Shown here in pieces: positions 1 through 64,000 of a DNA stretch of 64,000 nucleotides. The stretch's first letter is position 1; each line of letters begins with the position of its first letter. The stretch is from Rufibacter tibetensis. Its GTDB lineage: Bacteria > Bacteroidota > Bacteroidia > Cytophagales > Hymenobacteraceae. The DNA is taken from contig NZ_CP012643.1 in assembly GCF_001310085.1 (NCBI RefSeq), forward strand, positions 3,765,501 through 3,829,500, read 5' to 3'. Position numbers and translations under genes: made by a program. Under the pieces are notes generated by a model, which saw nothing but the letters and a program-made list of their open reading frames with translations, made no database searches and was not told the DNA's origin.

Positions 1-61
1 TTTCTATGCAATAATCTAAAAAGAGGGCCTAAAACAGGCTCTCTTTTTTTTGTGAATACTT

Positions 62-874
62 ATGATTGTTGATTTCAATATTTTGAATAAAAAGGTACTA
101 GCCGCACTCTTCTTGGTTTGCAGCCTAGCAGTGATGTCTTTTGCACCTTTCAAAAAGAAGATTGTAAGAGTGTACCTCATTGGAGATTCTACTGTGGCAG
201 ATTACTCTGACTATGATGGCGAAGATTACCTAAACAAGCGTTACCCGATCATGGGGTGGGGACAGGTTTTTAAGCCGTTTTTAGCAAAAGACAGCCTAAA
301 CAAAGTAAAGCATCTGATTAAAGCCGACAGCGTTATTCTGCTGGATAAGGCCCGGGGTGGACGCAGCACGCGTACTTTCTTTGAGGAAGGCCGTTGGGCG
401 CAGGTGTACAAAGACCTTAAAAAGAATGATGTGGTCATGATTCAGTTCGGGCACAATGATGCCGCGGTAGACAAGCCTGAACGGTTCGTGACCATTCAAG
501 GCTACAAAGAATTTCTTCGCCTGTATATCAATCAGACCCGCGAGAAAGGTGCCTACCCCATCTTGTTAACTCCGGTAGCCCGCAACTATCCCTGGAAAGA
601 CGGCAAGATTGGCAACGTACACGGCGAGTACCCACAGGCGGTGAAAGACGTGGCCAAGGAATTGAATGTGCCTTTGATTGATTTGCAGCAACTGTCCATT
701 GATTCATTTTCCGCAAAAGGGCAAGAATACGTAACTGCTAATTACTTTATGAATCTTCCGGCAGGCCAATACAAAAACTACCCCGAAGGGCAGAAGGACA
801 ATACGCATTTCCAACCCGCCGGTGCCAAGGAAGTTGCCAGATTGGTATTTGAGGGAATGAAAAATTTAAAATAG
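62..874 (+). CDS. Rhamnogalacturonan acetylesterase-like SGNH hydrolase (CE12 type)
   Basis: Predicted secreted esterase that removes acetyl groups from rhamnogalacturonan in pectin. A hydrophobic N-terminal segment (about residues 10-28) looks like a signal peptide. The SGNH blocks are visible: LIGDSTVADY with the nucleophile Ser43, a GRSTRTF stretch, FGHND, and DNTHFQPAGA near the C-terminus supplying the Asp/His pair. Its 270 residues fit the family. It is a paralogue of the gene at 9079-9843, so the locus carries two acetylesterases around SusC/SusD and pectate lyase. The start is the first ATG followed by a plausible signal sequence. Substrate is inferred from family and context; acetyl-xylan is the main alternative. 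Confidence 0.85.
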   Translation: MIVDFNILNKKVLAALFLVCSLAVMSFAPFKKKIVRVYLIGDSTVADYSDYDGEDYLNKRYPIMGWGQVFKPFLAKDSLNKVKHLIKADSVILLDKARGGRSTRTFFEEGRWAQVYKDLKKNDVVMIQFGHNDAAVDKPERFVTIQGYKEFLRLYINQTREKGAYPILLTPVARNYPWKDGKIGNVHGEYPQAVKDVAKELNVPLIDLQQLSIDSFSAKGQEYVTANYFMNLPAGQYKNYPEGQKDNTHFQPAGAKEVARLVFEGMKNLK

Positions 875-912
875 CCTCCTTTTAATAAGCCTGGGTAGGC
901 TCCTAAAATGTT

Positions 913-960
913 AAAAGCGTTTCACCTCTGTTTTTCTGAATACAGAGGTGAAACGCTTTT
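913..960 (+). terminator. Rho-independent terminator
   Basis: Perfect 18-bp inverted repeat (913-930 with 943-960), 12-nt loop, followed by CTTTTTG. It lies 39 bp after the stop of the first acetylesterase and separates it from the long leader of the susC operon. Confidence 0.85.
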
Positions 961-1245
961 CTTTTTGTCTTTTGTCAGAAGACGAAAGACTTATCACTGA
1001 AAGTGCTTCCACAAGAGGTGACAAGAACTATTTTTCAAATAAGGTATCAAAGCATACTTCATGATAGGTTAATGCCAGGTGGCAGGTACTTACTAAATGA
1101 ATCAAAAAAGAGGGTTTTTAGAAAATATCAAAAATTTGGCAGAAGATTGCTTGTGATTTGAGGAAAATACAATTAACTTTCCTTTATAAGGAAAAAACGA
1201 AATGAGGTGGGTTGTGAAGGACCTATTTTTTTTAGAAGGTTTGTG

Positions 1246-1255
1246 CAATCGATTG
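1246..1255. promoter_or_regulatory. Operator-like palindrome, site 1
   Basis: CAATCGATTG, a perfect 10-bp palindrome in the context GTGCAATCGATTGTC. It matches the core of the sites at 1735-1746 and 13600-13611. A central CG in an even-length palindrome is typical of LacI-family operators. It lies about 490 bp upstream of site 2, a distance compatible with looping. Confidence 0.55.
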
Positions 1256-1734
1256 TCTTAATAAGGGCAGGCAGGACTTGTAGAAAGGTGGGGGAAAGTG
1301 GAAGTATAGGAGTTTTTTGAAATACACTCCTTCAAGTACCCGGACCTTCCCAGGGTTATTCCTTCAAGTAGCAGAAGTTTTAGATGTTTTAATAGATTTT
1401 ATTACTATACATCACATTCCTCCATATGGTATTTTTAGTTTTGCTCTTCCTTCTTCTCACCTTAGGGTTTAATTCTTTACTAGGTTTTCTTAATAAAATT
1501 AAAGGTTTTTTATTAAATAAAAGGACTGAAACATTAGACTGCCGCTATTCTCCTGTTATTTGCAGCATCGGTAAAATCCTTCATTTCATAGAAGTTGGAA
1601 AGGAACCTGCTTACCTGCTTCAAAGGGTTTCTCCGGCAAGAACTAGGGAATCCCCTTTCTTAAGAAACCTCTAAAATATACCTGAAAACAATCCTGTTAT
1701 ACATCGGCAAAAGCAAAATCATAAGAAGATTAGT

Positions 1735-1746
1735 GCAATCGATTGC
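1735..1746. promoter_or_regulatory. Operator-like palindrome, site 2, upstream of susC
   Basis: GCAATCGATTGC, a perfect 12-bp palindrome 118 bp before the susC ATG, identical to the site upstream of uxaA. Probably the operator of a LacI-type regulator controlling the susCD operon. The regulator gene is not in the window. Confidence 0.65.
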
Positions 1747-1864
1747 TCTTTTTGGATTTTAACAATAGTAGCCTTGGTGTGCAAGTGTTACTTGCCGCTT
1801 AACAATACTAACCGAATACCTAACCTATACACTGTTCATTTTATCACCTTAAATCATTTCACCT

Positions 1865-4861
1865 ATGAGAAGTACTTTACTTAAAAGGATTAGATTTTTA
1901 TTAGTAATTCCGTTGGTGGTTCTCACCATTTTGGGCGCGGCAGCCCAGGGAAGAACGGTAACTGGAAAAGTGGTAGATGAAAAAGGAGAGGCCTTGATTG
2001 GCGTTACAGTTCTATTGAAAGGCACTTCTTCGGCCACTGCTACAGACACAGATGGAAGCTTTTCTTTGAATGTTCCTTCAGAAACCGGAACTCTGGTTCT
2101 TTCTTATGTAGGGTTCGTAACCCAGGAGGTTCCTCTCAATGGCAGAACTACCGTGAACGTTAAGTTAGTTTCAGACTCCAAAACCTTTGACGAGGTAGTG
2201 GTGATTGGCTATGGTACCGTGAAAAAATCAGATTTGACTGGTTCCGTTGCCTCAGTGAGAGGAGAAGATTTAACCGCTATTCCTGTAACAAATGCTCTTG
2301 CGGTAATGCAAGGCAAGGTCCCTGGCCTTGATTTAACAACTTCAAGTGGTCGAGCAGGTGCAGGGGTGAACCTAAGTGTGCGGGGAAACAGATCTGTGAA
2401 CGCCAGCAACCGTCCTTTGATCATTGTAGACGGGATTCGGTATGATGGTGCGTTGGATGTAAACCCCAATGACATTGCCTCTATGGAGGTGTTGAAAGAT
2501 GCGGCTTCTACTGCCATTTATGGTTCATTAGGAGCCAACGGGGTGATCTTGATCACTACCAAAGGTGGTGCAGTCGGTAAGGCAAAATTATCCTTCAACT
2601 CTTATTATGGTATCCAGAGTGTCAACGGATATCCTGATATGATGACAGGCCCTGAGTGGGTGCAGCTAAGAAGAGAAGCGCGTAGAACAGTAGGGGAGTG
2701 GAAAAGTCCGGCAGATGATGAAAAAATCTTGCCGCCCGCTCAGTTTGAGAACTTTAGAAATGGTATATGGACCAATTGGGCTGATGAATTGCTGGGTAAT
2801 GGAAGCCAGCAAAACTACCAATTGGGCCTTTCCGGGGGAACAGATAAGCTTACTTATTATCTGTCTACTGAGTACTTTGATGAAAAAGGATTGCTGAAAA
2901 TGGATAGGTTGAAGCGCTATAGTGGACGTATGAACATCAGCTATAAGGTTTTGGATAACTTGAAGGTAAGTACCAACCTAATGTACACTCAGCGTGACCA
3001 GGACATTAGACGTGATCCTCTAAACCAAGCCAATAAGATGAGTCCTTTGGGGAGACCATACGATGATGAAGGAAACTTCCTTGTCTTCCCGGTAGGTGAT
3101 GCCTCTACTCTGAATGCCCTGGTAGACGAGCAACCAGGAGCTTACACCAATAATGATGTTAATAGAAGGTTCTTCGGTAACCTGTCTGTAGATTACAACC
3201 CCATCAAAGACCTGACCATCACTTCTCGTTTTGGGATAGACCAATACAATAACAGAAACGGTCTATTTGCAGGAACCAACACCATAGATACCGGAGCAAA
3301 CGGATTATCCCTGGCTCGTGCAGAATTGGGGACATTTTCCCGGTTCACTCTTGAGAATTTCGCGAACTACACCAAAACCCTTAATGAGAACCATGAATTC
3401 TCAGTTTTGCTAGGTTCAAGTATCTGGGCAGAAAAGGAAGAAAACTTTGCTGCGCAGGGTAGGAATGTGCTTTCTTCTACCTTGCTCTTTTATAACTTGG
3501 GAGCCACTCAAACAGCTTATCAGTTAGAAAGTAGCCTACGAGAAAGAAGCATGACGTCCTTCTTTACCCGGATGAACTACAAACTATTCAATAAATACCT
3601 CTTCACGGGTGTATTGCGTACCGATGGAGCCTCTGTATTGGCAGAGGGTCATAAATGGGATTACTTCCCTTCTGCATCAGTAGCCTGGATCTTGAAAGAG
3701 GAAAGCTTTCTGCAGAATGTAGCTTCAGTAACAGACTTGAAGCTAAGAGCCAGCTACGGAGTTTCAGGAAACAGCCAGATTTCAGAATACATGACCTTGG
3801 GTGGTTTGGGTAGATCTACTTACGCTTGGGATGAAACTCCTGCTTACGGGTACTACCCAGGAGCACTTCCTAATCCTAACTTGAGCTGGGAAACAACCGC
3901 TACTGCCAATTTTGGTTTAGATTTCGGGTTTTTCAACAACCGGATAACGGGTACTTTAGATTTGTATCAACAAAACACCTCAGACCTTTTGCTGGAGCGT
4001 TTGTTGCCTACCTCCTCAGGATATGAGCGGGTGATTGACAACGTAGGGAAAGTAAGAAACAGAGGGGTTGAGCTACAGTTAAACACGGTCAACTTTGATC
4101 GGTCTCAGGTACAAGGGTTCAAATGGACTTCTGATTTCAGCTTTGCCAGAAACAAAGAAGAAGTACGGTACATTGGGGAAGGTATAGATAGAGATCTTAG
4201 CTTTGGATCTAATGGTTTGCACGTAGGCTATCCTATTAGTGTTTATTTTAATTATGAGAAGATTGGGATCTGGCAACTAGGCGAAGAAGAACTTGCTTTG
4301 AAAAACCAGCAGAGACCAGGAGATATCCGGGTGAAAGACCAGGACGGTGACGGGCTAATTACACCGGCAGACCGCGTGATCATAGGTAACAACGTTCCTG
4401 ACTGGACATTAGGAGTAACCAACCGGTTCAGCTACAAAAACTTTGATTTGTCTGTGATGGTGTACGCCCGTATTGGCCAAACCATCAGCAGTGAAGCAGC
4501 TAACTCTTACAAAGTAGATGGTTTAGAAAACGGTCCGTTGGTTGATTACTGGACCCCGGAAAATCCTACTAATGCGTTTCCAAGACCAAATGCCAGCACC
4601 AGCAGAGCCAGTACCCGTTACTACTCAACCTTGCAGTATGTAGATGGTTCGTTTGCCAAAGTGAGAGATTTAACCTTGGCGTACAATTTCCCGCAGCCGC
4701 TTATCAGTACTTTAAAGCTATCTCGCTTGAGAGCTTATGTGACGGCTAAAAATTACTTCGTTTTATATAGCAAGATCAGACCTTATGACCCGGAGAGAGG
4801 CGGAGCTCTTAGCTTCCCTATGACAAGACAGTTGGTATTTGGTCTGAATGTAGAATTTTAA
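1865..4861 (+). CDS. SusC/RagA-type TonB-dependent outer-membrane transporter
   Basis: Outer-membrane barrel that imports oligosaccharides with its SusD partner, driven by TonB. Residues 1-28 form a signal peptide ending near AAAQG. Residues about 30-115 are a carboxypeptidase-regulatory-like domain (GRTVTGKVVDEKGEALIGVT). The family signature DEVVVIGYGTVKKSDLTGSV leads into the plug, with GVNLSVRGNRSVN and PLIIVDG. The rest is beta-barrel ending in an aromatic residue (NVEF). At 998 residues it has the normal length. susD follows after 17 bp. Pectin oligosaccharides are the inferred substrate, from the flanking pectate lyase and acetylesterases. Confidence 0.96.
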   Translation: MRSTLLKRIRFLLVIPLVVLTILGAAAQGRTVTGKVVDEKGEALIGVTVLLKGTSSATATDTDGSFSLNVPSETGTLVLSYVGFVTQEVPLNGRTTVNVKLVSDSKTFDEVVVIGYGTVKKSDLTGSVASVRGEDLTAIPVTNALAVMQGKVPGLDLTTSSGRAGAGVNLSVRGNRSVNASNRPLIIVDGIRYDGALDVNPNDIASMEVLKDAASTAIYGSLGANGVILITTKGGAVGKAKLSFNSYYGIQSVNGYPDMMTGPEWVQLRREARRTVGEWKSPADDEKILPPAQFENFRNGIWTNWADELLGNGSQQNYQLGLSGGTDKLTYYLSTEYFDEKGLLKMDRLKRYSGRMNISYKVLDNLKVSTNLMYTQRDQDIRRDPLNQANKMSPLGRPYDDEGNFLVFPVGDASTLNALVDEQPGAYTNNDVNRRFFGNLSVDYNPIKDLTITSRFGIDQYNNRNGLFAGTNTIDTGANGLSLARAELGTFSRFTLENFANYTKTLNENHEFSVLLGSSIWAEKEENFAAQGRNVLSSTLLFYNLGATQTAYQLESSLRERSMTSFFTRMNYKLFNKYLFTGVLRTDGASVLAEGHKWDYFPSASVAWILKEESFLQNVASVTDLKLRASYGVSGNSQISEYMTLGGLGRSTYAWDETPAYGYYPGALPNPNLSWETTATANFGLDFGFFNNRITGTLDLYQQNTSDLLLERLLPTSSGYERVIDNVGKVRNRGVELQLNTVNFDRSQVQGFKWTSDFSFARNKEEVRYIGEGIDRDLSFGSNGLHVGYPISVYFNYEKIGIWQLGEEELALKNQQRPGDIRVKDQDGDGLITPADRVIIGNNVPDWTLGVTNRFSYKNFDLSVMVYARIGQTISSEAANSYKVDGLENGPLVDYWTPENPTNAFPRPNASTSRASTRYYSTLQYVDGSFAKVRDLTLAYNFPQPLISTLKLSRLRAYVTAKNYFVLYSKIRPYDPERGGALSFPMTRQLVFGLNVEF

Positions 4862-4878
4862 GAACAGGAAGGTTCCTT

Positions 4879-6570
4879 ATGAAAAAATTTGTTTATAAAT
4901 GCTTGTTGTCTGTTAGTTTGATGACAGCTGTTTCTTGTGATTCGTTTCTGCAGGAAGAAAATGTTTCTGGCCTTACTTCCGGCACATACTATAGTACAGT
5001 GGAAGGTATGGAGAGTCTGGTGAACTCTTTGTACACGCCCATGCGCTTCTGGTATGGCAAAGAAAACGGAATTGCCCTGTCAGAACTGGGTACTGATATC
5101 TTTACCCGCGGAAGCGGGATGGAAAGTCCGCCTATTGCCCTGTATAACTCTGATCTGTCTGGTGCTAACTCAGCCATCAACTTCTACTGGACTCGCCTCT
5201 ATGCGGCCTTGAATGCTACCAATGCGGCCGTGTCCAGAATACCTACTTCTCCGCTACCAGCCAACCTCAAATTGATAAGAGAAGGGGAGGCGCGTTTTTT
5301 ACGGGCATTTTACCTGTGGCACATTGTTGAAACGTGGGGAGGCGTACACCTTACTACTACTGAAACCATTGGCGTGCAAACCACTGCTAACCGCACCCCG
5401 GTAGAAGGTTTCTACAAGCAGATTTTTGAAGACCTGCAATTTGCCGCTACCAACCTGCCCGTGACCACTACTCAGTATGGCCGCGCAACCAGACCTGCCG
5501 CTGAGGCTTTCATGGCCCGGATGTACCTGTACCGCAACAACTACGCAGAGGCTTCTCGCATGGCCAAGAAAGTGATAGCTGATTACAACTTCAAGCTGAT
5601 GCCTACTTATGCCGCCCTTTGGGACATTGCCAATATTAAGAATACAGAAGCTATCTGGGTTGTCAATTTCACTGCCGACCTGATACTGAACCGTGAGTTT
5701 GATGGTTTAACCAGTTCCTCATCAGATGACATTCTTCTGCGTGATGGTGGGAACAACTCACACTTGTTCTTCTTGATGACGTATGACCAATTGCCTGGCA
5801 TGCAACGTGACATCAGGTACGGACGTCCTTTTGCCCGCTACATGCCTACTGTCAAGCTTCTGGATCTGTTTGACGAAACCAAAGATGCTCGTTTTAATGC
5901 CACTTTTGAAACTGTTTGGTATTCTAATAGACCAGGTTCTTACAAAGTTACCAATACCGCAGGTGTTGAGCGCACTGTAACTTTCAAAGCTGGTGATACT
6001 GCTATTTACGCTACAAAATATGTAGTGCCAAATGCGGTAAAAGATGCCAAGCCTTACACCATCATTGACCGTAGCAGAACCTATGACGCCAATGGTGCTC
6101 CGCGGGTAAGAGACCGTTATATGTCTTTGAAGAAGTTTCTGGACCCAGCCCGTTTAACCATCTCCCAGCAACAGGGTCGCCGCGATGCGTTTGTCATCAG
6201 GTTAGCTGAAATGTACATGATCGCAGCCGAAGCAGATATGATGTTGGGTAACACCGCTACGGCACTGCAACACATCAATGCTGTTAGAAGAAGAGCTGCC
6301 CTTCCAGGTAAAGAAGCTGCCATGGAAATCACGACAAGTCAGTTTAACATTGACTTCATCCTGGATGAAAGAGCCCGCGAGTTTGCCGGGGAACAACAGC
6401 GTTGGTTTGATTTAAAAAGGACAAACAAACTGGTGGAACGCGTAAAAGCCTTCAACCCAGATGCGGGTCCTAACATCAAAGAATACCATAGGTTACGGCC
6501 AATTCCGCAAGCCCAGCTGGACATCATCACCAACAAAGGTGAGTTCATCCAGAACGAGGGATACCAATAG
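4879..6570 (+). CDS. SusD/RagB-family surface glycan-binding lipoprotein
   Basis: Surface lipoprotein that caps the SusC channel and binds the incoming glycan. The N-terminus is a lipoprotein signal with the lipobox Cys at residue 20 (AVSCDSF). The helical TPR-like fold is suggested by EGEARFLRAFYLW and EAFMARMYLYRNNY, and the conserved C-terminal SusD segment DERAREFAGEQQRWFDLKR is present. Its 563 residues are typical. AGGAAGG precedes the ATG, and translation is probably coupled to susC, 17 bp upstream. A weak hairpin follows the stop, so the pectate lyase may be a separate transcript. Confidence 0.95.
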   Translation: MKKFVYKCLLSVSLMTAVSCDSFLQEENVSGLTSGTYYSTVEGMESLVNSLYTPMRFWYGKENGIALSELGTDIFTRGSGMESPPIALYNSDLSGANSAINFYWTRLYAALNATNAAVSRIPTSPLPANLKLIREGEARFLRAFYLWHIVETWGGVHLTTTETIGVQTTANRTPVEGFYKQIFEDLQFAATNLPVTTTQYGRATRPAAEAFMARMYLYRNNYAEASRMAKKVIADYNFKLMPTYAALWDIANIKNTEAIWVVNFTADLILNREFDGLTSSSSDDILLRDGGNNSHLFFLMTYDQLPGMQRDIRYGRPFARYMPTVKLLDLFDETKDARFNATFETVWYSNRPGSYKVTNTAGVERTVTFKAGDTAIYATKYVVPNAVKDAKPYTIIDRSRTYDANGAPRVRDRYMSLKKFLDPARLTISQQQGRRDAFVIRLAEMYMIAAEADMMLGNTATALQHINAVRRRAALPGKEAAMEITTSQFNIDFILDERAREFAGEQQRWFDLKRTNKLVERVKAFNPDAGPNIKEYHRLRPIPQAQLDIITNKGEFIQNEGYQ

Positions 6571-6581
6571 AAAATAGTCTT

Positions 6582-6616
6582 GGAAAGGGGAGGAAGGTTT
6601 TCTTTCTCCCCCTTTT
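6582..6616 (+). terminator. Possible terminator after susD
   Basis: Imperfect G-rich/C-rich inverted repeat (GGAAAGGGGAG with CTCCCCCTTTTC) followed by TTTTT, just after the susD stop. Confidence 0.4.
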
Positions 6617-6673
6617 CTTTTTAGTAAAGGGGAGAAAAATTAGCTTTAAAGATTAAGAATAAACAAGTAGCAC

Positions 6674-8362
6674 ATGCTTAAAAAGTTACTGGGGTTATTG
6701 TCTTGTATGTGTCTGATTCATCAACTAAATGCGCAGCAGCTGGCTTTTCCAGGTGCCGAGGGGTTTGGTCGGTTCACAACTGGCGGACGCGGCGGCAAAG
6801 TCATTAAAGTTACAAACCTGAACGATGCCGGACCAGGCAGCCTACGAGCTGCCCTCGCGGAATCAGGTGCCCGCACCATTGTGTTTGATGTGTCAGGCAA
6901 CATCGTGCTGGCCTCACGGCTGCAAATTAGCAACGGCAACGTCACCATAGCCGGCCAAACAGCTCCCGGCGACGGTATTTGCCTCCAGAACTACGAGATG
7001 GTGGTAAACGCCGACAATGTAATTATCCGCTACCTGCGGTTCCGGATGGGTGACCTGACCCGGAACGAGCAAGACGCACTCTGGGGCCGGTACCGGCAAA
7101 ACATTATCATCGACCATTGCTCCATGAGTTGGTCCATTGACGAGACGTCATCCTTCTACGCAAACAAGAACTTTACCATGCAGTGGTGTCTGGTAGGGGA
7201 GAGCCTGAACCAGTCGTTCCATGAGAAAAATAACCATGGCTACGGAGCCATCTGGGGAGGCGACAAGGCTTCGTTTCACCACAACCTCTTGGCCCACCAC
7301 AACAACCGGAACCCGCGATTCAACGGTGGAGGCCGCTCAGGCATCAGCAACGGTCCCTACCTTAATGAGCATGTGGACTTCCGCAACAACGTAATCTACA
7401 ACTGGCGCGATAACAGTGCCTACGGTGGGGAAAACGGCAAATACAACCTGGTGAACAACTACTACAAACCAGGTCCGGCTACGGCCAGCAGCAAAAACCG
7501 TAGAATCATGCAGGTATCATTTGAGGCAGACCCAACCTTCGGGGCCGGGTACGGCACCTTCTTCATAGACGGAAACTACGTGCATGGCAATGCTGCTGTC
7601 ACGTCTAATAACTGGAATGGAGGCGTGGATTATGACAGTAGCATTCCTGCGGCCCAACGGGCCAATGTGCGGTTGTCTACGCCAATTGAGTTCCAGATGG
7701 AAACCAACCACACCGCTGAGCAGGCATACGAGGCCGTACTGTCCCGCGTGGGCGCCAGCCTACGGCGCGATGCTGTAGACGCCCGGATCGTGAATGAGGT
7801 ACGCACGGGTACCGCTACCTTCAACGGTTCTAAAACCGGCTTTAGAGGCATCATTGACTCCCAGACTGACGTGGGTGGTTGGCCGGTTCTTCAGTCTTTG
7901 CCTGCGTTGGCAGATACTGACGGAGACGGAATGCCCGATGCCTGGGAGACGCAGAAAGGCCTGAACCCCAATAACGCCGCTGACCGGAACAATGATGCCA
8001 ACGGCGATGGATACACCAACCTGGAAGAATACCTTAACGGCTTGCTCTCCTCTAGCAACCTGACCAGTTCCCCTGAGTCTGAGCAAATAGTTGAAACAAC
8101 CCTTTACCCTAATCCTTTTTCCCTCTCTACTACTTTCTCTTTCGTGGCGAAACAGCGGAGCCAGGCAGTCATAAAAGTAACTGATTTGGGGGGCAAAGTG
8201 GTGGCTACCCTCTTAGATGCCTCCGTAACTCCTGGGTTACAAACTGTACGTTGGAACGGGACAGATCAGAATGGCCGGGTGCTTCCTACGGGTATGTACT
8301 TCATTTCAATTCAGGCAGGAAGCGAGAAAGCAACCAGAAGAGTGGCTTTCATAAGAGAGTAA
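6674..8362 (+). CDS. Secreted pectate lyase (PL1) with type IX secretion tail
   Basis: Extracellular enzyme predicted to cleave polygalacturonate by beta-elimination, feeding the SusC/SusD pair. After a signal peptide (ending near residue 20) the PL1 opening AFPGAEGFGRFTTGGRGG is clear, followed by parallel beta-helix repeats (IIRYLRFRMGD, NIIIDHCSMSWS). Residues about 415-458 form an Asp-rich calcium-binding linker (DTDGDGMPDAWE). The last 85 or so residues match the type IX secretion sorting domain (TTLYPNPFS, DLGGKVV, GMYFISI), so the protein should be exported by that system and probably anchored at the surface. Its 562 residues reflect the added linker and tail. The exact pectin preference is not readable. 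Confidence 0.92.
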   Translation: MLKKLLGLLSCMCLIHQLNAQQLAFPGAEGFGRFTTGGRGGKVIKVTNLNDAGPGSLRAALAESGARTIVFDVSGNIVLASRLQISNGNVTIAGQTAPGDGICLQNYEMVVNADNVIIRYLRFRMGDLTRNEQDALWGRYRQNIIIDHCSMSWSIDETSSFYANKNFTMQWCLVGESLNQSFHEKNNHGYGAIWGGDKASFHHNLLAHHNNRNPRFNGGGRSGISNGPYLNEHVDFRNNVIYNWRDNSAYGGENGKYNLVNNYYKPGPATASSKNRRIMQVSFEADPTFGAGYGTFFIDGNYVHGNAAVTSNNWNGGVDYDSSIPAAQRANVRLSTPIEFQMETNHTAEQAYEAVLSRVGASLRRDAVDARIVNEVRTGTATFNGSKTGFRGIIDSQTDVGGWPVLQSLPALADTDGDGMPDAWETQKGLNPNNAADRNNDANGDGYTNLEEYLNGLLSSSNLTSSPESEQIVETTLYPNPFSLSTTFSFVAKQRSQAVIKVTDLGGKVVATLLDASVTPGLQTVRWNGTDQNGRVLPTGMYFISIQAGSEKATRRVAFIRE

Positions 8363-8574
8363 AAGAAAAGAGTAAATGTTCAAGACCATAAAGGGACTTG
8401 TAAAAAGAAGAAGCGAGTGTATGCCCAATAGAGTGTTGGCAATTGTTTTTGCATCGTTTTGCTGATTTGCACCAAAAACACTTCGGCACAAACAACACAG
8501 TAGGGACTGCTTACAATATTATGACCTGCCAGATTTAGTATAAATAGCTGGAGATCGCATTAAACAAATTAAAT

Positions 8575-8973
8575 ATGAAATTAGAGCACTTTGCCCTTAA
8601 CGTAGAAGACCCCATCGCCATGAGCAACTGGTACACCCAGCATCTGGGTATGCGGGTGGTGCGGCAAGCAAAAGAAGCCCCTTACACTACCTTTTTCGCG
8701 GATGACAGTGGCCGGATTCTGGTGGAAATTTACCTGAACCCAGTAGATGAGGTGCCGCCTTACCGGACTATGAATCCGCTGATGGTGCATTTGGCCTTCG
8801 TTTCAGAAAACCCTACCAAAGACAAAGACCGTCTTTGTGCGGCGGGAGCCACCCTTGTTTCTGATCAACATTTAGAAGACGGTTCGCACCTGATTATGCT
8901 CCGCGATCCCTGGGGACTAGCGCTGCAACTCTGTAAACGAGCTACCCCTATGTTGGCTCGGATTGACTGGTAG
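8575..8973 (+). CDS. VOC (glyoxalase-like) family protein
   Basis: Small 132-residue protein with the paired beta-alpha-beta-beta-beta pattern of the vicinal oxygen chelate superfamily: LEHFALNVEDPIAMSNWYTQ at the start and HLIMLRDPWGLALQLCKR at the end. His4 and acidic residues such as the Glu in ILVEIYLNP are possible metal ligands. The family includes glyoxalases, dioxygenases and isomerases, and nothing here selects one. It sits between the pectate lyase and the second acetylesterase, so a role in sugar metabolism is possible but unproven. Confidence 0.75.
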   Translation: MKLEHFALNVEDPIAMSNWYTQHLGMRVVRQAKEAPYTTFFADDSGRILVEIYLNPVDEVPPYRTMNPLMVHLAFVSENPTKDKDRLCAAGATLVSDQHLEDGSHLIMLRDPWGLALQLCKRATPMLARIDW

Positions 8974-9078
8974 TTAACCTTGCTTTTGGCTTGATTTCTG
9001 CAAATCAGCTATGAAACGTTGTTGCTTTACTTAAACAGAAATTACCAACTTTGGTAATCCTTTAGAGACAGATACATT

Positions 9079-9843
9079 ATGAAATTAAAAATTGCGTTAC
9101 CGTTCCTGTGTCTTTGCTGCATGGGCCTGATGTCCTTCCTGGTAAGGGAGAGGGAAAAGATCACGGTGTACCTGATTGGTGATTCCACTATGTCCATTAA
9201 AGAAACCAGGCACTATCCAGAGACGGGGTGGGGCATGCCTTTTGTTTACTTTTTTGATAACAGCGTGAAAGTGGAAAACCATGCCAAAAACGGCCGCAGT
9301 ACCCGCACGTTCATTGAAGAAAAACTATGGCAGCCAGTAACCTCTTCCATGAAAGCAGGAGATTACCTGTTCATTCAGTTTGGGCATAATGACGAGGTGT
9401 CTAATAAAAAGAGCTATACCACTGAAGCGGATTACGTAGCCAACCTGGAGCGGTTTGTCTCTGAGGCCAGAAAGAAGAAAGTAACTCCTATCCTCATTAC
9501 CCCAGCGGCTCGCCGGAAATTTTTGCCAGACGGGAAGTTGGAGAGTACCCACGAAGTGTACTCTAACCTGGTTCGGTCTGTGGCTCAGAAACAAAAAGTT
9601 GCCTTGATTGACCTTGACCGTAAAAGTCAGGAGTTGTTACAAAAGCTGGGACCTGAAGCATCCAAGATGCTGTTTGTGCATCTACAGCCGGAGGAACATC
9701 CAAACTATCCGCAGGGCAAAGTAGATGATACCCACTTCAATGAGTTGGGTGCCCGTGAAATGGCCCAGATTGTCTTAGCTGAAATAAAAGCCCAAAAACT
9801 AGGCTTAACCGAAAGAATAGTAAAACCTGAGGTGAAACAATAA
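9079..9843 (+). CDS. Second rhamnogalacturonan acetylesterase-like SGNH hydrolase
   Basis: Paralogue of the enzyme at 62-874 and predicted to deacetylate pectin outside the cytoplasm. A signal peptide covers about residues 1-22. The SGNH blocks are YLIGDSTMSI (nucleophile Ser36), GRSTRTF, FGHNDEVSN and VDDTHFNELGA. Its 254 residues are normal for the family. The two copies differ widely outside these blocks, which fits different positional or substrate specificity rather than recent duplication. A strong hairpin follows the stop. Confidence 0.86.
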   Translation: MKLKIALPFLCLCCMGLMSFLVREREKITVYLIGDSTMSIKETRHYPETGWGMPFVYFFDNSVKVENHAKNGRSTRTFIEEKLWQPVTSSMKAGDYLFIQFGHNDEVSNKKSYTTEADYVANLERFVSEARKKKVTPILITPAARRKFLPDGKLESTHEVYSNLVRSVAQKQKVALIDLDRKSQELLQKLGPEASKMLFVHLQPEEHPNYPQGKVDDTHFNELGAREMAQIVLAEIKAQKLGLTERIVKPEVKQ

Positions 9844-9892
9844 ACTGTTTCCAAGCAGCATCTACCAAGCTGAAAAATTGTCAATGTTTTGA

Positions 9893-9924
9893 TTTAGGCC
9901 TGTTTCCCTGAAAGCAGGCCTAAA
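9893..9924 (+). terminator. Rho-independent terminator
   Basis: TTTAGGCCTG and CAGGCCTAAA form a 10-bp stem around a 12-nt loop, followed by ATTTTAT, 50 bp after the second acetylesterase. Confidence 0.75.
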
Positions 9925-9950
9925 ATTTTATCAACCTTTATCTGTATACC

Positions 9951-10631
9951 ATGAAAAACGGTTACAATTCTTTGTCAGTTATTCTTCTCACGTTGCTGAT
10001 TGTTTCTTCCTGCACCACCTTAAAACCAACTCAGTGGAAGATGGATTCTCTCACGGCAGTGGGCGGGCATCTTACAGCTGTTATAGGTAACCCGAAAAGC
10101 ATAAAGGGGAAAGGAGGAGCACAGGTCATTTCATTTGATGGCGTAGATGACGGACTGCTGGTAGACCATAACCCCATAGCCGGGGCCGAGGAATTTACTA
10201 TTGAGGTAGTGTTCAAACCTAATGCTGCCTGGCCCGCAAACGTGGAGCAACGCTTTCTGCACATTGAAGACATGGCCCTGGGGCAGCGGCGTATTCTGTT
10301 AGAACTCCGCCTGAATAACCGGAACCAATGGTACGCTGACTTTTTCATGCGCACAGAAAAAGCTGCTCTCACTTTAATTGACTCAACAAAAACGCACCCG
10401 GTGGGAGAGTGGGCCACCATGACCCTGACCTACAAAGACAAGCAGTTAAAAGGGTACGTGAATGGACAACGGGAGCTTTCCGGTGAAATTGAATACCTGC
10501 CCATTCCAGCTTCAGCGAAAACCTCCATAGGCACCCGCATGGATCAGCGGTCCTGGTTCAACGGGGAAATCCAGAGTGTGAAAGTTTGGAAACGGGCACT
10601 TCAGCCTAAGAAATACTCTAACTACTTATAA
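9951..10631 (+). CDS. LamG/concanavalin-like domain lipoprotein
   Basis: The 226-residue protein begins with a lipoprotein signal (LLIVSSCTTL, lipobox Cys21). It continues as a jelly-roll domain of the LamG / concanavalin A-like type: VISFDGVDDGLLVDHNP, EFTIEVVFKPN, WATMTLTYKDKQLKGYVNGQ and SIGTRMDQRSWFNGEIQSVK. Such domains bind glycans or occur as accessory parts of glycan enzymes; no catalytic residues are evident. Its place in the pectin locus suggests a periplasmic or surface binding role. Convergent with fbp, the two sharing a terminator. Confidence 0.75.
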   Translation: MKNGYNSLSVILLTLLIVSSCTTLKPTQWKMDSLTAVGGHLTAVIGNPKSIKGKGGAQVISFDGVDDGLLVDHNPIAGAEEFTIEVVFKPNAAWPANVEQRFLHIEDMALGQRRILLELRLNNRNQWYADFFMRTEKAALTLIDSTKTHPVGEWATMTLTYKDKQLKGYVNGQRELSGEIEYLPIPASAKTSIGTRMDQRSWFNGEIQSVKVWKRALQPKKYSNYL

Positions 10632-10700
10632 GGAGAATAAAGTACGAGGTAGAAAGCTCTTCTGAATTCTAGACCCTTTTCTGAAAATCTTTCCTAAACT

Positions 10701-10751
10701 ATAAAAGCGATAGGGGCCTGTTTACAGAAAACAGGCCCCTATCGCTTTTAT
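10701..10751. terminator. Bidirectional terminator between LamG gene and fbp
   Basis: Perfect inverted repeat with arms of about 23 bp (10701-10723 with 10729-10751). A and T runs at the two ends allow it to work in both directions for the converging genes. Confidence 0.85.
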
Positions 10752-10770
10752 GTCTTCACTAAAATAGAGC

Positions 10771-11760
10771 TTACAAGGTCATGTATTTTTTGACTTTCTC
10801 AATCATTTCTGAGGACCCAATCACCAACGGACAGCGCTCATGAAGTTCAGTAGGGACTTTGTCCAAGATACGGTCAATGCCGTCGGTGGCTTGTCCGCCG
10901 GCTTGCTCCGCAATAAAGGCCAGGGGGTTGCACTCATAAAGGAGGCGCAGTTTGCCGGTTTTGTTTTTTGCCGAGGCAGGGTAGAAGTAGATGCCTCCTT
11001 TCAGAAGGTTCCTATGGAAATCTGCCACCAAAGACCCAATGTAGCGCGAGGAGTATTTCTGCTCCCGACAAAAGGCAAGGTAGTTCTGAATGCCTAATGG
11101 GAAATTGCTCACGTTTGCATCATTGCAGGAATATTGTTTACCGCCTGTTGGAATCGTGATGTCTGGGTGAGAAAGGAAGAACTCGCCCAAAGAAGGCTCA
11201 TACGTAAAGCCGTTCACTCCGCGGCCAGTGGTGTACACCAAAATGGTAGATGCGCCATACAGAATATAGCCAGCAGCTGCTTGTTGGGTACCTTGTTGCA
11301 AGCAATCTTCCAGGGTGCCGTCTTGCCCGCCGTCTGATAATCTGCGGTAGATAGAGAAGATGGTGCCAATAGGGATGTTCACCGAGATGTTGGAGGAGCC
11401 ATCCAGTGGGTCCATGGCGACAATATACTTAGCGTTTTTGTTACCGGTATGAATGATATCTTCCTCTTCCTCTGAGACTATGGTGCATACCTCCCCGCCG
11501 TTCCGCAAAGCCCTCACAAACCTTATGTTCGCAATAATGTCCAGCTTTTGCTGCTCTTCGCCCTGCACGTTCTGCTCACCGTAAGACCCAAGGGTGTCCT
11601 GGTCGGCGCGGGTGATTTCACGGCTCACGATTTTGGCAGCCAGGGCCATGTCGCGCAACAACTGGGACAATTCTCCGGTTGCGTACGGAAAGTCTTCCTG
11701 CTTTTTCATGATAAACCGGTCTAAGGTGGTGCCTACAGGAAGGGCTAATGCATCATTCAT
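10771..11760 (-). CDS. fbp: Fructose-1,6-bisphosphatase, class I
   Basis: Gluconeogenic enzyme converting fructose 1,6-bisphosphate to fructose 6-phosphate in the cytoplasm. The metal/substrate motif DPLDGSSNISVNIPIG is intact, as are EEEEDIIH (metal ligands) and GGIYFYPAS. The chosen ATG gives 329 residues starting MNDALALPVGTT, the usual family length. A GTG 90 bp upstream would add an unlikely tail. Its position next to uxaA makes sense because growth on galacturonate supplies triose and pyruvate and so needs gluconeogenesis. Regulation is not evident from the sequence. Confidence 0.95.
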   Translation of the reverse strand: MNDALALPVGTTLDRFIMKKQEDFPYATGELSQLLRDMALAAKIVSREITRADQDTLGSYGEQNVQGEEQQKLDIIANIRFVRALRNGGEVCTIVSEEEEDIIHTGNKNAKYIVAMDPLDGSSNISVNIPIGTIFSIYRRLSDGGQDGTLEDCLQQGTQQAAAGYILYGASTILVYTTGRGVNGFTYEPSLGEFFLSHPDITIPTGGKQYSCNDANVSNFPLGIQNYLAFCREQKYSSRYIGSLVADFHRNLLKGGIYFYPASAKNKTGKLRLLYECNPLAFIAEQAGGQATDGIDRILDKVPTELHERCPLVIGSSEMIEKVKKYMTL

Positions 11761-11820
11761 AGGGTTAGAGGAGTTTATTAGTTTGTATAAGTACTTATAT
11801 AAGATGGAAGGGAAATAATT

Positions 11821-11882
11821 AGGCCCTGTCCCGTTTGCCGCAGATGCCACACAACTGAAGCGATAGAGGAACAGGGCCTGTT
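11821..11882 (-). terminator. Possible weak terminator after uxaA
   Basis: Nine-bp complementary arms (AGGCCCTGT near 11821-11829 and ACAGGGCCT near 11871-11879) enclose a loop of about 40 nt. The large loop makes a terminator role uncertain. Confidence 0.3.
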
Positions 11883-11932
11883 TTCTGTTTAAACTAGTTC
11901 CTTTTCAAAGAACCAGCATGATGGGAGATTCC

Positions 11933-13579
11933 TTACAAGGACACACCGCGTTTCCACGGAATGAAGTCGTCTTGATGCAAAGCCTTCTCTTTTGTTTCAA
12001 TCCGGCCGCTGGCAACTTCAATGATGAAATCCAGTACATCTTCGCCCATTTCTTCAATGGTTTTCTCGCCTGCAATCACTGCTCCGGTATCAATGTCAAT
12101 GATATCTGGCATGCGTTGCGCCAACTTGGTGTTGGAAGAGATTTTGATTACTGGTGCAATCGGGTTTCCGGTTGGAGTTCCTAAACCGGTGGTGAACAAT
12201 ACAATGTTAGTACCGGCTCCTACCAACGCAGTGGTACATTCCACGTCGTTACCAGGGGTGCACAACAGGTTCAAACCTGGTTTCTTGATGTATTCTGGAT
12301 AATCCAGTACATCAACAATAGGAGAAGTACCTCCTTTTTTGGCTGCTCCAGCAGACTTGATAGCATCAGTAATCAAACCGTCTCTGATGTTACCCGGACT
12401 TGGGTTCATGTCAAAGCCCGATCCAACTGCCTCAGCAGAGGCTGCGTAGGCGCGCATCAAAGAAGCGAAACGCTCCGCTGATTCTTCAGATTCGCAACGG
12501 TTGATTAGTTCCTGCTCTACCCCGCACAATTCAGGGAATTCAGAAAGAACGGTTGTTCCGCCTAAAGCTACCAGAATATCAGAGGTATGCCCAATGGCTG
12601 GGTTAGCAGAAATACCGGAGAAGCCATCAGAACCACCGCACTCTAACCCGATAGAAAGTTTGCTTAAAGGAGCTGGCTTTCTGGTTTGTTTATCGGCTTC
12701 AATTAACCCTAAGAAGGTCTGCTTGATGGCTTTAGACATCATTTCCTCCTCAGTTCCCTCTTTCTGCTGTTCCAGCACGATGAGTGGTTTTGAGAAGTTA
12801 GGGTTAAGAGCCTTGATTTTACTTTCCAGGATGCTTACCTGAGCGTTTTGGCAACCCAAGCTCAAAACGGTAGCACCTGCCACGTTAGGATGGTGGATGT
12901 AGTCGGCCAACAAAGCACACAGCATGTCTGAGTCTTGTCTGGTTCCGCCGCAACCACCTTGATGGGTCAGGAATTTGATTCCGTCTATGTTTTCAAAAAT
13001 ACGGCGCTGAGCCGGGGCAGAAGCTTTTTGTAAGGTAAGCGTGCCAATGGCCTCAGTGTTGCCAGACTGGTACAGGTCTACCATTTGCTGTACGTAGGAC
13101 TTGTATACGTCACGCTGGCCAAACCCAAGCTCATCTAAGAAGGCTTGCTTGATGATGTCTACGTTACGGTTTTCACAGAATACCAACGGAACTACCAGCC
13201 AATAGTTGGAAGTACCTACCTGACCGTCTTCGCGGTGAAAACCCATGAAAGTTCTGTTAGCCCACTTAGAAACATCAGGCGCTTGCCAGCCAATGGTCTT
13301 TGTTTTGCCGGTAAAGCCATTCACCTGGTGTTTCACATTAGAGGTAGTTAACACGCCTCCAGCAGGGATGTCATAAACTGCCTTGCCCACCAAAGACCCA
13401 TACATCAAGATCTCCTCACCAGCGGCAAGGGGTTTCAATGCGAATTTATGCTTGGCCTGAACGTTGTCAACCAAAACTATCTGCGAGCCATCGTATTCCA
13501 CGATGTCGCCTTTTTGCAAATCCGTCAGTGCTACCAGCACATTGTCGTTCGGATGGATTTTTAAAAACTTGTGTAACAT
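11933..13579 (-). CDS. uxaA: Altronate dehydratase
   Basis: Predicted to dehydrate D-altronate to 2-keto-3-deoxygluconate in the isomerase route of galacturonate catabolism. An N-terminal SAF domain (about residues 1-75) precedes the large catalytic domain, which contains FLTHQGGCGGTRQDSD, LSLGCQNAQ and GLECGGSDGFSGISANPAIG with conserved Cys residues. The 548-residue length matches full-length UxaA. The open frame continues to a TTG at 13615, but that extension runs through the operator palindrome, so the ATG at 13579 is preferred. It is the intracellular end of the pectin pathway; uxaC and uxaB homologues are not in this window. Other UxaA-family sugar-acid dehydratases remain possible. Confidence 0.9.
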   Translation of the reverse strand: MLHKFLKIHPNDNVLVALTDLQKGDIVEYDGSQIVLVDNVQAKHKFALKPLAAGEEILMYGSLVGKAVYDIPAGGVLTTSNVKHQVNGFTGKTKTIGWQAPDVSKWANRTFMGFHREDGQVGTSNYWLVVPLVFCENRNVDIIKQAFLDELGFGQRDVYKSYVQQMVDLYQSGNTEAIGTLTLQKASAPAQRRIFENIDGIKFLTHQGGCGGTRQDSDMLCALLADYIHHPNVAGATVLSLGCQNAQVSILESKIKALNPNFSKPLIVLEQQKEGTEEEMMSKAIKQTFLGLIEADKQTRKPAPLSKLSIGLECGGSDGFSGISANPAIGHTSDILVALGGTTVLSEFPELCGVEQELINRCESEESAERFASLMRAYAASAEAVGSGFDMNPSPGNIRDGLITDAIKSAGAAKKGGTSPIVDVLDYPEYIKKPGLNLLCTPGNDVECTTALVGAGTNIVLFTTGLGTPTGNPIAPVIKISSNTKLAQRMPDIIDIDTGAVIAGEKTIEEMGEDVLDFIIEVASGRIETKEKALHQDDFIPWKRGVSL

Positions 13580-13599
13580 ATCTAAAACAGGTAGAATGT

Positions 13600-13611
13600 G
13601 CAATCGATTGC
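13600..13611. promoter_or_regulatory. Operator-like palindrome, site 3, upstream of uxaA
   Basis: GCAATCGATTGC, a perfect 12-bp palindrome beginning 20 bp upstream of the uxaA ATG and identical to the site before susC. At this position a bound repressor would block the promoter or early transcription. Confidence 0.68.
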
Positions 13612-13848
13612 GCAATATATCAATAATTGCGAGAGATTGAAAAATTTAAAACAATTTATTGTAAAAAATTAAACTTTTTGAACGGCAGGCAAGCAGAAGA
13701 ATCTAAAGTTCCCAATTTCGGAATAAGAAGCCCCAGGTTTAGGAAGAGATTTACAGCAGTTTTGGTTTTATTCTGCACCATCATCACCATTTTTTCTATT
13801 TGCCGGGTAGGTATGCATTTACTAAACCAAATAGACGAAGAAAAAATT

Positions 13849-13896
13849 CCGGCTGCTTTTAGGCTGCTTTTCTGAAAAGAGCCCAAAAGCAGCCGG
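13849..13896 (-). terminator. Terminator of the Gfo/Idh/MocA gene
   Basis: CCGGCTGCTTTT (13849-13860) pairs with AAAAGCAGCCGG (13885-13896), with an inner stem GGCTGCTTTT/AAAAGAGCC. It lies 22 bp beyond the stop of the minus-strand oxidoreductase. Confidence 0.75.
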
Positions 13897-13917
13897 AAGC
13901 GGAGAAGAAGGACGTCT

Positions 13918-14904
13918 CTACCTACCTACTATCTGATCCATCACCCAAGCGGTACGGGCGGCAGATTCGCCGGTGTTGGGGCAGGTGTCCAGGCCTAAAA
14001 GTTCTTCTACTATGGTTTGGATAAACGGCTGCTGCACATGGGCGGGAGGAGGCAATAGGAATTCTTCGGTTCCGGCTGCCGTTTCTAACCTGACAGGTTC
14101 TAACGCGAAAGAAGGAAAGGTAATTCTGCCCTTGCTGCCTATGATCTCTATTTCATCTTTGAACTGAGTTGAATCTACCGTAAAGCACCAGATGCCACTT
14201 CCCAGCACGCCATTAGCAAATCGGAATTGTCCCGTCACGATATCTTCTGCCGGGTAAAGCCCTGCTTGGTTGGCTGTTTGACCCGAGGCGGAAATGATAG
14301 GCCCTAACAAAAAGTCAAGGTAATCTAGTTGGTGAGAGGCAAGGTCAAAGAAGAGACCGCCACCGGCAATCTCTGGTTGTACCCGCCAGGGCAGTTCCTG
14401 CGGATTCAGGTTTTCCTGCGCCGGGTGATAAAGCCGAACGTTCACAAACTTTATTTCGCCAATAGCCCCAGTGTCTACCAATTCTTTTACTTTCAAAAAA
14501 GAAGGCAGGCACCGGCGATAGTACGCCACAAATAAGGGGACCTGAGCTTCCTTGCAGGCAGAAACCATCTCCTTGCATTGGGCATAATCTAAAGCCATAG
14601 GCTTTTCTACGTACACAGGTTTACCAGCCGCAGCTACCTGTAATGTGTACTCTGCATGGGAACCGGGAGGCGTGGCGATGTAAACGGCATCTACTTCAGG
14701 GTCCTGGATGAGTGCTTCAGCATTATCGTACCACTTGGGCACCTGATGACGCTGGGCGTAGTCCTGGGCTTTCGCACCATCGCGACGCATGACGGCCATC
14801 AATTGGGAGTGGGGTACTTTCTGGAAGGCTGGTCCGCTCTTGACTTCAGTTACATCGCCGCAACCTATGATGCCCCACCTAATAGTTTTAATTGATTCTA
14901 CCAT
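13918..14904 (-). CDS. Gfo/Idh/MocA-family NAD(P)-dependent oxidoreductase
   Basis: Cytoplasmic dehydrogenase of sugars or sugar derivatives. The N-terminal Rossmann motif WGIIGCGDV, the catalytic-region motif VYVEKPMALDYAQC (EKP signature) and the C-terminal substrate domain are complete. The ATG at 14904 gives 328 residues, normal for the family. The frame can extend five codons to a TTG, which is less likely. It lies next to the uxaA/fbp region, but no operator palindrome was seen upstream, so a role in pectin metabolism is only suggested. Substrate unknown. Confidence 0.9.
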   Translation of the reverse strand: MVESIKTIRWGIIGCGDVTEVKSGPAFQKVPHSQLMAVMRRDGAKAQDYAQRHQVPKWYDNAEALIQDPEVDAVYIATPPGSHAEYTLQVAAAGKPVYVEKPMALDYAQCKEMVSACKEAQVPLFVAYYRRCLPSFLKVKELVDTGAIGEIKFVNVRLYHPAQENLNPQELPWRVQPEIAGGGLFFDLASHQLDYLDFLLGPIISASGQTANQAGLYPAEDIVTGQFRFANGVLGSGIWCFTVDSTQFKDEIEIIGSKGRITFPSFALEPVRLETAAGTEEFLLPPPAHVQQPFIQTIVEELLGLDTCPNTGESAARTAWVMDQIVGR

Positions 14905-15020
14905 TACTTTTTGAGCCAATTTTCTCTAAACCAGCCCCTAAATGTAGGGGAGAATCCACTGAAAGAGAAGAGTAAATAATGGAAAGCCCTCTATTTACTT
15001 ATTGCTTCAAACAAAGTACC

Positions 15021-15650
15021 TCATTCTGGTCCTTCAGTTAACACGATTCTAACATGGTTGTTTGAAGTACTGACAATTACTTCTTTTTCTTTATAGCCAA
15101 AATGCGAAACAATCAGAACAGAATCCTTGGCAGGGATATTTAACATAAATTCTCCGCGTTGGTCTGTTTTAGTCTGGAGGTCAGTCCCCTTAACTTTTAC
15201 AGTAGCTTCAGGTAAAGATTTACCAGTGGCGTTTGCTACATGACCTACAAAACGCCAGGTGGCCTGATGGTAAGTCGTCTCCTCAGTTGTATGCGAAGCA
15301 GGTTTGTTGAAATAATGGTGGTAGACCACCTCGGCAATGGCGAAGAGCAATACCAGCAACACCGCAGCGGTTTGCCAGACAGGCCACTGGAAAACTTTAC
15401 GTTTTCTTTTTTTCTGTGCTAATAAGTTTTTCAGGCGCCCACGGGTTTCACGTACTGCGCGTTGGACTCGGGCGGGCTGGGAGAGGGCCATGCCTCCTAA
15501 CAAGTCAGAGCACATCTCGCAGGAAGCCAGGTGCCGTTCCAGTTGGTGACTTTGGGGAGCGGGTAATTCACCGGATTGGTATTGCCGCAGCACCTCCAGT
15601 GATGGATGCTCCTCGGTTTCCCAAGCGTTTTGGTGGTTAATCCTGCTCAT
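15021..15650 (-). CDS. Anti-sigma factor with carboxypeptidase-regulatory-like domain
   Basis: Membrane protein likely to hold the adjacent ECF sigma factor inactive. Residues about 15-55 carry a zinc-finger anti-sigma motif (HLASCEMC, HxxxCxxC). One transmembrane helix follows at about 89-108 (AAVLLVLLFAIAEVVYHH). The periplasmic part, about 130-205, is a carboxypeptidase-regulatory-like beta-sandwich (VAN..GKSLPEATVKVKGTD, DQRGEFMLNIP). This fold also forms the N-terminus of SusC proteins. The gene overlaps the end of the sigma gene by 14 bp, which indicates translational coupling. The signal sensed is unknown. Confidence 0.8.
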   Translation of the reverse strand: MSRINHQNAWETEEHPSLEVLRQYQSGELPAPQSHQLERHLASCEMCSDLLGGMALSQPARVQRAVRETRGRLKNLLAQKKRKRKVFQWPVWQTAAVLLVLLFAIAEVVYHHYFNKPASHTTEETTYHQATWRFVGHVANATGKSLPEATVKVKGTDLQTKTDQRGEFMLNIPAKDSVLIVSHFGYKEKEVIVSTSNNHVRIVLTEGPE

Positions 15651-16224
15651 AGTTTTTAGTCATGTAGATTTTGAGGTTTCTTTTGCCGTTCTGAATGTGG
15701 CTTTTCACTTGGCCAATTTCATAACCGGTCAGGTCTGCTACTTCTTTGTAGCTTTTTTTCTGCAGGTAAAACAGGTCTACGCAAACACGTTGCTCCGGCC
15801 CCAATTCCTCAAGGGCTTTGGCCAGAAGTTGGACCTGCTGCTCTTGCTCTGTCTCCTGACTAAGTTCTGCATAAGTTGTTTTTTCAATGATGGGCAGTAG
15901 CTTTTCATCAATGGAATCTGTGCCGCGGGTTTTCTGTGCCCGCAGGTACATCAGGCAATGGTTTTTGGCCAGCACGTGAAGCCAGCTTTTGAAATTGGTG
16001 ATTTCGTGTTTGTGCAGCGCGGTGATTAAAAGCTCAAAAATATGCATGGTGGCATCTTTGCTTTCGTCTTCGTTTTTCAGATACTTCAGGCAAATCAGGT
16101 ACACCATCTCAGTGTAGCGCTCAAACAGTGCTCCCACTACCGCCAGGTCGCCCGTCTCACGGTACTGCTGAATCATTTCCAGATCATTGGGCGGCTTGGC
16201 GCGCGAGAACAGTTTTAGAAACAT
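15637..16224 (-). CDS. ECF-type RNA polymerase sigma factor
   Basis: A 195-residue sigma-70-family factor of the extracytoplasmic function class. Region 2 is at about residues 25-95 (ERYTEMVYLICLKYLKNED, SKDATMHIF, FKSWLHVLAKNHCLMYLR). Region 4 is at about 130-185 (LGPEQRVCVDLFYLQKKSYK, EVADLTGYEIGQVKSHIQNG). The anti-sigma gene begins inside its last codons, so the pair is one operon. It probably controls an envelope response; its targets cannot be read here. Confidence 0.92.
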   Translation of the reverse strand: MFLKLFSRAKPPNDLEMIQQYRETGDLAVVGALFERYTEMVYLICLKYLKNEDESKDATMHIFELLITALHKHEITNFKSWLHVLAKNHCLMYLRAQKTRGTDSIDEKLLPIIEKTTYAELSQETEQEQQVQLLAKALEELGPEQRVCVDLFYLQKKSYKEVADLTGYEIGQVKSHIQNGKRNLKIYMTKNYEQD

Positions 16225-16553
16225 AGAGTTGGGCGGAAATGCTTCTCTAAAGAAACTGATTAAAACTAACTAGAAAAACGTTGGCTTTTGATCTTCTTTT
16301 TTGGCTTTACCACATGATGCGCCAGCAGACCATAATCCATAATTGTTCCTTTCATTTTTATTGATTCAGTTCTTTGTGATAGAATTTGAAGCCCTGTAGT
16401 TTGGAGGTTGTTTTTACAAAATCCACCCGAATAGAGGGGTGTATTTGCGCTTCGCTTTCACTCTTCAAACCCAGATGCAGGTTAAACTTCCGTATTAATT
16501 CCCTAAGAATCAGGGTAACTATAGTTGGTTGCCTCCTCGTAAGGGAGAAGGTT
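16225..16553. other. Divergent intergenic region
   Basis: About 330 bp between the sigma factor gene and the first DUF421 gene. It should hold both promoters, but I saw no strong repeat, RNA or recognisable operator. The downstream frame is open to 16386, but GGGAGAAGG just before 16554 marks the better start. Confidence 0.5.
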
Positions 16554-17243
16554 ATGAAAAAAGAAGAGATCTTTTTCCCTGATTGGGAACGGCTACTGAT
16601 TGGGAATACGACGTGGGAGTTTATGGCGGAGGTGCTTCTTAGGACCATCATTATTTTTATTGCCCTGCTTATTGTCCTGCGTATGATGGGGAAACGCATG
16701 AACGCCCAGTTGACCATCACAGAACTTGCAGTGATGGTGACTTTGGGAGGGATTGCCTCTGCGCCCATGCAATTACCAGACCGGGGCATCTTAATGGTAA
16801 TAGTGGCTTTTGTCTGTGCCTTTGTCTTTCAGCGGGGCTTAAGCTGGATAGCCTTCCGGGACCGGAAAGTGGAGTTAGCCACCCAGGGTGAAGTAAGCCT
16901 TATCTTAAAAGAGGGTGTGCTGCAGATAAAAGAATTTGAATTATCCAGGCTGTCTAAAGACCAGATATTCGCGGCGCTCAGAACCCATAACATAAAACAT
17001 CTGGGGGAGGTGAAGCGCCTGTACATGGAAGGATATGGCATGTTCAGCATTATAAAAGCCTCAACCCCTAAGCCAGGCTTACCCATTGTGCCGCTCAAAG
17101 ACGAAGCGTTATTGCTTTCCCTTCCCGTGGATAAAGACCTTGCTGCCTGTACCCGCTGTGGTTATCTGGCAGATGCCCGCCAAGCGGATAATACAGAATG
17201 CCCCAACTGCAGCTGCGATGAATGGACAGTGGCGGCAACCTAA
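16554..17243 (+). CDS. DUF421 (YetF-like) membrane protein with C-terminal zinc ribbon, copy A
   Basis: Membrane protein of 229 residues. Hydrophobic helices lie at about residues 24-45, 58-75 and 78-98, with the family motif LRMMGKRMNAQLT. Then comes the cytosolic DUF421 domain (SLILKEGVLQIKEFELSRLS, DQIFAALR). The C-terminus has two CxxC pairs (CTRCGYLADARQ and CPNCSCDEW) that look like a zinc ribbon, not part of the basic family as I know it. GGGAGAAGG lies just before the ATG. Copy B follows after 9 bp. Function of the family is not established; a link to spores or stress in Bacillus relatives is known only loosely. Confidence 0.82.
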   Translation: MKKEEIFFPDWERLLIGNTTWEFMAEVLLRTIIIFIALLIVLRMMGKRMNAQLTITELAVMVTLGGIASAPMQLPDRGILMVIVAFVCAFVFQRGLSWIAFRDRKVELATQGEVSLILKEGVLQIKEFELSRLSKDQIFAALRTHNIKHLGEVKRLYMEGYGMFSIIKASTPKPGLPIVPLKDEALLLSLPVDKDLAACTRCGYLADARQADNTECPNCSCDEWTVAAT

Positions 17244-17252
17244 AAACTACTC

Positions 17253-17945
17253 ATGAAACCAGAAGAAATTCAAATAACAGATTGGCTGCGGATTGTCATG
17301 GGCGAAGCGCCCTGGATTTTTCTGTTGGAAATGGTCATCAGGATTGCCTTTATCTATTTTGTGCTTGTGCTTTCTATGCGGGCAATGGGCAAGCGCATGG
17401 CTTCTATGCTGAGCAGAACTGAGATGGCTGCCCTTGTGTCATTGGCCGCAGCCAATGGGGTAGCGCTAATGGAACCCTCTAGGGGGATTTTGCCCATTGC
17501 CATTATTGCCATAGTAGTAGTGGGTGTGCAGCGCCTGATTGCCTGGCGAAGCACCCAGGATGCCAGTTTTGAGGAAATGGTGATGGATGACATGGACATC
17601 CTGGTAAAAGATGGTCTGTTACAACTTGACGTAATGGAGCACGCCCGCATCACCAAAGATCGCCTTTTTGCACAGTTCAGGCGGGAAGACATCTTTAACT
17701 TAGGTAAAGTGCAGCGCACCTACATGGAAGCCAACGGCTCCTTTACCATCATGCAATTTCCGGAGGAGCGGCCAGGACTGTCGCTTATTCCAGACATAGA
17801 CCCTGACCTGCAGAAAGAACAAAACTTTGTGCCAGAAACCTACGCTTGTAAGAATTGCGGAAATCTGGTAAAACATTCCCAATCGCCTCAGACCAACTGT
17901 ACTTACTGTGGAAGCCGGGAATGGAACCAAGCTATCGTTTCCTAA
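17253..17945 (+). CDS. DUF421 (YetF-like) membrane protein with C-terminal zinc ribbon, copy B
   Basis: Paralogue of copy A with 230 residues and the same layout. Hydrophobic helices lie at about residues 22-45, 60-72 and 77-92 with LSMRAMGKRMASMLS. The DUF421 domain contains DILVKDGLLQLDVMEHARIT, and the C-terminal ribbon has CKNCGNLVKHS and CTYCGSREW. The two genes are 9 bp apart and clearly diverged, so the proteins may form a hetero-oligomer. Function unknown. Confidence 0.82.
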   Translation: MKPEEIQITDWLRIVMGEAPWIFLLEMVIRIAFIYFVLVLSMRAMGKRMASMLSRTEMAALVSLAAANGVALMEPSRGILPIAIIAIVVVGVQRLIAWRSTQDASFEEMVMDDMDILVKDGLLQLDVMEHARITKDRLFAQFRREDIFNLGKVQRTYMEANGSFTIMQFPEERPGLSLIPDIDPDLQKEQNFVPETYACKNCGNLVKHSQSPQTNCTYCGSREWNQAIVS

Positions 17946-17991
17946 ATAAGTAGTTTGACCTGTGGCTAATACTCTGTCAAATTACACCCGC

Positions 17992-18876
17992 TCACTTGTC
18001 TGCCCCTGCAGACACTGTTTTATTTGAAACTGAGCGCTGCGCCTGAAGATAATAAGGGTTGGCGGGCAGGGTCAGTAAAGGTACAAAGGCTTGAATAGCT
18101 AATTCTATGGTGATGCTGTGGTGGAAAAGGTATTCCAGTAGGTCTCGGTCCTGGATAGACACTGCCAGCAAATCCATTTGGTTTTCCTGCACAAATTTCT
18201 TCAGGCCAGCCACTACATCATTATACCTCATTTGGGCCACGCTGTACTGGTGGTGCGGGAAATGCTTTTTGATGCTCTTCAGCACCTGCCGGTCAGACAC
18301 AATGTTTAGCTCATGCTCAGAGGTAATATTAATGATGTGCACCTCAGAATTGAGGGTGGAGGCTAGTTGGAAAAGCTGTTTCAGGTAAACGGTTTCTTCC
18401 GTTTCAAAATCTGAAGCATACGCAATGTGTCGTATTGGACTGAACTTAGCATGAGCCGGTACCACCAACACGGGGCAAGATGCTTCTTTGATAAAGACAG
18501 TGGAATTGGTACCAATTAACCTAGTAAGTAGATCACCAGCCCCCTGAGTGCCCATCACCACCAGATCTACGGTCTGGGTTTTTATTACTTCATTCAATAG
18601 CGGGATAAGTGGACCGGAAAGACATAAGGTTTCTACTTCTAGTGAGAAGGATTGGTTTAGCTGATGAGCCAAGGTGCCAAGTGCCTCCTCAGAAGCCTTC
18701 ATTAACTGGGTATTTACAGACAGCAAAGGAATCCCTTCAGGCATTACTGAAACAGGTACGCTCACGGTGTGTACTAGCAGCAGTCGGCTGCTGGTTTGCA
18801 CCGCAAGCGAAGCGGCGTACTGTACCGCATTAGCGGCGTTTTCTGAAAAATCTGTGGGAACAAGAATAGTAGCCAT
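17992..18876 (-). CDS. Universal stress protein, tandem-domain
   Basis: A 294-residue cytoplasmic protein with two UspA-like domains. The first begins MATILVPTDFSENAANAVQY and contains the ATP-binding type motif VMGTQGAGDLLTRLIGTNST. The second, from about residue 145, begins IRHIAYASDF and is more degenerate. Tandem Usp proteins of this form are common in Cytophagales. It is followed upstream on the same strand by another Usp gene. Ligand and trigger are unknown. Confidence 0.9.
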   Translation of the reverse strand: MATILVPTDFSENAANAVQYAASLAVQTSSRLLLVHTVSVPVSVMPEGIPLLSVNTQLMKASEEALGTLAHQLNQSFSLEVETLCLSGPLIPLLNEVIKTQTVDLVVMGTQGAGDLLTRLIGTNSTVFIKEASCPVLVVPAHAKFSPIRHIAYASDFETEETVYLKQLFQLASTLNSEVHIINITSEHELNIVSDRQVLKSIKKHFPHHQYSVAQMRYNDVVAGLKKFVQENQMDLLAVSIQDRDLLEYLFHHSITIELAIQAFVPLLTLPANPYYLQAQRSVSNKTVSAGADK

Positions 18877-19084
18877 GGTTCGTCTCGGTTAAGAATCAAC
18901 GTGTTTTGCTGAATTCAAGAACTAAGGTACCGGGTAGGAAAGGCCTCTTCAAAGATAGTTGTCAGAATGGCCATTTTCTGCCTTTCTCCTGATGGAGAGC
19001 TACAAGGGTCGTTCAGGTTCCTGCTGTACGGAAGGTTGGCGCAGGAAGTACTATTCCAACCTTCCTCCTTTCTTAGACCAGGGG

Positions 19085-19924
19085 CTATTGTTTTTTATAA
19101 GGCAGTACCACCAGTGGTACAAAAGCATGAGAAGCAATGTCCTGGGTTTTGCTCTGGAAGAAAAGCTGCCAGAAGTTGTTGTTACGGGAGCCCATCACCA
19201 GCAAATCAGCCTTCTGTGCCGTACAAAAATGATGGATAATTTCTTCTACTTTCTTGCCAGTTTCTATATGATAAGACAGGTTTGGATAAACAGAGCGTTT
19301 GCAGATAAGCCGTAATTCAGCCTCTGCGGCAGTACGGGCATCAGGGGCGTCTTCAGGCAAAACATGCAGGAATTGCACCTGTGCATTGTAGACCGCAGCC
19401 AGCTGAATGACAAACCCTATGTTAGTAAAAGAATCAGATTTAAGATCGGTGGCATACACAATCTGGGCCAAAGGCCTGAAGGCAGTATGGGGCGGTACAA
19501 TGAGCACCGGGCAGGGAACACTGCCAATAATTCTGGAGGTCACTGATCCCGGAAACACAATCTCCAGACCTTCGTGCGCCAGCACAATGAAGTCAGCCTC
19601 CATTTCTAAGGCAGCCTGTGGTAGGGTGGAATTGATATCACCAACCTGTAATTCGCTTTCTACATGCGGAAGATTCTGCGAATAGGAAAACAGCTTTTCT
19701 TTGGCCAGTCTTAGCTGCATTTCCCGTTGGCTTCTTTCCTCAGGGTCTGGAATGGGTTCCATGAACGGAACACCGCCAACTGGCATGTGGCGCTTGGGCT
19801 CAGATTGAGGCACACTGTGAAAGAGAACCAGCCGCGCATTCAGACTTTTCGATAATTCTAGGCCGTAGTCAATGGCAATCTGCGAAATAGGAGTGAAATC
19901 GGTTGGGCAAAGTATCTTTTCCAT
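19085..19924 (-). CDS. Universal stress protein, tandem-domain
   Basis: Starting at MEKILCPTDFTPISQIAIDY the protein is 279 residues with two UspA-like domains. The first contains FIVLAHEGLEIVFPGSVTSR, a variant nucleotide-loop region. The second begins near residue 148 (LAQIVYATDLK) and ends LVMGSRNNNFWQLFFQ. The frame extends 38 codons upstream, but the ATG at 19924 aligns with the Usp N-terminus. It shares strand and type with the gene at 17992-18876, about 210 bp away, but no operon link is evident. Confidence 0.88.
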   Translation of the reverse strand: MEKILCPTDFTPISQIAIDYGLELSKSLNARLVLFHSVPQSEPKRHMPVGGVPFMEPIPDPEERSQREMQLRLAKEKLFSYSQNLPHVESELQVGDINSTLPQAALEMEADFIVLAHEGLEIVFPGSVTSRIIGSVPCPVLIVPPHTAFRPLAQIVYATDLKSDSFTNIGFVIQLAAVYNAQVQFLHVLPEDAPDARTAAEAELRLICKRSVYPNLSYHIETGKKVEEIIHHFCTAQKADLLVMGSRNNNFWQLFFQSKTQDIASHAFVPLVVLPYKKQ

Positions 19925-20036
19925 AGTAGTAGGTTTTAAGGTGCTGAATATGTGGTGTGTAATATATTGTACTGATTTTCTGGTAAATAGGATACTATTC
20001 TGGTAGCGGATGTGAAAACCAAATAGATCAGGAAGC

Positions 20037-20078
20037 AAAAAGAGGGAGCCAGCACCATTTGCTGACTCCCTCTTTTTT
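20037..20078 (-). terminator. Terminator after the M28 pseudogene
   Basis: AAAAAGAGGGAG and CTCCCTCTTTTT form a stem, extended inside by CAGCA/TGCTG, with T runs on both strands. It lies 44 bp past the original stop of the broken minus-strand M28 gene. Confidence 0.75.
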
Positions 20079-20121
20079 TGCGTTTTAAGGTCATTTTTAG
20101 AAAACTAATCCCTAAAACTTC

Positions 20122-21593
20122 TTAGTCTTTCCACCGCCACTCACCGGCTATCTTCAGGGGCTCTTTGAGATTGTTCTGGAGAAGGAAGGCTTTGGTTTCT
20201 TCGTCAGAAAGACGTTAGGACGGAATGGTAGCGGCATCGGCGAGGCCGTACAAAAGCATGGCGCTGAACCGAACCGTGTTTTTTAGTTGCTGTTCGTTCA
20301 CTAAAGAAAAAGAGTCACAATCGGCGTGGTAGCAGTCACCGGCACCGGCTGGTAATTTGCCTCCTGATGATCCACCGGTAGGAATTCCGTGCAACATAAA
20401 GGGTTGGTGATCTGAGTGCAGACCCGCTCTGGACGTGAAACTGTTTTTGAATGTAGTGTCTATTTTAGCGGCCATGGCTCCTATAGACTGGAACAGTTCG
20501 CGGCATGATTCCTGGCTGGCGTTGTAACCTTTTGGGTCATTGGTCATGTCATAATTCAGCATGAAAGCTACCTGGTTCAGGGTTTTGTTTTTGGTGGCTT
20601 CCTCTAAATAAGCCTCAGAACCTAGCAACCCTTCTTCTTCGCCCATGACATCACAAACTCAATGGTGCGTTTAGGCCGAAGCTTTAACGTCTGAAAAGTG
20701 CGGGCCATGTCCATCACAGAGAAAGAGCCGATGCCGTTGTCAATGGCCCCACTGGCCAGATCCCAGCTGTCCAGGTGACCGCCTATCACAATCTTTTCAT
20801 TAGGAAGCGAAGAACCTTTAAGCGTGGCAATCACGTTGCGGGCCTTTATCTTCCCAGAGTTATTGGTCATGTCAATCTTTGCAGTCAATGGGCCATTTTG
20901 CAACTGCTCCTTCAATTTAAACCCATCTTCGCGCCCAATACATACCGCCGGAATGGGGATGAGTTTACCAGTTACAGAAGCTGTTCCTGTTAGAAGTGTA
21001 CCACCTGGAACAGTGTTGATGATGATAATGCCTTTGGCTCCGTTGTTAATGGCCAAAGCCGTTTTCTCAGAGCGGTGTAGGCTGCGGGTGCCTTCGGGTG
21101 AACCCGGCAATACACCCAGGTACACCAACGCGATTTTACCTTTTACAGCATTCGGCTTTGCTGCGTAATCTGCTTCCAGTCCATTGCCCATGTCTACCAC
21201 ATCGCCAGTGAGCGATGCTTTTACGGGTGAATGCGCCAGAGAAACAGACTTGATGTTCTGCAGTTGCTTGGCGTCTTTGCCGGCCTGTAAGGTAAGGGTT
21301 CCGCGGCTCCAGCTTTCCACTTCAAATGGCTGGTATTTTACATCAGAGAAGCCATAAGATTTGAAAAGGTTAAAGGCAAACTCCTCTGCTTTCTTTCCAT
21401 TTGCAGATCCTGTCATGCGGTGGCCTATGGATTTTGAGGCCGTTTTCAAAGAAGAATAAGCTTTTGAATTGGTTTGCACCTCGGTATTGATTTTCTGGAA
21501 AACCGGCAGCCATCCTGGGTTCCCCTGCGCCATGGTTTGGAGGGAAAAAGACACCGCCAGGGCACCCAGTGCGAAGTACTTCTTTTGGAACAT
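20122..21593 (-). pseudogene. M28-family aminopeptidase, disrupted by frameshift and nonsense codon
   Basis: A secreted zinc peptidase reading frame broken twice. The N-terminus starts MFQKKYFALGALAVSF with a signal peptide ending near TMAQ. A PA-like insert and the metal motif GGHLDSWDLASGAIDNGIG are intact. Near 20647 one base is missing, so VMFMGEEEGLLGS becomes VMSWAKKKGC and stops. The other frame restarts at MGEEEGLLGSEAY and contains HSDHQPFMLHGIPTGG. It meets an in-frame TAA at 20215-20217, after which the same frame continues with RLSDEETKAFLLQNNLKEP and ends GEWRWKD at 20122, the normal family ending. Two independent lesions make a single sequencing error unlikely. An intact M28 relative lies at 62510-63361. 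Confidence 0.85.
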
Positions 21594-21774
21594 ACAAGAG
21601 TGGTTAGTTGGATACCGGAAGATATAGGTTTGCGGGGGAGATACCAACCACGGTTTGCTTTGCGAGAAGAGTAGGGCGTGCCTCTTCTTGCAGAACGGCT
21701 TATCGTTTAAAGGTCCTTTTTTGAAATCTGCCAAGAAATGGAAAAACTTCAAATAATGGTGTGGCAGATAGTTT

Positions 21775-22566
21775 TTAGAAAGCCAGGAAAGAAGGATTCA
21801 GCAAAGAAGGCTTATTGTAGCGCAATTCGCCGGAAAGGTCAGGCAAGAAAATGGCCTGGTTGAGGGCGTTCAGTAGGGCGTGGGCTGCGGCGGAATCCCA
21901 CTCCATGGTAGGGGCAAAACGCGGGTAAAGGTCTGCTTTCTGTTCGGCTAGTAACATGAACTTAAGCGAACTGCCCATGGACACCAGTTCCACATTTTTG
22001 AATTGCTTAATGAATGCTTCTGTTTCTGGGGTGCTGTGCGTGCGAGAGGCAATGATTTTGATAGAGGGAAGTTCGACCAGATTTTCCAACGTTCTCTTTT
22101 CAGGGAGTGGGGTTATTTCTGATTTATTTCTTTTTTCTACCTTGTACACTCCAGTAACCAAAGAACCAGCATACAAGGTGTCCAGGCAAGGGGCAAACAC
22201 CACTCCACCAACAGGTTTTGTGTTTTGCATCAAGGCAATGTTCACCGTAAACTCCCCATTACGTTTTATGAATTCTTTGGTGCCGTCCAGTGGGTCTACC
22301 AGCCAGTACCAGGGCCAGGAAGTTCTTTTAGCGTAACTCAGGTGTGCGCCCTCTTCTGAAAGGATGGGTAATCCCGTGGATTGTAAGTGATGGGAAATTA
22401 CCTCATGGGCGGCTTTGTCTGCTACCGTGAGTGGTGAGTCATCTTCTTTATACTCTACCTTAAAGTCTGCCGAATTATATATTTCTAATATAGCTTTCCC
22501 TGCTTCCAACGCAGCAACTTTGGCGATTTGGATTAGTTCTTCAATGTGCAGTTCTGGTGCAATCAT
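21775..22566 (-). CDS. cysQ: 3'(2'),5'-bisphosphate nucleotidase
   Basis: Cytoplasmic phosphatase that recycles phosphoadenosine phosphate made during sulfate assimilation. It belongs to the inositol monophosphatase superfamily: DDSPLTVADKAAHEVI, LSEEGAH and the metal motif WLVDPLDGTKEFIKRNGEFT are present, with the C-terminal TMEWDSAAAHALL. Its 263 residues are normal. The gene just upstream on the same strand is a broken APS kinase (cysC), consistent with a sulfate-assimilation cluster that has decayed. CysQ may still matter for general PAP removal. Confidence 0.92.
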   Translation of the reverse strand: MIAPELHIEELIQIAKVAALEAGKAILEIYNSADFKVEYKEDDSPLTVADKAAHEVISHHLQSTGLPILSEEGAHLSYAKRTSWPWYWLVDPLDGTKEFIKRNGEFTVNIALMQNTKPVGGVVFAPCLDTLYAGSLVTGVYKVEKRNKSEITPLPEKRTLENLVELPSIKIIASRTHSTPETEAFIKQFKNVELVSMGSSLKFMLLAEQKADLYPRFAPTMEWDSAAAHALLNALNQAIFLPDLSGELRYNKPSLLNPSFLAF

Positions 22567-22713
22567 GTAATTAGGTTTTAGCAGAAAGCTACGGGTGTGA
22601 TTGCTGTTGAGCTTTTAAAATTTAGAGACTATTTCAACATTCAGCATCCTAAAGTAAAATACCTTAATGGGGAAAAGGCCCTCTTAGTGTTTTGCCTCCA
22701 GTATTGATTCAAC

Positions 22714-23339
22714 CTAAGAGTTTGTAGGAGAAGTGGTCTTTTTATTTGGTGGAAGAATGACCAGGGGTTCTATGAACTGAATGATCTTATGCAGTGATTC
22801 TTCAATGGTCTCCTCGGCGGTTTTTACTTCAACGTTTGAAGTAAGCGGCGTTTCATAAGGAGCACTTATGCCTGTGAAGTGGGGAATGAGACCCTCTCGG
22901 GATTTGGCATATAATCCTTTTGGATCTCGATTTTCACAAACTTCTAAAGGAGTGTTTACATAAACCTGCAGGTAACGATCCTCCCCAATGATGCTCTTCA
23001 TCAGTTGGCGTTCCTGTTCATACGGAGAGATAAAGGCACAAATAACCAGCAAGCCTGAATCCAACATAAGCTTGGCAACTTCACTACCCGTCTTAGGTTT
23101 TCCTTACGGTCTGTTTCAGAAAAACTTAAATCTTTGTTGAGACCGTTCCGCACATTATCGCCATCTAAAAGAAACACCTTATATCCTTTATGGAATAGAT
23201 AATGCTCCAGCCGCAAAGCCAGGGTGCTTTTACCGGATCCGGAAAGGCCAGTGAGTCATATCAATTTAGGTTCCTGCCCAATCATCTCTTTTCTTTGCGA
23301 CGTGCTGATTTTAGATTCAAAGGGGAAGAGATAATTCAT
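22714..23339 (-). pseudogene. cysC: Adenylyl-sulfate kinase, disrupted
   Basis: Remnant of the enzyme that makes PAPS from APS. Translation from the ATG at 23339 gives MNYLFPFESKISTSQ and then meets TGA (23256-23258) where the family has Trp. The same frame continues with [19 protein letters not shown] (Walker A) and [20 protein letters not shown]. Near 23084 a one-base loss shifts [17 protein letters not shown] into another frame. The rest ([34 protein letters not shown]) reads to 22714. One nonsense and one frameshift lesion are therefore present, with recognisable domains throughout, so decay is fairly recent. Its neighbour cysQ is intact. Confidence 0.87.
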
Positions 23340-23730
23340 AGCGAATAGGGCTTTCTTCTAAGCCAATAGAAAAAGGAACTAGGCTTGTTTTTGGAGAAGC
23401 AAGTTACGGGTGTCTGTCCGTAAATCCAGTAACGTCTTCACAGTATAGGAACCGTACTTGGTTAAGAAACACCATTAACAAGCGCCTAAACTTTGTGCGG
23501 AGCTCATTGATGTACCAAACCCTGTACATAATACTAGAGCTAGCCTCACTGGCTAAAATATACTTAATGAAGCATTCCAGCAAAATTAAGGTTGTTACAA
23601 AGCCAACCCTGCACAGATTTGCCAGATGCTTACCACCTTTTTAGTCCTTGAGGTTTTAAATACAAATTAGAGGATAAGCCTATGCAAACATTTTGGAAAA
23701 GGCGCTTAGATAAAAGGTGTCCTGAATCAC
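23340..23730. other. Intergenic region upstream of cysC
   Basis: About 390 bp with no open frame of note. I looked for cysD/cysN-like remnants in both directions and recognised none. Confidence 0.5.
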
Positions 23731-24189
23731 TTACTGAGTATTTGAAGACTGGTCTTGCTCAAAGTCCAGGAAAAGCCACTCCAAAGCTGCTTCTCTACTG
23801 GTGAACGTCTCAAACTTTGTTCTAAAGGCAATGGCTTGTTGGCTGGAGAGCGAACTGTAAATGCGGTGAATGTCAAGTAGGCCAATACTTTCCTTTGTTG
23901 AAAGGCGGGCATACTTCTTCAACGGTGATTCCAGCAGTTTTGGCGTCATTTCCCGCAGAACCCAATTCTGATCAGCGAAATCCAGAAAGGGTATGGCTCT
24001 GGCATCACTAAACCAGTATTCAGCCTTTTGCTCCAAGGCAATGGAAGCGGCTAAGAAGAACGATTTTCTGAAGTCTTCGGCTGAAGGTCCTGTAAACCAT
24101 TCTATATAAATGTACTTGATATTTTTGTCTACCTCTATCTTCAGGAATTCATCCTGATGTACGAGTTGTGGTTGTAGGTCAATATGCAT
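23731..24189 (-). CDS. Hypothetical protein, STAS/SpoIIAA-like
   Basis: Unrecognised 152-residue cytoplasmic protein with no signal peptide. The pattern of an N-terminal beta-hairpin (YIYIEWFTGPSAEDFRKSF), an amphipathic helix, then EYWFSDARAIPFLDFADQNW and a C-terminal helix rich in Ala/Glu (SREAALEWLFLDFE) resembles SpoIIAA/STAS-like proteins common in Cytophagales. The protein at 59082-59480 has the same outline. A regulatory role is only a guess. Confidence 0.65.
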   Translation of the reverse strand: MHIDLQPQLVHQDEFLKIEVDKNIKYIYIEWFTGPSAEDFRKSFFLAASIALEQKAEYWFSDARAIPFLDFADQNWVLREMTPKLLESPLKKYARLSTKESIGLLDIHRIYSSLSSQQAIAFRTKFETFTSREAALEWLFLDFEQDQSSNTQ

Positions 24190-24636
24190 AATAAGCCAGG
24201 TCTCTTTAGTGAGATCAATTAATAGCTAAATGATATTGTTGCCGTCTGTTGAAGCAAGATATGCAATTTTCAAATCTATCATAAGCCTTAACTTTGAAAG
24301 TTTTTAACTAGTGGTTTGAAATTGATGGTAAATGGTTACTTCCCAAAAGGTTGAACAGTTTAAGTTAGTAATGTGCAGAAGGCTCCCTATTGAAGTGGCG
24401 GGCCTCTCCCGAAGGTTTTGGGTTTAAACCTCACAAGAAGGGAGCTATACAATTGTGCATTTCTATTTATATACTGTGCTTTAAAGCCGTAATAGTAAGT
24501 GCATGGTTCTAAAGCTTGCAAAGCTTAAAAAGGGTGGGGGGTAGTAAAGAAGTGTGTTTTGTGAAGGCTTAATATTCTTACTTGCGTGGTTCAGCAAAAT
24601 TGAAAAACCTGCTGGTAGGTGTTAACTTGCCTGTTC
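24190..24636. other. Intergenic region upstream of the GH26 gene
   Basis: About 450 bp without a gene. At 24383-24450 two short complementary segments (GGCTCCCT and AGGGAGCT) enclose a G/C-rich stretch and could pair, but the structure is weak and no RNA family is recognised. Confidence 0.4.
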
Positions 24637-25794
24637 ATGCGTACCAAAAACTATATGATTACTAGAATTACCTATTTGCTTGTGGCCGGAGCATTCTTTC
24701 TGTTTGGGTGTGCGGGAACAGGACCTATAGACAAAAAAGCCACTGCCGAAACAAAGGCGCTTTACAAAAACATGGGTAGGCTGTCTAAAAAGCATACTCT
24801 GTTTGGGCACCAGCACGCCACTGAATACGGACATGGCTGGTCAGTGCAAAAAGACCGGTCAGATGTAAAGTCAGTGACGGGTTCGCATCCGGCAGTGATA
24901 GGGGTGGACTTCAGCGGCTTTTCAGGGCGGTCACCGGAAGCCATCCAAAGCGCCAAGGAGGCAGTTCGCCAGAACGTAATTGATACCTATAATCGCGGTG
25001 GGGTGACCACGGCAGCCTGGCACTTTTCAAACCCTGTGTCAAGAGGCGGATTTTATTGGGTAGACTCCCTTTCCTTACCAGCAGTGAAGTACATTATCCC
25101 CGGGGGCGAGGCGCATGAACAATATAAAGAAATTCTAAGAGGCATTGGGGAATGGGCGCATAGTGTTAAAGGTGCCGATGGAAAGTTGGCTCCGGTGATC
25201 TTCAGGCCTTTTCATGAATTTGACGGCGGTTGGTTTTGGTGGGGCAAACCACATACCAGCCGTGAAGACTTCATCTCCTTATGGCAGTTTACGGTTTCTT
25301 ACCTCAGAGACAGCTTAGAGGTGCACAATTTCATTTATGCTTTTTCACCTGATAACAAATTCAACTCTGAAGCAGAGTTTTTGGAGCGGTACCCCGGTGA
25401 TAAGTGGGTAGACATGGTGGGCATGGACAATTATGGAGACATGGGCCGTGACCGATATGCCATTGACACAGCTGCTTTTAAGCTGAAAATTGTAGCCGAT
25501 TATGCCAAAAAAGCCAATAAACTCGCCGCTTTCACAGAGACTGGTTTGGAATCAATTCCAGACCCAAACTGGTGGACGAATACTTTGCTGGCGACCATGA
25601 AGAAACACCCCATGCGTTTGTCTTATGTGCTGGTATGGCGGAATGATACCCGAAGCCCTACTCATTACTATGCCCCTTTTCCTGGACAGGTAAGTGTCCC
25701 TAACTTTATGAAGTTTTACCATGACCCCTACACGCTTTTTGAAAAGGACCTGAAGAACATCTACAAACGGAAGAAGTTTTTGGGCATCTTTTAA
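24637..25794 (+). CDS. GH26-family beta-mannanase lipoprotein
   Basis: Predicted endo-beta-1,4-mannanase attached to the cell envelope. The N-terminus has a lipoprotein signal ending FFLFGCAG. GH26 landmarks are GHQHATEYGHGW, TAAWHFSNPV, FRPFHEFDGGWFWWG (general acid/base Glu after His) and AAFTETGLES (nucleophile Glu), with VDMVGMDNYGD between. About 385 residues is a standard single-domain length. Starts at 24637 and 24655 are both possible, the second giving a tighter signal peptide. It stands alone, with no SusC/SusD beside it. A GH113-like enzyme lies at 53761-54804. Confidence 0.9.
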   Translation: MRTKNYMITRITYLLVAGAFFLFGCAGTGPIDKKATAETKALYKNMGRLSKKHTLFGHQHATEYGHGWSVQKDRSDVKSVTGSHPAVIGVDFSGFSGRSPEAIQSAKEAVRQNVIDTYNRGGVTTAAWHFSNPVSRGGFYWVDSLSLPAVKYIIPGGEAHEQYKEILRGIGEWAHSVKGADGKLAPVIFRPFHEFDGGWFWWGKPHTSREDFISLWQFTVSYLRDSLEVHNFIYAFSPDNKFNSEAEFLERYPGDKWVDMVGMDNYGDMGRDRYAIDTAAFKLKIVADYAKKANKLAAFTETGLESIPDPNWWTNTLLATMKKHPMRLSYVLVWRNDTRSPTHYYAPFPGQVSVPNFMKFYHDPYTLFEKDLKNIYKRKKFLGIF

Positions 25795-25828
25795 GTTACA
25801 GGAATAGCCCTTTTCTCCTTTAAACCAT

Positions 25829-25879
25829 AAAAGCCCTTTCTGCTCGTTTTTCTAAAAACCTGCAGAAAGGGGCTTTTTT
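25829..25879. terminator. Terminator between GH26 and alpha/beta hydrolase
   Basis: AAAAGCCCTTTCTGC and GCAGAAAGGGGCTTTTTT form a nearly perfect stem with a loop of about 18 nt and a T run. It serves the plus-strand GH26 gene and possibly the converging hydrolase gene. Confidence 0.75.
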
Positions 25880-25915
25880 GTACTGTGATGAACGAATGGA
25901 GATTGCCTCAAAGAA

Positions 25916-26845
25916 CTACTCATAAAAGGAATACCCCTTAGTTTGTTGATTACGCTTACCCGTGGCAATTATCCTGTGCTCCTGAGTTTTCTGGTTAGAG
26001 AGCACCTCGTTTAAGAAGTCTACCAGCAGTTGTTGGTTTTTATGGAACAGTTCTCCGCTATATTCATGGGCACCACCGCAGTAAGTAACCAGTTTTGTAT
26101 GGCCTTGCATCTCTACCAGACGCTGGTAAATAGAATAGGAGCCAAATAGCATAAGCCAGTTAGACGCATTGGTAGGGCAGGTGTGATGGGCTGCCGTGGC
26201 GTAAGGTACCACAGGATCTGCGCTGCCATGGAAGAGCAAGATCGGTAACATGTTTTTTTCTGTTATCAGATTCAAATCCATCAATGCACCAGCACCTGAG
26301 AGTACCCCAGCATATTTGAACGTTGCCGGAAGAGTTACCTTGGGGTACAGGTTCATGGTTTTGTATTCCCAGAAAGCAGCATGCAAAGCCGCCTCTGCCC
26401 CCGCGCTACTTCCGGCCAAGAAGATTTTGTTCACATCTATCTTGTATTTTGTTGCATTCTGAAGAAAGAATGAAGTAGCCAGCCAAAGGTCGTTAGCGGC
26501 ATATTGAAAGGCTTTGATTTTCTCGGGCAGTTTGCCATCACAGCCATAGTTTTTGCCTTTCATGTACAGGGTATAGGAAATAGTAGCGGCAATGTACCCT
26601 CGGTCAGCAAGAAAGGAACAGAAGCTGTGCCCATCTTTTCGGTCACCGGTTGAAAAGCCTCCGCCATGTTCAAAAATAACCAAAGGTAGTTTCTGGCCTG
26701 AAGTGGTTTTCTGGGGCAGAAACAAATCCAGTTCCAACTTAATCGTGTCATCCTGGTAGTAGGTGAGGGTGGTGAATTTTTGCGCCTCAGCCCTACATTT
26801 TACTACTAACATGCAAACGGCTAAGCAGAGAAGAACTTTGTTCAT
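25916..26845 (-). CDS. Secreted alpha/beta hydrolase (esterase-like)
   Basis: A 309-residue hydrolase with an N-terminal signal peptide (MNKVLLCLAVCMLVVKCRA). The oxyanion-hole motif EHGGGFSTGDR, nucleophile LAGSSAGAEAAL, acid FHGSADPVVPY and His in YCGGAHEYSG are all present, so it should be active. The pattern fits carboxylesterases and BD-FAE-like acetyl esterases. It converges with the GH26 mannanase, so removal of acetyl groups from glucomannan is an attractive but unproven role. The ATG at 26845 is preferred over one three codons upstream. Confidence 0.85.
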   Translation of the reverse strand: MNKVLLCLAVCMLVVKCRAEAQKFTTLTYYQDDTIKLELDLFLPQKTTSGQKLPLVIFEHGGGFSTGDRKDGHSFCSFLADRGYIAATISYTLYMKGKNYGCDGKLPEKIKAFQYAANDLWLATSFFLQNATKYKIDVNKIFLAGSSAGAEAALHAAFWEYKTMNLYPKVTLPATFKYAGVLSGAGALMDLNLITEKNMLPILLFHGSADPVVPYATAAHHTCPTNASNWLMLFGSYSIYQRLVEMQGHTKLVTYCGGAHEYSGELFHKNQQLLVDFLNEVLSNQKTQEHRIIATGKRNQQTKGYSFYE

Positions 26846-27084
26846 AAAAATCAAGTGTGCATTTTGAGCCTATTTTGGGAGAACTGCTGGTAAAGAAATG
26901 AAAGTAAGTTAAGTTAAAATCCAGTTACTTTTTAGGTATATGTGTTAAGCCTTAGAATCATTTAAGTTTAAATCCGTCCAAAGTTCTTAACATGAACAGA
27001 AAGCCATTATCTATGAGGATTTACCACATCAAAAAATAATAGTACTTCTTTCTTGGCTATTTCCGTAAAAAAAGCCCTATAACG

Positions 27085-27116
27085 AAGCCGGCTATCCTGT
27101 GAAGAATAGCCGGCTT
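27085..27116 (-). terminator. Terminator after DUF2382 gene 1
   Basis: AAGCCGGCTAT and ATAGCCGGCTT form a perfect 11-bp stem with a 10-nt loop, 22 bp past the stop of the minus-strand gene, followed on that strand by a T run. Confidence 0.7.
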
Positions 27117-27137
27117 TTACTATAGAACTAGAGGTAA

Positions 27138-28322
27138 TTAGATGGCTGTGTTTCTGTCATTGTCCAGATCAGTCAATCCTCTATGGTCACGGTTTGTACG
27201 GTCACGATCAAGGTCTAAACCAGAGCGATCATTATCCAGGTCTGTGCGGGTAGTGTCAGTGAGGTTATCTACGTCTACTTCGGTAGAGCGTACGGTATCT
27301 CTGATTACCTCATCCCGTTCCTCTACTTCTTTACCTAATGAAACTTCTTCTACCACATGGGCTTCTTTGTTTACCACAGGCACTTCAGCGTGCTCCGTCA
27401 ATTCAATTTCACCTTCTCTGAAGCCAGTGAAATCTGCCTCTGTAGCCGGACGGTTTACTGGCTGGCGCTCTACGCGCACGTGCTCTGAACGAAGGCGTAG
27501 ATGCTCTTCCACCGGACGCTCTACAATCCTGCTGCGCAGACGGGCACCACCAGTTTCGACCTCGCGTTTGCCCACTTGCATGTTTTCCTCAATAATAGGA
27601 ACAGAAGTGGAGTCTGTTAAGTCGTTGCGGGTGGTGTCAGAAGTAGTATTATTAAAATCTGAAGCGGAATCAGAAAGGACAGTGTTGTTTGTGCTACCTG
27701 CATAGGTAGAGTCTGCGCCGCCAGAAAATGTGTCTGGGTCAGAATCGGTGCCAGTAGAGCCTAAACGCAAAGAATCAGAGCCACTGTTGTAAGATTCAGT
27801 ACCTAGTCCAGTGCTGGTTCCTAAGATGGAGGCAGTGCGCCCAGTGGTACCTGTGCTGCTGTCATACGATGAAGCAGTATTCTGCATGAAAGAGCTTCCT
27901 GTGGCAGAATTGCTTCTGTACCCGTATTCAATGGCGCGTTGGTCCACGTCAACTGACCCGTATTGGTCCAGAATGATGGCTGCTCTACGTGCTTCTTCAT
28001 CTGTTTGGGCGTGCACGGTTACAATGCAATCAGAGTGACTGGCTACATTAGAATATGTAGTAGCACTGTCATCATCGTCACTGAACAAGGACCGGAAGAA
28101 GCCCATAATGCCCCCGTTGTCGTTGGAAGAGGAAAAACTGCTGCTGTAAGTTGAATCAGAAGTAGAAGAACCGCCTCCGAAAGAGGAACTGGAACTGCTG
28201 GAAGAGGAGCTTGCGCTGGAAACATCTATGTTAGAGTCACTGAGACCAATGTTTTTTAATTCCTGTACAGCTTGCTGTGCTTCTGATGAACTGTCGAAAA
28301 TACCTATTACTGTTTGAGCCAT
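27138..28322 (-). CDS. DUF2382 stress protein with general-stress N-domain
   Basis: A 394-residue protein. Residues 1-35 begin MAQTVIGIFDSSSEAQQAVQ, an N-terminal module also found in general stress proteins. A Ser-rich low-complexity run of about 25 residues follows, then a second part of the module (DCIVTVHAQTDEEARRAAII). A long Ser/Thr/Asp linker leads to the DUF2382 (YsnF/AvaK) domain at about 245-345: VPIIEENMQVGKREVETGG, RLRSRIVERPVEEHLRLR and VNKEAHVVEEVSLGKEV. The tail is rich in Asp and Arg. DUF2382 proteins are linked to stress in cyanobacteria and Bacillus; the biochemical role is unknown. Two paralogues follow on the same strand. Confidence 0.85.
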   Translation of the reverse strand: MAQTVIGIFDSSSEAQQAVQELKNIGLSDSNIDVSSASSSSSSSSSSFGGGSSTSDSTYSSSFSSSNDNGGIMGFFRSLFSDDDDSATTYSNVASHSDCIVTVHAQTDEEARRAAIILDQYGSVDVDQRAIEYGYRSNSATGSSFMQNTASSYDSSTGTTGRTASILGTSTGLGTESYNSGSDSLRLGSTGTDSDPDTFSGGADSTYAGSTNNTVLSDSASDFNNTTSDTTRNDLTDSTSVPIIEENMQVGKREVETGGARLRSRIVERPVEEHLRLRSEHVRVERQPVNRPATEADFTGFREGEIELTEHAEVPVVNKEAHVVEEVSLGKEVEERDEVIRDTVRSTEVDVDNLTDTTRTDLDNDRSGLDLDRDRTNRDHRGLTDLDNDRNTAI

Positions 28323-28379
28323 AGTTTTATTGGTAAGAAAAGTAGGGGTTAAAAATTATATGAAATTGAGTGTTCTGGG

Positions 28380-28853
28380 CTATGAACCGCTGTTGCCTGT
28401 CTGGTCAGAGGGGATGCGTTCTATCCTGATCTCCTCTTTGCGCAAGCTTATTTGTTGGACATCATTTGTTTGCACCTTGTTTTTTGTAATGTGCAGTTCT
28501 TCTATCACCATCAGCCGTTTTTCTACCACCATCACTTCCTGTACAATAGGAATGATCATGGTATCTCCTTCGTATCTGATGGGTGGCGGTGGAGAGTCAA
28601 CGTATTGATTTACAGGTACGTGCTGGATGTCGTGTTCCTCCTGGATCAAAGGAATGTTCAAGGGTACTTCCTGTTCAGTGATGACTTTCGTAATCCGGAC
28701 ACTTCCAGTTTCCACTACTCTTTTATCCAGGTGCACACGTTCCTCAATCACCGGAATGGTCAAGTGCTCCTGCTGGTCTTGATTTGCTGAGCCCGTAGAA
28801 GTGGAATTCCTTCCTCTGTATGGTTCATTTTCCTGATTTGATATCTGATCCAT
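28380..28853 (-). CDS. Small DUF2382 protein
   Basis: A 157-residue protein made almost only of DUF2382-type repeats: LTIPVIEERVHLDKRVVETG and VRITKVITEQEVPLNIPLIQ, then a second shorter half, TMIIPIVQEVMVVEKRLMV. It has no signal peptide or linker. It lies between two longer paralogues and starts 57 bp upstream of the gene at 27138-28322, so they may share a transcript. Confidence 0.82.
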   Translation of the reverse strand: MDQISNQENEPYRGRNSTSTGSANQDQQEHLTIPVIEERVHLDKRVVETGSVRITKVITEQEVPLNIPLIQEEHDIQHVPVNQYVDSPPPPIRYEGDTMIIPIVQEVMVVEKRLMVIEELHITKNKVQTNDVQQISLRKEEIRIERIPSDQTGNSGS

Positions 28854-29376
28854 TTGTTTTCTCTCTTTGGATAGCTAAACGGGCTACTTAGGGGGAGGTT
28901 GTCATTTTGAATGTTAAATTTTTGTATTTAAATAATTTGAATGATCTCAATAAAGGGTTGTAAAAACAAGTTTTTGCAAATTTTGTTTTAAACAATAGCT
29001 TAGAAATTAATGTTTTAAAATAAATTAGAGGGTGTTTTGTTAATTCTAATATCTAGCTATATAAATATTAAAATTTTAAGGATAGGTTACTTGTCGTTAG
29101 TTGTTATAGAAGTTTATTTTTTGAATTTATAGGAGAGACGCAAAGGAAGGTGAAACTAAGTGGCCAGGTATGATTCAAAGCGCTATGTTGTAAAAGTGAA
29201 AGTGCAAAAAGGTTGCTTAAACCTCAGTACAATGCTTGCCTCCTATACAAAGGATAGTAAAAGGGTACCTATAAAGCTTTGCTAAATGAAAAAATGCAAA
29301 TTTTAAACATTACCCTAATCTATCTAAATGGAGGCTTTATTAGACTTATGTGTAGATACTCCTTAAATACCTTCTT
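28854..29376. other. A/T-rich intergenic region
   Basis: About 520 bp of strongly A/T-rich DNA between DUF2382 genes. I see no gene, RNA or repeat. Promoters for 28380-28853 must lie here. Confidence 0.5.
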
Positions 29377-29426
29377 CCCATAAAGAGAAAGCCTGCTGTA
29401 TTCACGGCAGGCTTTCTCTTTATGGG
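29377..29426. terminator. Bidirectional terminator
   Basis: CCCATAAAGAGAAAGCCTGC and GCAGGCTTTCTCTTTATGGG form a perfect 20-bp stem around a 10-nt loop, just past the stop of the PRC-barrel gene on the minus strand. Confidence 0.85.
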
Positions 29427-29437
29427 TAAAGTGTACT

Positions 29438-30703
29438 TCAAAAATTTGTAGAACTAGCCTGGTTGTTATACCGGTCATCAACTCTTAGGTCCTCTATATC
29501 AATTTCAGTTTTCCTGACAATTTCATGAATGGTTTCTTCATGAACTTCCACATCTTTGCCAATGGTGATTTCCTCCACCACATGTGCTTCTTTAGAAATT
29601 GAAGTTACTTCAGCATATTCCTTCAATTCAATAGTGCCTTCCTGAAAACTGGCGAAGTTCGACTGATCAGCAGGCCGGTCAATGGGCGCTCGTTCAATCT
29701 GGATCCGTTCTTCACGCAGGCGCCTGTTTTCCTCTATTGGGCGTTCCACAATGTGGCTGTGCAGACGAGCGTCTCCGGTTTCCATTTCAGACTTGTTATT
29801 GTTTACCCGTTCTTCAATGACAGAGATAGAGGGGCGATCAGGTGAAGCTGTTCTGTGCTGATTAGGGAAGGGTTGTACTGGATTATTTTTTTCTAACTGT
29901 ATGTTCAGGCCAGAATTGTGGCGGGAATTAAGTATATGGGCAGCCCGGTTGGCCTCCTCCGGGGAGAAAGCATGTACTACCACCAACCCATTGCTGTACT
30001 GCATTTTCTCTTTGTATTGGTCTGCTTCTTCTGAATCGCTGAAAATTGAATGGAAATAACGCTCAAAATTAGCTGATGTGAAACCTCCCAAAGAGCCGTC
30101 TGTGTGGCGAATGGCTGTCTCTATATCTTCCTTAGAAAACCCTGCGTTGATGAGTTCTTGTGTTACCCGGTTTACGCTGGCTGAGTCAGGATACAGGCCA
30201 ATCACGTTCTTAGCCCTTCGGTTCCGGTACAGGTTGCTGTGGTTAAAGTGTTCCTGGTTATAGTGTATTGATTGCTGGGGCTTTTCTTCAAAGGAGGGAG
30301 TTCTTTCCTGGTCATAATTGGGTGAAAATATCCGTTGCACCTGAGCCTCAATCTCATTGGTCAAGGTGCCGCTTTTATAAGCAGGAAGGGCCTGAAGTTG
30401 AAAGGTAGAAATCTTAGGTACGGTAATTACATCTTCTGCTTCATGTAGTTCAGCCAACCCAACAGGAAGGAGCACATCACGCGGCTCTAAGTTCAGACCA
30501 TTGCCTTCAAGGGCTACTACCAGGTACCTGACTTTGCGTGCTTCAGGGTCACATAATAATTCCCACACTTTTCCCAGCCTATTCCCCCCGAAATCACGAA
30601 CAATCCAGCCACGAATGTCTTGCTCACCTTTGGCTACTTCATACTTGCTATGGCCAAGTTCCTGCAAATGGTAGGTTGAAGTTTTGCTCTCTTTCTTTTC
30701 CAT
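29438..30703 (-). CDS. PRC-barrel and DUF2382 domain stress protein
   Basis: A 421-residue protein with three parts. Residues about 20-105 are a PRC-barrel (DIRGWIVRDFGGNRLGKVWE, VRYLVVALEGN). Residues about 168-260 are the general-stress-like module (VIGLYPDSASVNRVTQEL, GLVVVHAFSPEEANRAAHIL). Residues about 290-400 are DUF2382 (ISVIEERVNNNKSEMETGD, LHSHIVERPIEENRRL, VEEITIGKDVEVHEET). PRC plus DUF2382 is a known pairing in Deinococcus and Cytophagales. It has no membrane helix. Its exact role is unknown; desiccation or osmotic stress is the usual guess. Confidence 0.87.
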   Translation of the reverse strand: MEKKESKTSTYHLQELGHSKYEVAKGEQDIRGWIVRDFGGNRLGKVWELLCDPEARKVRYLVVALEGNGLNLEPRDVLLPVGLAELHEAEDVITVPKISTFQLQALPAYKSGTLTNEIEAQVQRIFSPNYDQERTPSFEEKPQQSIHYNQEHFNHSNLYRNRRAKNVIGLYPDSASVNRVTQELINAGFSKEDIETAIRHTDGSLGGFTSANFERYFHSIFSDSEEADQYKEKMQYSNGLVVVHAFSPEEANRAAHILNSRHNSGLNIQLEKNNPVQPFPNQHRTASPDRPSISVIEERVNNNKSEMETGDARLHSHIVERPIEENRRLREERIQIERAPIDRPADQSNFASFQEGTIELKEYAEVTSISKEAHVVEEITIGKDVEVHEETIHEIVRKTEIDIEDLRVDDRYNNQASSTNF

Positions 30704-31227
30704 TACTGTAGGTAATTGGGTGTTTGACTTTCTAGTCTGCTTTAGGAGTGGCTGGTAGTGATGGTTTAGCTTCCAGAAAAATATCGTACCTAAAGTTTAC
30801 GAGTGTGCAGGAGAGTAGTTGAAGCTTATTTTTAAAATATTTTTTAATAGGTAAAATTTATACTTTAGTTCTTTTTGCTTCGATGTTGTGATTTTTCTAT
30901 AAAGCCCAATCCAATTACCCGGTTTATATTAATTATTTATAATTTATATTAGTTTGTTTATATATAATAACATAGTAGTAAGATATTTTGTTTGATTGTA
31001 ATTAATTGAAGGGTAGATTAAATGCTTCAGGAAATTAATTGAAGGCAGGTTTTCACAAAAGGCTCTCAAAATCTGGCTTCAAATAATACCAGGCATGCTT
31101 TAGATTAGCCCCTGAAAGAGGGTGTGGTTAATACTGTAATTGCTTGATTACTACATGTTTTGGCTTTTATATTGAATTATAATTCTTAAATTAGGTTAGT
31201 CCTAGTAAGCCTAATCAATAGAATTGT
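30704..31227. other. A/T-rich intergenic region
   Basis: About 520 bp, very A/T-rich, between divergent genes. No structure or gene recognised. Confidence 0.5.
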
Positions 31228-31437
31228 ATGAAGAAAAAGATACCCCTGGAGACCGTGCTTTACATCATTCAGAAGGCCGACTTAGTAGCTTGTTCAGACG
31301 CCGTAGATTTCATCAATAGCCTAGACTTTTACCAATACACCCAGGATGAGTTGAAAAACATCAGTGATACCTTGGGGGAGCGACTCACCACGCTTATCCG
31401 CCTGGAACTACGTCCGGGTACAAGAGCGCAAAGCTAG
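31228..31437 (+). CDS. Small hypothetical protein (69 aa)
   Basis: Starts MKKKIPLETVLYIIQKADLV and reads as two amphipathic helices (SDAVDFINSLDFYQYTQDE, LKNISDTLGERLTTLIRLE), with no signal peptide, no Cys motif and no known domain. Composition is normal for coding sequence. It stands alone with a long perfect hairpin downstream. Function unknown. Confidence 0.55.
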   Translation: MKKKIPLETVLYIIQKADLVACSDAVDFINSLDFYQYTQDELKNISDTLGERLTTLIRLELRPGTRAQS

Positions 31438-31799
31438 TCTATCAACCTCGTTTTAGAACAGTTTTAACAGAAAAACCTTCCAAATAGCTTTTTGCCCAAA
31501 CTTTACTTCTTAAAGAAGTAGGCACCCTGAAGGTGGTTTACTAAGCCTTTGTACTGCTTAATTTAAGAAGTACAAAGGCTTAGTAAACCACCATTCATTT
31601 ATGGGAGTGTAAATGATGGAGGGCTTCTATGTGCTTTACCTTGCTTTCCTGAAAATAACGTTTATAAAAACACTTTCTAAGAAAAGAACTTCAGTAGTTA
31701 AGGGGTGTACAGGAACAAACAAAACATGGTCTCGTACAAAAATGGAATACAGGCTGTGAGGTAGCAGCTTCGTTTGTTTCATTTAAACCTTAAACTATC
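31438..31799. other. Intergenic region holding a long hairpin
   Basis: About 360 bp without a gene. The only clear structure is the long hairpin at 31532-31592, listed separately. Confidence 0.5.
31532..31592. terminator. Long perfect hairpin, probable terminator
   Basis: Arms of about 24 bp (31532-31555 with 31569-31592) are perfectly complementary around a 13-nt loop. It lies 95 bp after the 69-residue gene. There is no classic T run after it on either strand, so it may be something other than a simple terminator. Confidence 0.55.
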
Positions 31800-32210
31800 A
31801 TGTGGCAACCAATCACCCGGCAAATGCATGGCATTGCAGAAGTCGCTTACATTCCAGCCGTGGCTATGATGCCAGAAACCGCTGGCTTCACTGAAGAAGA
31901 AACTGCAACCACTTTGTGCCGCGCCATTGCTGGTAACGCTTTGGTGTCTGCCTTGGTCACTAAAGCTGAATGGGGCGCTGTACAGGTAATGCCGTACAAG
32001 TTGCACCTGGGCATAGACTTTGCCACCAGCGCGTTCGCCCTGGCTGCACCCTGGCTGTTCGGGTTTTCTAATAACGAAAAAGCCCGCAATGCCTTTGTAG
32101 GCATGGGAGTAACCGGCTTATTGGTAGGGCTTTTGTCCAGACCAGAAGAAATGGACCCAGCCAAGGTGAGAACCTTAAAAAGAAGGGCTGATGCTCTTCC
32201 TGCATTGTAA
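31800..32210 (+). CDS. SPW-repeat-like small membrane protein
   Basis: A 136-residue protein. The mid part has two hydrophobic stretches (LHLGIDFATSAFALAAPWLF and FVGMGVTGLLVGLL), separated by GFSNNEKARN, similar to SPW-repeat membrane proteins of unknown function. The last segment, SRPEEMDPAKVRTLKR, is charged and probably cytoplasmic. Family assignment rests on pattern only. It stands with other small stress/envelope genes. Confidence 0.65.
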   Translation: MWQPITRQMHGIAEVAYIPAVAMMPETAGFTEEETATTLCRAIAGNALVSALVTKAEWGAVQVMPYKLHLGIDFATSAFALAAPWLFGFSNNEKARNAFVGMGVTGLLVGLLSRPEEMDPAKVRTLKRRADALPAL

Positions 32211-32433
32211 CTACCTATAGAATTCCATTGAAATACCCACCTCTTGTTTATGGCCTCTTTCCTCAAAACAAAGCCAAAAACAGGAGGTGGTCTTTTTATG
32301 CCTTGATTTCAGTAGGAAACGTTTTGCCTTTGTAGTTGAAACTACAACCTTTTATAAATTATAAGGAAGTGCCTCTAAAACAACTTCTTAGACTTACCCG
32401 TACGTAATAGTACCATAAACCACACATAAAACT

Positions 32434-32712
32434 ATGAAAAAATCTTTCTATACCACCTTTGCCTCTACTGTTCTCCTGATGGTTTTCCCCTTTATGATGG
32501 GCTGCTCTGTTCTTTCAGGGAGCGGCTATTCCAATGACCCAATTGTAGCGGAACAGCAACGTAGAATAGAATCTCTTGAAGCTGAAGTTGATAGGGCTGA
32601 GCAAGAAAAAAAAGACGCGGAACAGCGTGAGAAAGCAGCTAAAAGCAAGCTAAAAGCTGCAAAAGATGAACTGAAAGTGCTTAAAACAGAAGCAGAAAGA
32701 AGAAGCTCCTAA
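32434..32712 (+). CDS. Small lipoprotein with coiled coil
   Basis: A 92-residue protein with a lipoprotein signal (TVLLMVFPFMMGCSVLSG, lipobox Cys24). It continues as an uninterrupted Glu/Lys/Ala-rich coiled coil (IESLEAEVDRAEQEKKDAEQ and onward) to the C-terminus. The layout is like small murein-type or scaffold lipoproteins, but no family is recognised. Confidence 0.72.
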   Translation: MKKSFYTTFASTVLLMVFPFMMGCSVLSGSGYSNDPIVAEQQRRIESLEAEVDRAEQEKKDAEQREKAAKSKLKAAKDELKVLKTEAERRSS

Positions 32713-32820
32713 GTGATATACTAAGTACACTAGTTGTAATCACCTAGTCAAGGAAATGTCTTTAGTTTAGAACCTGATTTTATAAAAAGGCTCTAAAACA
32801 AAATTGAAACATTGAAGCAC

Positions 32821-32873
32821 AAGCAAATTCTGGAAAAGCAGGCAAATCTTTGCAGCTTTTCCAGAATTTGCTT
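32821..32873 (+). terminator. Terminator after the coiled-coil lipoprotein
   Basis: AAGCAAATTCTGGAAAAGC and GCTTTTCCAGAATTTGCTT form a perfect 19-bp stem with a loop of about 15 nt, followed by TTGCTTTTT. Confidence 0.82.
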
Positions 32874-33003
32874 TTGCTTTTTACACCTTTCCCATTCCCT
32901 CTTCCTTATCTTCGCCGGAACAGCACCGTAAATAGGCCGTAAACTTTATTTTTATTGAAGTAGGCATTAAGGCTGAGCAAACATAAAGCAGCTCACGGAG
33001 GCC

Positions 33004-34368
33004 ATGGTGTATCAAATGCTTGAGAAGAAATCTATGGCAAAATATGCTAGAATAAAAAATACCGGAAAACCTAAAGTGGTCATCATAGGCGGAGGGTTTG
33101 CTGGTTTGGAGCTGGCCAAATCGTTGAAAAAGGCAGACGTGCAAGTCATCTTGATTGACAAACAAAACTACCACACGTTTCAGCCGCTCATGTACCAGGT
33201 GGCTACTGCCGCCATTGAAGCAGATTCCATCATCCATCCGTTCCGGAAAGTCTTTGACAAACAGGAAAACTTCTTTTTCCGGCTGGCCGAGGTGCAGCAT
33301 ATTGATACCGCTCAAAAATTGGTTGAGACATCCATTGGGCTAATCCGGTATGATTACCTGGTTATTGCCACAGGCGCTACTACTAACTATTTCGGGGATA
33401 AGCTCATGGAGGAGAACGCCATTGCTATGAAAAGTGTAGAAGATGCCATTAACCTCCGGAACACCATTCTGAGCAACTTTGAAAACGCCCTTCAATTGGA
33501 TGACGAAGAGCAGATGAACAGCCTCATGGACTACGTGATTGTGGGCGGCGGACCTACCGGGGTTGAATTGGCAGGGGCATTAAGCGAATTGCGCAAACAT
33601 GTATTCCCTAAAGATTATCCAGAGCTGGATTTCCAATCCATGGACATCCACCTGATCCAGAGTGGTGGCGAACTCCTGAAAGGTATGTCAAAAGAGGCGT
33701 CGGTGAAGTCACTGCAGTTTCTGGAGGAAATGGGTGTGAAGGTTTGGTTGAACCGGCGCGTTAAGTCTTACGACGGATACACAGTGACGCTGGATAACGG
33801 GGAAACCCTTATAACCCGAACCCTTATCTGGGCTGCTGGAGTAACTGGTAATCCCATTGATGGCCTCAAACCCGAAAGTATCCTGAAAGGCAACCGGGTA
33901 CAGGTAGACGTGTACAACCGTGTGGTTGGCTATGAGAACGTGTTCGCCATTGGTGACATTGCGGCCATGGTTACTACTGAAAACCCCCAAGGGCACCCCA
34001 TGTTAGCACAGCCTGCTTTGCAGCAAGGAACCCTGTTGGGCAAAAACCTGGTGCGTTTGTTTTCTGGTGAGCCTATGCAGCCTTTCGTGTACAAAGACCA
34101 AGGCAGCATGGCTACCATTGGTAAAAACAAGGCAGTCGCAGATTTAAAACTTTTCAATAGAGAAATAAAGTCCCAAGGCTTTTTTGCCTGGCTCATCTGG
34201 ATGTTCATCCATTTGATTTCCTTGGTGAGTTTTAGGGACAGGTTGGTGGTAATGCTGAACTGGGGCTGGAACTACTTCACCTATAACTCAGGCAACCGCC
34301 TTATTGTAGGGCACAAGCAGGAGAACATCCCTATCACTGAAACCATTACCCATAAAACTGTCATCTAA
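33004..34368 (+). CDS. NAD(P)/FAD-dependent oxidoreductase, NDH-2 type
   Basis: Likely a non-proton-pumping NADH:quinone dehydrogenase at the inner face of the cytoplasmic membrane. The N-terminal dinucleotide fold VVIIGGGFAGLELAKSL binds FAD and a second, YVIVGGGPTGVELAGAL, binds NAD(P)H. VFAIGDIAAM is the conserved C-terminal FAD contact. The C-terminal segment (FFAWLIWMFIHLISLVSFRD) is hydrophobic and probably anchors it. It is 454 residues from the first ATG; starts at 33016 and 33034 (MAKYARIKN) are equally plausible. Confidence 0.92.
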   Translation: MVYQMLEKKSMAKYARIKNTGKPKVVIIGGGFAGLELAKSLKKADVQVILIDKQNYHTFQPLMYQVATAAIEADSIIHPFRKVFDKQENFFFRLAEVQHIDTAQKLVETSIGLIRYDYLVIATGATTNYFGDKLMEENAIAMKSVEDAINLRNTILSNFENALQLDDEEQMNSLMDYVIVGGGPTGVELAGALSELRKHVFPKDYPELDFQSMDIHLIQSGGELLKGMSKEASVKSLQFLEEMGVKVWLNRRVKSYDGYTVTLDNGETLITRTLIWAAGVTGNPIDGLKPESILKGNRVQVDVYNRVVGYENVFAIGDIAAMVTTENPQGHPMLAQPALQQGTLLGKNLVRLFSGEPMQPFVYKDQGSMATIGKNKAVADLKLFNREIKSQGFFAWLIWMFIHLISLVSFRDRLVVMLNWGWNYFTYNSGNRLIVGHKQENIPITETITHKTVI

Positions 34369-34841
34369 GTGCAGGGTAAGTTCAGAAGCCTTAAGTAGTC
34401 AGAAAACTTAGTTGGTATCATGCTAAATCAAAAGAGAGAAGAATCTTCATCTCGCTACACCATAGTTTCCTTCAGGTAAAGTTGATTCTTAAAAACTTTT
34501 ACACTTAGATTAGTATACCCCTTAAATAGAAAGCAGATCCTTATAATGGAACCTGCTTTTTTATTTTCTAGGTCTGCGGTGATTCGCCTGCCCTTATGTG
34601 TTTTCCCTTCATTCATTTTCTTGTTACACCTCTTTGATTCTAAAAAAACTTATACCAGGCTAAAGTGCTTCGTGATTGCTGGTTTTGGAGCTGTTTTAGA
34701 AAAAGCTGCTTCAAACGCTTCTGCAGATCCTTTCTTCTTGGGTTATCATCGATTTTAGCTGAAAATACCTACTTTTTATCTAGACCTATTGAAAATCAAT
34801 ACGTTATAAATAGAAGTATTGTTTAACTAAAAATTGAAATC
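34369..34841. other. Intergenic region
   Basis: About 470 bp. A 70-codon frame at 34546 begins inside a terminator-like hairpin and has no known domain, so it is not called. No other feature seen. Confidence 0.5.
34531..34562 (+). terminator. Terminator after the NDH-2 gene
   Basis: AAGCAG and CTGCTT with an inner TCC/GGA pair form an imperfect stem followed by TTTTTTATTTT. Confidence 0.6.
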
Positions 34842-35441
34842 ATGAAAAAACTTTTACTCACGTTCACTTTGTTGCTTGTGGCAGTCTTCAATTTAACTGC
34901 CCAAACCATCACCCCTCCGCAAAGTACCGCGCCTGTTCAGGAGACAGCTATAAGACAAGGAAACTGGATGATTGGGGCTGGTATTGGTTCTATTGGTCAT
35001 AATTTTAAATCTGAAACGTTCTCATTAGAGATTGAGCCAAGAGCTGGATTTTTTATCAGTGACAATGCCGTTATTGGAACCCAGGTACAGCTGGGTTTAG
35101 AGGCCTATGATGGAGGAGAGTTATTCCGCTACGGGCTCACCCCATTTGTAAGGTACTTCTTCCCCGAAGGTGCAGCTCCTACCCACCGCTGGTTTGGTGA
35201 AGCTTTAGTAGGTTTTGCCGGAAGCAATCAGGAAGACTCTGATGGCGATAGGTTGTTATCAACGGTATATGGAGTGCGGGCCGGATACGCCCACTTTGTA
35301 GCCACTAACGTTTCTTTAGAGGGAACACTGAATTTGGTACGGAGCCACGCTAACATTGATGTGGGCTCTGGCACCTCCGGTTCTACTGGTCTTTCATTGG
35401 GAGTAGCCTTCCAGATTTACCTTCCTTCAAGAGGCAGGTAG
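34842..35441 (+). CDS. Outer-membrane beta-barrel protein
   Basis: A 199-residue protein with a signal peptide ending near NLTAQ. Alternating hydrophobic strands follow (WMIGAGIGSIGHNF, IEPRAGFFISDNAVIGTQVQ, RYGLTPFVRYFFP) and a terminal strand SLGVAFQIYLPS. This is typical of small 8-strand outer-membrane barrels in Bacteroidota. No specific function is readable. Confidence 0.8.
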   Translation: MKKLLLTFTLLLVAVFNLTAQTITPPQSTAPVQETAIRQGNWMIGAGIGSIGHNFKSETFSLEIEPRAGFFISDNAVIGTQVQLGLEAYDGGELFRYGLTPFVRYFFPEGAAPTHRWFGEALVGFAGSNQEDSDGDRLLSTVYGVRAGYAHFVATNVSLEGTLNLVRSHANIDVGSGTSGSTGLSLGVAFQIYLPSRGR

Positions 35442-35768
35442 GGGATAGCCATTTGCTCGAAAAGAAGCTAATTAATTCAGTAACTCTTGCCTTGGCTTTT
35501 AACGCCCAATTGTCAGAAGCAAGATATGTCTTGCACACACCTTTGATTTAAGTGGGTGCTTTTTCTTGCAAAGGTTTGATATACCAGATAAAACAAAGAA
35601 GGCTGCTTTGAAGGTGTTTTCTGTAAAACGACCTTAAAGCAGCCTTTTTATGCTCGTGGTTTTAAGTTGAAGAGTGCTGTTATGGTGAGCAGAAGACAAC
35701 CACCCAATTTGAATTTCCTCTTACCAAAGTTCTTGTACAGCGTAAAGCTTAAGAAAAAAGGAGACTAT
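35442..35768. other. Intergenic region
   Basis: About 330 bp without a gene other than the terminator at 35599-35646. The downstream frame stays open to 35667, but the ribosome-binding site supports a start at 35769. Confidence 0.5.
35599..35646 (+). terminator. Rho-independent terminator
   Basis: AAGGCTGCTTTGAAGGT and ACCTTAAAGCAGCCTT form a long stem with one mismatch and a short loop, followed by TTTATG. It is about 160 bp after the barrel gene. Confidence 0.7.
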
Positions 35769-36656
35769 ATGAAGCAGGAACTAACAGTTGATCAGGTACT
35801 GGAAAATCATAAAAGCAACGGCACGTTTCTGGAAGTAGAAGGGGTAAGAGCTTTCGCCCTGGACCAAGGCAGTGGAGAGGCGGTATTCTGTGTGCATGGG
35901 GTGCCTACCTCTTCTTTTTTATACCGCAAAGTCATAGCAGAACTAGCGCACCAAGGCTTTAGAGGTATCTGTGTTGATTTGCCGGGGCTAGGTTTATCTG
36001 ATCGGCCTAAAGAGTTTGAATATTCGTTTCCTAATTTCGCTCGTTTCCTGGCCAAGGCGGCAGAAAAGCTGGGGTTAGAGAAATACCATCTGGTGGTACA
36101 TGACATTGGAGGCCCTATTGGGTTTGCACTGGCTGCTCAAAACCCAGATTCTATTTTGTCCTTAACCATTCTTAATACGTGGATTGATGTGGTGAGCTTC
36201 GAGAAACCCTTGCCCATGCGTCCCTTTGAAAAGCCACTGTTGGGAGAGGCGCAACTGGCTACTGTGCAACATACCACCTGGTACCTTCTGTTTTCAAACT
36301 TAGCTGTTTCAGACACCGAGGGAATCCCTAAGGAGGAGGCCTATGCGTACGTAGATCTGCTTAAACGCGAGGACAATGGTGCTGCTTTCCTAAAGATCAT
36401 GCGCAATTTTGATCATCGGGAAGAGTTTAGGCAGCTTTGTTTGAAGGCAGTGCAAAACGTTCCTTATCCTATTCAAGCAATCTGGGGAGGGGAAGACCCG
36501 GCGCTTACGTATGAACGCTATGGAAAGGAAATAGAAAGATTAGCCCGCCCAAGTCAAATGCATTTGGTAAAAGGAAAGCACTTGCTGCAGGAGGATCAGT
36601 GGAAAGAAATTGCTGACAAAGTAGTCCAACAGGCTGAACTTAATAGGAACAGATAA
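35769..36656 (+). CDS. Alpha/beta hydrolase, haloalkane-dehalogenase-like
   Basis: Soluble 295-residue hydrolase. FCVHGVPTSSFLYRK is the oxyanion-hole region, and HLVVHDIGGPIGFALA places Asp at the nucleophile position, as in haloalkane dehalogenases and epoxide hydrolases rather than Ser. AIWGGEDPAL has the acid and MHLVKGKHLLQED the His. Dehalogenases also need Trp or Asn halide ligands, which I cannot assign. The start follows AAAAGGAGACT, a good ribosome-binding site. Substrate unknown. Confidence 0.83.
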   Translation: MKQELTVDQVLENHKSNGTFLEVEGVRAFALDQGSGEAVFCVHGVPTSSFLYRKVIAELAHQGFRGICVDLPGLGLSDRPKEFEYSFPNFARFLAKAAEKLGLEKYHLVVHDIGGPIGFALAAQNPDSILSLTILNTWIDVVSFEKPLPMRPFEKPLLGEAQLATVQHTTWYLLFSNLAVSDTEGIPKEEAYAYVDLLKREDNGAAFLKIMRNFDHREEFRQLCLKAVQNVPYPIQAIWGGEDPALTYERYGKEIERLARPSQMHLVKGKHLLQEDQWKEIADKVVQQAELNRNR

Positions 36657-36761
36657 GTCTCTTCATGTTATTGACAATTTTTTAAAAAACTGTAAAAGTT
36701 AGAGGTAGTAAGAAGTAGCAATAAGCCGCTTTGCCACTTTTCAATAGATTAAAAAATAAAC

Positions 36762-36804
36762 AAAAGGAAAACTCCGACCAGATTACGATCGGAGTTTTCC
36801 TTTT
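36762..36804. terminator. Bidirectional terminator
   Basis: AAAAGGAAAACTCCGA and TCGGAGTTTTCCTTTT form a perfect 16-bp stem with an 11-nt loop. It lies between the converging hydrolase and ankyrin genes. Confidence 0.82.
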
Positions 36805-36905
36805 CCGCTATTAGAACGAACTGATCAATAGGAATAAAAGGTAAAATGCTTCCTGCTTCACCTGTTTTCTGGCTACTTTTTAAACAAGTAACCCTGTAGA
36901 AACTT

Positions 36906-37397
36906 CTAGCTTTCTGGTTGGAGAATCTTGAGAGCTTCTTCGTTTCCAATCTTCTCTGCCATTTCCAGGGCAGTAAGGCCACGACTGTCTCTGAGGCTTT
37001 GGTCAGCGCCGTGTTCTGCTACTATTCTTACCAGTTCATGACGTCCGAACATAGTGGCAAACATTAGGGCGGTGCCTCCGCTGTAATTCTGTATGTTAAG
37101 GTCGGCACCTCGGGAGATGAGAAGTTCTGCAATATCGGCGTAGCCTTTAAAGCATAAACCCATCAACGCCGTGTTGCCGCTCATGTCCTGAATGTTGACA
37201 TCAGCACCGGCGTCTAACAGCGCTTTGGTGGCTTCATAATGGCCTTCATAAGAAGCTAATATGAGGGGAGTGAAGCCACGGCCATTCTGTGTGTTAATGT
37301 CGGCGCCTTCTGCAATCAATTCCTGTATGGTAACTACGTCGCCTTGGCGGGCAGCATCAAACAAGACGTCTTCAATTCTTGTGGAGGTAAAATCCAT
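36906..37397 (-). CDS. Ankyrin-repeat protein
   Basis: A 163-residue soluble protein of about four ankyrin repeats: GDVVTIQELIAEGADINTQN, FTPLILASYEGHYEATKALL, ADVNIQDMSGNTALMGLCFK and LNIQNYSGGTALMFATMFGR. It has no other domain or signal peptide. Such proteins act in protein binding; the partner is not visible here. Confidence 0.9.
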   Translation of the reverse strand: MDFTSTRIEDVLFDAARQGDVVTIQELIAEGADINTQNGRGFTPLILASYEGHYEATKALLDAGADVNIQDMSGNTALMGLCFKGYADIAELLISRGADLNIQNYSGGTALMFATMFGRHELVRIVAEHGADQSLRDSRGLTALEMAEKIGNEEALKILQPES

Positions 37398-37636
37398 AGG
37401 GTTTAGTATTTATAATGCTCGTAGAACCCTTTTACGAAATATATATAATAATGTCTATGTTTTGAACTCACTCTTTTAGGTTCAGTCTGATTTAAAGGAA
37501 GAAAGTTTTCATTCTTGTAGAAAGACGAGGCAGTCAACTTTGTAATTGTTGTTTTTCGCTTCCTTTTAGAATAACAACTGTAAAACAAGTTTGATCATAG
37601 TTTCTGTCCATACTAACTTGTTTTCTCCTGTTAAGG

Positions 37637-38257
37637 TCATGACTTCTTCTTAAAGAGAATAGTCAGGATTCTGGGAAGGGTAGAGGTGTCATTGTTGTCA
37701 AAGTACTCCTGAAGGTGTATCACTTCCAAGCCATGTCTTTTCGCGGTTTGGGTAAACTCAGAGACGTGGTGGGTGAAACAGGGAACCACTTGTCTGCAGG
37801 CTTCTGTATCAAAGCGGGCTTTAGTGCCGGAGTATTGTTTGAACGGATGGAGCTCACCCAGGTACACGTAGCCTCCTGGAACCAAAGCAACTGCAGTTTC
37901 CTGAAAGATGTGTTCCAGTTTCTCTATGTGCTCTAACACTAAGGAAAAGGTAATCAGGTCATAAAGGGTATCTCTAAATGTCCAAAGAGAGGTGATGTCT
38001 GCCTGGAGTGAACTGAACATTGGAAGCAGTTACCTTTTTCCGGGGTTTGCTGAGCATTTCTTCAGATAAATCTACTCCTGTGACATTCTGCGCTTTTTCA
38101 GCCAACCATTGGGTGTTCTTGCCGGTTCCGCAGCCAATCTCAAGACATCGGTGAAAGGGGAGGGAAGCTAGAGTATTCCTTAGGGACTGAGCCTCCAGGT
38201 CATGTGTTTTGTTGTGGTTGGTGTCGTGCGCGGGGACCAGGCATTATAAGCGTTCAT
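37637..38257 (-). pseudogene. SAM-dependent methyltransferase, two frameshifts
   Basis: Class I methyltransferase in three frames. From the ATG at 38257 the reading begins MNAYNAWS and then loses frame near 38230. A second frame gives DTNHNKTHDLEAQSLRNT and the SAM motif LEIGCGTGKNTQWLAEKA with VTGVDLSEEML. Near 38010 the frame shifts again into QADITSLWTFRDTLYDLIT. It then reads FSLVLEHIEKLEHIF and VPGGYVYLGELHPF to the stop. All conserved blocks are still readable, so the gene died recently or the assembly has two indels. A GNAT gene ends 15 bp upstream on the same strand. Confidence 0.8.
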
Positions 38258-38271
38258 AAGGTTATCTGGAT

Positions 38272-38826
38272 TTAATGAGTGTGAAGTCCTTCCTGAAATT
38301 GAGTGAAGGTCATCTTCCAACGTTTAACGGGTTGCTCAGAATTTATCCAGCCAGGAGTAGTCACATACTCTTTCACTAGCCGGAACCCTGCTTTCTCCAG
38401 TGTTCTGTTAGGTGCAGGATTTAGGGCGTACGGCTCACAATACAATCGTTTAAGTTGAAGCTTCTGAAAGAAGTGAAGAAGGGTGAGTTGAATAAAAGAA
38501 GAACCTATTCCCTTCTGGCGGAGATCTGGTTTCCAAAGATGTAGGTGCATGTACGCTTCTTCTCCAAAAAGTATTTTGTTAGCATTTGAATGACCCACCG
38601 GTATTCCATCAGCTAGCCAGATAAGGCAGTATGAATTCTTTTCTTCCAGTGGCTTGTGTATCTGAGCAAACAGCATCTGCTTCCATTCTTCTCTGGTAGG
38701 CATTTTAGATAGATCAACTCCCATTCCCTCTAGAAAGGTAGGGGTGGCGTCAAACCAATATTGCACCAAAGGTTCAACGTCTTGTTCCTGAATCTCTCTT
38801 ATTGCTAAGGACGGAGTAGTGCTCAT
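38272..38826 (-). CDS. GNAT-family N-acetyltransferase
   Basis: A 184-residue acyltransferase. The N-terminal strand-helix pair SLAIREIQEQDVEPLVQYWF, the acetyl-CoA loop RQKGIGSSFIQLTLL and the C-terminal NRTLEKAGFRLVKEY follow the GNAT pattern. Substrate is unknown. The broken methyltransferase follows downstream after 15 bp, so they were probably one operon. Confidence 0.87.
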   Translation of the reverse strand: MSTTPSLAIREIQEQDVEPLVQYWFDATPTFLEGMGVDLSKMPTREEWKQMLFAQIHKPLEEKNSYCLIWLADGIPVGHSNANKILFGEEAYMHLHLWKPDLRQKGIGSSFIQLTLLHFFQKLQLKRLYCEPYALNPAPNRTLEKAGFRLVKEYVTTPGWINSEQPVKRWKMTFTQFQEGLHTH

Positions 38827-39009
38827 GTGCCTGGCTGCTTTGAAAGGTAAGATAAAAGAAAGTGTGACCTTTACCTTTTCTCATTTAGACAAGTAAGGTG
38901 ATTTGTCAATAGGCATACTTGAGGAAAACTACTTCTAATAAACTACTTTGTTTTTAAACTTTCTAATAGTGTGGCAAATAATGGATTAGTAGAGTCATTC
39001 AAAAAACAA

Positions 39010-39070
39010 AGCCTCTGAAAGGACAGAGGTAGGGATATAGTTTCCTTCCGCAGTCTTTCCAGAGGCTTCA
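39010..39070 (-). terminator. Possible terminator of the small basic gene
   Basis: AAGCCTCTGAAAG and CTTTCCAGAGGCTT can pair with one bulge around a loop of about 30 nt, just after the small gene at 39091-39201. Confidence 0.45.
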
Positions 39071-39090
39071 TCTGGTGGTCAATGAAAAGG

Positions 39091-39201
39091 TTAGTCTCTT
39101 TTAGAATCTCTTTTTTGCTGTTTCTCAGCCCTTTTTTCCTTCAGGGTCTTGGTAGGTTCCTTTTTGCTTTTTTCTTTGGTGGGTGTCTTTCCTTTGGCCA
39201 T
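39091..39201 (-). CDS. Small Lys-rich protein (36 aa)
   Basis: Reading frame too short for usual gene finders. It begins MAKGKTPTKEKSKKEPTKTL and ends KRDSKRD, with about 40 percent Lys/Arg and no hydrophobic segment. A terminator-like hairpin lies 21 bp past the stop. Short basic proteins of this look occur in other Cytophagales in my memory, but I cannot confirm homology. It may bind nucleic acid. Confidence 0.55.
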   Translation of the reverse strand: MAKGKTPTKEKSKKEPTKTLKEKRAEKQQKRDSKRD

Positions 39202-39575
39202 GATAGTAAATTTTAATTCTGGAGTTGTTGAATGAAGGTAGAGAAATATACAGATAAACAATGTATTAGCAAAGGCTATCTATTAGTCAACTAATCCTAA
39301 CAATCTCTCTTCTATACGAGGTTTGGTAAACTATTCCTGTAAATCAAAGAAAGGCTGCCAGAATTAAAGTGAAAACGACCTGCAATCAACAGCTAAGGCT
39401 ATAAATTACCACGAGGTGAAAAATTGAAAACTTAGGATTAGAAGCTATGCAGGAGGATGAAAGGAAAACTCAAGTTATTTCGAATAAGAGAAACTAAGAT
39501 CCACTACTTGAGTTGTAAATAATTATTTTGGAATGCTTTAACTTGCTCTCATGAGAATATAAATATGGGTAAAGG
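39202..39575. other. Intergenic region
   Basis: About 370 bp between the small basic gene and the 83-residue gene. Nothing recognised. Confidence 0.5.
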
Positions 39576-39827
39576 CTAGCTTAGCAGCAGAACCTTGTTG
39601 TTCCGGTAGATGTCAATGCCCACCCGTGAAAAATGTTTAATGCTGATTCGTACCTCGTACTTAGCAAGTTCCCCTTGTTCTTCCCGTTCAAAGGTGTGGT
39701 TTTCACCTAAAAGCGATTTCTTTTCTGAGACGATCTCCCCATTATACTTAATGGTCTCTACTCCTGTGTAAGAGTTGTCTACTTCTATTTTAACTGCATC
39801 AGAGAGGTTGAGGGTGAGCACGTTCAT
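39576..39827 (-). CDS. Small hypothetical beta-rich protein (83 aa)
   Basis: Starts MNVLTLNLSDAVKIEVDNSY and is predicted mostly beta-strand (VETIKYNGEIVSEKKSLLGE, AKYEVRISIKHFSRVGIDIY). No signal peptide, no Cys and no known domain. The regular strand pattern suggests a real gene. Function unknown. Confidence 0.6.
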   Translation of the reverse strand: MNVLTLNLSDAVKIEVDNSYTGVETIKYNGEIVSEKKSLLGENHTFEREEQGELAKYEVRISIKHFSRVGIDIYRNNKVLLLS

Positions 39828-40136
39828 AGGGAGGACATTTGCAAAAGCTGAAGATTAGACAAACAGAATTTCATTCTTTGGGTGAAAGAAGCTGCTTTCT
39901 TATAATTAGTCTGACATATTTTAAAATTATTACAATAGAGTTCCGAATTGTGAGTGGTGCTTTACTGCTGAGCTATCCAACTTTCGGATACAGTACTGGA
40001 GCTTTTCTGTTTTAGGACTGTTTTATTGAAAATAGAAGCGAAATGTTATAGATGAACCTTCATTCTTACCTTATGTAGAAACAGTTTGCCTTGATCAGAA
40101 TGAAGGGGACCCACCAAGGCTACGGAATGCTTAAGT
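39828..40136. other. Intergenic region
   Basis: About 310 bp. The only notable item is a short tRNA-like stretch at about 39955-39985 on the minus strand, described under findings. No gene called. Confidence 0.4.
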
Positions 40137-40523
40137 TTATTTGATTAGATATTCTCCTTCAGCATAAGGTTCTTCATAATACCGTCGGGTGATGTTCCAC
40201 TTCACGGAAGAGATGTTTTGGTTTATCAGAGAATCCTGATAAAAACGGGTTTGAGCGGTTGTGTATGAACTGGTAGAGTGTTGCATCTTCAGGTCCTGAA
40301 AACATTTCTTACCCTCGCCCATCATCCTTCCTGCTCTTTTTACTTCCTTGCCAGCTTTGGTTTTAATAACAATAGAATAAATGCCTTCTACCTCCTTATT
40401 AAAGCACATTTCAAACTTATTCTGATCTAACACCTTGAACGAAGTCATCTGCACAGAAGTGGGCTGGCTAGGATTGCAACCGAATAGAACCAAGAGTGCA
40501 GCACAGTACAGAGTCACTTTCAT
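40137..40523 (-). CDS. Hypothetical lipoprotein
   Basis: A 128-residue protein with a lipoprotein signal (LYCAALLVLFGCNPSQ, lipobox Cys16). The body is mainly beta (FKVLDQNKFEMCFNKEVEGI, YSIVIKTKAGKEVKRAGRMM) with two more Cys residues that could form a disulphide. No family recognised. Confidence 0.7.
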   Translation of the reverse strand: MKVTLYCAALLVLFGCNPSQPTSVQMTSFKVLDQNKFEMCFNKEVEGIYSIVIKTKAGKEVKRAGRMMGEGKKCFQDLKMQHSTSSYTTAQTRFYQDSLINQNISSVKWNITRRYYEEPYAEGEYLIK

Positions 40524-40670
40524 AAAAGGGGAGAGTTTGCTTTAAATTGCAATCAACTCTTTACCTTGATTCCTATGAAGTTGGTTAGTGGCAGCCAGTT
40601 GAAAGAGAGCACAAAGGTACATATTCCTAATGGACTAAGGCAGGGAATTGAAGAAGGACAGGACAAAAAA

Positions 40671-40712
40671 AGCCAGCTAGTGGATACCTTGGTATGTGTC
40701 CACTAGCTGGCT
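40671..40712 (-). terminator. Terminator after the 110-residue gene
   Basis: AGCCAGCTAGTGGA and TCCACTAGCTGGCT form a perfect 14-bp stem. On the minus strand it is followed by TTTTTTTGTCC. Confidence 0.85.
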
Positions 40713-40733
40713 CTCAGCCTTAAAAATTTAGAA

Positions 40734-41066
40734 TTAGTGGTAACGTTCGGCGGTAACCGGAACGGCGCCCGCTGAAGTTCCGGTCAAAAGAAACGTGATC
40801 ACTGATCTGCCAAACCACAGACCATCCTGAATTTTACCTCCGGAGATTTCTTTTTTAGACAATTCCAACATTCTGGACAAGAACACCACCCGTTGAAAGG
40901 CTGGTTGGTCTATAGAGGTCCGTTGCATCAGGTGCTGAATAACTTTTTCAATTTCCTGAAGCGAACTCATGAGAGCAGGGGCAACGTCTGTATCATGAGT
41001 TGTACAGGTTTCCAGGTCTTCTAAGATGTGTTGTAAAGTCTGGATGGTCTCTTCTCTTAATTCCAT
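40734..41066 (-). CDS. Hypothetical protein, helical (110 aa)
   Basis: Starts MELREETIQTLQHILEDLET and is almost entirely helical. The C-terminal half has the block FLSRMLELSKKEISGGKIQD followed by GLWFGRSVITFLLTGTSAG. A close relative of this block occurs in the open frame at 41697-41969. No known domain. A strong terminator follows. Confidence 0.65.
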   Translation of the reverse strand: MELREETIQTLQHILEDLETCTTHDTDVAPALMSSLQEIEKVIQHLMQRTSIDQPAFQRVVFLSRMLELSKKEISGGKIQDGLWFGRSVITFLLTGTSAGAVPVTAERYH

Positions 41067-41696
41067 AACTAGATAAATCCTTTTTAAGGCCGTTTACAAT
41101 TATTTAAGGCTTAAGCGCCTGTTTCTTTATTTTGTCTTTTAAGGTATTAAGAAAGTGGGCTTTGATTACCCCCGATTTAAGTACCTGTAATATTAACAAC
41201 TGTAATTCAGTTCTTTAGGTCCTTTGTGCTGCAATATAGGACTCTAATGTATATTGTACAATTTTTTACTAAAATTTACTTGCAGTCTTAATTCTTGTAA
41301 CAATATAGGGAAAAGTCTAAGGATACCATAGTTTTTGTTAAAAACAAAAGTTGTTTTTAAACGTTAAAGGCAGTTTTAGTCTTTTTAGCATATCTCTTTT
41401 AGAAGCTTTAGCGAATGATTATAATAGTTTTAAATTTGTAATCCCCTTATTCTGAACAAATTGTAAGTAGATTCATGAAGAAGTGAAGCGTGAAGAACTA
41501 ATTCTCTTCTTCATAAAAAAAGCTTTACAGAACTCCGGTTCATAACGCTTGTTTCGACCTTAAAAGGGAGTTAACAAGTGATTAAAATCAATAACTGTTA
41601 TTGCTCTTTTGTGGATAATTCTAAAAGGTCTTACAGGCAATCACCTAAAAGCGTAATCTTTGTTTTCTTTAATAGTACCGTTTCCTTTTGGAGGTT
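41067..41696. other. A/T-rich intergenic region
   Basis: About 630 bp, A/T-rich, no gene called. A plus-strand frame at 41578-41898 covers the minus-strand paralogue and is rejected. Confidence 0.5.
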
Positions 41697-41969
41697 CTAT
41701 AAGCGGTCAGTTTTCTTAGTGTTATTAAACTTTTGGTTAGTACAGGAAGAAGTGGAGGCCGAGGTGCCTTCTAGAAAGAAGGAGATTACTGATTTGCCAA
41801 ACCAAAGCCCTTCTTGTACACCTCCAGTTTCTATCTGTGATTTGGCTAATTCCAGCATGTTGGAGAAGTACACAATTCTATCAAAAGTATGGTCATAGGC
41901 AAAAGCTTCTTCTTTAAAGGGAGAATTTATAATCAATAGTTCTGAGTAGAGTTTGCGTCTATAAGCTTT
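41697..41969 (-). pseudogene. Truncated paralogue of the 110-residue protein
   Basis: Open frame without an ATG at its beginning. From 41936 (a TTG) it reads LIINSPFKEEAFAYDHTFDR, then FSNMLELAKSQIETGGVQEG and LWFGKSVISFFLEGTSAS, closely matching the C-terminal block of 40734-41066. The frame is continuous with the upstream gene at 41970-42341, separated only by its TAG stop. It is either a fragment that lost its N-terminus or the C-terminal half of a longer gene interrupted by TAG. Translation from TTG cannot be excluded. Confidence 0.5.
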
Positions 41970-42341
41970 CTATTTGATGGTTGAAAAAGTGTGCTCAGGT
42001 AACCGGACGAAACCTGACCCATCTTCAAAAATCAAATACTTAGGAGCAATTTCAAACAGTTTGTGGTTCTCCTGTATGAAAGCGGACAAGACAGAGCGTG
42101 TCGTAAGGGCTGCTTCTCGGTATTTTTTGTTCAACACTAGAATTTTTGCCTCCAACACTCCAATTTGTGCGTGAAGTAAAACAGGTTGATCATGAAATCT
42201 GGCCTCGTAATGTCCAAGTTCTGTATAAGCCTGGTTTATTAGATTATTTATTTCTGATTTAATTACTTTTTCCTGTTCTGCATTTTGTACAAAGTTTAGC
42301 AGAATCTCTAGCAGCATGTCAATGCTTTGTTCCAGTTCCAT
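41970..42341 (-). CDS. Hypothetical helical protein (123 aa)
   Basis: Begins MELEQSIDMLLEILLNFVQN and is mostly helical with a pattern like TPR or four-helix proteins (AYTELGHYEARFHDQ, LLHAQIGVLEAKILVLNKKY). The tail is FEDGSGFVRLPEHTFSTIK. No signal peptide. The TAG stop is in frame with the downstream open frame. Function unknown. Confidence 0.6.
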   Translation of the reverse strand: MELEQSIDMLLEILLNFVQNAEQEKVIKSEINNLINQAYTELGHYEARFHDQPVLLHAQIGVLEAKILVLNKKYREAALTTRSVLSAFIQENHKLFEIAPKYLIFEDGSGFVRLPEHTFSTIK

Positions 42342-42929
42342 GAATAATTAGTGTATATAGCTTACAGTTGTTAGGTTTTATCGCCCTGTAAGTGGCTTTG
42401 AGGCCTCAATTTATAAAAATAGTTTACACTTTAAATTTTTATTTATAGTCTCATATACTTGATTATTCAAAAAACTGAATTTTAACTATTCTGTCATTTG
42501 ACTTCTTTACGGACTTGTATGACAAAGTGCCATAACTCACAATTGTACCAAAAATAATGAAAGACAGTTGCTTGAATACTTTCCATTATAGAATGTGCTG
42601 TAAAGTTTAGTATATGAACTTGTTATTTTGTAGTTTTTCCAGTATGCAGCATGGCGGCTGTTTGGATGTAGTAAATTTGAAGGTTCTGATTAGAGGGGCC
42701 AAATCAGCCGTTTTGTCGCTTAAATAAGGGGGCGTGAAAAATGGGTTGAGATATAAAAAGTTATTTTTAGAGGCTGTGGGACATAAGTATTTAATTTTTT
42801 CTGCATGCTCTACTGTTTTTCTTTACAACACCTTCTAGTAGTAGATGAAAGTGAATCGGACACTATAAGGAATCAACTCAGTTGGTCTGAGTGAAAGGTG
42901 CAGTGTTGGGTAGAAATCCTGTTGAGGAG
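42342..42929. other. Intergenic region
   Basis: About 590 bp, A/T-rich, between two minus-strand genes. No gene, RNA or repeat recognised. Confidence 0.5.
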
Positions 42930-43733
42930 TTAGCTCCTCCTGATCTTGGGGGTAAGGGTACGCCTAGTGAACCCTAAGCCTATTATAGTGTCCATTCTCA
43001 TAATTTTGCCTACTGACATTTTGGAGACTGCTAGCTTTTGGTATTCTTTTTTTAGGTATGAGTTTCTGGTTGAAGCAGCATTAGGGGTGGCTTCCAGAAA
43101 GAAAATGTACCCCGGTACCTCTAGTTGGCAAAAGCCAAATTCATTTATGTGCGCTAGTGAGTGCTCTGTAAGAATAGGGGCAGGCCAGGTTGGTTTAATT
43201 GTAGGAGAAGGATTGCTGTTGATTTTGAGAAAGTAAACGGGCAAGTCGCCCATGTTCCACCGAGCAAAATTTCTAACTTTTTTAAATGCGCTGTCTAGGC
43301 CCTGAGTAGTAATGAAGTGATATTCCTGAAGGAATGCTTCGTAGATTCCTCTTTTGAATTGCCTGGTAAAATCCTTTACAAAATTTGGCCTAACCTGAAA
43401 AGCTTTCTTCAGTTCTAAAATGCCTGTAGCGTGATAATAGCGGAAGTACTTTGCCTGTAGTTCGAGGTAGGAGAGTTCATTTTTAGAAGGCTTCGCCAGG
43501 AAGTTGATGGAATTAACTATCTCAGCAAAGGCAATCTCAGGAGATACGGTGAATTGGTCTATTTTGCCAGAAGTGCCAAAGTAAAAATTGCATTCATCGC
43601 AAATATCAAATCCAACATTGGTGTTACCTACCTGTCTGGTAATTATATGGGGACGGTTCTTAAACGTTTTACCGTCTGGTTTACCTTTCAGGCACCAAAT
43701 GCAGATTCCTTTATTTATATACTCTTTCTTCAT
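42930..43733 (-). CDS. HNH-like zinc-finger protein
   Basis: A 267-residue protein. The N-terminus has two CxxC pairs, CIWCLKGK and CDECNFYFG, flanking RPHIITRQVGN, a layout like the zinc-bound beta-beta-alpha core of HNH nucleases where the middle His is catalytic. The rest (FLAKPSKNELSYLELQAKYF, NFVKDFTRQFKRGIYEAFLQ) is helical with no known domain. The start codon ATG at 43733 is preferred to the TTG before it. It might be a nuclease of a defence system, but no partner gene is next to it. Uncertain. Confidence 0.6.
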   Translation of the reverse strand: MKKEYINKGICIWCLKGKPDGKTFKNRPHIITRQVGNTNVGFDICDECNFYFGTSGKIDQFTVSPEIAFAEIVNSINFLAKPSKNELSYLELQAKYFRYYHATGILELKKAFQVRPNFVKDFTRQFKRGIYEAFLQEYHFITTQGLDSAFKKVRNFARWNMGDLPVYFLKINSNPSPTIKPTWPAPILTEHSLAHINEFGFCQLEVPGYIFFLEATPNAASTRNSYLKKEYQKLAVSKMSVGKIMRMDTIIGLGFTRRTLTPKIRRS

Positions 43734-43976
43734 CAAGTGATAATACTTGGCTAATTAGCTGTAGGTAGGTTTTCTTCTGCTTTCAATTCTAAAATTAAGG
43801 CACTTCTCCTTGCCGAACTCGGGTGCATTGCAAACTTCTACTACAATCTTTTGATGGTACGCACAAAGTTAGAGTAGCTGAATTCCTAATTATTAGAAGC
43901 ATGTTGTGCTATGAAATTTTCTATTTCGTCGTGAGATGATTTGTCAATAAGCTTGCCATACAAATTTGAACGCAAA

Positions 43977-44007
43977 AAGCCCTCTCAACATCCAGTTAAG
44001 AGGGCTT
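43977..44007 (-). terminator. Terminator of the tRNA-Arg gene
   Basis: AAGCCCTCT and AGAGGGCTT form a 9-bp stem with a 13-nt loop, followed on the minus strand by TTTTTGCG. It starts 11 bp past the tRNA 3' end. Confidence 0.8.
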
Positions 44008-44017
44008 CTCAATCTTG

Positions 44018-44089
44018 TGGCCGCGCCAGGAATCGAACCTGGATCGAGAGCTTCGGAAACTCCAATACTATCCGTTGTACTACGCGGCC
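44018..44089 (-). tRNA. tRNA-Arg (anticodon CCG)
   Basis: 72-nt cloverleaf. Acceptor GGCCGCG pairs with CGCGGCC, the D arm is GTAC/GTAT, the anticodon arm GGAGT-TTCCGAA-GCTCT has anticodon CCG, and the T arm is CCAGG-TTCGATT-CCTGG. Two G-U pairs occur in the anticodon stem. The discriminator base is A and CCA is not encoded. It reads CGG codons. Confidence 0.93.
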
Positions 44090-44267
44090 TGGTATTGCGA
44101 GGGCAAATGTAGGAAATGCAGGGCAAGAAAGAAAACTGTCTTCCCGTTTTTTAAGCCTTTCCAGAAAAAGACGCCTTAATCAGGAACGGAATACATTAGG
44201 GGCTAACATTTTCGGCTTTTAACAGTTTAGAAGAGAAGATAAATACTTGTTACCTAAGACGAAACCT

Positions 44268-44687
44268 ATGAAAAGAGTGTACACGGCGGAAGTTACCGCC
44301 ACTGGAGGCCGCAATGGCCAGGTAAAATCAACTGACGGCATCATTGACATGCCGGTACGTCTGCCTGAAGGATTAGGCGGAAAAGGCGGAGCGACCAACC
44401 CAGAGCAGCTGTTTGCCGCAGGCTATGCAGCTTGCTTTCAAAGTGCGCTACAGTTAGTGGCCAGTAAGCAGCAGATCAGGCTGGATGAAAATTCAACCGT
44501 TACTTCTCACGTAGGCCTTGATCAGTTTGATGACGGCCGCTACGGCCTGTCTGTACAGTTAGATGTGAAAGTGGACGGGGTAGATAAAGCCAAAGCGGAG
44601 GAACTGGTAGCCCAAGCCCATGAAGTTTGCCCGTACTCAGTTGGTACAAAAGGAAATATAGAAGTAAAACTTAACGTGCTTGATTAG
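44268..44687 (+). CDS. ohr: Organic hydroperoxide resistance protein (OsmC/Ohr family)
   Basis: A 139-residue thiol peroxidase that reduces organic hydroperoxides. The two catalytic Cys residues are in AAGYAACFQSAL and AHEVCPYSVGT, and Arg in DMPVRLPEGLGG is the expected partner. The frame extends 7 codons upstream, but the ATG at 44268 aligns with the family start MKRVYTAEVTATGGRNGQ. No regulator gene is adjacent. A very long hairpin follows. Confidence 0.93.
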   Translation: MKRVYTAEVTATGGRNGQVKSTDGIIDMPVRLPEGLGGKGGATNPEQLFAAGYAACFQSALQLVASKQQIRLDENSTVTSHVGLDQFDDGRYGLSVQLDVKVDGVDKAKAEELVAQAHEVCPYSVGTKGNIEVKLNVLD

Positions 44688-44706
44688 GCTGCCGGCTTCA
44701 AGCTTA

Positions 44707-44778
44707 GTTTTTTTAAACCCCACAAAAAACGGGAGCTGCTTTTTAAGCAGCTCCCGTTTTTTGTGGGGTTTAAAAAAA
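44707..44778 (+). terminator. Very long terminator hairpin after ohr
   Basis: Arms of about 34 bp (44707-44741 with 44745-44778) are perfectly complementary and contain AAACCCCAC / GTGGGGTTT and GGGAGCTGC / GCAGCTCCC. It starts about 20 bp past the ohr stop. Confidence 0.85.
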
Positions 44779-44940
44779 AGACATATATTACCTAAAAGGA
44801 AGGGGATATCCTATAAGTGTTTTGCCAGCTAAGCTTGTGATAAAAAATGCTTCTAGCTGCTAAATGTAAACGGCAACACATTGTGATTTTGGTAGTATCT
44901 TCTTGTTGTATCTAACAATACTGTAGGTTTGGAACATAAA

Positions 44941-44977
44941 AAAGGAGCAGGGAGGGGTTTGCCTAGCCTGCTCCTTT
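44941..44977 (-). terminator. Terminator after the divergent esterase
   Basis: AAAGGAGCAGG and CCTGCTCCTTT form a perfect 11-bp stem, followed on the minus strand by a T run, 55 bp past the esterase stop. Confidence 0.75.
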
Positions 44978-45031
44978 CTAGTAACATTTAGTTTCTCTTT
45001 ACACACTAGCTAATAAAACCTTGTTCGGAAT

Positions 45032-45844
45032 TTACTTGCCAAAAGCCCAAAGCAGGAAACAAGGCATCAGCCGTGCCCAAGTGGCTACGTCATGGCGGCC
45101 GCCAATGATTTCCATGTACCTGGTGTCTAGGTTCCTCTCGTAGCCTTTTTTGTAAAGTTCATTGAGCAGGCTGGTGGTGTCATCTATGGAGTCAATGATG
45201 CCGTTCTGGTTCCTGTCAGATTTTTCATCCTGAGTGCCGGCTTCAAACCAAAACTTCAGGGATGGTTTCTCCTGAGTTGATTTGATTAGTTTATGAACAA
45301 TCCGGTTTTTGTCTGGAGCGCCTTTTTTGGCTTCCTTGCTTCTCCACCAGAATGCGCCAGAAAAAGCCCCTACCTTAGAAAAGATGTTTGCATGGTGCCA
45401 GGCTATATCAAAGGCAGATACTGCTCCTAAGGAGAACCCAATAATAGAGGAGCTTGCAAATTCAGAGATATTGGTTTTCTTATAAAAGGCGGGCAATAGT
45501 TCCTCCACCACAAACTGCCGGTATTTTCCGGCCTCGGCTCCTCTACCTTTGTAGTCTGGAGTGCCCGAAATGCCAAATTCCTGTAAACGGTCACCCGCTT
45601 TGATACCCACTGTTAAAATGGGACTGATCTGGTTCTTTTTATACAAAGGCTGCAGGATTTGTTCATACTGCATGGTTTCTAAATCCTGCCCATCATTGAT
45701 CAGAAGCAAATGCAGGGGCTCTACCACACCTTCCATGTCTGGCAGGTATAGTACGCATTCTACTTCTCTGTTTAGTATTTCCGAATTTACCGTTAGCTCC
45801 TCCACCTGGATACTCACTTCGGACACTGTAAAATCTAAAAGCAT
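45032..45844 (-). CDS. Esterase (Fes-like alpha/beta hydrolase), first of the amidoligase locus
   Basis: A 270-residue hydrolase without a signal peptide, so probably cytoplasmic. The fold resembles enterochelin-esterase / esterase D proteins: LLINDGQDLETMQYEQ, nucleophile IIGFSLGAVSAFDIAW, the acid Asp in EAGTQDEKSDRNQNG and catalytic His in IGGRHDVATWARLMPC. It reads away from the five-gene amidoligase set across 152 bp, a likely shared promoter region. Its relation to that set is contextual. The natural substrate may be an ester or peptide made by the cluster. Confidence 0.8.
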   Translation of the reverse strand: MLLDFTVSEVSIQVEELTVNSEILNREVECVLYLPDMEGVVEPLHLLLINDGQDLETMQYEQILQPLYKKNQISPILTVGIKAGDRLQEFGISGTPDYKGRGAEAGKYRQFVVEELLPAFYKKTNISEFASSSIIGFSLGAVSAFDIAWHHANIFSKVGAFSGAFWWRSKEAKKGAPDKNRIVHKLIKSTQEKPSLKFWFEAGTQDEKSDRNQNGIIDSIDDTTSLLNELYKKGYERNLDTRYMEIIGGRHDVATWARLMPCFLLWAFGK

Positions 45845-45996
45845 TTTATTGTAATAAGGGTAATCCTACAAAAATAAGGGGCTAACTGTAACATATAAAA
45901 CAACTAAGATTAGAACATGTTTTTTTAATTACAGATCATTTTAAATATCCTATTGTAAATCAACTGCGTAACATACCAGAATAAATACTGAGACGA

Positions 45997-46701
45997 ATGA
46001 AAGAGCAGTATCACAAATGGTATTCGCAGCAGCTAAGCCAAGACATAGAGATGTTGGTCTACGGCGACAGCGGATACCCGGTTATTCTCTTCCCCACCTC
46101 AAAGGGCAGATATTATGAAAACAAAGATTTCAAACTCATTGAAAGTGCCGCCTGTTTCATAAACGAGGGCAAAGTAAAGATTTACTGCATAGACTCTATT
46201 GATGCCCAAAGTTGGTACAATAAAGGAGTGCATCCGGCTGACCGCGTGAAAAACCACATATGGTATGATCAAATGTTGTACCATGAATTGGCGCCCTGGG
46301 CAATGCAGGAGACGGGGCACAGCAAAGTCTGTGTGGCAGGCTGTAGTTTTGGCGGGTACCACGCGGCTAATTTCGCCTTCAAACACCCAGACAGGGTAAG
46401 CCACATGTATAGCATGAGTGGGGCTTTTGACATCAGGGGCCAGGTAGATGATTTCTATAGTGATGATGTCTATTATAACAACCCCATTGAATTTGTGCGC
46501 CATGCCACAGATCCCGCTTTATGGCAGCTAAAAATCATTCTGGGCACTTCTGATTATGATATCTGCCTTGAATCAAATCATATTCTCTCCGCCATTCTGA
46601 ATGGCAAAGGCATAAACCATTGGCTTGACATACGGCCCAACGCAGTGCATGACTGGTCTGTTTGGCGCGAGATGTTTCCGCATTATTTATCTCAGATCTA
46701 A
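45997..46701 (+). CDS. Second esterase of the amidoligase locus
   Basis: A 234-residue cytoplasmic alpha/beta hydrolase of the PF00756 esterase type: YPVILFPTSKGRYYENKDF, nucleophile VCVAGCSFGGYHAANF, acid LGTSDYDIC and His in AVHDWSVWREMFPHYL. It is the first gene of the plus-strand set and ends 17 bp before the ATP-grasp gene. With the divergent esterase it makes two hydrolases for one pathway, which could load or cut an acyl or amide product. Substrate unknown. Confidence 0.85.
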   Translation: MKEQYHKWYSQQLSQDIEMLVYGDSGYPVILFPTSKGRYYENKDFKLIESAACFINEGKVKIYCIDSIDAQSWYNKGVHPADRVKNHIWYDQMLYHELAPWAMQETGHSKVCVAGCSFGGYHAANFAFKHPDRVSHMYSMSGAFDIRGQVDDFYSDDVYYNNPIEFVRHATDPALWQLKIILGTSDYDICLESNHILSAILNGKGINHWLDIRPNAVHDWSVWREMFPHYLSQI

Positions 46702-46718
46702 CAGTAACAGTAAGCACT

Positions 46719-47723
46719 ATGAAAAAAATAGGAATTCTATTCGGGCAGGAAAAAACTTTTCCGCAGGCGTTTGTGGACCGTATCAACCAAAAAAAGGAGA
46801 AAGGCATTACGGCAGAGTTTGTCCATATTGACAAAGTCATGCAGGGCGAAAGCAATGGTTATGATGTCATTGTAGACCGTATTTCCCAAAGCGTGCCTTT
46901 TTACCGGGCCATGCTGAAAAACGCAGCCATGACCGGTACTGCGGTCATCAATAACCCATTCTGGTGGAGCGCAGATGAAAAGTTCTTCAACAACGCCTTG
47001 GCAGTAAAATTGGGTATTCCGGTGCCAAAAACGGTTTTGCTTCCATCGCGCGACATGCCCGATGATACCAACGGCAACTCTTTCCGGAACCTGAGTTTCC
47101 CGCTGGATTGGGAAGGTATCTTCAATTACGTAGGTTTCCCAGCGTACATGAAGCCCTATGACGGTGGTGGTTGGAGAGACGTTTACAAGCTGCATGACGC
47201 AGAAGATTTCTTTGACAAATTCAATCAAACTGGTCAATTGGTCATGATGCTGCAGGAGGAAATTATTTTTGATGATTATTTCCGGTGCTACTGCATTGGC
47301 GGAGAGCACGTGCGCATCATGCAATATGAGCCCCGCAATCCGCACCATTTGCGGTACGAGCACGGCAAAGCACCGGCTGCTAAAGCTATTCTGGACAAAG
47401 TGCGTGAGTACGTGATTACCCTAAACCAGTACCTGGGTTATGACTTCAACACCGTGGAATTTGCCATCAGAGATGGTATTCCGTACGCCATTGACTTCTG
47501 TAACCCGGCACCAGACGCAGAACTTACCAGCGTGGGCGAGGAGAACTTTGAATGGGTAGTAGAAACGGCTGCTTCTTATGCCATTCAGAGAGCGAAACAC
47601 CATTGGCCCAACGCAGATAACCTTACCTGGGGTAAGTTTGTCACGAGCGGCGCTGCTAAGGCTCCTTTGATTGGCGGCGGCGCACCTGTTAAAGCGGCAA
47701 GAACAACTAAAGCGAAAAGCTAA
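46719..47723 (+). CDS. ATP-grasp ligase, gene 1
   Basis: A 334-residue carboxylate ligase. Pre-grasp MKKIGILFGQEKTFPQAFVD leads to KFFNNALAVKLGIPVPKT, the lysine segment YMKPYDGGGWRDVYK, MLQEEI, and the metal site NTVEFAIRDGIPYAIDFCNP followed by PAPD, all of the ATP-grasp fold. It should join a carboxylate to an amine with ATP hydrolysis. The C-terminal 15 or so residues (APVKAARTTKAKS) are basic and look unstructured. It starts 17 bp after the esterase and ends 33 bp before the GCS2-type gene. The product is unknown. Confidence 0.88.
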   Translation: MKKIGILFGQEKTFPQAFVDRINQKKEKGITAEFVHIDKVMQGESNGYDVIVDRISQSVPFYRAMLKNAAMTGTAVINNPFWWSADEKFFNNALAVKLGIPVPKTVLLPSRDMPDDTNGNSFRNLSFPLDWEGIFNYVGFPAYMKPYDGGGWRDVYKLHDAEDFFDKFNQTGQLVMMLQEEIIFDDYFRCYCIGGEHVRIMQYEPRNPHHLRYEHGKAPAAKAILDKVREYVITLNQYLGYDFNTVEFAIRDGIPYAIDFCNPAPDAELTSVGEENFEWVVETAASYAIQRAKHHWPNADNLTWGKFVTSGAAKAPLIGGGAPVKAARTTKAKS

Positions 47724-47756
47724 TCTGGTATCCTCTAAAACGTAATCTCGTGCTGT

Positions 47757-48860
47757 ATGAATGAGTTCACACTGGGAGTAGAAGAAGAGTTCATGGTGGT
47801 AGACCCTGTGACTAGGGAGTTGACCTCGCATGATCAGAAGATTGTGGATGCCGCGCAAAAAATTCATGAAGACCAGGTAAAGGCAGAAATGCACCAGGCC
47901 GTAGTGGAGGTGGGTACCAGCATTTGCCGAAACACCGATGAGGCACGAGCCGAAGTAATTAAGCTGCGCAAAACGGTGGCAACCCTGGCCGGTGAGCTGG
48001 GGTTGCGCATCGGGGCGGCTGGTACTCACCCCTTTTCGCATTGGCAGCACCAATTAATCACAGACCACCCGCGGTACTTTGACATTGTGAATGAATTGCA
48101 GGAAGCGGCCCGTTCAAACCTTATCTTCGGGTTGCACGTGCACGTGGGTTTTCAGAGCAGGGAGATGGCCATGCATATTGCCAATGGTGTCCGGTACTTT
48201 TTACCGCACGTGTATGCCTTGTCTACCAATTCCCCTTTCTGGGAAGGCCGGAATACCGGATATAAATCTTTCAGGACAAAAGTCTTTGATAAATTTCCAA
48301 GAACCGGTATTCCAGATTACTTCAATAGCATAGAGGAATATGACAGCTACATCAAACTTTTGGTGAAAACCAACTGCATTGACAACGCCAAGAAGATCTG
48401 GTGGGACGTGCGCGTGCACCCGTTCTTTGACACAATAGAATTCAGGATTTGCGACTGCCCTATGCTGGTGAATGAGACTATGGCGTTTACCGCTATTTTT
48501 CAGGCAATCTGTGCCAAACTGTATAAGCTAAGATTGCAGAACCTGAAATTCATCACCTACAGCAGAGCGCTTATTAACGAAAACAAGTGGCGTGCAGCAC
48601 GTTATGGCATTGACGGTAAAATGATTGACTTCGGACGTGAGTTAGAAGTCAATACCCGCTCCCTGGTGCTGGAGCTGCTGGACTTCATTGATGATGTGGT
48701 GGATGAGCTGGGTAGCCGGAATGAAATCAACTATGTGCACCAGATTCTGGAGCACGGCACCGGTGCCGACCGCCAATTGGAGGTATATAGTAAAAACCAA
48801 AGCTTCACCGATGTAGTAGATTACATTACATCCCAAACTTTACAAGGCGTTGACGTATAA
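47757..48860 (+). CDS. Carboxylate-amine ligase, GCS2/YbdK family
   Basis: A 367-residue enzyme of the glutamate-cysteine ligase 2 family: FTLGVEEEFMVVDP at the start, HQAVVEVGTSICRN, GLRIGAAGTHPFSHW and FGLHVHVGFQSREM. Family members form amide bonds using ATP, e.g. gamma-glutamyl-type ligases, and YbdK has weak glutamate-cysteine activity. Here it sits between an ATP-grasp ligase and a glutamine amidotransferase, so the substrate is probably not simple glutathione. No second glutathione gene is in the window. Confidence 0.9.
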   Translation: MNEFTLGVEEEFMVVDPVTRELTSHDQKIVDAAQKIHEDQVKAEMHQAVVEVGTSICRNTDEARAEVIKLRKTVATLAGELGLRIGAAGTHPFSHWQHQLITDHPRYFDIVNELQEAARSNLIFGLHVHVGFQSREMAMHIANGVRYFLPHVYALSTNSPFWEGRNTGYKSFRTKVFDKFPRTGIPDYFNSIEEYDSYIKLLVKTNCIDNAKKIWWDVRVHPFFDTIEFRICDCPMLVNETMAFTAIFQAICAKLYKLRLQNLKFITYSRALINENKWRAARYGIDGKMIDFGRELEVNTRSLVLELLDFIDDVVDELGSRNEINYVHQILEHGTGADRQLEVYSKNQSFTDVVDYITSQTLQGVDV

Positions 48861-48949
48861 GGACATAATTTGTGTCTAGCACTGTTTTTGTACTATCATT
48901 TCAGAAGTACAATTTGTAGCTTTAGGTTTTTAATGGAGAGTAAGAGAAG

Positions 48950-49777
48950 ATGAGTATAAAAGTTGCAATCCTGGACATGTATGATGGCCATGCCAACCAA
49001 GGCATGAAATGCATCCAGGATATATTGAAGAAATTCAAGAAGAACAATTCAGTTGATTTAACATACCAGATATTTGATGTTAGGGGCAAGAACGAAATTC
49101 CCGACACCAGTTTTGATATCTATATCTCTACGGGCGGCCCCGGAAGCCCCACGGAGAGCGAAGGCTCCGAATGGGAGAACAACTACTTTGCCTTTATTGA
49201 TGAACTAGAGTCCATTAACAATGACCCTGCCAGGACAGATAAGAAGTACGGGTTCTTTATTTGCCATTCATTCCAGTTGCTTTGCAGAAAGTACAAGCTG
49301 GGCAATGTGGTGAAGAGACGGTCTACCTCTTTCGGCATTTTCCCAATCTACAAGACCGAGCATTGGGACAATGAGGAGATCTTCAGCGGGACCGATGAAA
49401 CGTTCTACGCCGTTGATTCAAGAGACTGGCAGGTAATTGAACCAGATGAGGCACAGTTTGAGAAAACAGGCGCTAAACTGCTGGCAATTGAGAAAGAGCG
49501 GACGCATGTGAACTTGGAGCGCTGTATGATGGCCATCCGGTTCAGTGACTATTTCTTCGGGACTCAGTTTCACCCAGAGGCAGATCCGGTGGGCATGAAA
49601 GCGTATTTGCTGGAAGAAGAAAACAAGGAGCGGGTCATCAAAGCGCACGGAGAGAATAAATACTATGAGATGCTTCATTTATTGGAGAATCCGGTAGAGT
49701 TGGAGTTCACCAGGAAAGAGATCATTCCATCATTTCTTCATAATGCAATCAATAGTATGCTGATACAGGAAGTATGA
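48950..49777 (+). CDS. Class I glutamine amidotransferase-like protein
   Basis: A 275-residue protein with a GAT-1 domain. YISTGGPGSPTESEG holds the oxyanion region, FFICHSFQLLCRKY the nucleophile Cys (sequence CHS, not the common CxG), and FFGTQFHPEADPVG the His-Glu pair. The catalytic triad is present, so it may release ammonia or cut a gamma-glutamyl bond. The C-terminal 55 residues are an added helical part. Its stop overlaps the next gene by 4 bp (ATGA). Confidence 0.87.
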   Translation: MSIKVAILDMYDGHANQGMKCIQDILKKFKKNNSVDLTYQIFDVRGKNEIPDTSFDIYISTGGPGSPTESEGSEWENNYFAFIDELESINNDPARTDKKYGFFICHSFQLLCRKYKLGNVVKRRSTSFGIFPIYKTEHWDNEEIFSGTDETFYAVDSRDWQVIEPDEAQFEKTGAKLLAIEKERTHVNLERCMMAIRFSDYFFGTQFHPEADPVGMKAYLLEEENKERVIKAHGENKYYEMLHLLENPVELEFTRKEIIPSFLHNAINSMLIQEV

Positions 49778-50961
49778 TAAAAGAAATAAGGGAGAAGTAT
49801 AATGCAGCCTTTTCGCAGGAAGCTTACCAGGCCATACTAGCCGAGATAAACCAGCAACTTAAAGAACCTCTGGGGTTCAGAGTGGCCGAGACTCCGGTTT
49901 TCATTGACCAGAAATTCAAGGAAAAACTGGTTGCGGCTGGTGATGACCTGGTTACTACCATCCTGAGAAAAGATTTCAAGGAACTCACAGAAAGATCTAT
50001 CCCGCAGGAATGGAGGACCGCCCATGAAAATGAGCGGCCTCACTTTCTTACTTTTGACTTTGCCGTTTGCCGCGATGAAAACCAGGAGCTTGTACCCCGG
50101 TTAATTGAGTTACAAGGCTTCCCTTCCCTTTATGGTTTTCAGCCCGAATTGGCAAAACTGTTCCAGAAACACTTCCCCCTTATAGAATCCTTTACCCCTT
50201 ATTTTGAGCAGCACGACGAGCAGGCTTATTTCGATCTGCTTCGCAGAACCATTATTGGGCATCATCAGCCTCACGAAGTAATCTTACTGGACATCAATGC
50301 TAAGGAGCAGAAAACTGTTATTGATTTCTTTATTACAGCCCGGCACTTAGGTTTAGAGATTGTCTCCTTAGAGGAACTGAAACAAGTAGGAAGCCAGATC
50401 TTCTATACAAAAGATGGCGTGAACCATCAGGTAAAGAAAATCTACAACCGGCTCATCTTTGATGAAGTAGGGAACAAAGAAGAGGCTTTCAGGAATGTGC
50501 CTGACCTGTTAACCACAGATCAGATAGAATGGGTAGGGCACCCCAACTGGTTCTACCGGATTAGTAAGTACACCATGCCATTTCTGGAAAGTGAGTTTGT
50601 GCCGCTTACCACCTTTCTTTCTGAGGTGATTACCTTTCCAGAGAATTTGTCTGACTTCGTATTGAAACCCCTTTTCTCTTTTGCAGGGCAAGGGGTGATC
50701 ATTGACGTAACTCGTGATGACCTTGCCGCCATCAAAGACCCTGAAAACTGGGTGCTGCAGAAAAAAGTGGCCTATGAACCCGTCATACAGGCTCCTGACG
50801 GATTGGTGAAATGTGAGATCAGGCTGATGTACGTTTGGCCAGATGGTGATGAGAAACCAACCTTGGCCATCAATCTTGCCAGGCTAAGCCGTGGTAAAAT
50901 GATTGGCGTACGCTACAACAGCGACTTTGATTGGGTAGGAGGGACTGTTTGCCTTTTCTAA
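49774..50961 (+). CDS. ATP-grasp-like ligase, gene 2
   Basis: A 395-residue protein translationally coupled to the amidotransferase (ATGA overlap). The N-terminal part (VPRLIELQGFPSLYGFQPEL) and the C-terminal grasp-like part (FVLKPLFSFAGQGVIIDVTR with the nucleotide-binding Lys, then WVLQKKVAYEPVIQ and KCEIRLMYVWPDGDEKPTLA) suggest an ATP-grasp enzyme of an unusual type, with the closest feel to glutathionylspermidine-synthase-like or other divergent ligases. Little similarity to ATP-grasp gene 1 outside these sites. It probably adds one further unit to the product. Confidence 0.72.
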   Translation: MIKEIREKYNAAFSQEAYQAILAEINQQLKEPLGFRVAETPVFIDQKFKEKLVAAGDDLVTTILRKDFKELTERSIPQEWRTAHENERPHFLTFDFAVCRDENQELVPRLIELQGFPSLYGFQPELAKLFQKHFPLIESFTPYFEQHDEQAYFDLLRRTIIGHHQPHEVILLDINAKEQKTVIDFFITARHLGLEIVSLEELKQVGSQIFYTKDGVNHQVKKIYNRLIFDEVGNKEEAFRNVPDLLTTDQIEWVGHPNWFYRISKYTMPFLESEFVPLTTFLSEVITFPENLSDFVLKPLFSFAGQGVIIDVTRDDLAAIKDPENWVLQKKVAYEPVIQAPDGLVKCEIRLMYVWPDGDEKPTLAINLARLSRGKMIGVRYNSDFDWVGGTVCLF

Positions 50962-51078
50962 TCACTTTTGCCTCTTTATATCTTTTCAAGATCAACTTTT
51001 TTAACGAAGTTCCTACTTGCTAACTGTGGTATGCGGCGCAATTCCTAGGCGCATTCTACAAGATAAATAGATTTGTAG

Positions 51079-51282
51079 GTGCACGCCTTTAGCCAGTGCT
51101 AGCGTAGGGGCTGTTTGTTGCGAGGCCCTTATACTGGGCTGTTTCATAGTTGCCGCTAAGCGCTCACGGCCGCGAGGCCCCGTCTTCCCCTCTCGCACTG
51201 CCCTTTCGGCCTGAGCTGTCTGTCTCTCTTAGCTTAAGCTTCTCTATGGGCAAAAGCTAGGCGCTCGATGGGAGGACTGGAA
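51079..51282 (+). repeat. Dispersed fold-back repeat, copy 1
   Basis: About 204 bp homologous to 55650-55861 in the same orientation. Shared blocks include GCGCTCACGGCC and the run CTGCCCTTTCGGCCTGAGCT, and the last part ends GGACTGGAA in both. The fold-back ends are less perfect here than in copy 2 (around 51180-51190 with 51270-51282). No open frame is conserved, so it is not a gene. Confidence 0.85.
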
Positions 51283-51285
51283 TAG

Positions 51286-51362
51286 GCAATGCGTACTATT
51301 TACTTCTAGGTGAGGATGCCTACCGCTGGCGCGAGCTTCTAACTCGTGTCCACACGCATTGC
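51286..51362. repeat. Hairpins downstream of repeat copy 1
   Basis: GCAATGCG (51286-51293) pairs with CGCATTGC (51355-51362). Inside is CGAGCTTCTAACTCG (51332-51346), a short stem-loop that aligns with CAAGTTTATAACTTG of copy 2 at the same distance (50-51 bp) from the repeat end. Confidence 0.6.
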
Positions 51363-51597
51363 TTTCTTATGCAAAAGTATATTCTCCTCCTCGAATGGTA
51401 GAGGAGGGTTCCATTTAGTATCGTTTCAGAGCCATTTTCTATAAATCAGATCCAAAACATATATGCTTTTCATGGCTCATGTTCCTTAGGAACCCTACTC
51501 TAGGTAATCTCATGCAATCATTAAGTTTTAGTTATATTCCAACTGGTTGTAGAGAGTTAATAATCTTACCTGTATCTTATAGTCACTACCTGCTGCT

Positions 51598-52287
51598 ATG
51601 AAAATAAAATCTCTACTGTGGTCCCTTCTTGCAATGCTGTTGATCAGCAATGTTGCCTTCAGCCAAAGTTACAGCGAGGAGGAGTTTTTGGAGATCGAGA
51701 AACTTAGAGTTCACTTTGCCCCACTAAATTTGTTTGACCCTGTGACAGGTGTGCTGCAGTTGGGTGTGCAGAAGACGTTCAGTCAGCGATTGGCGGTCTC
51801 CCTTGATCATGGCATGAAGATGAAGGTATTTGATAGGGGAGGTACAGGGAAACAAGGACATACCTATTCTAAAACCAAAGCTGAACTGAAGTACTTTCTT
51901 GATATCAAAAAACGAGTTATTTGGTCAAGGGTATTTTCTTATCTGGCGATTGAAGGAATGTATTTTCCACAAAAGTACAGCAGAGAAGATAATTGGGTGT
52001 ATAGAGGAACCACGTATTACAGGTATGACTACTCTAAAATTAACCGGCCAGTTTGGGTAGCTAGCCTTAAATATGGGCAGGAAACCAGGTACAGAAAAGT
52101 AGTCATAGATAAATTCATAGGATTGGGCGTCAGGCGCTTGTCAGTCAAACACCAAACTATTGGGGAGCGGGAAGACCATTTTGATCACGATGAGTGGAGT
52201 ATTGGGTTCAGAGATATTGAGGAAGGTATTTTTGAGATGATCCATGTTTCATTGGGAGTAAAATTTGGACTACCCATCTATTGGTAG
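51598..52287 (+). CDS. Hypothetical secreted protein
   Basis: A 229-residue protein with a signal peptide (MKIKSLLWSLLAMLLISNVA, cleaved near FSQS). The rest alternates in a beta-barrel-like way (LRVHFAPLNLFDPVTGVLQL, GVQKTFSQRLAVSLDHGMKM) and ends with an aromatic residue (GLPIYW), so an outer-membrane protein is likely. No specific family known. Confidence 0.72.
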   Translation: MKIKSLLWSLLAMLLISNVAFSQSYSEEEFLEIEKLRVHFAPLNLFDPVTGVLQLGVQKTFSQRLAVSLDHGMKMKVFDRGGTGKQGHTYSKTKAELKYFLDIKKRVIWSRVFSYLAIEGMYFPQKYSREDNWVYRGTTYYRYDYSKINRPVWVASLKYGQETRYRKVVIDKFIGLGVRRLSVKHQTIGEREDHFDHDEWSIGFRDIEEGIFEMIHVSLGVKFGLPIYW

Positions 52288-52429
52288 TTTCCATCATATA
52301 CTCTTCAGTTGTTTGCTTACCTATTTTTAGAAATCATCCTGTAATTACTCCTAGGCGGTTTCTGCACAGCAAAGAATATTCACTTTGCCCGATTGAACGA
52401 ATTAGTCTTTCTGATGTGAGCGCAGGTAT

Positions 52430-52473
52430 CAAACAAAAGAGCCTTCCTGATTTCAGGAAGGCTCTTTTGTTTG
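52430..52473. terminator. Terminator after sucC
   Basis: CAAACAAAAGAGCCTTCCTGA (first 20 bases shown here as CAAACAAAAGAGCCTTCCTG) and its perfect complement at 52453-52473 form a 21-bp stem with a 2-nt gap. It lies 16 bp beyond the sucC stop on the minus strand. Confidence 0.85.
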
Positions 52474-52488
52474 ATAGAGAAAAACGAG

Positions 52489-53685
52489 TTACACAGTAGC
52501 TAAAACGTCTTTTACTCTTTGCGCAGCTTCTTTCAAAGCTACAGCAGAATATACTTTCAGGCCAGATTCGTCAATGATACGAGCACCTTCTTCTGCGTTG
52601 GTTCCTTGTAGGCGAACAATGATGGGAACGTTGATAGTACCAATGTTTTTGTAAGCCTCTACCACTCCATTTGCAACACGGTCGCAACGTACAATACCAC
52701 CGAAGATGTTGATCAGGATGGCTTTTACGTTAGGGTCTTGCAAAATCAGACGGAAACCAGCTTCTACGGTTTGTGCGTTGGCTCCACCTCCTACGTCCAG
52801 GAAGTTAGCCGGCTCACCACCAGAAAGTTTAATAATGTCCATGGTCGCCATAGCCAGACCAGCACCGTTTACCATACAACCTACGTTACCGTCAAGCTTC
52901 ACATAGTTCAGGTTGCTTTTGCTCGCTTCTACTTCCAACGGATCTTCTTCCGCGATGTCGCGAAGGTCAGCCAGATCTTTATGACGGAACAGAGCGTTAT
53001 CGTCTAGGTCTACTTTACCGTCTACGGCTAAGATTTTGTTGTCTGAGGTCTTCAACACAGGGTTGATCTCAAACATAGAAGCGTCTGTGTCCAGATAGGC
53101 GTTGTACAAGCTGGTTAAGAACTTTGTAAACTCTTTGAAAGCTTCTCCTTGCAAGCCAAATGCAAACGCAATCTTATTGGCTTGGAACGGACGAAGACCA
53201 ACCGTTGGGTCAATCCACTCTTTGAAGATTTTCTCTGGCGTATGCTCAGCCACTTCTTCAATGTCCATGCCGCCCTCAGTTGACGCCATGATCACGTTTT
53301 GGCCTTTAGCTCTATCCAGTAAGATAGAAACGTAATATTCTTTCGGCTCAGAATCGCCCGGATAGTATACATCCTGCGCTACCAGCACTTTGTTTACTTT
53401 TTTGCCTTCAGGGCCGGTCTGGTGCGTGATTAGCTGCATGCCAATGATTTGGCCGGCAATCTCTTTCACCTGCTCCAGGTTTTTAGCCAATTTCACCCCG
53501 CCGCCTTTACCACGACCGCCCGCATGAATCTGGGCTTTGATTACGTGCCAGCCAGTGCCGGTTTCCTCTGTTAAACGCTTAGCAGCGGCTACCGCCTCTT
53601 CAGGGGTCTCTGCCACGATGCCTTCCTGAATTCTAACGCCGTAGCGTTTCAGAATGTCTTTCGCCTGGTACTCGTGTATATTCAT
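52489..53685 (-). CDS. sucC: Succinyl-CoA synthetase beta subunit (ADP-forming)
   Basis: Citric-acid-cycle enzyme subunit that, with SucD, makes ATP from succinyl-CoA. It is 398 residues and full length: [40 protein letters not shown] (ATP-grasp domain), [20 protein letters not shown] and the C-terminal ligase domain [20 protein letters not shown]. The partner sucD is not in this window, as is usual when the two are unlinked in Bacteroidota. Confidence 0.97.
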
Positions 53686-53760
53686 GAGGTTAGGTTGATG
53701 TTATTAGGTGCACGAAAGTAAGGTATACGGCTAACTTTTCAAAGTTGCCTGCTGCATTCG

Positions 53761-54804
53761 TCATTTCCCGGCTTTATAGTACCGGGCCATGACCTGCGCG
53801 GCGGGTAAACCCTGTGGGGTAAAATCGCGACGAGCCCTGCCATTTTCCCGCACATGCGGGTACCATTTCCAGATAAAGGTGCCCCTGAACCAAGGCTTTT
53901 GCCAGAAGGTGCGGTACATGGCCTCATACAGGCGCTCTTGGGTGGCCGGGTCTTCAGGCTCTGTGGCTTGTCCGCGGGATGGCCAGGTCCAGGGTTCCGC
54001 GGCAGCATGGGGTATGTTTCGGTAACCCACTTCAGTAAACACAACGGGTTTGTTGAATTTGCGCTGCAGTTTCTCTATAGTTTTCACGTGCGGCTCCCAG
54101 GCTTTTAAAAGATCAGACAAGGTGGGGGCTGGTTTCTTACTTAGTGGGAAGTAAGCTTGTACGCCAATAAAGTCAAGGTCGTCCCAGAACTCTATGTCTT
54201 CAAACTCATCGCTCCAGTTGGCGGCATAGGTCAGTTTGCCTCTGTATACCTGCCGGATGTCCTTTATCAATTGTCGCCAATCCCGTGGCCTTTCTACCGC
54301 TGCCATATGCAGTTCAGTGCCAATACACACTGCTTCTATTTGCATGGAGTCTGCCAGGCGGGCGTAATGCAGCATCATGGTGCGGTAGTTCTGAAACCAG
54401 GTTTTCCAGTCCTCTTCTGAAGTCATTTTAATAGAGCCCACCCATGCGCCGTCTTTGTTGTTCCGGAGCCAGATATGGGGTTTCAACAGAGTTTTCAATC
54501 CGATAGATCTAGCCAGTTGGGTAGTCTGGATCAAGCCTTCGTCTCGCTCGCCCCAATACCCGCGTTGGCTGCTGAAAGCCAGTTCTGGGGTGTTATGGTT
54601 TTTCTGCCACCCAAACGGGGTTTGTGCAATCCATTCCACCCCGTGGTCTTTTGCCTTTTGCAACTGCTCCAGCGTAACGGTATCGGCGGCCACCCAATTC
54701 ACCCCGCGCATCAGCTCCATTTGAGGCAGGGGTGGTGGAGGCGTATAACGGCAGGCAGAAAGCTGTAGCAGCAAACAGAAAGAGAGGATAGGCAACAGGT
54801 TCAT
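53761..54804 (-). CDS. GH113-like beta-mannanase lipoprotein
   Basis: A 347-residue lipoprotein (FCLLLQLSACRYTP, lipobox Cys). The TIM-barrel enzyme carries LKPHIWLRN, AVCIGTELHMAAVE (acid/base Glu) and KPVVFTEVGYRNIP (nucleophile Glu), with GVQAYFPLSKKPAP between, all in line with the GH113 mannanase type. The ATG at 54804 gives the proper signal, with a non-aligned extension before it. No polysaccharide-use genes are adjacent. Together with the GH26 enzyme it suggests use of mannan, though GH5/GTA-barrel enzymes are an alternative. Confidence 0.8.
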   Translation of the reverse strand: MNLLPILSFCLLLQLSACRYTPPPPLPQMELMRGVNWVAADTVTLEQLQKAKDHGVEWIAQTPFGWQKNHNTPELAFSSQRGYWGERDEGLIQTTQLARSIGLKTLLKPHIWLRNNKDGAWVGSIKMTSEEDWKTWFQNYRTMMLHYARLADSMQIEAVCIGTELHMAAVERPRDWRQLIKDIRQVYRGKLTYAANWSDEFEDIEFWDDLDFIGVQAYFPLSKKPAPTLSDLLKAWEPHVKTIEKLQRKFNKPVVFTEVGYRNIPHAAAEPWTWPSRGQATEPEDPATQERLYEAMYRTFWQKPWFRGTFIWKWYPHVRENGRARRDFTPQGLPAAQVMARYYKAGK

Positions 54805-54950
54805 GTGTCTAAGATAAAGCATTTTCTGTTTCTGCCATGTTTTGGTGAATCTGCCGTAAAACCAATAAGAAGTATCTGCCGTTGAGACGCAGAAGGCTTA
54901 TTTCCTGAAGAGGTTGCAAATGCGGCCCCTTCGTTATTGTTTTGCAGTTC

Positions 54951-55637
54951 ATGAGTATAGAGAAACCAGTTTTGTTGGAGGCCCGCGGGCTGTTTAAGTC
55001 TTACGGAAAACTTCCGGTTTTGAAGGGCATTGATCTCACCATCGGCGAAGCCGAAGTGGTTTCCATTGTAGGCGCTTCTGGCGCCGGGAAAAGCACGCTG
55101 CTTCATTTGCTGGGTACCTTAGATGCACCCGATGCCGGCGATGTTTACCTGCACGGCCAGAAGATCTCCGGGATGAGCAACAAAGAGGTCGCCCGTTTCC
55201 GGAACCGGAACATTGGCTTCATCTTCCAGTTCCACAACCTGCTGCCGGAGTTTACCGCCCTGGAGAACGTGAGCTTACCCGGTTTTCTGGCCGATCGGCC
55301 GGAGAAGGAGGTGGAAACCCGCGCTAAAGAATTGTTGCAGATGTTGGGCTTGGGCCACCGCATGGACCATAAACCCTCTGAAATGAGCGGGGGCGAACAA
55401 CAACGGACAGCCGTGGCGCGTGCTCTTATCAATTCGCCTAAACTCATTTTCGCGGATGAACCTAGCGGGAACCTGGATTCTAAAAATGCGGAGGAGCTTC
55501 ACCAGATTTTCTTCAAACTTAGAGAGGACTTAGGGCAGACGTTTGTGCTGGTGACGCATAATCCTGTTCTGGCAGATATGGCGGATCGTAAGCTTACCAT
55601 GAAGGATGGATTTTTGCTGCAGCCAGAAGAAGTTTAG
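54951..55637 (+). CDS. ABC transporter ATPase, LolD-like
   Basis: A 228-residue ATPase. Walker A is VGASGAGKSTLLHLLG, the signature is EMSGGEQQRTAVARALINSP, and Walker B is LIFADEPSGNLDSKNAEE. The pattern with RNRNIGFIFQFHNLLPEFTA is that of LolD/MacB-type ATPases working with a FtsX-like permease, which is not in the window. The ATG at 54951 is preferred to the TTG at 54942. Fold-back repeat copy 2 begins 13 bp after the stop. Confidence 0.9.
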   Translation: MSIEKPVLLEARGLFKSYGKLPVLKGIDLTIGEAEVVSIVGASGAGKSTLLHLLGTLDAPDAGDVYLHGQKISGMSNKEVARFRNRNIGFIFQFHNLLPEFTALENVSLPGFLADRPEKEVETRAKELLQMLGLGHRMDHKPSEMSGGEQQRTAVARALINSPKLIFADEPSGNLDSKNAEELHQIFFKLREDLGQTFVLVTHNPVLADMADRKLTMKDGFLLQPEEV

Positions 55638-55649
55638 CAAGAGATTAGT

Positions 55650-55861
55650 GTGCATGCTTTTTGCAGATGCTGGCGTAGCTGCTGGCTGATGTGAGGCCCT
55701 CATGCCTAGTTGTTGAGTTGTTGCATAGCTACCCTCCGAGCGCTCACGGCCACAATTCCAGTCTTTCCTTCTCGCGCTGCCCTTTCGGCCTGAGCTGTCT
55801 TTCTCTCTTAGTTTCTGCATGTCTATGGCCAAAAGCGAGGCGCTCTATGGAAAGACTGGAA
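55650..55861 (+). repeat. Dispersed fold-back repeat, copy 2
   Basis: About 212 bp homologous to 51079-51282. Its second half is bounded by a perfect 13-bp inverted repeat: TTCCAGTCTTTCC at 55756-55768 with GGAAAGACTGGAA at 55849-55861. The interval contains further complementary bits (CTTTCGGCC with GGCCAAAAG). Not a gene. Confidence 0.87.
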
Positions 55862-55908
55862 CAAGGGGAAAGTAGCAAAGGGTGATTTCAACTCTATCTT
55901 TTTACATG

Positions 55909-55974
55909 GTTCAAGTTTATAACTTGGACCCACCATGATCTGAAGTTTGTAACTTCAGTGGAGCGAAAGCTCCA
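55909..55974 (+). repeat. Three tandem small hairpins
   Basis: Stem-loops CAAGTT-TAT-AACTTG (55912-55926), CTGAAGTT-TGT-AACTTCAG (55940-55958) and TGGAGC-GAAA-GCTCCA (55959-55974). The last has a GNRA-type tetraloop. All lie directly downstream of repeat copy 2. Confidence 0.7.
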
Positions 55975-56121
55975 AGAAATACATTGGCTGTGAGACCAAA
56001 ATTAACAGCCCCCTACAATACCACCTATTCAAAAGACCTCGTAGTGTCCGCAGGTCTTACGAGTGTCTACTCTATCTCAGCTTCAAGCCTTTTTTCCAGA
56101 AACCACCCCAAACTACTGTTC

Positions 56122-57351
56122 CTATCCTACTTTCTTCAACTTTGCCACTACCCAAATAGACACAAGGGTAAACACCGTGGCAATGATGCCTACGGTGCCG
56201 AAGTGGAGGAGCTTTTGGGAGCCGGGTTCATTGGAGATGACCAGGCCAGCCAGGAAAGCCGCCAGACCGGAGGCAAGCTGCTGGACAGAGGAATTCACAC
56301 TCATGAAAGAGCCCCGCAGCCGTGGTTCTATGCTGGACGTGATCATGGACATGGCTGGCACAAACCTCGCCCCGAAGAAGATAAAGAAGAAGGTAGTTAC
56401 AACAAATGCTTGCCAATGCGGCACCTGTGGCAGATTTGTAACTACTAAAATGGGGATAATAGAAAGCAGCGCGGCAATCACAAAGACCTTTTTCTTTCCA
56501 AACTTATCAGATAATCTTCCGGCCATTTGGGAGGTGACCACTGTAGCCAATCCTCCGAAGAGATAGATGTAGCTTAGTTCTGATTCGGTAAAGCCAATGT
56601 TGGCCACCATGTAAGGGCTCAGAAAAGGGACAACTGTGAAACCAGCCAAGGATAACGTCACCATTAGGGCAAAAGCCCAAAGGCAATTGGCCCGGCTGAA
56701 AATGGTACCTAATGCTTTGGCCGGATGCTGAGGAACGTGGTGCAGGAGATGCTGGCGCATGGGAGGTAGTATTCGCCAAGTTAGGAGCAAAACCAAAACG
56801 CTCAATGCAGTAAGAAGGTAAAAAGGAGCGTGCCAGCTGGCGTGGCTGGCCAAGTAAAGCCCAATGGGGATTCCTCCAATGGAGGCCACTGAGAAGGCAG
56901 CCATTACTTTTCCGGTTGCTGCTCCCCTGCGTTCCTCCGGCACAGAGTCGCCAATAATGGCCAGCACTAAAGCGCCCAATACCCCGCCAAAAGCTCCCGC
57001 CAGAATACGGGCAATCAGCAGAAACGAGAAAGTGGGAGCCAGGGCGCAGGCAAAGGTGCCCAAGGTGAAGCCCAGGTAAAGTGCCATCAAAGCATTCTTC
57101 CGGTCAAAACGGTCAATAAAGAACGCGCTCAGAATTCCTGAAAAAGCAGCACTAAACGTATACGCCGATACCAGAAACCCAAACTCCCGCGGACTAATCT
57201 GGAAAACCCGCATGAGCTGAGGACCCAATGGCATCATAATCACAAAGTCCATGATGTGCGTAAACTGGATGGCCGCTAAAATAAAAAGCAGCCATTTTTC
57301 GCTTAACACCGGCGCTGAAGGTTTGGGGGAGAGGGAAGAGGAAATTGCCAT
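56122..57351 (-). CDS. MFS transporter, DHA1-like
   Basis: A 409-residue integral membrane protein with about 12 hydrophobic helices (LLFILAAIQFTHIMDFVIMM, FLVSAYTFSAAFSGILSAFF and others). The loop between helices 2 and 3 has DRFDRKNALMALYLG, and the second half has GRLSDKFGKKKVFVIA. Together they fit drug or sugar efflux transporters of the DHA1 group. Substrate is not readable. Confidence 0.9.
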   Translation of the reverse strand: MAISSSLSPKPSAPVLSEKWLLFILAAIQFTHIMDFVIMMPLGPQLMRVFQISPREFGFLVSAYTFSAAFSGILSAFFIDRFDRKNALMALYLGFTLGTFACALAPTFSFLLIARILAGAFGGVLGALVLAIIGDSVPEERRGAATGKVMAAFSVASIGGIPIGLYLASHASWHAPFYLLTALSVLVLLLTWRILPPMRQHLLHHVPQHPAKALGTIFSRANCLWAFALMVTLSLAGFTVVPFLSPYMVANIGFTESELSYIYLFGGLATVVTSQMAGRLSDKFGKKKVFVIAALLSIIPILVVTNLPQVPHWQAFVVTTFFFIFFGARFVPAMSMITSSIEPRLRGSFMSVNSSVQQLASGLAAFLAGLVISNEPGSQKLLHFGTVGIIATVFTLVSIWVVAKLKKVG

Positions 57352-57472
57352 AAAAGTATGGGCAGATGCCCACCGGAAACATAAGCAGTACGAGGTCCAG
57401 GGAAGGAGGGTTGATACTTCTGGAATTGGCTTCCCTAAAAGTCTTCAGCAATTTGCAAAAGAAGTAGATCGC

Positions 57473-57781
57473 ATGGCAAAAAGGATCAGAAAGAAAGAAG
57501 AAAGCGCCGACCCTGTTTGCGCCCTTTGCGAGCGCGAAGTAGGCTTTACCACGCTGCATCACTTGGTGCCCCGAGAGGAAGGAGGGAAGCACGGGCCTAC
57601 TGCCCCTTTGTGCCAGCCTTGCCACAGCACCATTCACCTCACATTCACTAACAAAGAATTGGCAGTGCTTTACAATTCCATACCCGCTCTTCGCGAAGCG
57701 GAAGAGTTGCAGAAGTACCTACATTGGGTGCGTACGAAGCGCCTGGATAAAATCACTAATAGGCGCGGAAAGAGGAAATAA
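57473..57781 (+). CDS. HNH endonuclease-like protein
   Basis: A 102-residue protein: CALCEREVGFTTLHHLVPRE, GGKHGPTAPLCQPCHSTIH. It has two CxxC pairs and the His-His (HH) with Asn/His layout of small HNH nucleases. The chosen ATG at 57473 begins MAKRIRKKEESADPVC. The open frame reaches farther upstream without homology and overlaps the MFS gene start. It is probably a free-standing nuclease or DNA-processing factor. No phage genes are adjacent. Confidence 0.8.
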   Translation: MAKRIRKKEESADPVCALCEREVGFTTLHHLVPREEGGKHGPTAPLCQPCHSTIHLTFTNKELAVLYNSIPALREAEELQKYLHWVRTKRLDKITNRRGKRK

Positions 57782-57883
57782 GTTCTAGGTTTGCGTTTAG
57801 CACGTGTTTTAGATAATCTGGTCCTAAACCTGGCTTAGTCACGCGGAGGTATTATCAAAGATTTAATTAACAGTATCTACTAA

Positions 57884-58948
57884 ATGAAGGCTCTTACTTA
57901 TCTCCCGTTTCCGCAAATAAAAAATCAGCCGGCTGTTGTGGTAGACAGCTTCCATCCAAATGGGTTGGTGCTCTCGCATTGGCGGGAAGCGCCTACTCCG
58001 GCCGAGCTAAGAGAAGATACCAGTGCGGGCATGGTGCTTCAGGCGCTGAAACAAAACTGGCCTGATTTGCAAAAATACCAATATGTAACCGCTAACCATT
58101 TTGATATTGATGCCTTTGTTGGCGTTTGGGCCTTGCTTCATCCGGAACAAGCCCTGGAGCATGAAGAAACCCTGCGGCAAATGGCGCTCATAGGTGACTT
58201 CCGGGAGTTGGATTTGGAGGCTCCTTTTGCCAAAGAAGCCCTGAAACTGGTTTGCTGGCTTAATTCAGAAGAGAAAGCAAAGTTTTATCCGCCGTTTGGA
58301 GCAGAGGAGTTGGAAGAGAATGAAGTGGTGGCCTCTATCCCGAAATTTCAATATTTTTTAGAGGTTTTTTTGGATGTACTCCTAAATACTGCATTATTTC
58401 AACAAGTATGGGAGCCGGAGTTTGAATTGGTTTTGCAGGGGTATAAGCAAGTAAACGGAGTGAAATCTAAAATAATCCAAAACCAGGCTTTGGGTTTGGT
58501 GATTATTCAGACACCAGCACCCGTTCACTACTATGCCTTGTTTAGTTCCACAACAGGCTATGACATAGTGGTTTCCTGCTACCCTGAAAACCGATATGAA
58601 CTAGAATGCAAGTACACAACCTGGGTTGATTTGGAAAGCCGCCCTACACTGCCACGACCAGATCTGCGGCCTTTGGCCAAGTACTTGAATACACTGGAGA
58701 AAACGGGTTATACGTGGGTGGCTGACGGAGTGACTGATACGGGCCCTTTGCTGCGTTTGAAAGCCGAAAAAATAAGTAAAGCACAACGGTATGGCAACCC
58801 GACGGAAAGAATATTCTACTCTTCTTCTATAGCAAAGGAGGTATTTCTTCAGGGGGTAACAGATTATTTGAAGAGTGCATTTTTAAAAGTGACGCCAAAG
58901 AAGCGTTGGACCTGGCAGCAGGTGAAAGATTTCAATCATACAAAATAA
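57884..58948 (+). CDS. Hypothetical protein (354 aa), conserved-looking
   Basis: Unrecognised soluble protein. It has PAVVVDSFHPNGLVLSHW and QYVTANHFDIDAFVGVWALL near the N-terminus, including an HxDxD pattern (NHFDIDAF) that could bind metal. The C-terminal part has YTWVADGVTDTGPLLRLKAE. It may belong to the DUF6687-type family, but I cannot confirm this. A/T-rich DNA precedes the ATG. Confidence 0.65.
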   Translation: MKALTYLPFPQIKNQPAVVVDSFHPNGLVLSHWREAPTPAELREDTSAGMVLQALKQNWPDLQKYQYVTANHFDIDAFVGVWALLHPEQALEHEETLRQMALIGDFRELDLEAPFAKEALKLVCWLNSEEKAKFYPPFGAEELEENEVVASIPKFQYFLEVFLDVLLNTALFQQVWEPEFELVLQGYKQVNGVKSKIIQNQALGLVIIQTPAPVHYYALFSSTTGYDIVVSCYPENRYELECKYTTWVDLESRPTLPRPDLRPLAKYLNTLEKTGYTWVADGVTDTGPLLRLKAEKISKAQRYGNPTERIFYSSSIAKEVFLQGVTDYLKSAFLKVTPKKRWTWQQVKDFNHTK

Positions 58949-59081
58949 TAAAATTTTGTGTTTTACTTTTGGTGTTTATATAAAACTCGCTATTTTTAGG
59001 CAAAGAAAAGTATACAATTTGCCTCTTTCCGGAAACCCTCGCCCAGATAGAAGTGCAGCCGCAGAATCGTTTGGCGCTCCT

Positions 59082-59480
59082 ATGATAGAAATAGCTCATA
59101 ATCCATTCTACAAGTTTTATGTAGACGTGGATAGGAACAGAATCTTTCTTAAGATTAAAGGATGCTGGAATAGTCCAGAGGAGGTTCCTTTCTATTTGAT
59201 CCATTTAAAAGAAGCGTTAGGCTTAGTAAAACCAGGTTTTTCTATCTTAACTGACCTAAGGTATCTGGAAGAGTATTCGCCTTCCATACGGCAAATGCAC
59301 ATTGAAGCGCAAAAACTGACCATAGAAGCAGGAATTTGCCAATTAGCCGAAGTGCATGATTTGAAAACTTCTATAAACCAGTTGGCGATGGCCATGGCAG
59401 AAGAAAGCGGAATCCCGCTCAATATTTTTGACTCTATGCAAGATGCAGAAGCCTGGCTTTCTGAATTGCAGAAAAAGTAA
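59082..59480 (+). CDS. Hypothetical SpoIIAA/STAS-like protein
   Basis: A 132-residue protein: MIEIAHNPFYKFYVDVDRNR, FLKIKGCWNSPEEVPFYLIH, GFSILTDLRYLEEYSPSIRQ and QDAEAWLSELQKK. Its beta-alpha pattern resembles SpoIIAA-type and STAS proteins and that at 23731-24189. The frame is open upstream, but the ATG at 59082 marks the fold start. Function unknown. Confidence 0.68.
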   Translation: MIEIAHNPFYKFYVDVDRNRIFLKIKGCWNSPEEVPFYLIHLKEALGLVKPGFSILTDLRYLEEYSPSIRQMHIEAQKLTIEAGICQLAEVHDLKTSINQLAMAMAEESGIPLNIFDSMQDAEAWLSELQKK

Positions 59481-59585
59481 GCTTTTATTCCCGCCAGAGG
59501 TAAGAATAACCCAATTCCTATATTCCCGTTTTGTAAGGTGACATGGTCTTCGTAAACTTGAGCCGTGACCTAGCCTTGCAATCCT

Positions 59586-60440
59586 ATGAAAAAGATTCTT
59601 TGCCCCGTTGATTTTTCCAAAACCTCTAATAAAGCCGCCGAGTACGCCGCACAAATTGCGCAGCGTACCAAGGCCTCATTGACCCTCCTTCACGTTTTGC
59701 ACCTGCCCATCATGGACACCACTGAATCTGCCCTCATGGCCAGCCAGGTGTTAGATGACCAGCGCCGGGTTTCATCAGATAAACTGCATGGGTTGTCTTT
59801 GCACTTGCAGAGCCTCTTTAGCGCCTCAGGAGGGTTCACTTCTTCCATAGACACAAGAGTACAGGAAGCCTTTTTAGCCGATGCCATGGAGCGCCTGGTG
59901 CACGAAGAGGGTTTTGATTTTGTGGTTTTGGGAACTACAGGCGGCGGCAATACTCTGGAGGAAATCCTGATTGGCAGCAACACAGAAAGTGTGATCTCGC
60001 AGGTGAAGTGTCCCGTGCTGGCTATTCCTAGCAACGCTACCTACCCAGATATTCACCGCATTGTGTATGCCTCAGATTACCAGCCTGAAGATGCCCGTGC
60101 CCTGGGCCAGGTGATTGGTCTTGCCACCGTGTTTCAGGCCGAAGTGGAGGTGGTGCACGTATCTAAAAAAGCTGGCTCAGAGGATACCCAGAAAGCCCAA
60201 GGCTTTATACAGCAAGTGTCAGATCAATTAGGTGGTTTCCCGATTGCTTTCCATGAGATAGTGCACGAGGAGGAAGACACTGGTTTGAAAGACTACCTAA
60301 GCAAAACGCACAGCAACATGCTGGCAATTTTGAAGAAAAAACGTAGCTTCTTCAAAAACCTGTTTGGCATGAGCCTCGCAGAAAAATTAACGTACCAAAC
60401 TAAATTACCCCTGCTGGTGCTTCACGCAGACGCAGAATAA
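59586..60440 (+). CDS. Universal stress protein, tandem-domain
   Basis: A 284-residue protein with two Usp domains: MKKILCPVDFSKTSNKAAEY, with FVVLGTTGGGNTLEEILIGS at the ATP-loop region, and the second from IHRIVYASDYQPEDARAL. It is the third such protein in the window. Ends 6 bp before the EamA transporter, so they probably share a transcript. Confidence 0.9.
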   Translation: MKKILCPVDFSKTSNKAAEYAAQIAQRTKASLTLLHVLHLPIMDTTESALMASQVLDDQRRVSSDKLHGLSLHLQSLFSASGGFTSSIDTRVQEAFLADAMERLVHEEGFDFVVLGTTGGGNTLEEILIGSNTESVISQVKCPVLAIPSNATYPDIHRIVYASDYQPEDARALGQVIGLATVFQAEVEVVHVSKKAGSEDTQKAQGFIQQVSDQLGGFPIAFHEIVHEEEDTGLKDYLSKTHSNMLAILKKKRSFFKNLFGMSLAEKLTYQTKLPLLVLHADAE

Positions 60441-60446
60441 AATACC

Positions 60447-61358
60447 ATGAGTGTACTTTCTACTTCCGGGGCATCTGCCACCGGTTGGCGTAAGATCGCG
60501 GCCTTTGCCGCGATTTATGTTATATGGGGTTCTACCTACCTGGCCATTGCCTTTGCCGTGGAAACCCTGCCTCCTTTTTTAATGGCAGGAATGCGGTTCC
60601 TGTTAGCCGGGGCCATTTTATATAGTTGGGCAGTATGGCGCGGGGCAAAGGCCCCTTCTCTTTTTCACTGGCGTAACACGGCCATTATAGGTGGTTGTTT
60701 GCTGCTGCTAGGCAACGGAGCAGTGGTATGGGCCGAACAGAAAGTGCCCTCAGGCATAGCTGCCTTGTTAGTAACCACAGAACCCCTCTGGATAGTTGTG
60801 CTCCAATGGGTAGGCAAATCCAGGCAAGTTCCTTCTAAAGGAGTATTGTTAGGATTGGTGATAGGAGTGGTAGGCATGATTATCCTGGTTAGCCCCTGGG
60901 AGCTGGAAGGTGGTGTAGATATGATGGGCAGTATAGCCATTCTGTTGGCAGCGGGTGCCTGGGCCTGGGGGTCGTTGTTTTCGTCCAAAGCGACCTTGCC
61001 TGACTCTCCCATTCTTACTACCGGCATGCAGATGCTGTGTGGCGGCGGGTTGTTGTTTTTAACCGGAACTATAGCCGGAGAATGGCAAACCACTGATTGG
61101 GGAGTTGTAAGTCAGCGCTCTTGGTTGGCTTTGGCGTACTTGGTCGTATTTGGCTCCCTTATAGCTTTTTCGGCGTATAGTTGGCTGACCAGGGTAGCGC
61201 CTCCCTCGCAGGTATCTACCTATGCCTATGTAAACCCCGTTATTGCCGTTCTGTTAGGTTGGGCACTCGCGCATGAAGTAATCACTGGGCAGACCATCAT
61301 AGCTACTGTTCTACTTGTGGCGGCAGTGGTGCTGATCACCATCAAATCAAAGCATTGA
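60447..61358 (+). CDS. EamA-family (DMT) transporter
   Basis: A 303-residue membrane protein with about ten hydrophobic helices in two EamA halves: AAIYVIWGSTYLAIAFAVE, FLMAGMRFLLAGAILYSW, then AILLAAGAWAWGSLFSSKAT and YAYVNPVIAVLLGWALAHE. The type resembles YedA-like amino-acid or metabolite exporters. Starts 6 bp after the Usp gene. Substrate unknown. Confidence 0.9.
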   Translation: MSVLSTSGASATGWRKIAAFAAIYVIWGSTYLAIAFAVETLPPFLMAGMRFLLAGAILYSWAVWRGAKAPSLFHWRNTAIIGGCLLLLGNGAVVWAEQKVPSGIAALLVTTEPLWIVVLQWVGKSRQVPSKGVLLGLVIGVVGMIILVSPWELEGGVDMMGSIAILLAAGAWAWGSLFSSKATLPDSPILTTGMQMLCGGGLLFLTGTIAGEWQTTDWGVVSQRSWLALAYLVVFGSLIAFSAYSWLTRVAPPSQVSTYAYVNPVIAVLLGWALAHEVITGQTIIATVLLVAAVVLITIKSKH

Positions 61359-61395
61359 TAAGGACCATATTTATTATTCTGTCAGAGGAGGATTC

Positions 61396-61467
61396 ATGAA
61401 GAAAGCTTTAGAAACTACTTTCATCACTCTTCTGATGTTCTTTGCTTTGATTGGTGTAGTATGTTGA
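61396..61467 (+). CDS. Tiny membrane protein (23 aa)
   Basis: A good ribosome-binding site (GAGGAGG) lies 5 bp before an ATG that reads MKKALETTFITLLMFFALIG and ends VVC, a single hydrophobic helix. It is followed by a strong terminator. Such mini-proteins often act as regulators or subunits of membrane complexes. It is 38 bp past the EamA gene and may be cotranscribed. Not confirmed. Confidence 0.5.
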   Translation: MKKALETTFITLLMFFALIGVVC

Positions 61468-61489
61468 AGCAGTTTCCAGCAAACCAGGC

Positions 61490-61539
61490 CTAAAACAAAA
61501 CTGCCCTGCCAAATCTTTGGCAGGGCAGTTTTGTTTTAG
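61490..61539. terminator. Terminator
   Basis: Perfect inverted repeat with arms of 24 bp (CTAAAACAAAACTGCCCTGC and onward, 61490-61513 with 61516-61539), between converging transcripts. Confidence 0.87.
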
Positions 61540-61549
61540 CAGGATGTAC

Positions 61550-62332
61550 CTATCTGGGAAGTCTGAAACTTAAACCTCCACCTACAAACAGCTCAGGGGC
61601 TTGGGAGGATACACCGGTACCAACAATAGCATCTAGCTGTACATAAGGCAACACTAAGAATTGAATAGAACCATCAATGACGTTTTCGGCGGGGCTGCCT
61701 TTGGGCTTCTCGCCGAAGAACTCTGCTGATAAAGTGACTTTGTCACTTAATTTTCCGCTAAGGGCGAGAGAGAACTGAAGTTTGTTTTCCATCTCGCCTT
61801 CATCAGGTTCACGCCGGAAACCGGCATTGTACTGAAGCTTCACTTTTTCTGATAGTTCATTTGTGAAAAGAAGCATGGCTTCTGGGGCCACTCTTCTGGG
61901 CTCAAAGGCGTCCGCGCCCCAGGGTACCTCTAACATGGCTAGTACAGATACTTCGGGCACTGCTCCCTCTGCTTCCAGGATGTTTATTTTGGTTCCCACC
62001 CTTACCGTGCTTAACCCTCTATCACGTTGCAGGAGGGCATCACCCACCCGGTAATCTTCCCGTCTAAAGGTGGCTTCCAAGCGTAATTCGGCCGCTTTGA
62101 AAACCCCTATCCGGAGGAGAGCTTGCGGGTAAAGCCATTGCTTATTTTCAAGGCCATCTAGCGTTCTTTTCTGGTACTGGAAACCAGTTTCTAATTGGAA
62201 AAAGCCTCTTGGTACCGTGCTGGATGCTTCGGTAAGGGTAGGTCGATCGGTTTCGAATTCGGGGTCTGTTTCCTGGGCGAGAGCACTGAATTGAATCAAC
62301 CCAAAGCTTATAAATAGTAGTATCTTTTTCAT
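61550..62332 (-). CDS. Outer-membrane transporter-like protein
   Basis: A 260-residue protein with a signal peptide (FGLIQFSALAQ). The sequence FETDRPTLTEASSTVPRGFF, FQLETGFQYQKRT and ALLRIGVFKAAELRLEATF resembles the MetA-pathway / phenol-degradation outer-membrane proteins of Bacteroidota. It ends with GGGLSFRLPR. A beta-barrel transporter or channel is likely; ligand unknown. Confidence 0.78.
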   Translation of the reverse strand: MKKILLFISFGLIQFSALAQETDPEFETDRPTLTEASSTVPRGFFQLETGFQYQKRTLDGLENKQWLYPQALLRIGVFKAAELRLEATFRREDYRVGDALLQRDRGLSTVRVGTKINILEAEGAVPEVSVLAMLEVPWGADAFEPRRVAPEAMLLFTNELSEKVKLQYNAGFRREPDEGEMENKLQFSLALSGKLSDKVTLSAEFFGEKPKGSPAENVIDGSIQFLVLPYVQLDAIVGTGVSSQAPELFVGGGLSFRLPR

Positions 62333-62509
62333 TCAGGAAGTAGTTAGCTGGGTTTTGGTACGGGGGAAAGGGTGACCAGTTGGTTCTTTGGCTTTCGCTT
62401 TGGTGAAACACCGTGCTTTCCCACTTAGATACCGTATTTATTCAATCCAGCCTAATGTAACCACCTTTTTGGGAAAGAGTACAAGGTGGAACCACCCAAT
62501 CTGTTCTAT

Positions 62510-63361
62510 ATGCCCATTCAACGCGACCGCCTGTATGCCGATGTCCAGTACCTGACTACCCTGAAGCCTCCCCGCAGCATAGGCCACCCTGAGTCTTTGA
62601 AAAAAGCCGAGGAGTATATAGAGGCGCAATTCTGCAAACTAAGCGGACGGGTTCAAAAGCAAGCGCTGCACCAAGGGTTTAATAATCTAATTTTTTCTTA
62701 TGGACCCGAGGATGGGGAGCGGGTGATTGTAGGGGCGCATTATGACGTTTTCGGTGAAACTCCCGGAGCAGATGACAATGCCAGCGCCGTAGCCGGTTTG
62801 CTGGAACTGGCCCGCGCTTTGCACGAGGAAAAACCAGAGGTAAAGCACCGAATAGATTTTGTGGCCTATAACTTTGAGGAGCCTCCTTACTTCGCCACAG
62901 AGAAAATGGGCAGCGCTGTGCATGCGAAGTCCATGAAGAAGGACAAGGTAGATGTGAAGCTGATGATTTGCCTTGAAATGATTGGGTTCTTCACTGATAA
63001 GCCCAACTCTCAGGAGTTTCAACACGAGTCTATGAAAAAGATGTACCCTACCACGGGTAACTTTATTGTAGTAGTAGGCAAGATGGGGCAGGAGCGGACA
63101 GTGCAGCGGGTGCAGCAGTTTATGAAAGAACACTCCCGCATAGATGTGCAGTCCATTGCCGCTCCGGAAGGCTTACCTGGCGTAGGTTTGTCTGACCACC
63201 GGAACTACTGGGCCCAAGGGTACCAGGCTGTAATGATCAATGACACGTCTTTCCTCCGTAACCCGCATTACCACCAAAGAAGCGACACCATTGACACCCT
63301 TGACTTTGCCCGTATGACAGAGGTGGTGAGAGGAGTTTACGCTGCGATGTTGAATTTTTAA
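62510..63361 (+). CDS. M28-family zinc aminopeptidase, intact
   Basis: A 283-residue metallopeptidase. Metal ligands are in VIVGAHYDVFGETPGADDNA (His, Asp) and the general-base Glu in VAYNFEEPPYFATEKMGS; GVGLSDHRNYWAQG and NPHYHQRSDTIDTLDF carry the later ligands. No signal peptide is evident from the ATG at 62510, so it may be cytoplasmic; a GTG at 62486 would add 8 residues. It is a distant relative of the pseudogene at 20122-21593, not a close copy. Confidence 0.9.
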   Translation: MPIQRDRLYADVQYLTTLKPPRSIGHPESLKKAEEYIEAQFCKLSGRVQKQALHQGFNNLIFSYGPEDGERVIVGAHYDVFGETPGADDNASAVAGLLELARALHEEKPEVKHRIDFVAYNFEEPPYFATEKMGSAVHAKSMKKDKVDVKLMICLEMIGFFTDKPNSQEFQHESMKKMYPTTGNFIVVVGKMGQERTVQRVQQFMKEHSRIDVQSIAAPEGLPGVGLSDHRNYWAQGYQAVMINDTSFLRNPHYHQRSDTIDTLDFARMTEVVRGVYAAMLNF

Positions 63362-63651
63362 AATTAACTTCAAAAGCGAGCACAATTGATTTGCACAGGA
63401 TCTAAAGCTTTGGAAACGGCAGAAAAGATAAAGCTTACATGGAGTTCATTCTACTATCTTGTAAGGAATAAAGGGATAGCCTGAATACCATTTCCAAATA
63501 CTTAATGCTTAAGGTGTTTTTCTTACTCTCTTCAAAAAAGCCAAGTGTACACTAGGGGCACTTTAGTAAGGATAAAAATATTCTCATATTTATATATGAG
63601 TTAACTAATATTTAGTATTTTTGAGCTGCTAAATATTATTATTTATTATCT

Positions 63652-64000
63652 ATGAAAAGGAGTAGAGGTGCTTTGATAGTTGTTTACTTATGCTTTACTG
63701 CAGTTTTAAGCTTTGGCCAAACCAAACTTAAGCCATTGGCTTTGTTAAAGCATGAAGAAAGCCTGATGTTTCATGATGCAGTTTTTTCGCCGGAAGGAAA
63801 CCGTTTGGTATCTGTAGGCAACCAAGGGATGCTGTACCTCTGGGATCCCACTCAGTCATTTCCAGTAAGTTTTAAGCACGTGTACAAAGGAACGGCTCTT
63901 TCATGTGCGTACTCCCAGGACGGAAAGTACATAGTGACGGGAGGGGAAGAGAGATCCATCAAAGTTTTACTAGCCCAAGATTTGAGTGAGGTAAAAAGTA
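63652..64000 (+). CDS. WD40-repeat-like secreted protein, partial
   Basis: The gene runs past the window end. It begins MKRSRGALIVVYLCFTAVLS with a signal peptide (cleaved near FGQT) and shows WD40-like repeats: EESLMFHDAVFSPEGNRLVS, GMLYLWDPTQS and CAYSQDGKYIVTGGEERSIK. Such proteins often include caspase-like or peptidase domains downstream, which cannot be seen here. A/T-rich DNA precedes it. Confidence 0.78.
   Translation, partial: MKRSRGALIVVYLCFTAVLSFGQTKLKPLALLKHEESLMFHDAVFSPEGNRLVSVGNQGMLYLWDPTQSFPVSFKHVYKGTALSCAYSQDGKYIVTGGEERSIKVLLAQDLSEVKS

Follow-up and report, generated by a model that had tools for sequence, protein, structure and literature searches.

Why would a bacterium encode three dissimilar candidate amide-bond ligases, two esterase-like proteins and a putative cysteine hydrolase side by side, and what would they make together? 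The question is raised by positions 45032-50961 of the window, a stretch of 64,000 nucleotides from Rufibacter tibetensis, which consist of six open reading frames (ORFs) termed E1, E2, AG1, GCS2, GAT and AG2. We give about even odds (roughly 0.5) to the reading that this locus encodes a non-ribosomal pathway building one small intracellular compound step by step, in which a short peptide receives an amine cap from AG2 and is acted on by a hydrolase, either GAT or an M29-like protein.

Layout and inheritance of the locus

The six ORFs are arranged as follows:

45032..45844, minus strand: E1, serine esterase-like protein, divergent, 270 aa (PF00756, E=4.4e-25)
45997..46701, plus strand: E2, serine esterase-like protein heading the plus-strand run, 234 aa (PF00756, E=1e-8)
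46719..47723, plus strand: AG1, predicted RimK/ArgX/Ddl-like ATP-grasp ligase, 334 aa (fold model)
47757..48860, plus strand: GCS2, predicted YbdK-type carboxylate-amine ligase, 367 aa (PF04107, E=5.3e-61)
48950..49777, plus strand: GAT, class-I glutamine amidotransferase-like Cys hydrolase, 275 aa (PF00117)
49774..50961, plus strand: AG2, predicted glutathionylspermidine/YgiC-fold amidoligase, 395 aa (no Pfam or NCBIfam model)

These coordinates agree with the compact arrangement reported in the first-pass annotation, in which a divergent esterase gene accompanies five plus-strand genes. Between E2 and AG1 lie 17 bp, between AG1 and GCS2 33 bp, and between GCS2 and GAT 89 bp, and the GAT and AG2 ORFs share 4 bp (49774-49777). 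The start of AG1 is placed at the ATG at 46719, and not at the TTG further upstream that the automatic ORF list gives, because M1 and K2 are invariant in 25 aligned sequences. E1 and E2 are distant paralogues (24% identity, E=1e-5), and the E2 sequence matches general esterases in the PDB, from E=1.3e-4. Conserved at 95% or more are Ser138 and His251 of E1 (64 sequences), Ser117, Asp188 and His218 of E2 (46 sequences), and Cys105, His208 and Glu210 of GAT (49 sequences), all of which we take, from known folds, to be catalytic residues.

How far does this arrangement extend? Two samples bear on its conservation, namely 80 named loci, chosen by AG1 as the top 80 among 583 or more relatives, and a phylum sample of 395 genomes. 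Of the named loci (best 80 of at least 583), 37 keep the order E1 on the minus strand followed by E2, AG1, GCS2, GAT and AG2 on the plus strand, in genera as far apart as Rufibacter, Pedobacter and Arcicella; conserved order in distant genera, set beforehand as the test of a pathway, is what was found. E1 is present in 69 and E2 in 48 of these 80 best of at least 583 relatives, within which identity spans 68-97% for AG1, 59-98% for GCS2, 41-95% for GAT and 41-91% for AG2, the esterases being conserved no worse than AG2 and GAT.

Across the phylum sample, AG1 occurs in about one third of the genomes (134/395), GCS2 in 130/395 (weakest match E=9.4e-4), AG2 in 114/395 and GAT in 88/395, two of the latter (G047 and G082) having only weak partial matches. 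AG1 accompanies AG2 in 110 of 114 genomes and in all 26 AG2-bearing families, and both GCS2 and AG2 are found in 105 of the 134 AG1 genomes; Fisher p values for such co-occurrence overstate independence because the genomes are related. Where AG1 and AG2 are both present, they lie at most 8 kb apart in 62 of 110 genomes (in one, G066, via a contig-end fragment) and not within 8 kb in the other 48. With genomes of about 4.2 Mb, placement at random would yield about 0.4 such cases, as compared to the 62 observed, and the arrangement is beyond chance. All four genes, AG1, GCS2, GAT and AG2, are linked by 8 kb steps in 36 genomes with seven family codes. Within the class of the query, AG2 and GAT occupy the same 48 genomes, of which 47 have AG1 and 44 have GCS2, and the 20 listed relatives lacking AG2 have none of the four genes save one divergent AG1; four genomes of one family (f8) carry AG1, GAT and AG2 in the absence of GCS2. 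Together with the domain calls and fold models, this co-inheritance supports one part of the initial proposal, a single functional unit that comprises three candidate amide ligases of unlike kinds and is conserved far beyond close relatives.

Three predicted ligases

First, AG1 has no Pfam match above cut-off; a look beyond the phylum gave no match among 72,556 plasmid records, and in the PDB its sequence matched nothing significantly and its profile nothing at all. Its structure model (pLDDT 82) is matched by Foldseek to ArgX (E=2.5e-13), Ddl (2.8e-13) and RimK (8.0e-13), and the top 50 includes LysX/ArgX and the peptide-modifying ligase PsnB. On this model AG1 is predicted to have the RimK/LysX-type ATP-grasp fold, for which Ddl scores equally well. 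It differs from RimK, LysX and ArgX themselves in scoring 36.3 bits against NCBIfam rimK_fam (TIGR00768), under the cut-off of 143.4, and in carrying its own invariant stretches, for example NNPFWW (25 aligned sequences).

Second, GCS2, the one GCS2 match in the Rufibacter genome, scores 207 bits against PF04107 (cut-off 21) and 533.6 bits against NCBIfam PRK13515, above the equivalog cut-off of 371. It thereby reaches the equivalog score of the YbdK-type proteins and is a predicted ligase.

Third, AG2 represents a protein family without a Pfam or NCBIfam model, as profile searches returned no Pfam match at E<=0.1 and no NCBIfam match. As a single sequence it matched nothing in the PDB, and the sole match of its profile there up to E=1 was YgiC, at a non-significant E=0.32. 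The AlphaFold2 model (pLDDT 90.0, pTM 0.90) gives 26 Foldseek matches at E<=0.001 (probability 1.00, query TM 0.41-0.63), 25 of which are titled as members of the glutathione synthetase/GspS ATP-grasp class, the remaining one being Cp1B. The top match is the GspS-like 3n6x (E=1.5e-15), followed by glutathione synthetases, Gss, YjfC, YgiC and Cp1B, among them 2io7 (E=4.3e-11), 7uk6/YjfC (1.6e-10) and 7uk8/YgiC (2.3e-10). Profile alignment with YgiC/YjfC/Gss by hhalign (E=4.4e-4, probability 33.6) covers 51 columns over the KPLFS loop. The first-pass annotation had called AG2 an ATP-grasp ligase; the class stands, but it is not a generic member, as its model falls among the glutathionylspermidine/eukaryotic glutathione synthetase/YgiC folds.

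AG2 nonetheless lies below the Pfam cut-off for PF03738, the family of Gss, YgiC and YjfC, and a separate PF03738 protein (GSP_synth) is encoded elsewhere in the genome (C1:429626-430744). No gshB above cut-off is found in the genome (best TIGR01380 score 76.1 bits, cut-off 299.05), and on this and the PF03738 result we reject ordinary glutathione synthesis. The ligases do not score as the usual glutathione enzymes, and AG2 is distinct from the GSP_synth protein of the genome. In lineages without the block, AG2 neighbors (an amidohydrolase, a symporter and others) gave no consistent functional lead.

GAT and the competing readings

Does GAT supply ammonia, or does it cleave? It scores 36.5 bits against PF00117, above the cut-off of 22.8, and with its conserved triad fits the GAT-1 enzyme with Cys, His and Glu described at the outset; its sequence matched nothing in the PDB. 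It also retains GGPGxP (residues 62-67), a motif typical of true glutaminases, and could therefore still supply ammonia. GAT would then be a true glutaminase feeding AG2, an amide synthetase whose product ends in a primary carboxamide, and the 4-bp overlap of the two genes, together with the fact that the same 48 genomes in the class hold both, is in keeping with this. However, a GAT match is lacking from 45 of the 114 AG2 genomes, seven of which have an M29-like protein, not expected to supply ammonia, adjoining AG2; the PDB relatives of AG2 with the GspS fold presumably use amines or amino acids. An M29-like orthologue (at least 59% identity, a line set after seeing the gap to a 23-43% group) occurs in eight of the 45 genomes with AG2 and no GAT, seven times at about 1 kb or less from AG2, as compared to none of 35 examined genomes with both; the other 37 of the 45 have neither GAT nor this orthologue, and in 15 of the 35, more remote M29-like proteins (23-43% identity), some of them partial, are encoded at other sites. 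With an M29-like protein in its slot in some lineages, GAT may be a hydrolase instead of an ammonia donor, and we consider the glutaminase reading unlikely, albeit the strongest of the alternatives.

Less probable still is that the ligases act on a protein or on a peptide of ribosomal origin, by RimK-like tailing or in the manner of graspetides, rather than building a free metabolite. GCS2 and the GspS fold are known as small-molecule ligases, and no precursor-like small ORF is apparent in the two flanking gaps, where nothing convincing as a RiPP precursor was found among 14 short ORFs (TTG or GTG starts in 12). What speaks for this reading is the match of the AG1 model to RimK, ArgX and LysX/ArgX, with PsnB in the top 50, and the tailing by RimK discussed in the available part of PMC4431377.

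A new thiol had also been suggested as the product; for a low-molecular-weight thiol that replaces glutathione, the GCS2 and glutathione synthetase-like AG2 folds, both known from thiol pathways, and the lack of a gshB above cut-off could be cited. This now looks less likely and is in our view improbable, because the genome carries BshC (E=3.4e-125), the last enzyme of bacillithiol synthesis, and bacillithiol is therefore probably present. The neighboring Ohr gene (44265-44687) is ruled out as a member of the system, as it occurs in only one of the 80 named loci, that of Rufibacter (best 80 of at least 583).

Similarly doubtful is a degradative locus, in which the esterases and GAT or a peptidase take apart a conjugate brought in from outside, whose pieces the ligases salvage: three hydrolases do adjoin three ligases, and one AG2 relative (L069, 867 aa) shares a single reading frame with a sodium:solute symporter, but no transporter is recognised within the conserved block by domain calls or in the named loci (best 80 of at least 583), and AG1 and GCS2, though not AG2, are better conserved than GAT in these AG1-chosen loci, as would fit a ligase-centred pathway.

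The proposed pathway and its known relatives

In the stepwise synthesis that we favor, the RimK/ArgX-like AG1 would join amino acids into a short acid, aided by the YbdK-type GCS2 in genomes that have it. AG2, as a divergent relative of glutathionylspermidine synthetase and the YgiC/YjfC ligases, would activate a carboxylate of this acid as an acyl-phosphate and couple it to an amine. GAT as a Cys-His-Glu hydrolase, or the M29-like protein in its place, would subsequently cleave or trim the conjugate, and E1 and E2 could hydrolyse an ester or thioester form of the precursor or product. We infer the ligase activity of each enzyme and the order of the steps, as well as an AG2 acceptor that would be an amine other than ammonia, with a polyamine as first guess. 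The block thus probably makes a small peptide-like compound, possibly with an amine link; the "gamma-glutamyl" nature of the product has the family name of GCS2 as its sole basis.

In its overall logic the scheme would be similar to the making and hydrolysis of glutathionylspermidine, with most steps assigned to other enzymes. AG2 shares its predicted fold with Gss and YgiC/YjfC, and the KP(I/L)FS loop with YgiC. By annotation Gss has an amidase fused to its synthetase, whereas here a separate Cys hydrolase gene, GAT, adjoins AG2; GAT, a class-I GATase by Pfam, presumably differs in type from the Gss amidase, and AG1 and GCS2 are additional. In E. coli, ygiC and yjfC carry the annotation peptide--spermidine ligase, and the accessible text of PMC12568646 terms their products peptidylpolyamine synthetases. 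Peptide-polyamine ligases are among the members of the AG2 fold class, and a defined assay can therefore be used to look for the product. The eukaryotic (homo)glutathione synthetases 3kal, 1m0w and 2hgs share the fold too, but AG2 (395 aa) is about 70-90 aa shorter than these chains, is 11-13% identical in structural alignment, and occurs in a genome with no gshB above cut-off. As glutathione synthetases of this fold use glycine (PMC2845819, in the part available), the acceptor of AG2 could also be an amino acid. Finally, the fungal E-64 ligase Cp1B (9cjn), at rank 14 among the AG2 Foldseek matches, is described in the accessible part of PMC12568646 as belonging to an NRPS-independent pathway of standalone amide-forming enzymes, with homoglutathione synthetase, YgiC and YjfC as its closest structures; GCS2, RimK-like and GATase partners are absent from that part of the description.

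GAT has a further partner, as it accompanies AG2 in one layout and k3, another ATP-grasp-like protein, in the other (AG1-k3-GAT). Profile comparison of AG2 with k3 is weak (E=0.047, probability 1.1; E=0.0026, probability 11.4), and their kinship is therefore not claimed. Iyer and colleagues reportedly predicted, in 2009 (10.1039/b917682a), amidoligase operons with linked ligases of different folds. PMC4431377 credits this pattern to earlier work, its reference 16, which we take to be that study. Under the definition in the available part of PMC4431377, a conserved operon with at least two ligases that differ in fold, this block is a predicted amidoligase operon, and linked ligases are said there often to perform successive ligations.

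A bolder and more tentative idea, to which we give somewhat less than even odds, is that Bacteroidota and Ignavibacteria share a phylum-wide pathway to an undescribed peptidyl-amine (e.g., a gamma-glutamyl peptide-polyamine) via three ligases and a paired hydrolase, the AG1-GCS2-AG2 and AG1-k3 versions yielding chemical variants of a common AG1-made core. If true, it would parallel glutathionylspermidine but have been built independently. Lineages with the M29-like protein or with k3 offer experiments of nature on which steps can be exchanged and which are fixed. So broad a co-inheritance of the gene set points to a compound with a housekeeping or stress role in a major bacterial phylum, one not looked for before as far as literature searching shows: among the matches listed, no title or abstract opening concerned this operon in Bacteroidota, the 2009 amidoligase survey being outside that check. 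As a minor observation, sigma-70 promoter-like sites are rarer than in shuffled sequences (4 vs. a mean of 11.3), and terminator-like sites are somewhat commoner (12 vs. 6.8).

The locus and its genomic setting

The first-pass annotation had outlined a six-gene amidoligase locus, and all six of its ORFs were matched exactly in coordinates by our ORF check.

Genes of the locus, with domain matches
45032-45844, minus strand: E1, esterase-like; PF00756 (Pfam)
45997-46701, plus strand: E2, esterase-like; PF00756 (Pfam)
46719-47723, plus strand: AG1, RimK/ArgX/Ddl-like ATP-grasp protein; sub-threshold rimK_fam match only (Pfam and NCBIfam)
47757-48860, plus strand: GCS2, YbdK-type carboxylate-amine ligase; GCS2 domain, equivalog PRK13515 above cut-off (NCBIfam)
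48950-49777, plus strand: GAT, class-I glutamine amidotransferase-like; PF00117 (Pfam)
49774-50961, plus strand: AG2, 395-aa protein of predicted glutathionylspermidine/YgiC fold; no match in Pfam or NCBIfam

The plus-strand run is tightly spaced, with gaps of 17, 33 and 89 bp and a 4-bp overlap. E1 and E2 are distantly paralogous (24% identity), and the residues conserved in GAT (Cys105, His208, Glu210), E2 (Ser117, Asp188, His218) and E1 (Ser138, His251) are presumably the catalytic ones of these folds. The 5.4-Mb genome carries a single GCS2 match, BshC, no gshB above cut-off, and a separate true GSP_synth protein (PF03738, E=4.9e-91; contig C1, 429626-430744) distinct from AG2.

Upstream of E1 lies an Ohr/OsmC-family organic hydroperoxide reductase gene (44265-44687). 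Of the 80 best loci, drawn from at least 583 AG1 relatives, Rufibacter latericius alone has this gene next to the block. The 636-bp gap after AG2 (50962-51597) is without a clear gene and holds a terminator-like stem at 51385-51408.

Gene order and co-inheritance

First, the block recurs well beyond the genus. Our named loci, the 80 best among at least 583 AG1 relatives, belong by record title nearly all to Bacteroidota or Ignavibacteria; one titled as a 'Williamsia' MAG (L130) may be mis-binned. By tblastn among these 80, the full order, with E1 divergent from E2-AG1-GCS2-GAT-AG2, occurs in 37 loci, E1-AG1-GCS2 alone in 22 (many titled Chitinophagaceae or as genera of that family), and a partial or variant block in the other 21, several of the 80 contigs stopping within the block. 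GCS2 is found in 77 of them, E1 in 69, GAT in 50, AG2 in 49 and E2 in 48. In ORF calls on the same best 80, the five plus-strand genes are complete in 37 loci, and the gap is 150 bp or less for E2-AG1 in 40 of 44, AG1-GCS2 in 56 of 73, GCS2-GAT in 43 of 47 and GAT-AG2 in 35 of 46. The closest of the 80 is that of R. latericius (L076, Hymenobacteraceae; identity 97% for AG1, 98% for GCS2, 91% for AG2 and 88% for E1). Arcicella (L140) has the full six-gene order, Cryomorpha (L123, Flavobacteriales) has E2-AG1-GCS2-GAT-AG2 with E1 not recognised, Flavihumibacter (L125, Chitinophagaceae) lacks E2 but otherwise has the block, interrupted by an amidohydrolase, and three loci titled Ignavibacterium, Ignavibacteria or Ignavibacteriota (L113, L133, L141) retain AG1-GCS2-GAT-AG2.

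Second, the genes are inherited together. Searching one set of 395 phylum genomes with each gene, we found AG1 in 134, GCS2 in 130 (including one weak partial match, G173, and eleven matches of 33-38% identity in genomes without the other genes), AG2 in 114 and GAT in 88 (including two weak partial matches, G047 and G082). AG2 occurs together with AG1 in 110 genomes, with GCS2 in 109 and with GAT in 69, although Fisher p values for such co-occurrence are too small because the genomes are related. AG1 is present in all 26 AG2-bearing families. AG1 and AG2 lie within 8 kb of each other in 62 of the 110 genomes, against about 0.4 expected (G066, whose AG2 is divided between two contig ends, being counted via the fragment adjoining AG1); the other 48 carry both genes without such a pair inside 8 kb, which argues for a shared function, although contig ends may part some of them. 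Within the window's own class, the genomes with AG2 and those with GAT are the same 48, of which 47 have AG1 and 44 have GCS2; among the 20 AG2-less relatives listed for that class, GAT and GCS2 occur in none and AG1 in one (35% identity).

In seven of the 395 genomes, AG1 is divergent (32-43% identity) and the other three genes are missing. Five of these loci were fetched (L182-L186), and all show changes in the NNPFWW stretch, so this protein may be a paralogue that has a different role.

Variable parts of the block

Third, the partners of AG1 differ among lineages. In four of the 40 fetched loci (L042, L046, L049, L056), a protein belonging to a single cluster takes the place of GAT between GCS2 and AG2, as does a 64%-identical protein in one of the 80 named loci (L119); the L042 protein, the only one compared with Pfam, matches the M29 peptidase family (PF02073, 63.5 bits, cut-off 27). 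Matches to this M29-like protein were found in 23 of 80 genomes searched. Those of 59-100% identity (100% being the query's own genome) fall in eight, all among the 45 genomes with AG2 and no GAT, versus none of the 35 examined with both (Fisher p=0.008), and in seven of the eight the gene is about 1 kb or less from AG2. In the remaining 15 genomes, all of which have GAT, the matches are of 23-43% identity, some partial.

Ten families have AG1 without AG2. Nine of them are represented by eleven fetched loci in which AG1 is adjoined by k3, an ATP-grasp-like protein that Pfam models of circularly permuted ATP-grasp proteins match below threshold. GAT is the neighbour of k3 in ten of these loci; E2 could be recognised in nine, and five have a second esterase, k5. 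The last of the ten families (f16, L186) is represented by a divergent AG1 alone. Four genomes of family f8 have AG1, GAT and AG2 without GCS2. From these variants, AG1 looks like the constant part, and GCS2, the second ATP-grasp ligase and the hydrolase look variable.

The predicted AG2 fold and a candidate pathway

Finally, predicted structure offers a view of what the locus may make. An AlphaFold2 model of AG2, built with 31 relatives (pLDDT 90.0, pTM 0.90), has as its best PDB match in Foldseek a putative glutathionylspermidine synthase (3n6x, E=1.5e-15), followed by eukaryotic (homo)glutathione synthetases, E. coli Gss, YjfC, YgiC and the fungal ligase Cp1B; by title, 25 of the 26 matches at E<=0.001 belong to the glutathionylspermidine/GSH synthetase class, Cp1B being the remaining one. 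At the level of sequence the link to YgiC, YjfC and Gss is faint: hhalign aligns 51 columns across KPLFS (E=4.4e-4, probability 33.6), the YgiC match in a search of the PDB is non-significant (E=0.32), and comparison by eye suggests a common acidic-x-Q/N...P-S-L-Y stretch with YgiC. For the AG1 model (pLDDT 82), ArgX, Ddl and RimK are matches of about equal strength. RefSeq annotates ygiC and yjfC as peptide--spermidine ligases, and a passage of PMC12568646, citing Pederick et al. 2023, terms the encoded enzymes peptidylpolyamine synthetases. Since YgiC is described in part of PMC12506659 as without glutathionylspermidine synthase activity, the AG2 fold leaves the acid substrate unfixed.

Because linked ATP-grasp and COOH-NH2 ligases often perform successive ligations, according to a passage of PMC4431377, and given the predicted AG2 fold, we infer that the locus may encode a stepwise peptide pathway: its predicted ligases would build a peptide, amine coupling would be the last step, and GAT or the M29-like protein would act as hydrolase. 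Each protein's activity is likewise putative, as are the step order and the amine. GAT could instead be an ammonia donor; alternatively, the locus may modify a protein, its product may be a thiol, or it may be degradative. Multi-amidoligase operons are a known kind of system. Our literature search, which covered the titles and abstract openings listed, with the 2009 amidoligase survey outside its scope, found no account of this operon in Bacteroidota; as far as that search reaches, this set of genes, the AG2 family and the pattern across the phylum seem to be undescribed.

AG2 relatives also occur in other company. In one genus of family f29, such a gene directly follows a sodium:solute symporter-like gene in two genomes (L069, 6570-9173; L048, 6538-9173), the two forming a single 867-aa open frame in L069 and two ORFs in L048; this is a possible fusion, and possibly a lead to an imported substrate. 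In five loci from two families (L053, L059, L065, L066, L067) the gene immediately upstream of a lone AG2 encodes an amidohydrolase (PF07969, shown by Pfam for L053 alone), and the Flavihumibacter locus has a 31%-identical match between GCS2 and GAT.
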